Assembly (NCBI RefSeq): GCF_035474595.1
Contig: NZ_DATIND010000003.1
Span: forward strand, 1-34,560
From: Longimicrobium sp.
Lineage (GTDB): Bacteria > Gemmatimonadota > Gemmatimonadetes > Longimicrobiales > Longimicrobiaceae
Reading direction: 5' to 3'
Length of the DNA stretch: 34,560 nt
Part shown: positions 1-34,560 of the stretch, one piece after another
Numbering within the stretch: position 1 is the stretch's first letter
Layout: every line of letters begins with the position of its first letter
Made by a program: the position numbers and the translations under genes
Notes under the pieces: generated by a model
What the model saw: the letters and a program-made list of their open reading frames with translations, nothing else
Databases searched by the model: none
Told to the model about the DNA's origin: nothing

Positions 1-24
1 TGCGCTGGTTTCGCGCGGACCCAA

Positions 25-56
25 CGCACTTCCGCACTTCCGCACTCACGCACTTC
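25..56 (-). repeat. Tandem array of four 8-bp units after guaB stop
   Basis: Four consecutive 8-bp units read on the plus strand as CGCACTTC, CGCACTTC, CGCACTCA and CGCACTTC. On the guaB mRNA they read roughly GAAGTGCG and begin 3 nt after the stop codon. Arrays of the same period, size and placement lie at 2436-2467 and 9322-9353. The function is unknown. Confidence 0.85.
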
Positions 57-59
57 GGT

Positions 60-1541
60 TCACGCGTGGTAGTTCGGCGCCTCGCGCGTGATCGTCACGT
101 CGTGCGGGTGGCTCTCGCGCAGGCCGCCGCCGGTGATGCGCATGAACTGCGGCCGCGTGCGCAGCTCCTCGATGTCCGCGCACCCCAGGTAGCCCATCCC
201 CGAGCGCAGGCCGCCCACCAGCTGGTAGATGGTGTCCGACGCCGCGCCCTTGTACGGCACGCGCCCCTCGATTCCCTCGGGGACGAACTTGCGCGCGTCG
301 GCGGTGCTGGGGTCCTGGAAGTAGCGGTCCGCCGAGCCCTCGGCCATCGCTCCCAGGCTCCCCATCCCCCGGATGGTCTTGAAGCGCCGGCCCTCCAGCA
401 GGAAGCTCTCTCCCGGGCTCTCCTCCGTTCCCGCCAGCATCGATCCCATCATCACGCTGTGCGCGCCCGCGGCCAGCGCCTTCACCACGTCGCCGCTGTA
501 CTTGATGCCGCCGTCGGCGATGATGGGAATGTCGCCGGCGCCGGCCACCGCCTCGAGCACCGCGGTCAGCTGCGGGACGCCGATCCCCGTCACCACGCGC
601 GTGGTGCAGATGGAGCCGGGGCCCACGCCCACCTTCACCGCGTCCACCCCGCGCGCCACCAGCGCCGCCGCCCCGTCCCTGGTGGCGATGTTGCCGGCGA
701 TGATCTGCACGTCGGGGAAGGCCTCGCGCATCCGGCCCACCGCCTGGAGCACGCCCTCGCTGTGGCCGTGCGCGGTGTCGATCACCAGCACATCGACCCC
801 CGCCTGCACCAGCGCGCGCGCCCGGTCCACGTCGCGCGCGGAGACGCCGATGGCCGCGCCCACGCGCAGGCGGCCCTGCTCGTCCTTGCAGGCGTTGGGG
901 AACTGCGCCCGCTTGCGCACGTCCTTTACGGTGATCAGGCCGCGCAGCACGCCGTTCTCGTCCACGATCGGCAGCTTCTCGATGCGCCGCGCGTGCAGCA
1001 GCTTCACCGCCTCGTCCAGCGAGGTCCCCACGGGGGCCGTCACCAGCCGGTCGGCGCCCGTCATCAGCTCGCGCACCGGGCGGTCCAGGTCGGTCTCGAA
1101 CTGCACGTCGCGGTTGGTGACGATGCCGATCACCCGGTCGTTCTCGTCCACCACCGGCGCGCCGCTCACCCCGTACTGCTCCATCTTCCCCAGCAGGTGG
1201 CGCAGCGTGGAGTCGGGGCGCGTGTGGAAGGGGTCGGAGATCATCCCGCTCTCCGAGCGCTTCACCCGGTCGACCTCCTTCGCCTGCCGGTCGATGGGCA
1301 TGTTCTTGTGGATGATGCCGATGCCGCCCTCGCGGGCCATGGTGATGGCCATGCGGCTCTCGGTGACCGTGTCCATGGCCGCCGAGACCAGCGGGATGGC
1401 CAGGTCGATCCGCCGGGTCAGGCGGGTGCGGACGCTGGTCTCCGACGGGTGCACCAGCGAGTGGCGCGGGACCAGCAGCACGTCGTCGAAGGTCAGCCCC
1501 TCGCCGGCAAAGCGTGCGGCGGGCACGGGGGAATCGCTCAC
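60..1541 (-). CDS. guaB: IMP dehydrogenase
   Basis: Inosine-5'-monophosphate dehydrogenase, 493 aa, catalyses the NAD-dependent oxidation of IMP to XMP, the committed cytosolic step of GMP synthesis. The N-terminal part of the TIM barrel carries [10 protein letters not shown]. Two CBS domains lie at about residues 100-210 ([16 protein letters not shown], then [16 protein letters not shown]). The catalytic loop GPGSICTTR places the nucleophilic Cys at 312, and the flap motif GMGSLGAM follows. The length is normal for the bacterial enzyme. The start is GTG at 1541, preceded by GGAGG at 1546-1550 with 4 nt spacing. The gene appears monocistronic, with its own promoter (1636-1665) and a structured leader. 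An 8-bp tandem array follows the stop directly. Confidence 0.97.
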
Positions 1542-1562
1542 GGTGCCTCCTGAATGCGCAGC

Positions 1563-1604
1563 GCCCGCCGGTCTCGCGTTCCCTTGCGGGAGGAGACGGC
1601 GGGC
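1563..1604 (-). promoter_or_regulatory. Stem-loop in guaB 5' leader
   Basis: On the minus strand a long stem is formed by GCCCGCCGTCTC (1604-1593) and GAGACCGGCGGGC (1575-1563), with one bulged G. The loop holds a smaller hairpin, TCCC-GCAA-GGGA, with a GNRA-type tetraloop. It lies between the predicted transcription start (about 1628) and the Shine-Dalgarno sequence, so it would be in the guaB leader RNA. No T-run follows, which argues against a plain terminator. A regulatory role is inference. Confidence 0.5.
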
Positions 1605-1635
1605 GTCGTCAGTCGAATCGGGTGTTCCATGGGGA

Positions 1636-1665
1636 AATCTATCCCCACGCGTCGCGCAGTGTCAA
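1636..1665 (-). promoter_or_regulatory. guaB promoter (-35 TTGACA, -10 TAGATT)
   Basis: On the minus strand TTGACA (1665-1660) and TAGATT (1641-1636) are separated by 18 bp. Transcription would start near 1628, giving a leader of about 87 nt. The -35 box is a perfect match to the sigma-70 consensus. Confidence 0.7.
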
Positions 1666-1748
1666 CCGGGCTAGCCTTCGCGGCGGGACGGCGAAGAAGC
1701 AGGGAGATGGGGGATGATTCGCATCCCGCCCCGCCCGTGCCCGGCGCG

Positions 1749-2282
1749 TCACCTCACGATGCGGACGCCCACCGCGGCCCCGCCGTCCGCCGCGGGCGCA
1801 AGGCTCACGCCGCGGGGGATGCGCACGCGGTGCCAGCGTTCGCTGGGGAAGAGCGCGCCCACCACCAGCCCGAACACCGCGCCGCCGCCGGCGCCGATCA
1901 GCACGTTCTCGCCCGTGCTCCGGTCGTCCAGTGGGTCGAAGAGCAGCCCGTACGTCGCACCGGCGAACGCGCCGCCCACCGCGCCCAGCGCCGCGCTGGC
2001 GGTGCGGCTGGGCACGCCGCGGCTCACGTCGATCCGCCGCACCGCCAGCCGCGCGACGCTCACCGCGCTCGTCGCGGGGTGAAGCTGCAGCGTCAGCGAG
2101 TCCGCGCTCTCCGACAGCAGCGTGCCGCGCAGCACCTGCGCCGGCGTGTAGCCCTCCACGTCGCGCTGCGGGGTGAGCCAGATGCGCACGCGCGTCCCCG
2201 GCGCGATCTCCTGCGCGGCGGATCGCATCGGCGAGCCGGCGGTGGCGATGAGAAGCACGGCGAGGACGATCAGCGGACGCAT
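1749..2282 (-). CDS. Exported hypothetical protein with glycine-rich hydrophobic segment
   Basis: A 177-aa protein of unrecognised family. The N-terminus MRPLIVLAVLLIATAGSPMRSAAQ is a clear Sec signal peptide, with likely cleavage after AQ or SAA. Next comes a small beta-rich stretch (GTRVRIWL...LRGTLLSESADSLTLQL) that looks like a barrel-type fold. A Gly/Ala-rich hydrophobic region follows (ALGAVGGAFAGATYG and IGAGGGAVFGLVVGALF), like a glycine zipper that could sit in a membrane. The start ATG at 2282 has GGAGG about 7 nt upstream. The frame stays open further upstream, but that extension lacks a ribosome site and would bury the signal peptide. Function cannot be assigned. Confidence 0.8.
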   Translation of the reverse strand: MRPLIVLAVLLIATAGSPMRSAAQEIAPGTRVRIWLTPQRDVEGYTPAQVLRGTLLSESADSLTLQLHPATSAVSVARLAVRRIDVSRGVPSRTASAALGAVGGAFAGATYGLLFDPLDDRSTGENVLIGAGGGAVFGLVVGALFPSERWHRVRIPRGVSLAPAADGGAAVGVRIVR

Positions 2283-2435
2283 GAAGTACCTCCGTCGTGG
2301 TGGAACCGGCATCTCCGCCGGACGGGCGAGCAACCTCCGCGCCGCCGATCGCCACAACGCGGCGGCCCCGCACGTCATCGCGACGCGCGGGGCCGTGCTC
2401 CATCGACAGTGTTCAGGTGCGCGGAGCATCACTTT

Positions 2436-2467
2436 CGCACTCTCGCACCTTCGCACTCTCGCACTTC
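2436..2467 (-). repeat. Tandem array of four 8-bp units after the 2471-3052 gene
   Basis: Units on the plus strand are CGCACTCT, CGCACCTT, CGCACTCT and CGCACTTC. The array starts 3 nt beyond the TAA stop of the minus-strand gene. It belongs to the same family as 25-56 and 9322-9353. Confidence 0.85.
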
Positions 2468-2470
2468 ATC

Positions 2471-3052
2471 TTACCGGCTGCCATCGTAGCGGCCCTGCTC
2501 GCGGCCGTTCCGCTGGCCGCGGCCCTCGCCGCGCTGGCCGTTGGCGAACTGGCCGCGCTCGTCCTGCAGGCGGCGGTACTCGGCGCGCTGGCTGTCGTTC
2601 AGCACGCGCTCGATCTGCTGCTCGCTGCGGGTGCGGATGGCCTGCAGCTCGGCCGGAAGCTCCCGGCGCTGGCGCTGCCCGTCCCGCTGCCCGCGCTGGC
2701 CCTGCTGCTGCTGCCACCCGCCCTGCTGGCGGCTGCCCTGCTCGCGGCCGCCGCGCTGGAACTCGCCGCGGTGGCTCTGGCGCCAGGCCTGGAACTGCTC
2801 GTCCTGCTGCTGCAGGATACGGCGGATCTGCGAGGCCTGAGTCGAGCTCAGGCGCAGGCGCTGCGTCAGCATCGACACCTGGCGGTCCAGCCGCTGGCCA
2901 GGGTCCTGGCGCTGCCCCTGCTCCCAGCGCTGGCCGCCCTGCTGCCCCTGCTGGTACTGCGCGCTGGCGGGGGTGTGCAGCACCAGCGCCGTGGCCACCG
3001 CCGCGCCGGCCGCCAGCATGCGCGGGAATCGGATCATGCTCTTCATCTTCAT
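2471..3052 (-). CDS. Spy/CpxP-like periplasmic protein, Gln/Arg/Gly-rich
   Basis: A 193-aa exported protein. A signal peptide covers about residues 1-31 (hydrophobic AAGAAVATALVL, cleavage near ASA). The mature part opens with a Gln/Gly-rich tract. A helical segment, LTQRLRLSSTQASQIRRILQQQDEQFQAWR, resembles the LTxxQ repeat of Spy/CpxP proteins. A long Gln/Arg/Gly-rich insert follows, and then a second helical segment, VLNDSQRAEYRRLQDER, typical of the second LTxxQ-like motif. Family members are periplasmic chaperones or metal and envelope-stress sensors. Assignment here rests on the motif pattern, and the low-complexity insert is unusual. The start ATG at 3052 has AGGGG close upstream. An ATG two codons later is also possible. 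Confidence 0.75.
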   Translation of the reverse strand: MKMKSMIRFPRMLAAGAAVATALVLHTPASAQYQQGQQGGQRWEQGQRQDPGQRLDRQVSMLTQRLRLSSTQASQIRRILQQQDEQFQAWRQSHRGEFQRGGREQGSRQQGGWQQQQGQRGQRDGQRQRRELPAELQAIRTRSEQQIERVLNDSQRAEYRRLQDERGQFANGQRGEGRGQRNGREQGRYDGSR

Positions 3053-3654
3053 GTCCCCTGGTTCGTTGTGCTCGCTGCCTGTGCGGCGGGGGCGGTTCCG
3101 GTGGGGAAGGTCGCTTACCTCGGCACGGCCGTTCGCGCCGCCCCTCGTCGGGCGTCGCAGGAGGATGATAGTGGCGGCGGTCCCCGCGCGGTCCCCCTCC
3201 CAGGCCCACCTGCACCGGGATGATCCGAAGTGCACCGCGCATGACACGAACCGCCGCAACCCGAGGATTCGCAGCGGCTTATGATTGTTTCGGAGGAAGC
3301 TCGATCGACATCGACCGCCAGCCCCGTTGACGTCATCCTGAGGCCGACCACAGGGAACTCGAGTCTGCGGAAATGGTCGCAGGCCGAAGGATCCATAACC
3401 TGAGTCGCACGCACACCGATGAAACGCCACCGAAGCTGGTCACGCACGCGGTGCGTCTCACGGAAGCACGTGCTGCCGCGGCTATAGATCCTTCGGCCTG
3501 CAATCTACCGTGCGGCCGCTGATGACAGTGTGGCCGGCCTCAGGATGACGTCGGGCGGGGACGGCGCGGAAGCACAGACTCATTTTCCGGATATGGTATC
3601 AAGGATTACGCCTGGCTTGTGTCGGGAAGCGAGCGGCAAGCGATAAAGATGCGA
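3053..3654. other. Intergenic region holding the inverted-repeat element
   Basis: No convincing gene. Apart from the 224-bp element (3329-3552) I see no recognisable RNA gene. The first part (3053-3200) should contain the promoter of the 2471-3052 gene, but I could not pick one with confidence. Confidence 0.5.
3329..3552. repeat. 224-bp imperfect inverted-repeat element
   Basis: The ends are an 18-bp perfect inverted pair, GACGTCATCCTGAGGCCG (3329-3346) and its complement (3535-3552). A second, inner pair, GCAGGCCGAAGGATC (3379-3393), matches its complement at 3487-3501. Between these the arms have diverged. No coding capacity is evident. It resembles a MITE or large palindromic intergenic repeat. 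A degraded single arm is at 34371-34430. Confidence 0.75.
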
Positions 3655-3687
3655 GAACCGCCGCCCGGGAGTGCCGGGCGGCGGTTC
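3655..3687 (-). terminator. Terminator hairpin after the DUF1232 gene
   Basis: Perfect 14-bp stem GAACCGCCGCCCGG / CCGGGCGGCGGTTC with a 5-nt loop (3669-3673), 23 nt past the stop of the minus-strand gene. Only a weak T-rich stretch (ATCTTTAT) follows on the minus strand, so termination strength is uncertain. Confidence 0.65.
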
Positions 3688-3709
3688 GTCGTGGGATCTT
3701 CGCGGGAGT

Positions 3710-4276
3710 CTAGCGCCGCCCGCCGATCAGGTTGCGGATGGGGCCGGGGATGTACTCCGCGGCGCCGTCCAGCGCGTCGAGCAGGGTGTGCAGCGTCTCG
3801 TCGTCGCCGTCCCAGTGGTCCAGCACCACATCCTCGCCCGCGTTGCCCAGCAGCCGCGACAGCGCCAGGGCGATGAGGAGCACGTCCTCGACCTCGCCCA
3901 ACACGGGAATCCAGTCGGGGATCAGGTCGGCGGGGAGCGCGGTGTACGCCAGCGCGGCGCCCACGATGGCCTTGTCGGTCTTCGACACCCGCGGGTCGCG
4001 CGCCAGCCCCCACAGCAGCTTCAGCACGTTGGGGATGTCGCGCACCACCGAGCGCAGCCACGCGCGGTCGCCTCCGCGGCGCGCGGGGCGTCGCGAGCCG
4101 CGCGAACGCGGGCGGGACTCGGCGTGCGCACGCGGCCTGGGGCGCGGCTCGGCGCGCGGCTCCGGGCGCGCGCGGGAGCGCGGCGCCCCGCCGGTGCGCG
4201 GGCCCACGAGATCGTCCTCGTCCTCGTCGTCGTCCAGCATGCGGCCGCGGACCGGGATCCTCTTCCTGTCAGCCAT
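3710..4276 (-). CDS. DUF1232 domain protein with Arg/Pro-rich N-terminal region
   Basis: A 188-aa protein. Residues about 1-75 are charged and low in complexity (acidic DDDEDEDD, then Arg/Pro/Ser-rich), probably disordered. Residues about 80-185 match DUF1232 (YkvA-like): the hallmark LPADLIPDWIPVLGEVEDVLLIALAL contains the conserved P-D-x-I-P motif and a membrane-associated helix. The molecular role of the family is unknown. The start ATG at 4276 sits behind GAGGAG. A GTG four codons earlier is less likely because it would overlap that site. A perfect hairpin follows the gene. Confidence 0.85.
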   Translation of the reverse strand: MADRKRIPVRGRMLDDDEDEDDLVGPRTGGAPRSRARPEPRAEPRPRPRAHAESRPRSRGSRRPARRGGDRAWLRSVVRDIPNVLKLLWGLARDPRVSKTDKAIVGAALAYTALPADLIPDWIPVLGEVEDVLLIALALSRLLGNAGEDVVLDHWDGDDETLHTLLDALDGAAEYIPGPIRNLIGGRR

Positions 4277-4311
4277 CCATCTCCTCACGTGCGGGTGGAA
4301 ATCGGGTGCGG

Positions 4312-4695
4312 TCAGCCAGCGGCCTCGCGCCGGTCGCCGCCGGCGTCGCGCGAGGGGCCGGGGAGCTGCGGCGGCGCCGGCTCGTCGTCGCGCGGGGTGA
4401 TGACGTTCTCCACCTCGCGGATGACGGTGCGCCCGGCCTCGGTGATGCCGCTGACCATGCGGCCGGCGGTGCCCATCACCCCCAGCGCGCCCTTGATGGT
4501 GCCGAACGCCAGCCCCTGCCCGCGCATCTTGTCTTCCAGCAGCTCGCTGAACTTCTGGAATGCGCCGGGCTCGCGCAGGGCGTCGCGCGCGTACTTCGAA
4601 GACAGAAACTCGACGAAGTCGAGCGCCTGGTAGACCTGCGCCTCGGGGAGCGCCTCGATGTGGCGCATGAGCCGGGCGCGCAGAAGATCGTGCAT
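4312..4695 (-). CDS. Small conserved hypothetical protein, DUF2281-like N-terminus
   Basis: A 127-aa protein. The N-terminal segment LPEAQVYQALDFVEFLSSKYA resembles the short helical DUF2281-type motif (LPxxxxxEALDFVEFL), found in small proteins often linked to toxin-antitoxin or regulatory loci. Residues about 65-95 are Gly/Ala-rich and could form an amphipathic helix. The C-terminus is Pro/Arg-rich and probably disordered. It lies 35 nt upstream of the DUF1232 gene on the same strand, so the two may be co-transcribed. No strong ribosome site precedes the ATG. Function is unknown. Confidence 0.7.
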   Translation of the reverse strand: MHDLLRARLMRHIEALPEAQVYQALDFVEFLSSKYARDALREPGAFQKFSELLEDKMRGQGLAFGTIKGALGVMGTAGRMVSGITEAGRTVIREVENVITPRDDEPAPPQLPGPSRDAGGDRREAAG

Positions 4696-4810
4696 CGGGA
4701 ATTCAGGGCTTGCGGTGCATCAGGACGATGCCGGGGGAGCGATTTCCGTGCCTCAACCGGCGGACGATGGAGCCTGTAGAAGATACGGTCGGCGACCGGG
4801 CAGTGTTTCG

Positions 4811-5479
4811 CTACACATCGATCAGAGATTTGTGCAATTCAGCAACAAATCTTTCGCCGACTTCGCGCATCTCCGCGACAACATACGGTAGGAAGCCACT
4901 CTTAAGCGAAACTTCGTCACCGTGGATGGCGATCAGTTGGGAGTGACTCTTCGCGAACTGGCGCACCACCTGATGTTCCGGCTCTGGACCTAGCATGCCT
5001 CTGCGGTGCGCGTAGGCGTTTCGTAGCTTACCCAGCATTCGCATCGTACCCCATGCGGGATTTTGATCTGGAAACGGTAAACCGCAGACTGCCTTCAGGA
5101 ATTTCTGGGATCGCACGATGCCAGAGCCCTGTAGGTCCTTCTCCTTGATGCCTGTCGGGATGGTCTCCTCGAAGTGGTTTGAGAACATGCCGAGCATCTT
5201 CTCAAACAGCGCATAGATTTGCATGAACAGGGCAGACCTGAATACCTGCGGAAGTTCTTCTTGCACTTGGACCTGATCGTTGTGCAACTGAGTTCTTGTG
5301 AACGCGTTATCAGAATTCAGTTCAGAGAGATCCCTTCGGAGCTGTGCATCGATCGCAGCAAGCCGCGCCCCGATCGCATCGTTGACCAATTGCTCTCCAG
5401 CTAAGATCGAGTCGGTCCTGACCTTGAACTCTCGGCAGATCACCCGGGGCCAAGTCACCAACAGATACAAGTTGTTCAT
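4811..5479 (-). CDS. HEPN-like protein with RNAYAH motif, probably acquired
   Basis: A 222-aa, mostly helical protein. Residues 153-158 are RNAYAH, which fits the R-x4-6-H signature of HEPN ribonucleases with the polar Asn common after the Arg. An upstream helix (ALFMQIYALFEKMLGMFSNHFEE) is of the kind that packs against this motif in stand-alone HEPN proteins. HEPN proteins often act as RNA-cleaving toxins in phage defence, but no nucleotidyltransferase (MNT) partner is adjacent. Base composition is visibly richer in A+T than every neighbour, with rarer codons (ATA, AGA, AAT), which suggests transfer. The start ATG at 5479 has GGGAGAG upstream. Family assignment is by motif only. Confidence 0.7.
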   Translation of the reverse strand: MNNLYLLVTWPRVICREFKVRTDSILAGEQLVNDAIGARLAAIDAQLRRDLSELNSDNAFTRTQLHNDQVQVQEELPQVFRSALFMQIYALFEKMLGMFSNHFEETIPTGIKEKDLQGSGIVRSQKFLKAVCGLPFPDQNPAWGTMRMLGKLRNAYAHRRGMLGPEPEHQVVRQFAKSHSQLIAIHGDEVSLKSGFLPYVVAEMREVGERFVAELHKSLIDV

Positions 5480-5509
5480 TCGTTCTCTCCCATAAAAATT
5501 GCACTAAGC

Positions 5510-5532
5510 AAAAGGCCGCCCGAGCGGCGGCC
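5510..5532 (-). terminator. Intrinsic terminator after the 5565-6089 gene
   Basis: On the minus strand the perfect stem GGCCGCC-GCTCG-GGCGGCC is followed directly by TTTT. It lies 32 nt after the stop of the minus-strand gene and separates it from the HEPN-like gene. Confidence 0.85.
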
Positions 5533-5564
5533 CTTCACGTCGAAAGCTGCCCAGCAGGGACGCG

Positions 5565-6089
5565 TCAAACCCCCGCCAGCTCGGACTCGAGCAGGCCGGT
5601 GAGCTTTTCCAGGTGCTGGGGGGTGCAGAAGAGGCGGATCTCGCCGCGCTCGCCGGCGCGGACTCGGGGACGGGTGAAGCAGACGACGCGGCGTGACCTG
5701 CAGAGGGCGTCCAGCGCGCGGCCGGCGCGGGCGGTGTCGGGGGCGCGGTCTTTTCGTCTCCATCCCAGGTGGATGGCCACGTCCTCGGCGCTGACGGCGT
5801 CGTGCACGCTGGGGTTGAAGGCGTCCTCGTCCAGCATCTCGATCACCAGCTCGCGGTCCCGCAGGTACCGGAACGCCTTGTCGGCGTCGCGCGCGCACCC
5901 TTCCTCGTTCGGCACCTCGGCCGAGTTCACGTTCACCAGGTCGCAGCACTCGCTTCCCACGGCGTTGGCCTCGTCGCCGTCCTTCCACTGGTCCAGCGCC
6001 AGCTCCTCCGCGGCCTTGCGGGTCGCGGCGTCGACGGCGTAGCGCACCGTCTGCTTGAACGTGATCTCCACCTCGAAACGCTTCGCCAT
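5565..6089 (-). CDS. Hypothetical protein with possible C-terminal winged helix
   Basis: A 174-aa protein that I do not recognise. The N-terminal third (KRFEVEITFKQTVRYAVDAATRKAAEELALDQWK) looks like a small alpha/beta domain. The middle is acidic. The C-terminal part (SAEDVAIHLGW, ALDALCRSRRVVCFTRP, GEIRLFCTPQHLEKL) reads like a winged helix: an HTH-like pair, then a beta hairpin. The start ATG at 6089 is chosen because AGGGAG lies 8 nt upstream and MAKRFEVEITF begins the conserved-looking part. An in-frame ATG 15 codons earlier lacks such a site. A strong terminator follows. Confidence 0.7.
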   Translation of the reverse strand: MAKRFEVEITFKQTVRYAVDAATRKAAEELALDQWKDGDEANAVGSECCDLVNVNSAEVPNEEGCARDADKAFRYLRDRELVIEMLDEDAFNPSVHDAVSAEDVAIHLGWRRKDRAPDTARAGRALDALCRSRRVVCFTRPRVRAGERGEIRLFCTPQHLEKLTGLLESELAGV

Positions 6090-6889
6090 CGTTGCGGCTC
6101 CCTGGCTCCCCATGGGCTTCGTGGCGCGCCTCATCAGGCGCGCGAGGTTCCACTGATCGTCGTCTGTTTACCGGGCCGGCGGCGCGCGCCGAACGCGAAG
6201 ATCGGGCCAGCGCATCCCCGGTTGTGGCGGAACGTGCATCATTGATAACGGCAAAGTGAGAAAAAGGGGAGTGGGTCGTGAACTGTTACCTTCTGCGACC
6301 GCGGGGGTCCTCCCCGCCCTCCCCCGCCGGACCAATGGGGAGAGGTGGAGCCGATGCGAGGAAGGGCCATGCGGGAGCATCGCACGCGAAGCGCGGCGCG
6401 GTGGATCCTGCCCGCGCCGCGCGTGCATCGTCGCCGCCGGGCCGGTCGGCGGGCCCGGGGCCTTCTCGCCGCCCGGAGCGCGACACCTTCGTGCCACCGG
6501 CTGCGAACTCCCGCCGTGCGGCCGGCCCCGTCGCGATTGCGAAAACCGGGGGCACGCTCCCCCGACCCACGGAGCGACGGCAACGAGTCCTTTAAGGAAG
6601 ACATCGAGCGACGGCCAGGTGTCGTACGGCTACCGCAACACCTACGTCTCCTGTTGATCCACGCCGCAGGGAGACGACGAAAAGCGCGGCAGCGGCCCAG
6701 TGCCGCTCCCGCGCTCGTGTGGTTGCTGCGACTTCTTCAGTCGCCGGTGGGCGTGGAAGGGCGACTGAAATCGCGGCAACAACGGCCCGAAGTCCGCCTT
6801 CGCGGACTCCCCGCCTCGGTATCTCCGCTCGATTCCAGCCGGCAGAACGCCTCCGGTTCCCCTCCCCTGCCTCCGATGCCGGGCCGAAC
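6090..6889. other. Long intergenic stretch with repeat fragments, no credible gene
   Basis: Open frames here on both strands are Arg/Pro/Gly-rich and lack ribosome sites, as expected from chance frames in GC-rich DNA. 6719-6749 and 6759-6783 are inverted fragments of the repeat found whole at 6890-6947. The rest (about 6165-6700) has no recognisable feature. It may be decayed sequence. Confidence 0.5.
6719..6783. repeat. Inverted pair of partial intergenic-repeat fragments
   Basis: GTGGTTGCTGCGACTTC...CAGTCGCCGGTG (6719-6749) matches the second half of the repeat at 6890-6947. The following GGGCGACTGAAATCGCGGC...AACAAC (6759-6783) is a similar segment in reverse orientation. Confidence 0.6.
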
Positions 6890-6947
6890 AGCCTCGCGCA
6901 GTTTGCGAGGCTTCCCGTGGTTGTTGCTGCGGCTTCAGTCGCCGGTG
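6890..6947 (+). repeat. 58-bp intergenic repeat, copy 1, downstream of tdk
   Basis: Starts with the perfect hairpin AGCCTCGC-GCAGTTT-GCGAGGCT, continues TTGTTGCTGCGGCTTCAG and ends CGCCGGTG, 2 nt from the tdk stop codon. Other copies are at 11488-11553 and, reversed, at 34456-34513. The hairpin could help end transcription. Confidence 0.8.
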
Positions 6948-6949
6948 CT

Positions 6950-7636
6950 TCAGGCGCGCTTGCGCAGGCTGTCGATGGTGAGCACGCGCGCCTCGGCGGG
7001 CTCGGCCTGGAGCGCCGTGAGCAGGTCGATCTGGTAGCGGCCGGCGCTGGGCACGTCGTGGCAGCGGCGGCAGCGCGCCTCGTAGCTCTCATGGCCGCCC
7101 ACCTGCACCACCGGGCTCTCGTACGGCGCCGGCTCGCCGTTCACCAGCCGCTGGTTGCGCGTGGCCGAGTTGCCGCAGACCATGCAGATGGCGTGCAGCT
7201 TGTCCACCGCCTCGGCCAGCGCCAGGATGCGCGGCATGGGCCCGAACGGCTCGCCGCGGAAGTCCATGTCGATCCCCGCCACGATCACCCGCGCGCCGCG
7301 GTCGGCCAGCGCGCTGATCACGTCCACGATCCCGTCGTCCAGGAACTGCGCCTCGTCCACGGCGATGACCTGCGCGTCGGGGTGCACCAGCTCGGCCACC
7401 TCCAGGCTGCTGCGCACGGGGATGGCGTCCACGCCGGTGCCGTCGTGCGAGCTGACGTGGCCGATGCCGTGGTATCGGTCGTCGAGGGCGGACTTGAACA
7501 CCTGCACGCGGCGGCGGGCGATCAGCGCGCGCCGCACGCGGCGGATCAGCTCTTCGGACTTGCCCGAGAACATCACGCCGGTGATGACCTCGATCCAGCC
7601 CTGGCCGTCGCCCTGGTAGAGCGTAACGTCTCTCAA
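6950..7636 (-). CDS. tdk: Thymidine kinase (type II)
   Basis: A 228-aa thymidine kinase of the TK1/type II family phosphorylates thymidine with ATP in the dTTP salvage pathway. The P-loop [11 protein letters not shown] is at residues 20-30. The Walker B/catalytic segment is VDEAQF, with Glu95 as the expected base. Two CxxC pairs (Cys151/154 and Cys189/192) form the zinc-binding lid. The late segment [16 protein letters not shown] contains the thymidine-contacting lasso. The start is TTG at 7636, because no ATG or GTG precedes the P-loop at a sensible distance. No good Shine-Dalgarno is visible, so the start is the weakest part of this call. A 58-bp repeat follows the stop. Confidence 0.95.
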
Positions 7637-7701
7637 GGGGATGCTGCTGCGGAGTTTGTGGCCCGCGGAGCCCTGCGGAACTGGCGTGTTGGTGACGCGG
7701 A

Positions 7702-7730
7702 AAGTTAGCCGCGCGCCCCGGCGCGGGCAA
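7702..7730 (-). promoter_or_regulatory. Possible tdk promoter
   Basis: Minus-strand TTGCCC (7730-7725), 17 bp spacer, TAACTT (7707-7702). The boxes match the consensus only partly, and the spacing is ideal. It would give a leader of about 60 nt. Confidence 0.35.
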
Positions 7731-7770
7731 CCGGATACGGGAGCGTACGGGGAGTTCGAGGTGCGTCGTC

Positions 7771-7799
7771 CGGCCGCGCGCCCTCTCCGGCCGGCTTAG
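7771..7799 (+). repeat. Left part of an intergenic repeat interrupted by the IS
   Basis: The sequence CGCGCCCTCTCCGGCCGGC followed by TTAG is the left half of the repeat whose right half is 9119-9151. The uninterrupted copy is at 27802-27853, minus orientation. Confidence 0.85.
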
Positions 7800-9122
7800 C
7801 AGGCTGCTAAAAATCGCAATGTACACTTTCGGTCGAAGCGGCACGGCTGTAAATTGCCGTAACCTTCGGCCGGGAGCATGGATGCGCGGACGCGAACCAG
7901 AGCAGCGGGTGATGTTCAGCTACGTGAACATCGAGACGCGGATTCCGCGGGATCACCCGTTGCGCATCGTGAAAAAGCTTGTGGACGCGGTGCTTCGGCA
8001 GCTCTCGCCACGATTCGACACGATGTACGCCCGCGGCGGACGGCCGAGCGTACCGCCGGAGCAGCTCCTGCGGGCGCTGCTGATCCAGATTCTGTACTCG
8101 GTGCGAAGCGAGCGCCTGCTGATGGAGCAGCTCGACTACAACCTGCTCTTCCGCTGGTTCGTCGGACTCGGGATCGACGACGAGGTGTGGGTCCCGGAGA
8201 CGTTCACGGTCAACCGCGACCGGTTGCTGGAAGCCGAGGTCGCGCACGCGTTCTTCCACGCCGTGGTTGAACAGGCGCGCAGCCGGAAGCTGCTGTCGGA
8301 CGACCACTTCACCGTCGACGGCACCCTGCTGGAGGCGTGGGCCAGCCAGAAGAGCTTTCGGCCGATCGACGAGCCGCCGGACGCGAAGCCCGGGGGCCGC
8401 AACCCGGAGGTGAACTTCCGGGGCGAGAAGCGCGGCAACGCGACGCACCGTTCCACGACCGATCCCGACGCCCGGCTGGCGAAGAAGGGCAACACCGCGG
8501 CGAAGCTGGCCTACACGGCGAGCGCGCTCATGGAGAACCGCCACGGGCTGATCGTCGACACCGAGGTGGAGCACGCGACCGGGACGGCGGAATGCGACAG
8601 CGCGCTCGCGATGCTGGACCGCCTGCCGAAGAAGAAGCGTCGGCGCACGCTGGGGGCGGACAAGCTGTACGACACGAAGGACTTCGTGCGAGGCTGCCGG
8701 GAGCAGGGCTTCACGCCGCACGTGGCGCAGAACATCAACGATCAGCGGGGCAGCGCGATCGATTCGCGGACCACGCGGCATGCGGGATACGCGGTGAGCC
8801 AGCGCAAGCGCAAGCTGGTCGAGCAGGGATTCGGCTGGGACAAGACCGTGGGCCTGCTGGACAAGCTGCGCCACCGCGGCAAGAAGCTGGTCGGCTGGGT
8901 CTACGCCTTCACCTCGGCGGCGTACAACCTGGTGAGGCTGCGCACCCTCATCGCGGCCGGAGTGTGCCCGTGATCCGCGCTGAGACGCTTCCGCGCACCG
9001 ATTCCGGTGCGAAACAGGACGAAACGGCACGCCCGGAGCTCCCCTGGACGCTGGGCCTGCTGACGACCCCCGGTTTGAGGAGTCGGGCGAAGCCCAAGCA
9101 CTGTTTTTTAGCATCCTGTTAG
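7796..9122 (+). mobile_element. IS5-family insertion sequence with 4-bp TTAG target duplication
   Basis: The element spans 7800-9118 (1319 bp). Its ends are inverted repeats: CAGGCTGCTAAAAA at 7800-7813 and, reversed, CAGGATGCTAAAAA at 9105-9118, with one mismatch. Both sides are flanked by TTAG (7796-7799 and 9119-9122), a 4-bp YTAR duplication as known for the IS5 group. It carries one transposase gene without frameshift. Removing the IS and one TTAG restores a sequence that matches 27802-27853 on the other strand with a single difference, which fixes the boundaries. Confidence 0.92.
7882..8973 (+). CDS. IS5-family DDE transposase
   Basis: A 363-aa transposase that cuts and joins the element ends. 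The N-terminal InsH/DUF772-type region (residues about 15-90) includes GRPSVPPEQLLRALLIQILY and the typical SERLLMEQLDYNLLFRWFVGL. The DDE catalytic residues are recognisable: Asp146 (FTVDGTLLEAWAS), Asp260 (LGADKLYDT) and Glu314 (KLVEQGFGWDKT). The start ATG at 7882 follows CGGGAG. An in-frame ATG at 7819 would add 21 residues unlike the family. The frame is intact and full length, so the element may be active. An IS1182-like assignment was considered, but the TTAG duplication and domain order favour IS5. Confidence 0.92.
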   Translation: MRGREPEQRVMFSYVNIETRIPRDHPLRIVKKLVDAVLRQLSPRFDTMYARGGRPSVPPEQLLRALLIQILYSVRSERLLMEQLDYNLLFRWFVGLGIDDEVWVPETFTVNRDRLLEAEVAHAFFHAVVEQARSRKLLSDDHFTVDGTLLEAWASQKSFRPIDEPPDAKPGGRNPEVNFRGEKRGNATHRSTTDPDARLAKKGNTAAKLAYTASALMENRHGLIVDTEVEHATGTAECDSALAMLDRLPKKKRRRTLGADKLYDTKDFVRGCREQGFTPHVAQNINDQRGSAIDSRTTRHAGYAVSQRKRKLVEQGFGWDKTVGLLDKLRHRGKKLVGWVYAFTSAAYNLVRLRTLIAAGVCP

Positions 9123-9151
9123 GCCGTCCACCTCTCCCGTACCGGGCGAGG
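9119..9151 (+). repeat. Right part of the IS-interrupted intergenic repeat
   Basis: TTAGGCCGTCCACCTCTCCC followed by GTACCGGGCGAGG. It continues the repeat begun at 7771-7799 and ends in the near-palindrome around GTAC. Confidence 0.85.
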
Positions 9152-9321
9152 TTGCTCGGCGGACGCTTGCGCCGCCTCCGCCATCGGCGTGAGCCATGTG
9201 GGCCTGTCGCGCGGATGGCATGGGAGCCACCCTCCACCGGAACGGGGGAGGGTCGCGCCCTCCGGCGCGGGGTGGGGGCAGCAATGCGTGGAAACCGCGC
9301 CTCCGTCCTCTAGCACACTCA

Positions 9322-9353
9322 CGCACTCACGCACTTCCGCACTCACGTACTTC
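9322..9353 (-). repeat. Tandem array of four 8-bp units after the NYN nuclease stop
   Basis: Units on the plus strand are CGCACTCA, CGCACTTC, CGCACTCA and CGTACTTC. The last unit abuts the stop codon at 9354-9356 with no gap. Same family as 25-56 and 2436-2467. Confidence 0.85.
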
Positions 9354-9809
9354 TCATTGCTTCCGACGCCGGCGGTTGCGCTTTTCGAACACCACCTCGT
9401 CCTCCACGATCATGTAGCGGATGATGCGGTCCTGCGCGTCGGGGAAGCTCTCCAGCCGGTCGCGGAAGCGGTCGTTGGAGACGATGTTCGCGTCCAGCTC
9501 GCGGGCGAAGGCGAGGATGAAGTAGTCCGCGTCCGTTCCGGCGGGCGCCTGGCGGATCTGGCCGGCGTCGATCAGCGCCTCGTACTTGTCGGTCTCGTCG
9601 ATCTGGTGCCGGAGCGCGGCGTCGGAAACCACGATGGGATCGAACCCATCCTCCCTCAGCTTCTCCACCACCAGCTCGATGTTGCGCAGGCGGCCCCGCT
9701 CGCCCTCGCTGCTGTGCGCCACGTTCGAGCCGTCCACGAGCGCCTTGCCCGAGCGCTCCTGCCGCTGCGTGACCTTGGGGGTGTGGCTGTCCTGCGCGTG
9801 CTCCGGCAT
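9354..9809 (-). CDS. Zc3h12a-like NYN domain ribonuclease
   Basis: A 151-aa protein that is almost entirely a NYN/PIN-like nuclease domain of the Zc3h12a (Regnase-1) type. The acidic metal-binding residues are visible: Asp26 in VDGSNVAH, the pair in GTDAD (residues 91-95) and Asp113 in VSNDRFRD. The closing strand is RIIRYMIVEDEVVF. Such enzymes cleave structured or single-stranded RNA with Mg2+. The bacterial substrate is unknown. The C-terminus is basic (EKRNRRRRKQ), suiting RNA binding. The start ATG at 9809 is preceded by GGAG. Upstream in-frame codons translate to low-complexity sequence. It diverges from the precursor-peptide array on the opposite strand. Any functional tie is only positional. 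Confidence 0.85.
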   Translation of the reverse strand: MPEHAQDSHTPKVTQRQERSGKALVDGSNVAHSSEGERGRLRNIELVVEKLREDGFDPIVVSDAALRHQIDETDKYEALIDAGQIRQAPAGTDADYFILAFARELDANIVSNDRFRDRLESFPDAQDRIIRYMIVEDEVVFEKRNRRRRKQ

Positions 9810-10102
9810 GCTCCGTCTCCGTCCGGGTGGGTTCGCGCGCGAAGGTACGCAGGCCCGGTGCCATCTCCGTACGCCGCCAGCTTCATCTTCTTCTCTCCCC
9901 CATCTCCCGCAACGCCTCTCCATCTCCACCCCGGTGACGGAGGGGCGGGCGGAGGATGCGAAATCCCACGGAGCCCGGCCTGCATCGGCTCCGTCAACCC
10001 TCTGGCGGTATTGCACTTGCAGCGCTCCGGACGCGCCGCGGCGGGAAGCCGCGGCGACACTGCCGGCCCGACGGGAACCCGGATGACCACGGGAGAGGAA
10101 CG
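9810..10102. other. Intergenic region between NYN nuclease and precursor array
   Basis: Must hold divergent promoters for the nuclease gene (minus) and the peptide array (plus). I see no convincing -35/-10 pair. A Cys-less Arg/Pro-rich frame extends through it but has no ribosome site. Confidence 0.4.
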
Positions 10103-10285
10103 ATGAAGAAGCTCTGCCTCGAAACGCTTCACGTCGAATCGTTCGCCACCTCGGACGCGGCGGCCCCCGCGCGCGGAACGGTGCGGGCGCACGCCGCGTC
10201 CGGGCTGCCCTGCAACCTGCTCACCATCGACACCTGCCCCACGCAGTACTGCACCCCGCCCACGGCCTTCGTGCCGGAGGCGTAA
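10103..10285 (+). CDS. Lanthipeptide-like (pinensin-type) precursor peptide 1
   Basis: A 60-aa peptide, first of six in a row. The leader MKKLCLETLHVESFAT follows the shared pattern M-K-K-L-x-L-(3-4)-L/V-x-V-E-S-F. A spacer with ARGTVRAH follows, then a core with three Cys (37, 45, 50) and several Thr/Ser (DTCPTQYCT). Such cores are made into thioether rings in lanthipeptides. It differs from its neighbours by an extra Cys in the leader and a Cys-free C-terminal tail. Ribosome site GAGAGGAAC lies just before the ATG. Identity as a RiPP precursor is by resemblance and repetition; the product is unknown. Confidence 0.75.
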   Translation: MKKLCLETLHVESFATSDAAAPARGTVRAHAASGLPCNLLTIDTCPTQYCTPPTAFVPEA

Positions 10286-10304
10286 CCGCAACCGGGAGAG
10301 GACG

Positions 10305-10505
10305 ATGAAGAAGCTGAGGCTGGAGCTGGACGCGGTGCGGGTGGAGTCGTTCGCCACCGCGCGCGGCCGCGCCGTCTCCACGCGCGGGACGATGCGCGCC
10401 TTCGCCGCCACGGACGCGTGCCCGACCAACCACTGCGCCACGGTCCCGCTCTTCTGCGAGACGGTGTTCGCGCCGCAGTGCACGGGAACCACGTGCACCG
10501 GCTGA
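10305..10505 (+). CDS. Lanthipeptide-like precursor peptide 2
   Basis: A 66-aa peptide, 19 nt after peptide 1. The leader is MKKLRLELDAVRVESFAT, the linker is TRGTMRAF, and the core carries five Cys (DACPTNHCA..FCETV..QCTGTTCTG) with many Thr. Its own ribosome site (GAGAGGAC) precedes the ATG. The short spacing suggests co-transcription with peptides 1 and 3. Confidence 0.77.
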   Translation: MKKLRLELDAVRVESFATARGRAVSTRGTMRAFAATDACPTNHCATVPLFCETVFAPQCTGTTCTG

Positions 10506-10530
10506 TCCGACACACGGACTGGAGGGACCG

Positions 10531-10728
10531 ATGAAGAAGCTGAAGCTGAAGATGGACACGCTCGCGGTCGCCACTTTCACCACCGGCGAGCGCGCGAAGA
10601 TCGCCAGCCGCGGCACGATGCGCGGGCACGACGAGGAAGTGATCACCCAGCGCTGCCTCACGGGCACGGAGACCTACACCTGCCCCACGTCGGCCGCCAG
10701 CTGCCCCACCTGCACGATCGCCGGGTAG
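10531..10728 (+). CDS. Lanthipeptide-like precursor peptide 3
   Basis: A 65-aa peptide with leader MKKLKLKMDTLAVATFTT, linker SRGTMRGH and a core with four Cys in LTGTETYTCPTSAASCPTC. It is the closest relative of peptide 4, sharing RGTMRGH and LTGTETYxCPT. Ribosome site GGAGGGACC lies directly upstream. Confidence 0.78.
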   Translation: MKKLKLKMDTLAVATFTTGERAKIASRGTMRGHDEEVITQRCLTGTETYTCPTSAASCPTCTIAG

Positions 10729-10776
10729 CGAAGGGAGCCCCGGACGAACGCGGAAACCCTGGATGGACGGGAAAAG

Positions 10777-10980
10777 ATGCAGAAGCTGAAGCTCGACGTG
10801 GACGCGCTCGCGGTCGCCTCGTTCGCCACCGGCAGCGGCACCGCCGCGATCCGCGGCACCATGCGCGGCCACGAAAGCCACCTGACGGGGACGGAGACGT
10901 ACCGCTGCCCCACGCCCACCTGCCCCACCTGGGCTGCCACCTGCCTCACCTGCGCGGCCGAAGAGCAGCGGGAGGGATGA
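10777..10980 (+). CDS. Lanthipeptide-like precursor peptide 4
   Basis: A 67-aa peptide with leader MQKLKLDVDALAVASFAT, linker IRGTMRGHE and a core with four Cys (YRCPTPTCPTWAATCLTC), then a charged tail AAEEQREG. Shared core motifs with peptide 3 point to a recent duplication. Ribosome site GGGAAAAG. The stop is separated by one base from the ATG of peptide 5, which suggests coupled translation. Confidence 0.78.
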   Translation: MQKLKLDVDALAVASFATGSGTAAIRGTMRGHESHLTGTETYRCPTPTCPTWAATCLTCAAEEQREG

Positions 10981-10981
10981 G

Positions 10982-11149
10982 ATGCGCCCGATGAAGCTGG
11001 ACCTCGCCCGGCTGGCGGTGGAGTCGTTCGCGACGGCGCCGGGTTCGCCCGCCGCCGTCACCGCGCACGAGCTCGCCGCCACGCCGCTGTGCGTGAACAC
11101 GCTGCCGGTGAACGAGTGCCTGACGCAGGACACCTTCCGGAACTGCTGA
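10982..11149 (+). CDS. Lanthipeptide-like precursor peptide 5
   Basis: A 55-aa peptide and the shortest of the six. The leader is MRPMKLDLARLAVESFAT. The RGT motif is lost, and only TAHE remains of the linker. The core has three Cys (TPLCVNTLPVNECLTQ..NC) and ends on Cys. It starts one base after the stop of peptide 4, and its ribosome site GGAGGG lies inside the end of peptide 4. Start at ATG 10982; an alternative ATG three codons later keeps the leader pattern. Confidence 0.75.
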   Translation: MRPMKLDLARLAVESFATAPGSPAAVTAHELAATPLCVNTLPVNECLTQDTFRNC

Positions 11150-11180
11150 CGGAAACCGCTTTCGGGGAGATGGAGATTTC

Positions 11181-11384
11181 ATGCGCAAGCTGACGCTGGA
11201 CCTGCACGCGCTCGCGGTGGACTCGTTCCCCATCCCGGCGGCCGATGGCGCGCGGGGAACGGTCGCGGCGCACGCGCCGACCCAGACCACCTGCCCCGTG
11301 ACGGGCGGCGACTGCCAGACGAACATCATCTTCTGCCCCAGCCGCGTCGTCTCGCAGTGCGGCTGCGTGAGCGACACCTGCTGA
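11181..11384 (+). CDS. Lanthipeptide-like precursor peptide 6
   Basis: A 67-aa peptide, last of the array. The leader is MRKLTLDLHALAVDSFPI, the linker is ARGTVAAH, and the core is the most Cys-rich with six Cys (TTCPVTGGDCQT..FCPS..QCGCVSDTC), ending on Cys. Ribosome site GGAG lies within GGGGAGATGGAG upstream. A strong hairpin 7 nt after the stop closes the transcript. Confidence 0.77.
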   Translation: MRKLTLDLHALAVDSFPIPAADGARGTVAAHAPTQTTCPVTGGDCQTNIIFCPSRVVSQCGCVSDTC

Positions 11385-11391
11385 CATGAAC

Positions 11392-11419
11392 GGGCCGCGC
11401 TCCCGACGGAGCGCGGCCC
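11392..11419 (+). terminator. Terminator hairpin after the precursor array
   Basis: Perfect 12-bp stem GGGCCGCGCTCC / GGAGCGCGGCCC with loop CGAC, 7 nt after the stop of peptide 6. No clear T-run follows (TGCGTAGC), so it may rely on the stem alone. Confidence 0.7.
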
Positions 11420-11487
11420 TGCGTAGCTCTGCGAATGGTTCGATCGGGAGCTTGCTCCTGGCATTTGATCCGGCTGCCGAGCCGAAC

Positions 11488-11553
11488 AGCCTCGCGCAGT
11501 TTGCGAGGCTTCCCGTGGTTGTTGCTGCGCCGCTGCGCCTTCAGTCGCCGGTG
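11488..11553 (+). repeat. Intergenic repeat, copy 2, with an 8-bp insertion
   Basis: Same sequence as 6890-6947, including the AGCCTCGC/GCGAGGCT hairpin, with an extra CCGCTGCG after GTTGCTGCG. It again lies downstream of a minus-strand gene (11630-12784). Confidence 0.8.
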
Positions 11554-11629
11554 AGGAGGCCAGCCCGCGAACGGGTCCCGGTTCGGACGCCGGGCGGAAT
11601 CACCCGGAGTATTTCCTCCGCACCCGGTT

Positions 11630-12784
11630 TCACCCCGCGGCCGCCCGCAGCGCCTCGGCCAGCGCGGCGCAGTCCTCCGCCGTGTTGTACACGTTCGGCG
11701 CCACGCGCACCGCGTCGCCCCGCAGCGAGACGGAGACGCGCCGCTCGGCCAGCGCCGCCTGCAGCCGCGCCGCGTCCGCGCCGGCGGGCGCGCGCAGGCC
11801 GAACAGGTGCGCGCCGCGCCACGGCTCGTCCTCCACCCGCCACCCCAGCCCGCGCGCCTCGGTGATCAGGCCGTGCGTCAGCTCGCGGCAGTAGTCCTGC
11901 ACGTTCGCCGGGCCCCACGCCACGATCTGCTCCAGCGCGGCGATCAGCATCGGCATCAGCACGAAGTTGCTGCGCTCGCTCACGTCAAAGCGCGCGGCGC
12001 CGGGCTGGTACTCGTCCGCGTAGTCCACCAGCCGGGTGAAGTCCTCGCTTCCCATCCGCCCCAGCCACGTCTCCTCCAGCGGCACCCACCGGTCGCAGCG
12101 CTCGCCGAAGTACGCCAGCCCCAGCGAGTACGGCCCCAGCAGCCACTTGTACCCGGCGCACACCAGCACGTCCGGCCGGATGGCGCCGGCGTCGAACGGC
12201 ATCGCGCCGACGGACTGCGTGCCGTCCACGAACAGCAGCGCGCCCACCTCCCGCGCGCGGCGCGCGATGCGCACCAGGTCGAAGCGCGTCCCGTCGGCCC
12301 AGTGCACGTTGCCGAGCGCCACCAGCGCCGTATCGCCGTTGATGGCCTCCAGCAGCCGCGCGTTCCATCCCTCGCCGCGGCCGTCGGGAGCGTCGGGCGG
12401 ATCGATGGTCCGCAGCCGCGCGCCGGCACCGTCGCACATCCGCCGCCACGCGTAGACGTTGCTGGGAAACTGCCCCCGCGCGACGACCACGTTCTGCTCC
12501 GCGCGCAGCTCCAGGTTGCGCGCGACCGTCGCCGCCGCGTACGACACGCCGGGCGAGATGGCCACGCGCGCCGCGTCGCACCCCACCAGTTGCGCGAACA
12601 GCTCCCGCGCCCGGGCGGTGCCGGTGAACCAGTCCCGCGGCACCAGCGCGCCCGGATCGCGCCGCCGCCGGACCGCCGCGATCCCCGCCTCCTCGACGGA
12701 TCTCAGCAGCGGCCCCATGTACGCGCAGTTCAGGTAGTGCAGCCCGTCGGGGAGATGGAACAGCTCGCGCTGGCAGCTCAGCAT
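11630..12784 (-). CDS. Class V aminotransferase-fold PLP enzyme
   Basis: A 384-aa PLP-dependent enzyme of the class V aminotransferase / cysteine desulfurase-like superfamily. The Schiff-base lysine is in VCAGYKWLLGPYSLG, and the upstream Asp that contacts the PLP pyridine is in LLFVDGTQSVGAMPFD. The N-terminus HYLNCAYMGPL matches the NxAxxGP region that opens many of these enzymes. A conserved Arg lies near ERSNF. The substrate cannot be told: isopenicillin-N epimerase-like, selenocysteine-lyase-like and kynureninase-like members share these features. The start ATG at 12784 gives a normal N-terminus, but its ribosome site is weak; a GTG three codons upstream is an alternative. The gene converges on the precursor array, with a terminator and a repeat between them. 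Confidence 0.85.
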   Translation of the reverse strand: MLSCQRELFHLPDGLHYLNCAYMGPLLRSVEEAGIAAVRRRRDPGALVPRDWFTGTARARELFAQLVGCDAARVAISPGVSYAAATVARNLELRAEQNVVVARGQFPSNVYAWRRMCDGAGARLRTIDPPDAPDGRGEGWNARLLEAINGDTALVALGNVHWADGTRFDLVRIARRAREVGALLFVDGTQSVGAMPFDAGAIRPDVLVCAGYKWLLGPYSLGLAYFGERCDRWVPLEETWLGRMGSEDFTRLVDYADEYQPGAARFDVSERSNFVLMPMLIAALEQIVAWGPANVQDYCRELTHGLITEARGLGWRVEDEPWRGAHLFGLRAPAGADAARLQAALAERRVSVSLRGDAVRVAPNVYNTAEDCAALAEALRAAAG

Positions 12785-12882
12785 CTTCGTCACCGGGAGA
12801 TGGGGAATGGAGATGCGTGAATCTCCGCCTTCCCCCGCCCCGCTGCAATCCCGGCTGGCGTTGGCGCGGGGATGAACCGCAG

Positions 12883-12898
12883 ATTTCACGCGTGAAAT
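12883..12898. promoter_or_regulatory. 16-bp perfect palindrome in divergent intergenic region
   Basis: ATTTCACGCGTGAAAT is a perfect 16-bp palindrome between the divergent genes at 12784 and 12916, 18 bp before the B3/B4 gene start. It has the size and position of an operator for a dimeric regulator. No regulator gene is adjacent. Confidence 0.45.
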
Positions 12899-12915
12899 TC
12901 TTCAGGGGGATGCGG

Positions 12916-13575
12916 ATGATGGAGATCACGATCGACGCGCGGATCGCGGACGCCGCGCCCGGGCTCGTCCTGGGCTGCGCGCGTGCCGGGGTGCGGACGG
13001 AGCCCGGCGGCGACGCGCTCTGGGCAGAGATGCGGGAGGCGGCGCGCGAGGCCGCCGCGGACCCGGCCGAGCCCGCCGCGCGGCCGGCGATCGCCGCCAC
13101 GCGCGAGCTGTACCGGCGCCTGGGCAAGGACCCGTCGCGCTACCGCGGCTCGCCCGAGGCGCTGCTGCGGAGGTCGCGCGCGGGGAAGGAGCTGTACCGC
13201 ATCCACAACGTGGTCGACGTCATCAACCTCGTCTCGCTGCGCACGCTCCTTCCCATCGGCCTGTACGACGCGGCGAAGGTGCGGCCGCCCGTCATCCTGC
13301 GCCGGGGCGCGCCGGGCGAGGCGTACGACGGCATCGGCAAGGAGCAGCTGAACCTGGACGGGCTTCCCGTGCTGGCCGACGCCGGCGGCCCGTTCGGCAG
13401 CCCCACCAGCGACAGCCGCCGCACGATGGTGACGGGCGACACGCGCCAGGTCGTCGCCGTCGTCTTCGGCGTCACCGGCCGCGCGGAGCTGGAGCCTGCG
13501 ATGGAGATGCTCGCTTCCCTCCTCCGCCGCCACCGCGCCGCGAACGACGTCGAGACGTGGTTCGCGGGCATCTAA
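12916..13575 (+). CDS. B3/B4 tRNA-binding domain protein
   Basis: A 219-aa stand-alone B3/B4-domain protein, related to the editing domain of the phenylalanyl-tRNA synthetase beta chain. The typical central stretch is seen: RRLGKDPSRYRGSPEALLRR, then the LYRIHNVVDVINLVSLRTLLPIGLYDAAKV block, and later PFGSPTSDSRRTMVTGDTRQV. Stand-alone members are thought to act on mischarged tRNA or free amino acids; the substrate here is unknown. AGGGGG at about 12904-12909 best serves ATG 12916. ATGs at 12910 and 12919 are close alternatives. It is transcribed divergently from the aminotransferase-fold gene. Confidence 0.85.
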   Translation: MMEITIDARIADAAPGLVLGCARAGVRTEPGGDALWAEMREAAREAAADPAEPAARPAIAATRELYRRLGKDPSRYRGSPEALLRRSRAGKELYRIHNVVDVINLVSLRTLLPIGLYDAAKVRPPVILRRGAPGEAYDGIGKEQLNLDGLPVLADAGGPFGSPTSDSRRTMVTGDTRQVVAVVFGVTGRAELEPAMEMLASLLRRHRAANDVETWFAGI

Positions 13576-13631
13576 GTACGTGCACAAAAGTCCCGTCGAC
13601 TCTACCGTCGCTCGACCGCTATATCGTTGGA

Positions 13632-13708
13632 TCTCACGCGGAGACGCGGAGGCGCGGAGGTTTCGTCACGGCACGAGGTTCCCCGCGTCTCCGCGTCTCC
13701 GCGTGAGA
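13632..13708. repeat. 18-bp perfect inverted repeat
   Basis: TCTCACGCGGAGACGCGG at 13632-13649 and its exact complement at 13691-13708. The core sequence recurs once, in single orientation, at about 31959-31980. This is a dispersed repeat type, not a gene. Confidence 0.75.
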
Positions 13709-13947
13709 AATCGCCGTTGGGGAGACGCGGAGATGAGGAGACTGGTTCATAGCCAGCGGGAGATTCGATTTTGTCGACGACCTTTCGATCAGCCAGGTCC
13801 GTTCCTCATCCCCCTCGCCCCGCTCACATTTCGCGCGGAAGCCGCATCTCCCGCGAACCACGGCCGGTCTGCCGACTTCAAAGGCGGATGGGGATTTACC
13901 GAAGGCGGACAGGCACGGGCCCGAGGCCAAAACAAACAGAATCGGGC

Positions 13948-13976
13948 TTGCACTTTGACATTGTCGCATCTAACAT
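13948..13976 (+). promoter_or_regulatory. Promoter upstream of the patatin-like gene
   Basis: TTGCAC (13948-13953), 17-bp spacer, TAACAT (13971-13976) in a locally A+T-rich patch. Transcription would begin near 13984, giving a leader of about 240 nt. No start codon in the patatin frame lies between it and 14227. Confidence 0.5.
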
Positions 13977-14226
13977 GGCCGGAGATGGTTCGCGTCGATT
14001 CCGGATCAAAACACATCGGCCCGTCGTCCCTCTAATCCTCCAGTCGCCCGCCTCGACACCCGGCGGGGCGCTCCCACAAGCCCGGCGATTCCCAGCCCAT
14101 CATCCCGGGCCGCTCCAGCTCAGCAACTCCGAAGTCATTCGACGCGGCCGACGTGATCCGCGCCCGCAGCGCGAGTCATCGCCCCGACCTGGTCCGCGGC
14201 CGACCTCCTCCGACCCGAGCCCCGCC

Positions 14227-17034
14227 ATGCCCGCCCCCGACACCCCGTTCTCGTTCAACGAAGCCTACCTCGCGGAGCTGCAGGCGCTCCGCCCGGGGAA
14301 GGACGGCCCCGGCCCGTTCGACGATTTCCCGGCGGAAGGGTTCGGCGACGGATCGGATGCCTCGCGCGACCGCCGCGCCGCGAACCTTCGCGCGATCTAC
14401 ACCGAGGTGGACCAGCAGCTGGACGGGCGCGACGAAGCGCACCGGCCGCTCTCCGCGCTCTGCTTCTCGGGCGGCGGGATCCGCAGCGCCACCTTCAACC
14501 TGGGCGTGCTGCAGGCGCTGGCCCGGTTCGGCGTGCTGGGGAAGTTCGACTACATCTCGTCGGTCTCGGGCGGCGGGTACATCTCCGGGTGGCTGGCCGC
14601 GTGGCGCCGCCGCACCCCCCAGGCCGAGGTGTTCCGCGAGCTTTCCGAGAAGGACCCGCCGCCGCGCCCGCTGGCGCCCGAGCCCAAGCCGCTGGACCAC
14701 CTGCGCGAGTTCTCGAACTTCCTGACCCCGCGCGTGGGCGCCGTGTCGGTGGACCTGTGGACGGCGGTGGCCATCATCGTCCGCAACCTGCTGCTGAACT
14801 GGCTGGTGCTCCTCCCGGTGCTGGCCGCCCTGGTCGCCCTTCCCCAGCTGTGCCTGCTGGTGGTGCAGGTGAAGCCGCGCCCTGCCGACCTCACGTGGAT
14901 GGTGGTGCTGGGGCTGGCGCTGGGGTTCGTGGCCGACCTGGCCGCGTTCTGGATCCGCTCCTCGCGGCTGCGCGAGGAGTCCGACCAGGGCGGTGTGCCG
15001 GCGGCTACCATGACGCCTTCCACGGTGCCGAAGCGGCGGCGCTGGAGCGTGGTATCGGCCGCGCTGGCGCCGCTCTGGGCCTCGTGCCTGGTCACCGTGA
15101 CCGCCGTGATCTGGGCCACGGCCCCCAACGGAGCGCCGGCGGAGAGCGAGGCGGTGCTCGACTACGCCTTCGTCTGGCTCCTGTTCAGCCCGCTGATCGC
15201 CTGGGCCGTGTCCGGGCTCCGCTTCCGGCTGGGCTCGCGCTCGGGGCGGCCCTTCCTCCCCGAGCTCGTGGCGCTCGTGGGGTCCGGATCGGTGGCGGCC
15301 ATTCTGCTCGTCTCGCTGCACCGGGGCGCGTCCGCGTGGCTGGCCGCGCATCCCGCGCTCTTCGTCTCCCTCGCCGTTCCCGCCGTTCTCGCGGTGCACC
15401 TGCTGGCCAAGACGATCTTCGTGGGGATCGGCAGCGTGGGCGAGAAGCGCCGGAGGCGCGCGAGCCAGCCCGGCGGCCGCGACCGGTACGGGCTGGGCGA
15501 CATGGACCGCGAGTGGTGGGCCCGGCTCTCGGGGTGGGTGCTGATCGCCGCGCTGATCTGGCTCGTGTCCAGCCTGCTGGTGCTGGCCGCCACGCCGCTG
15601 CTGGAGCGCCTGACGGCGTGGATCGCGGCCATGGGCGGGATCTCCGGCGCGGCCGTGGCGCTGCTGGGCAAGAGCGGCAAGACGATGTCGGGGCGGCGCG
15701 ACGACACCGAGGGCTCCAGGACGAAGGAGATGGCGCTGACGGTCGCGGTCCCGCTCTTCTGCGCCTGCATCGTCGTCCTGCTGGCGCTGGGAACGGTCGC
15801 CCTGGGACGCGTGTTCACCGGCAACCCCGATCTCCTCGGCATCCCCCGCAGCTTCTCCGGCAGCCTGGGCGTGGTCTCGTTCGACCAGATCGTGGCGTTC
15901 GCGGTGATGATGGCGGGGCTGTTCGGGTTCGGCGCGCTGATGGCGTGGGCGGTGAACGTGAACCGCTTCTCCCTTCAGGCGATGTACCGCAACCGCCTGG
16001 TGCGGGCGTACCTGGGCGCGTCGAACACCAGCCGCGACCCGGACACCTTCACCGGCTTCGACCCGCACGACGACGTTCCCCTGCACGAGTGCCGCGACGA
16101 GCGGCCGCTCCCGGTCATCAACGCGGCGCTGAACCTGGTGCGCGGCGGAGAGAGCCTGGCCTGGCAGCAGCGCAAGGCCGAGTCGTTCTCCATGTCGCCG
16201 CTCTTCTGCGGGAACTTCTACGACGGCTACCGCCGCTCCGAGGACTATGCCGGCGGGATCCGGCTGGGGAGCGCGGTGGCCATCTCGGGCGCCGCGGCGA
16301 ACCCCAACATGGGGTACCACTCCTCGCCCGCCGTCACCTTCCTGCTCACCCTGCTGAACGCGCGTCTGGGGGCGTGGCTGGGGAACACGGGGAGCGCGGG
16401 GAACCGCACCTTCCGCTTCCCCGGCCCGGTGTGGGCGCTCCGCCCCATCCTCTCCGAGCTGTTCGGCCGCACCGACTCGAAGAGCCGCTACGTGAACCTC
16501 TCCGACGGCGGCCACTTCGAGAACCTGGGGGTCTACGAGATGGTGCTGCGGCGCTGCCGCTACGTGGTGGTGAGCGACGCCGGGCAGGACCCCAAGGCCA
16601 CCTTCGACGACCTGGGGAACGCCATCCGCAAGATCCGCATCGACTTCCGCATCCCCATCGACTTCGAGGAGCGCATCCACATCTCCCCGCGCGAAGACCT
16701 GCCGACGGGGATGTTCTGCGCCAGGGCGCGCATCCGCTACTCCGAGGTGGACGGCGAGGACGCGGCGGACGGCGTGCTGCTGTACGTGAAGCCGGCGCTG
16801 TACGGGCGCGGCAAGCCGGTGCCGTACGACGTGTGGTCGTACGCCGGCGCGTCGCCGCTCTTCCCGCACGAGTCCACCGCCGACCAGTGGTTCGACGAGT
16901 CGCAGTTCGAGAGCTACCGCGCGCTCGGCCTGCACGCGCTCACCCAGATCGCCGACGGCTTCCAGGGCGGCGACCTCCCCGCCTTCTTCCGCGCCGTCGA
17001 TGGATATCTGAAGGCGCGCGTCCCCGCGCCCTGA
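14227..17034 (+). CDS. Large membrane patatin-like phospholipase
   Basis: A 935-aa patatin-family acyl hydrolase. The N-terminal part has the oxyanion motif GGGIRSATF (residues 82-90) and the nucleophile segment SSVSGGGYISG (Ser114). About nine or ten hydrophobic segments follow between roughly residues 170 and 590 (for example LLNWLVLLPVLAALVAL and ALIWLVSSLLVLAA), so the protein is an integral membrane protein. The second half of the patatin domain returns with Asp760 in LSDGGHFENLG. Patatins hydrolyse acyl esters of phospholipids with a Ser-Asp dyad. The 646-residue separation is far larger than in compact patatins. The start ATG at 14227 lacks a clear ribosome site but is the first start after the promoter. 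The substrate is unknown. Confidence 0.85.
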   Translation: MPAPDTPFSFNEAYLAELQALRPGKDGPGPFDDFPAEGFGDGSDASRDRRAANLRAIYTEVDQQLDGRDEAHRPLSALCFSGGGIRSATFNLGVLQALARFGVLGKFDYISSVSGGGYISGWLAAWRRRTPQAEVFRELSEKDPPPRPLAPEPKPLDHLREFSNFLTPRVGAVSVDLWTAVAIIVRNLLLNWLVLLPVLAALVALPQLCLLVVQVKPRPADLTWMVVLGLALGFVADLAAFWIRSSRLREESDQGGVPAATMTPSTVPKRRRWSVVSAALAPLWASCLVTVTAVIWATAPNGAPAESEAVLDYAFVWLLFSPLIAWAVSGLRFRLGSRSGRPFLPELVALVGSGSVAAILLVSLHRGASAWLAAHPALFVSLAVPAVLAVHLLAKTIFVGIGSVGEKRRRRASQPGGRDRYGLGDMDREWWARLSGWVLIAALIWLVSSLLVLAATPLLERLTAWIAAMGGISGAAVALLGKSGKTMSGRRDDTEGSRTKEMALTVAVPLFCACIVVLLALGTVALGRVFTGNPDLLGIPRSFSGSLGVVSFDQIVAFAVMMAGLFGFGALMAWAVNVNRFSLQAMYRNRLVRAYLGASNTSRDPDTFTGFDPHDDVPLHECRDERPLPVINAALNLVRGGESLAWQQRKAESFSMSPLFCGNFYDGYRRSEDYAGGIRLGSAVAISGAAANPNMGYHSSPAVTFLLTLLNARLGAWLGNTGSAGNRTFRFPGPVWALRPILSELFGRTDSKSRYVNLSDGGHFENLGVYEMVLRRCRYVVVSDAGQDPKATFDDLGNAIRKIRIDFRIPIDFEERIHISPREDLPTGMFCARARIRYSEVDGEDAADGVLLYVKPALYGRGKPVPYDVWSYAGASPLFPHESTADQWFDESQFESYRALGLHALTQIADGFQGGDLPAFFRAVDGYLKARVPAP

Positions 17035-17256
17035 TCTCCGCGCGATCCGTCGAGCAGCGAGCACGGTGTGATGGCGCTTCTAATCGGCCACGCGGGAGAC
17101 GGGAAGGTCCACGAGAGACGCGGTTGATACAGAGCAAGGCAGATGGCATGATGGCGAGCATTTCATCCGCCGGCTGATCGTCACAAGCAGCGCTTAAGGC
17201 AGGAAGATCAAGCCTTGGAGCCATGATCTGCCCTCAGCGGAGCGATGAACACGCGC

Positions 17257-17285
17257 GACCCCGACCGGATCATCCGGCCGGGGTC
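17257..17285 (+). terminator. Possible terminator hairpin upstream of comM
   Basis: GACCCCGACCGG / CCGGCCGGGGTC with one mispair and loop ATCAT. CGCCTTTC follows. It is about 220 nt after the patatin-like gene and could end its transcript. Confidence 0.5.
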
Positions 17286-17349
17286 GTCGCCTTTCAGGAG
17301 GTCGCTGATCCGAGGCGGCGCAACTAATCAGCCACCGCAAACACGAAAG

Positions 17350-17378
17350 TTGACAGCGGTGACAGTCACCGCTACCGT
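17350..17378 (+). promoter_or_regulatory. Possible comM promoter with embedded dyad
   Basis: TTGACA (17350-17355), 17-bp spacer, TACCGT (17373-17378). The spacer is filled by the perfect dyad AGCGGTGA-CAG-TCACCGCT (17355-17373). The -35 is consensus and the -10 weak, as for a regulated promoter. Confidence 0.5.
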
Positions 17379-17433
17379 TTCGGCCTTCTCATGCTCGCTC
17401 CGCTTATCCAACCCGCATTCTGGAGCCTGCCTC

Positions 17434-18996
17434 ATGCTCGCCACCGTAACCGCCGGCGCCGTCCTGGGGATCGACGCGTTCCTGGTCACCATCGAGGCCG
17501 ACGTGTCCAGCGGCCTTCCCGCCTTCTTCCTGGTCGGCCTCCCGCAGGGCGCCGTGAAGGAGGCCCGCGAGCGCATCATCGCCGCGATGGGGAACAGCGG
17601 CTACTACCTCCCCCCGCGCCGCATCACGCTGAACCTGGCCCCGGCCGACGTGCCCAAGCAGGGGAGCGCGTTCGACCTCCCGCTCGCGGTGGGGATGCTC
17701 GCCGGCGCGGGGCAGATGCGCTCGATCGACCGCCTCGCCGGGTACATGATGGTCGGCGAGCTGGGGCTGGACGGCGCGCTCCGCCCCGTCCGCGGCGCGC
17801 TCCCGCTGGCGATCGCCGCGAAGCAGGCCGGGTTCGCGGGGATCGTCCTCCCCGGCCACAACGTGGGCGAGGCGGCGGTGGTGGACGGCATCGACGTGCG
17901 CGGCGCCACCACGCTGAAGGAGATCGTCCGCTTCCTCGAAGGCTCCGAGGAGCTGCCGCAGACCACGCTCGACCGCGACGCGCTCTTCCGCGCCGCGTCC
18001 GCCGTCGAGCACGACTTCGCGGACGTGAAGGGGCAGGAGCACGTGAAGCGCGCGCTGGAGGTGGCCGCGGCGGGCGCGCACAACATCCTTATGGTCGGGC
18101 CGCCGGGCTCGGGAAAGACGATGCTGGCGCAGCGCCTCCCCGGCATCCTCCCGCCGCTCACCTTCGACGAGGCGCTGGAGACGACGAAGATCCACTCCGT
18201 CGCCGGGCTGCTGGGCGGCACGAAGTCGCTCGTCGCCACGCGCCCCTTCCGCAATCCCCACACGACCATCTCGGACGCGGGGCTGATCGGCGGCGGCCCG
18301 CATCCCCGCCCCGGCGAGGTGTCGCTCGCGCACAATGGCGTGCTCTTCCTGGACGAGCTCGCCGAGTTCCGCCGCAACGTCCTCGAGGTCCTCAGGCAGC
18401 CGATCGAGGACGCGAAGGTGACGCTGTCCCGCGCCGCCGTCTCCCTCACCTACCCCTCGCGCTTCATGCTGGTCGCGGCGATGAACCCGTGCCCCTGCGG
18501 CCATCACGGCGACACGCAGCGGCGGTGCACCTGCGCGCCGCAGCAGGTGCAGCGCTACCTCGGCCGCGTCTCCGGGCCGCTGCTGGACCGCATCGACCTG
18601 CACGTGGAGGTGCCCGCCGTCCGCTACCGCGACCTGTCCGACCGGCGCGCGGGCGAGCCCAGCGATTCCATCCGTGCGCGCGTCACCCGGGCGCGCGAGG
18701 TGCAGCGCGCGCGCTTCGGCGACCGCGGCGACGTGCACGCCAACGCGCACATGACCGCGCGCGACCTGCGCGAGCACTGCGCCATCGGCGACGGCGGCGA
18801 GGCGCTGCTGCGGACGGCCATCACCCGCCTGGGGCTCAGCGCCCGCGCCTACCACCGCGTGCTCAAGATCGCCCGCACCATCGCCGACCTGGACGGCGGC
18901 GGCGACATCTCCACCGCGCACGTGAGCGAAGCCATCCAGTACCGCTCGCTCGACCGCGCATCGGCCGCGGCTGCCGCGGCGGCGGCGGCCGGGTGA
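17434..18996 (+). CDS. comM: YifB/ComM-family AAA+ ATPase (Mg-chelatase-like)
   Basis: A 520-aa protein of the YifB/ComM family, usual length. The N-terminal Lon-protease-like domain begins MLATVTAGAVLGIDAFLVTIEADVSSGLPAFFLVGLP. The AAA+ core has Walker A GPPGSGKT (residues 222-229), Walker B VLFLDELAEF, and the Mg-chelatase hallmarks NPCPCGHHGD and the C-rich RRCTCAPQQVQRYLGRVSGPLLDRIDLHVEVP. The C-terminal helical domain (GLSARAYHRVLKIARTIADLDG) is typical. ComM is a hexameric helicase that promotes branch migration of incoming DNA in natural transformation of Vibrio/Haemophilus; that role here is by family. The start ATG at 17434 has TGGAG 8 nt upstream. An Ala run (ASAAAAAAAAAG) ends the protein. 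Confidence 0.93.
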   Translation: MLATVTAGAVLGIDAFLVTIEADVSSGLPAFFLVGLPQGAVKEARERIIAAMGNSGYYLPPRRITLNLAPADVPKQGSAFDLPLAVGMLAGAGQMRSIDRLAGYMMVGELGLDGALRPVRGALPLAIAAKQAGFAGIVLPGHNVGEAAVVDGIDVRGATTLKEIVRFLEGSEELPQTTLDRDALFRAASAVEHDFADVKGQEHVKRALEVAAAGAHNILMVGPPGSGKTMLAQRLPGILPPLTFDEALETTKIHSVAGLLGGTKSLVATRPFRNPHTTISDAGLIGGGPHPRPGEVSLAHNGVLFLDELAEFRRNVLEVLRQPIEDAKVTLSRAAVSLTYPSRFMLVAAMNPCPCGHHGDTQRRCTCAPQQVQRYLGRVSGPLLDRIDLHVEVPAVRYRDLSDRRAGEPSDSIRARVTRAREVQRARFGDRGDVHANAHMTARDLREHCAIGDGGEALLRTAITRLGLSARAYHRVLKIARTIADLDGGGDISTAHVSEAIQYRSLDRASAAAAAAAAAG

Positions 18997-19018
18997 GGCG
19001 GCGCCGCATGTGATTCTC

Positions 19019-19044
19019 CCCCTCCCGTGCGCCTTGGGGAGGGG
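19019..19044. terminator. Likely bidirectional hairpin between comM and serine hydrolase
   Basis: CCCCTCCC (19019-19026) and GGGAGGGG (19037-19044) enclose a 10-nt loop in the short gap between two converging genes. No T-run on either side. Confidence 0.4.
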
Positions 19045-19058
19045 AGAGTCACCCGCGC

Positions 19059-20558
19059 CTACTGCCCTGCCAGGAAGCCGATGATGCCGCGGGCCACGCG
19101 CTGGGCGGCGGGCGCGTCGTAGTTCCCCATCACCGCCACGGTCCACTCGCCGCCGCGCGTCCAGTACAGGTCCGAGTTGATGCCCGACGAGGCGCCGCCG
19201 CCGTCGTGGCCCACGATGGCGTGGCCGTTCTCCTGCTTCACTTGGAAGCCGTAGCCGTACTCGCCCAGCCCGTCCTTGGCCGTCGTCAGCCGCTCCACCA
19301 TCGCCGCGCTCACCAGCCTGCCGCCGCGCAGCGCCTCGGCGAACCGCACCATGTCGCCCGCGGTGGAGTAGAAGCCGCCGCACGGCGTGCCCCGCATCCC
19401 CAGGAACGCCCAGTTCGGCCGGCGCGGGTTCACGCCCAGCGGGTCGTCGTCGAACCAGCCGTACCCCACCGCCAGGTTGTCGACGGGATCGTTGATCGCG
19501 TACGCGTCGGTCCGCGTCATCCCCGCGGGCGCGTACACGTGGCGGCGGATGTAGTCGTAGTAGTTCTCCCCCGACACCTTCTCGATCACCGCGCCGAGCA
19601 CGACGAAGCCCTCGTTGCTGTATCCCGACCGCGTCCCCGGCTCGTACCGCAGCGGCTCGCGGGCGAACACGTCCAGCAGCGACATCGCGGTGGGGTAGTC
19701 CTTCCGGCGGTCGTATCCCGGCCGGTCGAAGAAGCCGCCGAGGCCGGCCGAGTGCGTCAGCAGCTCGTGGATGGTGATCTTCCGCGCGGCCTCGGCATCC
19801 GGGTACTCCGGCAGCACCTTCGCCAGCGTGTCCTCGAAGCGCAGCTTCCCCGCCTCCACCAGCTGGGCGATGGCCACGGCGGTGAACATCTTTCCCATCG
19901 ACGCGATGTTGAAGCGCGTCTCCAGGTTGTTGGCGACGTGGAATCCGCGCTCCGCCTCGCCGAACGCCTGCTGGTAGAAGACGCTGCCGCCCTTCATCAC
20001 CCGCACCACGCCCGAGAAGTCGTCGCGCCGCGCGGCCGCGGTGACGCGCTGGCTGATGGCGTCGCGAATCTCCGCGTCCGGGAGCGCTCCCGTCGGCCAC
20101 GCCTCCAGCGCGGCGGGGACGATGGTGACGCCGACGCCCTCCGCGCGCGCCGGCGTGCGGTCGCCGCCGCCGCCCAGGAGCATCGCCGCCGTGCGGCCGG
20201 TGCGGCGCACGCGCACGTCGAAGCGCAGCGGATCGCCCGCGCCGCGCACGGAAACGAAATCGAGCCCGCCGCTCTGCGACTGGATGCCCTGCAGGAACGC
20301 CGTCTGGCTGGCCAGCGGCTCGCGCCGCCGCGCTGCGTCGGAGAGCGCGGTGTCGGCCCAGCGCCGGACGCGCGCGCTGTCGCCGCTGTTGATCGCGTCC
20401 AGCAGCGCCTGCGCGAGCCGGCCCATCGGCGTGGCCGGCAGTTCCGCCCGCGCGGCCACCGGCGCGGACACGTGGACGATCGCCGGCGCCTGCGCGTTCG
20501 CGGACGAGGCAGCGAGCACGGCCGCACCGGCGACCGCGAGAGTTCCGTATGCGTTCAT
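19059..20558 (-). CDS. Exported serine hydrolase of the beta-lactamase/penicillin-binding class C fold
   Basis: A 499-aa protein with a Sec signal peptide (residues 1-22, ...LAASSANAQA). Residues about 40-175 form an N-terminal region of unknown fold. The class C beta-lactamase-like domain follows, with nucleophile motif SMGK (Ser220, Lys223), the YSN motif (Tyr313-Asn315) and HDGG at 451-454 in place of KTG. All three catalytic elements are present. Such proteins are periplasmic or surface esterases, D-Ala-D-Ala peptidases or related amidases; true beta-lactamase activity should not be assumed. The start ATG at 20558 is chosen for the signal peptide; the ribosome site is poor. It converges with comM. 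Confidence 0.9.
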   Translation of the reverse strand: MNAYGTLAVAGAAVLAASSANAQAPAIVHVSAPVAARAELPATPMGRLAQALLDAINSGDSARVRRWADTALSDAARRREPLASQTAFLQGIQSQSGGLDFVSVRGAGDPLRFDVRVRRTGRTAAMLLGGGGDRTPARAEGVGVTIVPAALEAWPTGALPDAEIRDAISQRVTAAARRDDFSGVVRVMKGGSVFYQQAFGEAERGFHVANNLETRFNIASMGKMFTAVAIAQLVEAGKLRFEDTLAKVLPEYPDAEAARKITIHELLTHSAGLGGFFDRPGYDRRKDYPTAMSLLDVFAREPLRYEPGTRSGYSNEGFVVLGAVIEKVSGENYYDYIRRHVYAPAGMTRTDAYAINDPVDNLAVGYGWFDDDPLGVNPRRPNWAFLGMRGTPCGGFYSTAGDMVRFAEALRGGRLVSAAMVERLTTAKDGLGEYGYGFQVKQENGHAIVGHDGGGASSGINSDLYWTRGGEWTVAVMGNYDAPAAQRVARGIIGFLAGQ

Positions 20559-20657
20559 CGGGAGGGATGAGGTCGGGGGTCCGAACCGCGGCGAGCCGCG
20601 GCACCGTGCCGCGGCTCGCTGGATTAGTGCATCATCCCGCCCGAAAGGTTGGAACGC

Positions 20658-21059
20658 CTACATCACGTACTGCCCGATCAGGCGCAGGTAACCCTGACGT
20701 CCGCCCTCCTTCGTCCACCGCCGCAGCGACTTCTGGATCCGCTTCAGGCAGGCGGCGATCTCGTCCACGCTCTTCAGCCCGTCTCCCTCCTCCAGGAAAT
20801 GGCCGTTGAACGTGTCGCGCCCCAGCCGCCACTCGCAGATGCCCCGCACCGCCCGGTATACGTCGCCGCGCGCGCCGGGGAGATCCCGCTCGGGCGGGGT
20901 GCGGCCGCGCTGCTCGGCGGCGTAGTCCGCGATCAGCGTCTCCAGCGCGCCCTCCACGTCGTAGTCCAGCAGCGCAGGGTTCACGCGGTGCAGGTTGGAG
21001 ATCACCGACTCGATGTTCTGCAGCACGTCCTCGTACTCTTCCACGATCCGGTCCTGCAT
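20658..21059 (-). CDS. Conserved hypothetical protein, small helical
   Basis: A 133-aa, predicted all-helical cytosolic protein. The N-terminus MQDRIVEEYEDVLQNIESVI and the middle RAVRGICEWRLGRD resemble a conserved hypothetical family known to me from several phyla, without assigned function. The C-terminus has LKRIQKSLRRWTKEGGRQGYL. No membrane segment or catalytic motif is visible. It diverges from the TetR gene, leaving a 198-bp shared intergenic region. The operators there sit nearer the TetR side but could influence both genes. Confidence 0.75.
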   Translation of the reverse strand: MQDRIVEEYEDVLQNIESVISNLHRVNPALLDYDVEGALETLIADYAAEQRGRTPPERDLPGARGDVYRAVRGICEWRLGRDTFNGHFLEEGDGLKSVDEIAACLKRIQKSLRRWTKEGGRQGYLRLIGQYVM

Positions 21060-21191
21060 CGCCGCATCCTTTCCGGAGAGTAGACATAAACGGGATGATC
21101 GATGCAGAGTTTACGTCGTTAACGGCGGGCGCGCAAATCCCCCGGCACCGATCCGCAGCGGCCACTCGCGCTCGATAAGGATACGATTCTC

Positions 21192-21220
21192 TTGCGATCA
21201 CAGGGAGATCCCGATACTCT
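21192..21220 (+). promoter_or_regulatory. Promoter of the TetR-family gene
   Basis: TTGCGA (21192-21197), 17-bp spacer, TACTCT (21215-21220). Its -10 box touches the first of two operator-like dyads (21220-21244), as expected for autorepression. Confidence 0.5.
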
Positions 21221-21244
21221 GACCCGAGTCACTGACCAGAGTCA
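21220..21244 (+). promoter_or_regulatory. Tandem TetR-type operator sites
   Basis: TGACCCGAGTCA (21220-21231) and TGACCAGAGTCA (21233-21244) are two dyads of form TGAC-N4-GTCA, one base apart. Both lie between the -10 box and the TetR start codon, which is the usual place for autoregulatory operators. Confidence 0.6.
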
Positions 21245-21257
21245 CGGAATCGGGAAG

Positions 21258-21845
21258 ATGAGAAAGACGCGGAAGGATTCAGGCGAGGAGACGCGCGGCC
21301 GCATCGTCGCCGCCGCGCGGGAGCTGTTCCGCGAACGGGGATTCGACGCGACCTCGGCCGAGCAGATCGCGGCGCGCGCGGGCGTGGCGAAGGGAACGGT
21401 CTTCCTGCACGGCGGCAGCAAGGAGCGCCTCCTCCTGCTCGCGTACGAGGCCGACGTGCTGGAGACCGCCACCCGCGCGCTCGCCGGCATCGACCCCGCG
21501 CAGCCGCTCCCGAAGGCGCTGCAGGCGGTCTTCACCCACTTCTTCCGCCTCTACGAGCGCGACGTGGTGCTGGCGCGGCGCTTCGTGAAGGAGCAGGTCG
21601 TCCTCACGCACGCCGAGAACCCGCTCGCCCCGCTCACGCTGGACTTCGTGGCGCGCCTGAGGGACCTGATTGCCATCCGCCGGGAGGACGGCGAGCTGGA
21701 CCCCGACGTGGACCCCGCGCTCGGGGCGCAGAGCTCGTACGCGCTGTACCAGGGCGTGCTGGTGGGCTGGCTCGCCGGCTGGATCCCCGACGCCGCCACC
21801 CGCGACCGCATCCTCGCCGGCACCCTGGCCCTGCACTGGAGCTGA
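21258..21845 (+). CDS. TetR/AcrR-family transcriptional regulator
   Basis: A 195-aa repressor. The N-terminal DNA-binding domain spans residues about 10-57: ETRGRIVAAARELFRERGFDATSAEQIAARAGVAKGTVFLHGGSKERLLL. FLHG replaces the usual YYHF at the end of the recognition region. The C-terminal two thirds form a helical ligand-binding and dimer domain of unknown ligand. The start ATG at 21258 gives the standard N-terminus; in-frame sequence upstream would overlap the promoter. Two operator-like dyads just upstream suggest autorepression. No transporter or enzyme gene typical of TetR partners is next to it, so its target could be the divergent 20658-21059 gene or lie elsewhere. Confidence 0.92.
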   Translation: MRKTRKDSGEETRGRIVAAARELFRERGFDATSAEQIAARAGVAKGTVFLHGGSKERLLLLAYEADVLETATRALAGIDPAQPLPKALQAVFTHFFRLYERDVVLARRFVKEQVVLTHAENPLAPLTLDFVARLRDLIAIRREDGELDPDVDPALGAQSSYALYQGVLVGWLAGWIPDAATRDRILAGTLALHWS

Positions 21846-22225
21846 GGGACACACCGCGCGAGGCGTAAAGGGGGACATCGATGCCGCGGAGATGAGGCCG
21901 GGGCGCCCCATTCCGCCCGCCGCGCCGGAAACATCGGTCAGTACCGACGCGGCGTAACTGGACCACGCCTAAGGACCTACACCGGCGCGACAATAAATAT
22001 GTATTTCAGCACGGATTATGCGGCTCACTGCGCCTACCTTCGCACAGCCTGGCCGCACCCCTCGCGAAGGCTCACCCTGCCTCCGCGGACCGAAGCGCCC
22101 GCCTGGAGGTTCCGACGCATCCCGGCTCGTCACCGCCGGACGGCGCACTCCGCCCTCCTCCTTTCTCCGCCCCCGGCGCGTGCCGGGCGGCGGCACCCGC
22201 ACCCCCCAGCGGACGGAGGACCAGA
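21846..22225. other. Intergenic region upstream of the S8 protease gene
   Basis: No gene. An A+T-rich patch (21991-22008, AATAAATATGTATTT) stands out in the GC-rich surroundings and probably marks the protease promoter, though no consensus -35 fits. The last bases (22213-22222) hold the ribosome site GGAGGACC. Confidence 0.45.
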
Positions 22226-24985
22226 ATGAGACCCAACGAAAGCAGCACCCAGATGCCCGGCAAGCAGGCCGGCACGGACCCGCGGCAGCACGACATGCCT
22301 GGCGGCGCCATGGCCGACGCGTCGGAGGAGATGCCCGGAGGAGGGATGGGCGCGGCACCCGCCATCGGCATGAGCGCGGGCGAGGCGGACGGCCAGAGCG
22401 GGAAGGGGGCGTACGACCACGGGATGGCCGCGGCCGCGGCGCCCGCGCAATCCACCCGCGGCCGCCGCGCCATTCGCGTCCCCGTCGCTTCCGCCGGTGA
22501 CATGCCCGCCGCCGGCGAGCCGTACGACCCCGGGACGGGCGACATGCCCCGCGCCGGCGGCCCGGGCGGCCACGACGGAATGCCCGCGGACGCGATGGAC
22601 GGGACGGGTGGGGACGAGCGCCAGAACGTGCTGATCGAGCTGCGCGTTCCGGCCACGCGCGCGGCTGCGCACGCCTTCGACATGGTGGCGGGCTTCAGCG
22701 TTCCCGGGCTGGAGATCGACCCGGGCTACGCCCCGGTGCCGCTGGGGCCCAGCGGCGGAGACACCCGCTCGCTGGCCGCGGAAGACGCGGGCGGCGGCCA
22801 GACGGTGGTGGTGCGAGGGACCGTGCACCCCGACCAGATCCAGGAGCTGGAGGCGCGCGACGACGTGGTGAAGGTGTGGAAGGACACGCCCATCGCCCCG
22901 TTCTCCACCCTGATCGAGGAGGGGGCGGAGGTCGGCGTCGTGTCGCCCATGCAGGGATTCTCCCCCTGCCCCATCGGCACCTGCGACTGCTCGCCGGGAA
23001 CGCCCAAGGGCACCATCGCCGACGTGGCCGCGTACCTGGGGGCCGACCAGATCTGGGCGACGGGGATCAGGGGCGACGGCATCGTGGTGGGAGTGGTCGA
23101 CGGCGGGATCACCGCGGCCGGCCGCCCCGTCTCATCGGCCGACACCTCGAACCCGTCGTGGCCGGGGAAGCTGATCCAGCACGTCATCGGCGGCTTCCCG
23201 GCGGCCGATTGGGGGACCACCGGCGTGGCCTGGGGGTGGCACGCCAACATGTGCTCCACCGACGTCATGGGAATGGCGCCCAACTCCCGCGTGTACGACA
23301 TCCGGGTGTCGGGCGGAACCAGCACCGTGTCGAACGCGCTGGCGGGGTTCCAGTGGGCCATCGACCGCCACCGGGCCGACGGCACGCCGCAGATCCTGAC
23401 CAACAGCTGGGGCATCTTCCAGCAGTCGTGGGACCCGGCGTACGCCACCGACCCCAACCATCCCTTCACCCGCAAGGTGGTGGAGGCGCTGGACGAGGGG
23501 ATCCTGGTGCTCTTCGCCGCCGGCAACTGCGGCGCCACCTGCCCCGACGGCCGCTGCGGCCCCGACACCGGGCCCGGCCACGACATCTGGGGCGCCAATG
23601 GCCACCCGCGGGTGATGACCGTGGGGGCGGTGAACAGGAACGAGCAGTACGTGGGCTACAGCAGCGCCGGCCCCGCCGCGCTGGACCCGCAGAAGCCCGA
23701 CTTCTGCTCGATCACCCACTTCACCGGCTTCTTCACCAGCGACAGCGGCACCTCGGCGGCCACGCCGATCTGCGCCGGGGTGGTGGCGCTGATGAAGCAG
23801 GCCTCGCCGGGGCTCACGCAGGACCAGGCCAAGGCGGCGCTGAAGTCCACCGCCAAGGACATCGGCGCGCCCGGGTGGGACCCGTTCGCCGGCGCGGGAA
23901 TCATCCGCGCCAAGGCCGCGCTCGACGTGGTGGCGGCCGCCCCGCGCACCTCGGGCCCGGTGGTGGCGTGGGCACCGAACCGCCTGGATGCGTTCGTCAT
24001 CGGCACCACCTCGGGGCTGCACCACAAGTACTGGAACGGCTCGGCCTGGGGCCCGTCTTTCACCGGGTACGAATTCATGGGCGGCACCATCCAGGACTCG
24101 GCCGAAGTGGTCGCCTGGGGCCCCAATCGCCTGGACGTGTTCGTGGTGGGGATGAACTCGGGGCTGTACCACAAGTACTGGAACGGCGCGGCGTGGGGGC
24201 CGTCGGTCACCGGCTACGAGTTCCTGGGCGGCGTGATCGAGGGACACCCGCGCGCCGTGGCGTGGGGCTCCAATCGCCTGGACGTGTTCGTGGTGGGCAC
24301 CGACCGGGCGCTCTACCACAAGTACTGGAACGGCTCGGCGTGGGGGCCGTCGGTCACCGGCTACGAGAACCTGGGCGGAACCATCGTGGGCTCGCCCGAG
24401 GTGGTGGCGTGGGGGCCCAACCGGCTGGACATCTTCGTGGTGGGCACGAACTCGGGGCTCTACCACAAGTACTGGAACGGCTCCGCCTGGGGGCCGTCGG
24501 TCACCGGCTACGAATTCCTGGGCGGCGTCATCGAGGGGCAGCCCAGGGCCGTGGCCTGGGGGGCCAACCGCCTCGACCTGTTCGTGGTGGGAACCGACCG
24601 GGCGCTGTACCACAAGTACTGGAACGGTTCGGCGTGGGGGCCGTCGGTCACCGGCTACGAGAACCTGGGCGGCACCATCCAGGGCTCGCCCGAGGTGGTG
24701 GCGTGGGGCCCCAACCGGCTGGACGTGTTCGTGCTGGGCACCGACCACGCGCTCTACCACAAGTGGTGGAACGGCTCCGCCTGGGGGCCGTCGGTCACCG
24801 GGTGGGAGAACCTCGGTGGTACCATCCGCGGCCAACCGCACGTGGTGTCGTGGGGCGCCAACCGGCTCGACGTGTTCGTCACCGGGATGGATTCGGCGCT
24901 CTACCACAAGTGGTGGAACGGCTCCGCCTGGGGCCCGTCGTTCACCGGCTACGAGAACATGGGAGGCGTGCTCTCGGAGTTCTGA
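22226..24985 (+). CDS. S8 (subtilisin-family) protease fused to a seven-repeat beta-propeller
   Basis: A 919-aa protein. Residues 1-130 are Met/Gly/Pro/Asp-rich, low in complexity and without a signal peptide. Residues about 135-220 resemble an inhibitor-like prodomain (NVLIELRVPATRAAAHAF...). The S8 catalytic domain follows: Asp292 (VGVVDGGIT), His339 (WGWHANMCS), oxyanion Asn434 (FAAGNCG) and Ser510 (SGTSAATP). The His motif departs from the usual HGTHVAG, but the catalytic His is present. Several Cys (CPIGTCDCSPG, NCGATCPDGRCG) may form disulfides. From residue 579 seven repeats of 49 residues follow, each with NRLDxFVxG, ALYHKxWNGSAWGPS and TGYExxGG; this DUF346-like unit forms seven-bladed lectin-type propellers. 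It probably acts outside the cytoplasm, by an export route I cannot see. Ribosome site GGAGG. Confidence 0.9.
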   Translation: MRPNESSTQMPGKQAGTDPRQHDMPGGAMADASEEMPGGGMGAAPAIGMSAGEADGQSGKGAYDHGMAAAAAPAQSTRGRRAIRVPVASAGDMPAAGEPYDPGTGDMPRAGGPGGHDGMPADAMDGTGGDERQNVLIELRVPATRAAAHAFDMVAGFSVPGLEIDPGYAPVPLGPSGGDTRSLAAEDAGGGQTVVVRGTVHPDQIQELEARDDVVKVWKDTPIAPFSTLIEEGAEVGVVSPMQGFSPCPIGTCDCSPGTPKGTIADVAAYLGADQIWATGIRGDGIVVGVVDGGITAAGRPVSSADTSNPSWPGKLIQHVIGGFPAADWGTTGVAWGWHANMCSTDVMGMAPNSRVYDIRVSGGTSTVSNALAGFQWAIDRHRADGTPQILTNSWGIFQQSWDPAYATDPNHPFTRKVVEALDEGILVLFAAGNCGATCPDGRCGPDTGPGHDIWGANGHPRVMTVGAVNRNEQYVGYSSAGPAALDPQKPDFCSITHFTGFFTSDSGTSAATPICAGVVALMKQASPGLTQDQAKAALKSTAKDIGAPGWDPFAGAGIIRAKAALDVVAAAPRTSGPVVAWAPNRLDAFVIGTTSGLHHKYWNGSAWGPSFTGYEFMGGTIQDSAEVVAWGPNRLDVFVVGMNSGLYHKYWNGAAWGPSVTGYEFLGGVIEGHPRAVAWGSNRLDVFVVGTDRALYHKYWNGSAWGPSVTGYENLGGTIVGSPEVVAWGPNRLDIFVVGTNSGLYHKYWNGSAWGPSVTGYEFLGGVIEGQPRAVAWGANRLDLFVVGTDRALYHKYWNGSAWGPSVTGYENLGGTIQGSPEVVAWGPNRLDVFVLGTDHALYHKWWNGSAWGPSVTGWENLGGTIRGQPHVVSWGANRLDVFVTGMDSALYHKWWNGSAWGPSFTGYENMGGVLSEF
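23960..24982 (+). repeat. Seven in-frame 147-bp repeats in the protease gene
   Basis: Repeats begin at 23960, 24107, 24254, 24401, 24548, 24695 and 24842, and the last is slightly short. Each encodes one 49-residue propeller blade. Blades 2+3 and 4+5 are nearly identical as pairs, showing duplication of a 294-bp unit. Confidence 0.9.
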
Positions 24986-25067
24986 TCCGCGAAGACGCGC
25001 GGCGGAGCCAGCCACCCTCCGCTGCCGCGAGCCCGGTCGCCTCGCCTCGATTCCCGGCGACGGCGAA

Positions 25068-25100
25068 AACGGCGGCGGAGCCTCGCGCTCCGCCGCCGTT
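25068..25100. terminator. Bidirectional terminator between protease gene and fabF
   Basis: Perfect 14-bp stem AACGGCGGCGGAGC / GCTCCGCCGCCGTT with loop CTCGC. On the minus strand TTTTCG follows, so it fits the end of the fab cluster best. It also lies 83 nt after the protease stop. Confidence 0.85.
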
Positions 25101-25129
25101 CCTGTCCCCTCTCCCCTGTTCCCTCTCCG

Positions 25130-26383
25130 CTACGCCCCGTCGTACCGCCGCACGGCCAGGCACACGTTGTGTCCGCCGAACCCGAACGAGTTGCTGAGCG
25201 CCAGCCGCACCGGCCGCTCCACCATCCCGCCGGTGGCGTAGTCCAGGTCGCAGTCGGGGTCCCGCTCGTGGAAGTTGATGGTGGGCGGGATCTTTCCCTC
25301 GCGGCACACCATCCCGCAGATCACCGCCTCCACCCCGCCGGCCGCGCCCAGCGTGTGGCCGGTCATCGACTTGGTGGAGCCGACCACGATCTGGTAGGCG
25401 CGCTCGCCCAGCGCGGTGCGAATCGCCGCCGTCTCGTTCTTGTCGTTCGCGGGAGTCGACGTGCCGTGCGCGTTCACGTAGTCCACGTCGTCCGGCGTGG
25501 CTCCCGCCTCCTTCAGCGCCAGCTGGATCGCGCGGACGGCCCCTTCCCCGCCCTCGGCCGGCGCGGTGATGTGGTACGCGTCCGCCGTCTGCCCGTACCC
25601 CGCGATCTCGGCCAGGATGGTGGCGCCGCGCGCCTTCGCGTGCTCCAGCTCCTCCAGCACCAGCATCCCCGATCCCTCGCCCAGCACGAAGCCGTCGCGC
25701 GTGGCGTCGAACGGGCGGCTGGCCGTCTCGGGGCTGTCGTTGCGCTCCGAGAGCGCCGTCATCGCCGCGAACCCCGCGATCGTCTGCGGGCTCACCGTGG
25801 CCTCGGTTCCCCCGGCGATCATCACGTCCGCCTCGTCGTACTTGATCGAGCGGAAGGCGTTCCCCACCGCGTGCGCCGACGAGGCGCAGGCGCTGACGGT
25901 GCAGTAGTTCGGCCCCTTCAGCCCCCAGCGGATCGACACCAGCCCGGCGGCGATGTCGCTGATGAACATGGGGACGAAGAAGGGGGAGATGCGGCTGGGC
26001 CCGCGCTCGATCAGCTTGCGGTGCTGCTCCTCGAAGGTCCAGATCCCCCCGATCCCGCTGCCGATGATCACGCCGAAGCGCGTGGGGTCGATCCCGCCGA
26101 TGGCGGCGTCGTCGAGCCCGGCCTGGCGCATGGCCTGCACGCTGGCGCCGATGGCCAGCTGGGCGAAGCGGTCGGTGCGCTTCGCCTCCTTGCGGTCGAT
26201 GTACTGCTCCGGCTCGAATCCCTTCACCTCGGCGGCGAAGCGGACCTTGAAGTCGGTGGTGTCGAACTGGGTGATCGGGCCGGCGCCGCTCTGCCCCGCC
26301 AGCAGGGCGGCCCACGAGCTGGCAACGTCCAGCCCCACGGGCGAGATCAGCCCGGTCCCCGTGATCACGACTCGGCGATTCAT
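25130..26383 (-). CDS. fabF: Beta-ketoacyl-ACP synthase II
   Basis: A 417-aa KAS II condenses malonyl-ACP with acyl-ACP in fatty-acid elongation, in the cytosol. The N-terminus NRRVVITGTGLISPVG is typical. The active-site Cys166 is in TVSACASSAH, and the two catalytic His are in YVNAHGTSTPAND and SMTGHTLGAAGG, so the Cys-His-His triad is complete. The C-terminus LSNSFGFGGHNVCLAVRRY is typical. The start ATG at 26383 has GGAG upstream; a TTG one codon earlier is unlikely to be used. Last gene of the fab cluster, separated from acpP by a strong terminator (26470-26513), so its expression is probably lower than or independent of acpP. A terminator lies downstream. Confidence 0.97.
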   Translation of the reverse strand: MNRRVVITGTGLISPVGLDVASSWAALLAGQSGAGPITQFDTTDFKVRFAAEVKGFEPEQYIDRKEAKRTDRFAQLAIGASVQAMRQAGLDDAAIGGIDPTRFGVIIGSGIGGIWTFEEQHRKLIERGPSRISPFFVPMFISDIAAGLVSIRWGLKGPNYCTVSACASSAHAVGNAFRSIKYDEADVMIAGGTEATVSPQTIAGFAAMTALSERNDSPETASRPFDATRDGFVLGEGSGMLVLEELEHAKARGATILAEIAGYGQTADAYHITAPAEGGEGAVRAIQLALKEAGATPDDVDYVNAHGTSTPANDKNETAAIRTALGERAYQIVVGSTKSMTGHTLGAAGGVEAVICGMVCREGKIPPTINFHERDPDCDLDYATGGMVERPVRLALSNSFGFGGHNVCLAVRRYDGA

Positions 26384-26469
26384 CAACCGCTCCGTATCCT
26401 GGCAAGTCGGCCTCCGGCGCCGGTGGGGCGGCGGAGCGCGCGATGGTCAGACCGTCCAGACGGACGGCG

Positions 26470-26513
26470 AAAAAACGCGTGCCGCGGCCCGGGAACCCCG
26501 GAGCGCGGCACGC
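26470..26513 (-). terminator. Intrinsic terminator between acpP and fabF
   Basis: On the minus strand stem GCGTGCCGCG / CGCGGCACGC (26513-26504 with 26486-26477) is followed by TTTTTT (26475-26470). It lies 15 nt after the acpP stop and would end or attenuate transcription before fabF. Confidence 0.85.
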
Positions 26514-26528
26514 ACGTCCACGCGGGGC

Positions 26529-26765
26529 TCAGCCCTGGTGGTTCTTGATGTAGTCGATCGCGTTGCCGACGGTCTGGAGCTTCTCGGCCTCCTCGTCGGG
26601 GATCTCCATCCCGAACTCCTCCTCGAAGGCCATCACCAGCTCCACCGTGTCGAGCGAGTCGGCGCCCAGGTCCTCCACGAACGAGGCCTCGGGCGTCACC
26701 TTCTCGGGCTCAACGCCCAGCTCGTTGATGATGATGTCCTTGACCTTCTGCTCGATGTCCGCCAT
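26529..26765 (-). CDS. acpP: Acyl carrier protein
   Basis: A 78-aa acidic four-helix carrier. Ser37 in [19 protein letters not shown] takes the phosphopantetheine arm that holds growing acyl chains. Length and sequence are typical. The start ATG at 26765 has AGGAG 8 nt upstream. It lies between fabG and fabF as in many bacteria. The terminator right after it would let acpP be made in excess over fabF, as the protein is needed in large amounts. Confidence 0.98.
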
Positions 26766-26860
26766 TGCGATGTGCTCCTGAAAGGGTTCCTCAGGTCCGT
26801 CTTCCGTTGTGGTCCTTCGCCGGGGCCTTCGAGATCTCGTCCGGGGGCCGCCCACCCGCC

Positions 26861-27595
26861 CTACATCACCATCCCGCCGTCCACCACCAGCACCTGGCCG
26901 GTGATGTACTGCGCCCCCGGCCCCGCCAGGAAGCGGACGGCCGGAGCGATGTCCTGCGGCCGGCCCAGCCGGCCCAGCGCGATCTGCTGCATCAGCGCGT
27001 CGCGCGCCGCCTCGGGAAGCTCGGCGGTCATGTCGGTCTCAATGTATCCGGGGGCCACGGCGTTGACCAGAACCCCTCTGGATGCAAGCTCCTTCGCCAC
27101 GCTCTTGGTCAGCCCGATGAGGCCGGCCTTGCTGGCGGCGTAGTTCGCCTGCCCCTTGTTGCCGGTGATCCCCACCACGCTGGTGATGTTGATCACCCGC
27201 CCGGAGCGGCGCTTCATCATCCCGCGGCTGGCCGCGCGGATCAGGTTGAAGGCGCCGCGCAGGTTGGTGTCCAGCACCGCGTCCCAGTCGTCGTCCCTGA
27301 TGCGCATCAGCACGTTGTCGCGCGTGACGCCGGCGTTGTTGACGACGATGTCCAGCGAGCCCATCTCCTCCTCGACCCGCTTCACCAGCGCGTTCACCGC
27401 CTCGCTCTCTGCCACGTCGCAGCCGTAGCCGCGGTGCCCGTCGCCGCCGAGCGCCGACGCGGCGGCTTGCGCGCGCGCCTCGTCGCGGGCCACCACGGCG
27501 ATCTTCGCCCCCGCGCTCGCGAGCTCCTCCGCGATCGCCAGCCCGATCCCGCGCGACCCGCCCGTCACGAGCGCCACCTGCCCCTGTAGCTCCAC
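26861..27595 (-). CDS. fabG: 3-oxoacyl-ACP reductase
   Basis: A 244-aa short-chain dehydrogenase reduces beta-ketoacyl-ACP with NADPH. The cofactor motif TGGSRGIG is at residues 11-18, NNAG at 86-89 and the catalytic Ser139-Tyr152-Lys156 in INITSVVG...NYAASKAG. The C-terminus [10 protein letters not shown] is characteristic of FabG. The GTG start at 27595 gives the standard length and N-terminus ([13 protein letters not shown]). No strong ribosome site is present, and longer in-frame starts run into repeat DNA. The gap before it (27596-27872) contains palindromic repeats. Confidence 0.96.
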
Positions 27596-27872
27596 CCTGT
27601 TCGTCTCCGAGCGTCGGATGATTTTCAGACTGCTGAACGGCAACCGCCGGTGCGTTTCCGCGGCATCCGCGCCGCCCTCTCCCCGCGCCTTGGAGCGCTC
27701 GCCCTCTCCCGTACCGGGCGAGGGGGGCTTTCCAGCCTCGGCGCACCCTGCAACCTCTGGTCACACCTACGTTTCGGTGTGCCGGAGATGCTTGCAAGCT
27801 ACCTCTCCCGGTACGGGAGAGGTGGACGGCCTAAGCCGGCCGGAGAGGGCGCGATGGCGCGGCCGCTCCCCT
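27596..27872. repeat. fabD-fabG gap with palindromic repeats
   Basis: Two GTAC-centred palindromic units (27701-27723 and 27802-27823) face each other. 27802-27853 read in reverse is the intact form of the repeat into which the IS at 7800-9118 inserted (one mismatch). No gene is evident. The repeats lie inside the fab transcription unit. Confidence 0.75.
27802..27853 (-). repeat. Uninterrupted copy of the IS-target repeat
   Basis: The reverse complement reads CGCGCCCTCTCCGGCCGGC, TTAG, then GCCGTCCACCTCTCCC and GTACCGGGAGAGG. It matches the joined flanks of the IS at 7777-7799 and 9123-9151 with one difference, and so shows the empty site. Confidence 0.88.
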
Positions 27873-28835
27873 TCAGCTCTTCCCCGCCCCTCCCGCCGCG
27901 TCCAGGAACGCACCCACCTGCTCCGCCGTCCCCAGCGCGGTGCCCATCCCGGCCGCCGCGGGGTCGATGCGCTTCAGCATCTGCGTCAGCACCTTGCCGG
28001 TGCCGACCTCCAGGAAGCGCGTGACGCCCAGCTCCAGCATGGTGCGCACCGCGTACGACCAGCGCACCGCGCTGGTGAGCTGCTCCACCAGCAGGCGGCG
28101 CGCGTCGGCGGCGTCGCTCACCGCGCGCGCGGTCACGTTGCTGACCACGGGGAACGCGGGCGCGCGGAAGTCGACGGCGTCCAGCTGCTCCTGCAGCCCC
28201 GCCTCGGCCACCCGCATCAGCGGCGAGTGGAAGGCGCCGGAGACGTTCAGCGGCGTCACCTTCCGCGCGCCGGCGTCCATCAGCATCGATCCGGCGCGGT
28301 GCACCGCCTCCACGTCGCCGCTGATCACCACCTGGCCGGGCGTGTTGAAGTTGGCGGGCACCACCACCGCGGCGTCCGTCGATGCCTCGCGGCAGACGCC
28401 CTCGACCACGTCGTCGTCCAGCCCCAGCACCGCGGACATGGTCCCGGGGCGCTGCTGGCCGCCTTCGAACATCAGCTCGCCGCGGCGGCGCACGGTACGC
28501 AGCGCGTCCGCCAGCTCCAGCGAGCCCGCGGCGTGGTAGGCGCTGAACTCGCCCAGCGAGTGGCCCGCGGCGCAGACCACGTCCAGCCCGGCGGCGCGGA
28601 GCACGGCCCACACGGCGGCGCTGTGCGCCAGCAGCGCGGGCTGCGCGTTGCGGGTGAGCGTCAGCTCGTCCTCGGGCCCTTCCCAGCAGAGCTTCGTGAG
28701 TCCGAAGCCGAGCGCGTCGTCCGCCGCGTCCCACACGGCGCGCGCCTCGGGGAACGCCTCCGCCAGGTCCTTCCCCATCCCCACCGCCTGCGACCCCTGT
28801 CCGGGGAACAGCAGGCCGATCCGCTCTCCCGTCAT
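27873..28835 (-). CDS. fabD: Malonyl-CoA:ACP acyltransferase
   Basis: A 320-aa enzyme transfers malonyl from CoA to ACP. The N-terminal signature LLFPGQGSQAVGMG, the nucleophile Ser93 in GHSLGEFSAY and the catalytic His in VSGAFHSPLM are all visible. Residues EVGTGKVLTQMLKR near the C-terminus are family-typical. The start ATG at 28835 has AGGGTAG just upstream. It lies between fabH and fabG on the same strand; the 203-nt gap to fabH holds a hairpin-rich repeat. Confidence 0.97.
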   Translation of the reverse strand: MTGERIGLLFPGQGSQAVGMGKDLAEAFPEARAVWDAADDALGFGLTKLCWEGPEDELTLTRNAQPALLAHSAAVWAVLRAAGLDVVCAAGHSLGEFSAYHAAGSLELADALRTVRRRGELMFEGGQQRPGTMSAVLGLDDDVVEGVCREASTDAAVVVPANFNTPGQVVISGDVEAVHRAGSMLMDAGARKVTPLNVSGAFHSPLMRVAEAGLQEQLDAVDFRAPAFPVVSNVTARAVSDAADARRLLVEQLTSAVRWSYAVRTMLELGVTRFLEVGTGKVLTQMLKRIDPAAAGMGTALGTAEQVGAFLDAAGGAGKS

Positions 28836-28952
28836 CTACCCTGACCCGTCGTCGTTGTCGCTCGCCCGCTCATTCCACGCACCCGCATCCCTCCCGGCTC
28901 GGAACACCGGCCCCGGCGCGATGCTCCGCCGGCGCCACGATGGTGCGGCCGC

Positions 28953-29006
28953 AGTCCCGCAGGGACTTTGTGCTTTTGTTGCCCCCGAATTCATTCGGGG
29001 CGCCCG
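28953..29006 (+). repeat. Hairpin-rich intergenic repeat in the fabH-fabD gap
   Basis: Two small hairpins in a row: AGTCCC-GCA-GGGACT followed by TTGTGCTTTT, and CCCCGAAT-TC-ATTCGGGG. The pattern resembles a dispersed intergenic repeat; only one copy is in this window. It lies on the strand opposite the fab genes. Confidence 0.5.
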
Positions 29007-29038
29007 GCCAGCCTCGCGAAGGACCCAGTCCTCAATCG

Positions 29039-30040
29039 CTACATCCGCACCACGTTCGCCGCCCAGGTGAAGCCCGCGCCGAAGGCCACCATCAGCACCA
29101 GCGCCCCCTCGCCCGCGCGCCCCTGCTCCACCGCCTCGTCCAGCGCCACGGGAATGGAGGCGCTCGACATGTTGCCGTAGCGGTCCACGTTCACGAACAC
29201 CTTCTCCGGCGGGATCTTCGCGTACTTGGCGGTCGCGTCGATGATGCGGATGTTGGCCTGGTGCGGCACCAGCAGGTCCACGTCGTCGCCGGTGACGCCG
29301 GCGCGCTCCAGCGCGTGCCCGGCCGCGTCGCACATCGAGCGCACGGCGCTCTTGAACACCTCGGCGCCCGCCATTTTCACGAAGTGGCTGCGCTCGTCCA
29401 GCACCGCGATGTCCAGCGGGTACCTGGCGCCGCCGCCGGGGCGGTACAGCAGCTCGGCCAGCGTGCCGTCGCTCTTGAAGTAGCCGGAGAGGATGCCGCG
29501 CCCGTCGCCCTCGGCCGGCTGGATCACCGCCGCCCCCGCGCCGTCGCCGAAGAGCACGCACGTCGCGCGGTCGGTCCAGTCGATGATCGACGACATCTTC
29601 TCGGTGCACACCAGCAGCACCGTCTTCGCCTGCCCCGCGGCGATGTGCGCCTCGGCCAGCGAGAGGCCGTAGAGAAAGCCCGAGCAGGCGCTGGCGAAGT
29701 CGTACGCCGCGGCGTTGTGCGAGCCCAGCAGCGCCTGGATGTCGCAGGCGGTGGACGGGAGAAGGCGGTCGGGCGTGGCGGTGGACACCAGCAGGATGTC
29801 GACGTCCGCCGCGGTGATCCCGGCGCGCTCCATGGCGATGCGGGCCGCGGCCGCGCCCATGTCGGCGGCGCCCGTGTCCTTGTCGGCCAGGCGCCGCTCG
29901 GTGATCCCGGTGCGGGTGCGGATCCACTCGTCGTTCGTCTCCACCATCGACTCCAGGTCGTGGTTGGTGACGACGCGCGGCGGCGAAAAGCGCCCGGTGC
30001 TCACGATGCGGGCCCGTGCGGGCCGTGCTGCCTGGATCAT
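29039..30040 (-). CDS. fabH: Beta-ketoacyl-ACP synthase III
   Basis: A 333-aa KAS III starts fatty-acid synthesis by condensing an acyl-CoA primer with malonyl-ACP. The active-site Cys119 is in FASACSGFLYGL, His in VPHQANIRI and Asn in RYGNMSSASIP, so the Cys-His-Asn triad is complete. The residue after GNMSSASIP and the N-terminal TNDEWIRTRTGITERR are normal for the family. The start ATG at 30040 overlaps the plsX stop as ATGA, indicating coupled translation. The preferred primer (acetyl or branched) cannot be told from sequence by eye. Confidence 0.97.
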   Translation of the reverse strand: MIQAARPARARIVSTGRFSPPRVVTNHDLESMVETNDEWIRTRTGITERRLADKDTGAADMGAAAARIAMERAGITAADVDILLVSTATPDRLLPSTACDIQALLGSHNAAAYDFASACSGFLYGLSLAEAHIAAGQAKTVLLVCTEKMSSIIDWTDRATCVLFGDGAGAAVIQPAEGDGRGILSGYFKSDGTLAELLYRPGGGARYPLDIAVLDERSHFVKMAGAEVFKSAVRSMCDAAGHALERAGVTGDDVDLLVPHQANIRIIDATAKYAKIPPEKVFVNVDRYGNMSSASIPVALDEAVEQGRAGEGALVLMVAFGAGFTWAANVVRM

Positions 30041-31032
30041 CTCTTCTCACCCGTTTCGGCCGGGTCGCCCAGCCGCTTGGCGATATGCTCAACCATCCGC
30101 CGCTCCACCGAGCGCGCGGCAACCCCGATGCCGTTGCGGATGGCCTGCGGCGGCGAGCCCCCGTGCGCGATGACCACCACGCCGTTCACCCCCAGGAGCG
30201 GCGCGCCGCCGTAGGTCGAATAGTCCAGCCGCGAGTATAGCCGCTTCAGGTCCAGCTTCACCCCCTGCTGCTCCATCTCGTGCCTCAGCTCCTCGGCCAT
30301 GAAGCCCGCGATGCTCTCGTAGAACTTCAGCAGCACGTTCCCCACGAACCCGTCGCACACCAGCACGTCGCAGGCCCCGCGGATCACGTCGCGCCCCTCC
30401 ACGTTCCCCACGAAGTTCAGCGTGGGGCTCTCGGAGAGCAGCCCGTACGTCTCCAGCGTCTGCTCGTTCCCCTTCCCCGGCTCGGTGCCGATGTTCAGCA
30501 GCCCCACGCGCGGGTCGTCCACGCCCAGCAGGTCCTGGCAGTAGATGGTGCCCAGGTGCGCGAACTGGAGGAGGTGCTGGGGGCGCGTGTCCACGTTCGC
30601 GCCCATGTCGATCAGGAAGAAGGTGCCCGTGGCGCTGGGCACGGGCGAGCCCACGGCGGGGCGGTCCACGCCGGGGATGGGGCGCAGCATGAGCACCGCG
30701 GCGGCCATGACCGCCCCGGTGCTCCCGGCGCTCAGGAAGGCGTCGGCCTCGCCGCTCTTCACCAGGCGGGTGCCGACCACGATGGAGGAGTTGGGCTTGC
30801 GCCGCACGGCCGTGGTGGGCGCCTCGCCGGGGTCGATGACCTCGGGGGCGTGCACCACCTCCATCCGGGCGCGGTCGGCCTGCGGGTGGCGGGCCAGCTC
30901 GGCCTCCACCACCTCGCGGTCGCCGACCAGCACCACGGTCAGGTCCGGACGGTCAAGCAAAGCTCCGACCGCCCCCTCGACCTCGATGGTCGGGGCACGG
31001 TCGGAGCCCATCGCGTCTACCGCGATCCGCAT
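30037..31032 (-). CDS. plsX: Phosphate acyltransferase
   Basis: A 331-aa soluble phosphate:acyl-ACP acyltransferase makes acyl-phosphate for PlsY and thus phospholipid synthesis. N-terminal MRIAVDAMGSDRAPTIEVEGA, the block SSIVVGTRLVKSGEADAFLSAGSTGAVMAAA and the GNVEGRDVIRGACDVLVCDGFVGNVLLKFYE segment are family-typical. The start ATG at 31032 matches the standard N-terminus; the frame is open further upstream, but that part overlaps rpmF. It follows rpmF by 23 nt and overlaps fabH by 4 nt. Confidence 0.97.
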   Translation of the reverse strand: MRIAVDAMGSDRAPTIEVEGAVGALLDRPDLTVVLVGDREVVEAELARHPQADRARMEVVHAPEVIDPGEAPTTAVRRKPNSSIVVGTRLVKSGEADAFLSAGSTGAVMAAAVLMLRPIPGVDRPAVGSPVPSATGTFFLIDMGANVDTRPQHLLQFAHLGTIYCQDLLGVDDPRVGLLNIGTEPGKGNEQTLETYGLLSESPTLNFVGNVEGRDVIRGACDVLVCDGFVGNVLLKFYESIAGFMAEELRHEMEQQGVKLDLKRLYSRLDYSTYGGAPLLGVNGVVVIAHGGSPPQAIRNGIGVAARSVERRMVEHIAKRLGDPAETGEKR

Positions 31033-31055
31033 CTTTGTCCGTGTGGGAGGTTCGC

Positions 31056-31238
31056 TCAGAACTCTTCCACTTCGATCCGCTGCTGCTTCCGGTAGTACCC
31101 GCAGTTGGGGCACACGCGGTGCGGCTGGTGCGGGTCACCGCACTGGGGGCACGCGTTCACGGTCGGCATCGCGGCCTTCACGTGCGTCCGGCGCTTGCGC
31201 TGGCGCTGCTTGCTCTGGCGTCTCTTCGGTACGGCCAT
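31056..31238 (-). CDS. rpmF: 50S ribosomal protein bL32
   Basis: A 60-aa basic ribosomal protein. The N-terminus MAVPKRRQSKQRQRKRRTH is typical of bL32. Four Cys (30, 33, 43, 46) make the zinc-ribbon form. GAGG lies close before the ATG. It sits in the conserved yceD-rpmF-plsX order, linking ribosome production with lipid synthesis. Confidence 0.98.
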   Translation of the reverse strand: MAVPKRRQSKQRQRKRRTHVKAAMPTVNACPQCGDPHQPHRVCPNCGYYRKQQRIEVEEF

Positions 31239-31269
31239 CGTCGCCTCTATTCCGGCTGGGCTGAAAGGT

Positions 31270-31779
31270 TCAGTCGAACTTGACGTTCTTCAGTGCGTCC
31301 CACGGCCCGGGGGCCGCGTCGGGAACGCACTCGCACGATCCCTGGTTGAGGTCCCTGCCGCACGTGGGGCAAAGCCCGCGGCAGTCCTCCCGGCACAGCG
31401 TGAACTGCGGCGCCTGCAGCAGCACCTGCTCGCGGACCGCGCCGGTCAGGTCCAGGTCGTCGCCGCGCGCGGGGAGCGGGTAGACCTCGCCGTCGTCCAC
31501 GTCCTCGCCGTCGGCCATGGGCGGGGCGAAGAGCAGGTCCACGTGCTCGTCGACCTCGCTGTCCACCGGCTCCAGGCAGCGGCGGCAGGACATCCGCACC
31601 TTCGTGCGGAGCGTTCCGCGCACCAGCACGCCCTCGCCCACCGAGTTGGCGGTGAGGTCGACTTCCAGCGGCTCGGTCAGCTCGACCCCGGTGTCGTTCC
31701 ACATCGGGTGGTCGGGCGGAACCTGCTCCCGCAGCGAGACTTCTCCGCGGTCCACGGCCGCGAGGTTCAGATGCAGCAT
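31270..31779 (-). CDS. yceD: YceD/DUF177 family protein
   Basis: A 169-aa protein of the DUF177/YceD family, linked in other bacteria to 23S rRNA accumulation. The motif SCRRCLEPV (Cys65, Cys68) is the family hallmark. The C-terminal Cys cluster CREDCRGLCPTCGRDLNQGSCEC could bind zinc, as in many DUF177 members. It is the first gene of the lipid cluster and lies 31 nt before rpmF. No Shine-Dalgarno sequence precedes the ATG; the promoter's -10 box ends 8 nt before it, so a leaderless message is predicted. Confidence 0.93.
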   Translation of the reverse strand: MLHLNLAAVDRGEVSLREQVPPDHPMWNDTGVELTEPLEVDLTANSVGEGVLVRGTLRTKVRMSCRRCLEPVDSEVDEHVDLLFAPPMADGEDVDDGEVYPLPARGDDLDLTGAVREQVLLQAPQFTLCREDCRGLCPTCGRDLNQGSCECVPDAAPGPWDALKNVKFD

Positions 31780-31787
31780 AAACCGGA

Positions 31788-31816
31788 AAAGTATCCCGAA
31801 AACCGGCTCCTGTCAA
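31788..31816 (-). promoter_or_regulatory. Promoter of the yceD-rpmF-plsX-fab cluster
   Basis: On the minus strand TTGACA (31816-31811), 17-bp spacer, TACTTT (31793-31788). Only 8 nt (TCCGGTTT) separate the -10 box from the yceD ATG (31779), so transcription should start at or next to the start codon. This is the best promoter match in the window. Confidence 0.8.
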
Positions 31817-31836
31817 GGAAGGGCCCGGTTTTCGGG
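31795..31836. promoter_or_regulatory. 12-bp inverted repeat flanking the -35 box of the fab promoter
   Basis: CCCGAAAACCGG (31795-31806) and its exact complement CCGGTTTTCGGG (31825-31836) enclose 18 bp that include the -35 box. A third half-site CCGGTTT on the minus strand lies at 31786-31780, abutting the start codon. It could be an operator for a fatty-acid regulator. A terminator for the upstream 31988-32479 gene is an alternative. Confidence 0.55.
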
Positions 31837-31958
31837 AGATGAACCCCATCGCCGCGCGCCGGGCGGATGCCTTCTCCCGGTGCCGTGCGCTCCGTCCGCT
31901 GAACGGGGCCCAAAGCTCGCGGCTTGGACGGTTTGTCGCAAGTCCTCGAGCCCCGCGG

Positions 31959-31980
31959 GATCTCACGCGGAGACGCGGAG
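31959..31980 (+). repeat. Single-orientation copy of the 13632-13708 repeat core
   Basis: GATCTCACGCGGAGACGCGG, then AG, matches 13630-13651. It lies 8 bp past the stop of the 31988-32479 gene. Confidence 0.7.
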
Positions 31981-31987
31981 GTGCGGG

Positions 31988-32479
31988 TCAGGCGGGCGAG
32001 GCGCGGCGGACCGCGTCCACGATGCGCGCTTCGAACGCGTCGCGGGCGGTGAGGAACTGCATCCACGCGAGGCCGAGGAGGATCACCAGCAGCACGGTCT
32101 TGGTGGTGGGCAGCATGGGGGCGACGAGGACCAGCGCGGTCAGGGCCAGCGGCTCCAGGTACAGGCAGGGCGACATCCAGAGCTCCAGGCGCACGCGCTG
32201 CCAGGGACCCCGCGGATCGGGCGCCACCACGCCGCCGACCACCGGCAGCCGCGGGCCGCGAAGCTCGAGCAGGAAGGCGGGCGGGTCGTCGTCGTAGAAC
32301 TCCACGCGGCCGCCGCGCACGCGCACGACCTCGTTGCCGTCGCGCCGGAGCGCGTCCGCGACCGCCGCCAGGATCCTGTCCGCCGGCGCGGCCACGGGCG
32401 GCGAGAGCGGGAGCGCGCGGACCACGTGGACCTGCGGCAGGATCCCCGGATTTCCATGAGGTGCGGCGATCGTGCTCAT
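31988..32479 (-). CDS. Hypothetical membrane protein (two C-terminal helices)
   Basis: A 163-aa protein of unrecognised family. Residues about 1-105 are soluble (LPLSPPVAAPADRILAAVADALRRDGNEVVRVRGGRVEFYDDDPP...). Two hydrophobic segments follow, ALTALVLVAPML and TVLLVILLGLAWMQFL, then a short basic tail. Its layout parallels the upstream neighbour 32539-33009 (soluble beta-rich part, then two helices), so they may be distant paralogues. Start ATG 32479 has GAGG further upstream. It is probably the last gene of the 34218-31988 group. Confidence 0.7.
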   Translation of the reverse strand: MSTIAAPHGNPGILPQVHVVRALPLSPPVAAPADRILAAVADALRRDGNEVVRVRGGRVEFYDDDPPAFLLELRGPRLPVVGGVVAPDPRGPWQRVRLELWMSPCLYLEPLALTALVLVAPMLPTTKTVLLVILLGLAWMQFLTARDAFEARIVDAVRRASPA

Positions 32480-32538
32480 CCTCGGGTTCACCTCGCCGGA
32501 TTCGCGTGATGAGATCGTCCACGCCGCAGGCCGCGGGC

Positions 32539-33009
32539 TTACGGCCGCGGGCTGACGGTGAACCAGGGCTGCAACGCGCCGGCCCAGATCCACCCCTGAT
32601 ACTGCCGCCACGCCGAAACATAGGCATGGTACCAGAGCGCCGCGCCGGCGGCCAGTCCGATCGCTCGCGCCTCCGGCCCCATCGGCAGCAGCACCAGCGC
32701 GGCGGCGACGGCGAGCGGGACCAGGAAGAGGGAGACGGGATCGAGGTCCAGCTTCACCCGCAGCAGGTCCGGCCCGGCGAAGGAGATGGTGCCGCCGCGC
32801 ACCAGCCAGGTGGTCGAACCGCCCATCGGCAGCAGCGCGCCGCCGACGCCGGGGCCGCGGAAGACGTACTCGGCCGGCGACAGGCTCACCGTGCGCGCGC
32901 CGCGCCAGAGAAGTTCGATCTCGATCCCCCGCAGCACCGCCTCGCCGTCGGGCGCGAGCGGAGCCGGGAAGGCGATCAGGCGGGAGATGCGGATCGGCTG
33001 CACGATCAC
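32539..33009 (-). CDS. Hypothetical membrane protein (two C-terminal helices)
   Basis: A 156-aa protein of unrecognised family. The first ~90 residues are probably beta-rich (AVLRGIEIELLWRGARTVSL, STTWLVRGGTISFAGPDLLRVKLDL). Two hydrophobic helices follow (VSLFLVPLAVAAALVLLPM and AIGLAAGAALWYHAYVSAW). GTG start at 33009 with GGGAAG nearby; a GTG two codons later is equally possible. It lies 34 nt after the CPBP-protease gene and 59 nt before the similar 31988-32479 gene. Confidence 0.7.
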   Translation of the reverse strand: MIVQPIRISRLIAFPAPLAPDGEAVLRGIEIELLWRGARTVSLSPAEYVFRGPGVGGALLPMGGSTTWLVRGGTISFAGPDLLRVKLDLDPVSLFLVPLAVAAALVLLPMGPEARAIGLAAGAALWYHAYVSAWRQYQGWIWAGALQPWFTVSPRP

Positions 33010-33043
33010 CGCTTCCCCGCTCGCGGCGGATGCCGGGCCTGGC

Positions 33044-33850
33044 TCACGCCGGCAGGGCGGCGCTCGCCGCGGGCTCGTCTGCCGGCGAGGCGGGCGGCGC
33101 GGCCGGAACGGCGCCGGCCCGCCGCGGCGGGAAGCGGAGCGCGAGCCAGACGAGCACCGCCGCGCCCGCGAGGGCGATCACGGCGGCTTGACTCACGCCG
33201 ATCGAGAGCCCGGCTTCCATCGCGGCGGCGGTGGCGTTGGCGGCCACGTGGAGGAGCACCGCCGTCCACAGCGAGCCGGTGGCGTGGAACGCGTAGCCGA
33301 ACACCAGCCCCGCCACCAGCAGGGTGGGGCTCGCCCGCAGGCTGAAGTGGGCCGCGGCGAAGACGACCGCGGTGATCCCGATCGCCGCCGCGGGTGGGAG
33401 CCGCCGGGCCAGCCGGCCCTGGATCCACCCGCGGAACCCGACTTCCTCGATGAAGGGGCCCGCCAGCACGCCGGTGGCCACGATCGCCCCCCACCCGCCG
33501 CCGGCCCGCAGCCAGTCGCCCACCATGTCCGGGCCGTCGTGGTGCGGCAGCGCGCGCAGCAGGAGCGTGTCGAAGCCGAGCTTGAAGGCGACGAAGGCCG
33601 CCGCCGCGGCGAGGATCGCCCAGCCGGGGAGCGGGACCCTGCGCAGCCCCGCGCGCTCCCGCTGCGCCGGCGTGCGCAGGTGCGCCGCGGCGAACAGCGC
33701 GAGCCCGGCCGCGCAGGCGGGGATCGCCGGGATGGCGGGCACGATCATGCCGACCGTCACCGCCGCCGTCCAGGCCAGCGCCAGCACGACCAGCCCCACG
33801 TAGACGAAGATCTCCATGAGCGCCGCGTCGATCCGTTCGCCCGTCTTCAT
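33044..33850 (-). CDS. CPBP-family intramembrane metalloprotease (CAAX-type)
   Basis: A 268-aa membrane protein with about seven or eight hydrophobic segments. The CPBP (Abi/CAAX protease) motifs are intact: EEVGFR (Glu135, Glu136, Arg140), FAAAH (His168) and HVAAN (His201, Asn205). These residues form the glutamate/histidine active site inside the membrane. Bacterial members process or protect against peptides such as bacteriocins, or have unknown substrates. The C-terminal tail is Ala/Pro-rich. The start ATG at 33850 overlaps the stop of the upstream gene by one base (TGATG), suggesting coupled translation. Confidence 0.88.
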   Translation of the reverse strand: MKTGERIDAALMEIFVYVGLVVLALAWTAAVTVGMIVPAIPAIPACAAGLALFAAAHLRTPAQRERAGLRRVPLPGWAILAAAAAFVAFKLGFDTLLLRALPHHDGPDMVGDWLRAGGGWGAIVATGVLAGPFIEEVGFRGWIQGRLARRLPPAAAIGITAVVFAAAHFSLRASPTLLVAGLVFGYAFHATGSLWTAVLLHVAANATAAAMEAGLSIGVSQAAVIALAGAAVLVWLALRFPPRRAGAVPAAPPASPADEPAASAALPA

Positions 33851-34218
33851 CAGCTGCGGTCGTCGTCGTCCACCAGCACGACGGAGAGGAGCCACGACAC
33901 CAGGGAGATGACGATGGAGCCCATGAGCGCGGGGACGAAGCCGTCGACCTTGAAGGAGTAGCCGAACTGGCTGGTGATGTAGCCGGTGAGCAGGAGCATC
34001 AGCGCGTTGATGACGAAGATGGCCAGCCCCAGCGTCAGCACGATCAGCCCGCACGCCAGCCCCTTGATGATGGGCCGCACGAGCGCGTTCACCAGTCCGA
34101 ACACCAGCGCCACCACCAGCAGCGTCTTGAACCCGCCGGTGTAGTGGATGCCCGGTACGAAGTGCGCCGCGGCCCACACGGCGGCGGCGGTGATGAGCCA
34201 GCGAAGGATCAGCTTCAC
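33850..34218 (-). CDS. Phage_holin_4_2-type four-helix membrane protein
   Basis: A 122-aa membrane protein with four hydrophobic segments: LRWLITAAAVWAAAHFV, TLLVVALVFGLVNALV, LACGLIVLTLGLAIFVINALMLLLTGY and MGSIVISLVSWLLSVVLV. It ends DDDDRS. This matches the Phage_holin_4_2 family (YvlD-like), which despite its name is mostly chromosomal and of unknown function; no phage genes are nearby. The GTG start at 34218 gives a normal N-terminus (MKLILRWLI). The ribosome site is weak. First gene of a four-gene minus-strand group. Confidence 0.85.
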   Translation of the reverse strand: MKLILRWLITAAAVWAAAHFVPGIHYTGGFKTLLVVALVFGLVNALVRPIIKGLACGLIVLTLGLAIFVINALMLLLTGYITSQFGYSFKVDGFVPALMGSIVISLVSWLLSVVLVDDDDRS

Positions 34219-34370
34219 GGTTCGGCTGCGGGTCGGGTGGACGGAACGTGCATCGGTCGAAGGATATGTACGAAACCGGATGCCCGCGGGTTGCACAAGT
34301 ATCCCGGACTGCAAGCTCACCGGGTTCCGAGATCGATCGTGCAATCCGGAAGCGCACGTGCGACCTCGCC

Positions 34371-34430
34371 TGTAGATCCTGCGGCCTGCAGACGTTCGTG
34401 TGGAGGCAACTACGGTGTGGCCGGCCTGAA
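34371..34430. repeat. Degraded arm of the 224-bp inverted element
   Basis: TGTAGATCCTGCGGCCTGCA and GTGTGGCCGGCCTGAA match the right arm of the element at 3485-3543, with changes between. The opposite arm is missing. Confidence 0.6.
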
Positions 34431-34455
34431 TAGAAAGTGCGCGGGCGCAGCCGGT

Positions 34456-34513
34456 CACCGGCGACTGAAGTCGCAGCAACAACTACGGGAAGCCTCGCAA
34501 ACTGCGCGAGGCT
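34456..34513 (-). repeat. 58-bp intergenic repeat, copy 3 (reversed)
   Basis: CACCGGCGACTGAAGTCGC through AGCCTCGCAAACTGCGCGAG is the reverse complement of 6890-6947 with a few changes. It includes the same hairpin. Confidence 0.8.
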
Positions 34514-34560
34514 GATTCCGCTCACTCCGCGGCCCCGGTGCTCACGACCGATCTCCTTTC

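Follow-up and report, generated by a model that had tools for sequence, protein, structure and literature searches.

The six consecutive small genes at positions 10103-11384 of the window, the 34,560-nucleotide stretch of Longimicrobium sp. DNA that was analysed, are very probably precursors of pinensin-type class I lanthipeptides that are modified in trans by LanB and LanC enzymes encoded elsewhere. Sequence comparisons demonstrate a leader family, its dispersed expansion across the genome, its co-occurrence and co-localization with class I enzymes, and purifying selection. Taken singly, these genes are unremarkable representatives of a larger system, and it is in this system that the interest lies.

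The genes are all on the plus strand. None of the frames is interrupted, every one begins with ATG, and each is preceded by a purine-rich sequence that resembles a Shine-Dalgarno site. Gene 1 (10103-10285) encodes 60 amino acids with three Cys residues in the core, and has an unusual Cys in the leader (MKKLCLE). Gene 2 (10305-10505; 66 residues) has five core Cys, gene 3 (10531-10728; 65 residues) and gene 4 (10777-10980; 67 residues) four each, gene 5 (10982-11149; 55 residues) three, and gene 6 (11181-11384; 67 residues) six. The common leader follows the pattern M-[KRQ]-x-[LM]-x-L...V-x-[ST]-F, and the linker RGT[VM] is found in every gene except gene 5. Mean pairwise identity is 46% among leaders and 27% among cores, with genes 3 and 4 forming the closest pair (leader 60%, core 50%). 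The description in the earlier note of six plus-strand genes of 55-67 codons with individual ribosome sites, a shared leader, a mostly shared linker and divergent, Thr-rich cores with three to six Cys was confirmed.

The NCBIfam model NF038180 (leader_pinensin), the existence of which shows that the leader family is already known to curators, matched three of the six genes with 22.2 (gene 1), 12.2 and 12.6 bits, each below the 24-bit cut-off, and did not match the other three. By contrast with the array, where no gene attains the cut-off alone, 17 same-leader places in the genome do, and together with the sub-threshold matches these support the pinensin-type leader proposed previously. As NCBIfam and Pfam alone did not give a secure assignment for the six genes, a leader HMM was built from 87 leaders located elsewhere in the same genome with the window left out. 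This model scored all six genes, with i-E values of 8.0e-13, 5.3e-11, 3.8e-11, 1.1e-12, 2.9e-6 and 3.4e-13 for genes 1-6, respectively, whereas reversed proteins yielded no matches to it at E≤0.1. The six cores contain 11.8% Cys and 18.9% Thr, whereas the window's housekeeping proteins have 1.1% Cys and 4.7% Thr. Cores of the whole family contain 14.6% Cys and 11.9% Thr, with only 0.17% Cys in family leaders. The empty reversed control and the Cys enrichment rule out chance small open reading frames.

The earlier note had suggested a genome-wide search for the leader motif and for modification enzymes, which revealed at least 150 leader genes as well as enzymes of classes I, II and III. The leader count was obtained with an alignment built from the genome (E≤0.001) and is a floor, as all 150 candidates that were scored matched at this threshold. 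With NF038180 at E≤10, 127 places were detected; certain control genomes also matched at this permissive value, but none above the cut-off. Within ~1.1 Mb of genome stretches, 144 distinct leader genes fall into 73 groups, of which 46 consist of a lone gene and the largest arrays contain eight. The six-gene array is one of more than 70 same-leader sites, so that its description as orphan in the earlier note is correct but falls short of the full picture. A DNA pattern for the leader occurred 104 times genome-wide versus three times when read backwards. The pattern detects 75 of the 144 known leaders, and extrapolation from count and detection rate suggests a total of ~190 leader genes. Among related genomes, G008 possesses at least 150, G001 at least 148, G009 82, and G006 a single leader gene. 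Precursor numbers that differ so sharply between relatives, from zero to at least 150, make expansion and loss directly comparable. In G008, ~24 leader genes are packed into 11.7 kb of contig C20 (locus L128), which unites relatives of arrays that are separate, on C80 and C70, in the genome under study. The solitary G006 gene (L113, 14242, minus strand), the core of which is built from SCSGCTSC-like repeats, adjoins a LanB-N gene.

Domain and profile searches produced no LanB, LanC or LanM matches on the contig that bears the array, in accord with the earlier note, which saw none nearby. The nearest candidate protease identified is an S8 subtilase (22226-24985) ~11 kb distant. A 12-bp hairpin follows gene 6 at about 11392-11419 on the plus strand. 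The strong hairpin noted previously at the end of the array is real (-31.7 kcal/mol; z -3.9) and possibly marks the 3' end of the transcript, but it has no T-run and was not called as an intrinsic terminator. Further downstream, at 11467-11573, is a REP-like dispersed element with a 9-bp hairpin and the core AGCCTCGCGCAGTTTGCGAGGCT. Copies at 6877-6947 and 34455-34523 give 84-87% identity within the window, at least 13 more are present in the genome at 86-96%, and others were observed in G001, G007 and G008. Upstream of the array, a DDE transposase gene (DUF772 and DDE_Tnp_1; 7819-8973), to which the syntenic G008 stretch has no match, is positioned between the genes for thymidine kinase and an NYN ribonuclease.

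A split LanB and a LanC are encoded elsewhere in the genome and not beside the array. LanC-like matches are located on contigs C23, C25, C136 and C87. Those on C25 and C136 carry a LanM dehydratase domain and that on C87 is a LanKC, whereas C23 bears a class I locus in which adjacent frames match PF04738, PF14028 and PF05147. In this locus, a LanB-N gene that the contig end truncates is accompanied by genes for an elimination protein of its own (PF14028), LanC, an ABC transporter and HlyD, and by five precursors with the same leader. The C23 LanC retains both zinc motifs, WCHG and CHG, and scores best with a LanM model. A second LanB-N gene, preceded by an M20 peptidase gene, runs off the end of contig C4. 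The two truncated LanB-N genes are 85.8% identical over 541 bp and are either paralogues or derive from two strains in the assembly, and so were kept separate and not joined. The LanB parts found in the genome are two LanB-N fragments and a single elimination domain that is complete. A full locus exists in G008, with M20 peptidase, LanB-N, LanB-C, LanC, precursors and an ABC transporter, and with LanC zinc motifs (WCHG and CHG) that align with those of LicM2 and LanCL1. A wider scan of genome contigs with LanC gave six loci. In a Melioribacteraceae metagenome-assembled genome, LanB-N, LanB-C, LanC, ABC and HlyD genes are accompanied by three same-leader precursors (locus L086), two of which exceed the NF038180 cut-off. 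Overall, the same leader adjoins split LanB and LanC genes in C23, G008, G014, G015 and the Melioribacteraceae genome. The earlier note regarded a lack of leaders near RiPP enzymes in relatives, or a lack of lanthipeptide enzymes in the genome, as evidence against its reading; neither applies, as leaders are present beside such enzymes in these loci and the genome encodes lanthipeptide enzymes, among them the C23 split LanB and LanC. Its proposal that the array is modified by enzymes encoded elsewhere is strengthened by a concrete locus with same-leader precursors, although action of the C23 enzymes in trans on this particular array is presumed.

The presence of LanM and LanKC enzymes in the genome, with a single leader gene at a distance of ~5-7 kb on each of C25 and C87, speaks against LanB and LanC as the modifying enzymes and raises the alternative that the precursors are processed instead by these class II or III synthetases (LanM on C25 or C136, LanKC on C87). 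This is very unlikely, and for LanM the comparison across genomes speaks against it. Of 41 related genomes, ten have the leader, and precisely these ten also have PF14028, the elimination domain of LanB (Fisher test, 9e-10, a value that overstates independence because the genomes are related). LanM, by contrast, was detected in seven of the 41. Four of the ten genomes with the leader, among them G008 with its abundant leaders, gave no LanM match, and LanM was found in G003, which is leader-free. On this mismatch between LanM and leader presence, LanM was rejected as the main enzyme. Among 249 genomes drawn from across the phylum, PF14028 was found in all seven with the leader. A further seven genomes possessed PF14028 without the leader, but as the best 31 candidates at most were scored per genome, weak single leader members could be missed; in five of these seven, PF14028 lies within a frame of >1000 amino acids that resembles an ordinary fused LanB. 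The class I assignment made previously is thus supported both by the C23 locus and by the co-occurrence of leader and LanB elimination domain.

If the precursors are substrates of the LanB system, the product could nonetheless be other than a thioether peptide, for example one that is solely dehydrated, that contains disulfide bonds or that has undergone some different chemistry. The elimination domain of the split LanB matches a thiopeptide-type bacteriocin model, among solved structures the best relative of LanB-N is 6ec7, annotated as a lantibiotic dehydratase-domain protein, and some cores hold more Cys than nearby Ser/Thr residues. Nevertheless, the LanB genes are followed by a LanC with both zinc-site motifs, and the cores are rich in Thr and Cys alike, which renders this outcome unlikely. 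That the array is instead a silent leftover of the expansion and is in decay is less probable still, verging on the implausible. The upstream NYN-ribonuclease gene and its neighbors are colinear in G008, where one precursor occupies the corresponding place (L122:9732, minus strand) and the downstream aminotransferase gene is on a different contig. The beginning of this precursor's core resembles gene 1 and its C-terminus gene 2, so that these two genes may share a single ancestor. Among the six, a syntenic relative exists for gene 2 and in part for gene 1 only: no counterparts of genes 3-6 were evident at the G008 place, and the homologous place in G001 gave no leader match. The missing genes, the short gene 5 that lacks the linker, and the upstream transposase gene would suit a remnant. 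However, the intact frames and their Shine-Dalgarno-like sites, the persistence of Cys and Thr enrichment in all six genes, and the conserved core of gene 2, with dN of 0.16 below dS of 0.46 against its G008 counterpart, argue otherwise. In 23 pairs that each match a precursor of this genome with one of a relative (core identity >50%), which are best matches and not proven orthologues, pooled dN/dS was 0.49 for leaders and 0.45 for cores. As judged from these ratios, the precursor family is under purifying selection in both leader and core, and the substitution pattern is not the random one that the earlier note would have counted against its reading.

The cores contain the Cys and Ser/Thr residues that (methyl)lanthionine rings require. 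In the favored pathway for pinensin-type class I precursors, the shared leader would be recognized by LanB encoded on C23, C4 or both. Core Ser/Thr residues would be glutamylated via glutamyl-tRNA and then eliminated to Dha/Dhb, to which LanC would add Cys thiols to generate the rings. A putative protease would remove the leader, perhaps near the RGTV[RH][GA] linker, and the product would be exported by the ABC/HlyD system. With few enzymes acting in trans on many dispersed precursors, duplication of a precursor gene followed by divergence of its core would be enough to create a new product. On balance, the lineage appears to run the largest natural combinatorial lanthipeptide system described to date, in which each genome has ~150-190 dispersed precursors that are modified in trans by one or two sets of split LanB and LanC with broad substrate tolerance and not by class II enzymes of the ProcM type.

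The best-known lanthipeptide synthetases that act in trans on varied substrates are class II enzymes of the ProcM type. If a class I system has at least 150 substrates encoded in one genome, it would provide LanB and LanC with a substrate library made by nature, would add new enzymes to those available to peptide engineers, and would offer a test case for why bacteria maintain large peptide repertoires. Most of these precursors would be missed by enzyme-centered genome mining. No description of a system with at least 150 precursors per genome and class I enzymes was found in the literature searched, in which few subscription journals were covered, and a search that combined pinensin with Gemmatimonadota returned nothing relevant. 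The leader type, the enzyme type and, for class II, the dispersed layout are each already known. Pinensin has a split LanB, and its family (precursor family I 17) includes LanM-like LanCs (PMC7268733). The present system shares with it the leader type, the split LanB and a LanC akin to that found as a domain in LanM (PMC7268733), but differs in that the six genes score below the NF038180 cut-off and that the precursors, at least 150 per genome, are dispersed, whereas pinensin-type precursors lie beside their enzymes. Dispersal is instead a trait of the prochlorosins, many precursors of which are encoded far from the enzyme (PMC7268733). Prochlorosin and synechococsin precursors occur singly or in tandem with up to 16 consecutive genes (PMC10783134), and SyncM has 79 substrates in one strain, the highest count found in the literature consulted (PMC9872173), compared to at least 150 precursors with class I enzymes here. 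As with ProcM and SyncM, few enzymes face many dispersed precursors with a shared leader and divergent cores. However, those systems employ class II LanM and Nif11-type leaders, and LanM, which modifies the dispersed precursors in prochlorosin-type systems, does not follow the leader across genomes here, where the modifying enzymes are probably of class I. Thus, the system is prochlorosin-like in layout, but is a probable class I analogue and not a member of the prochlorosins.
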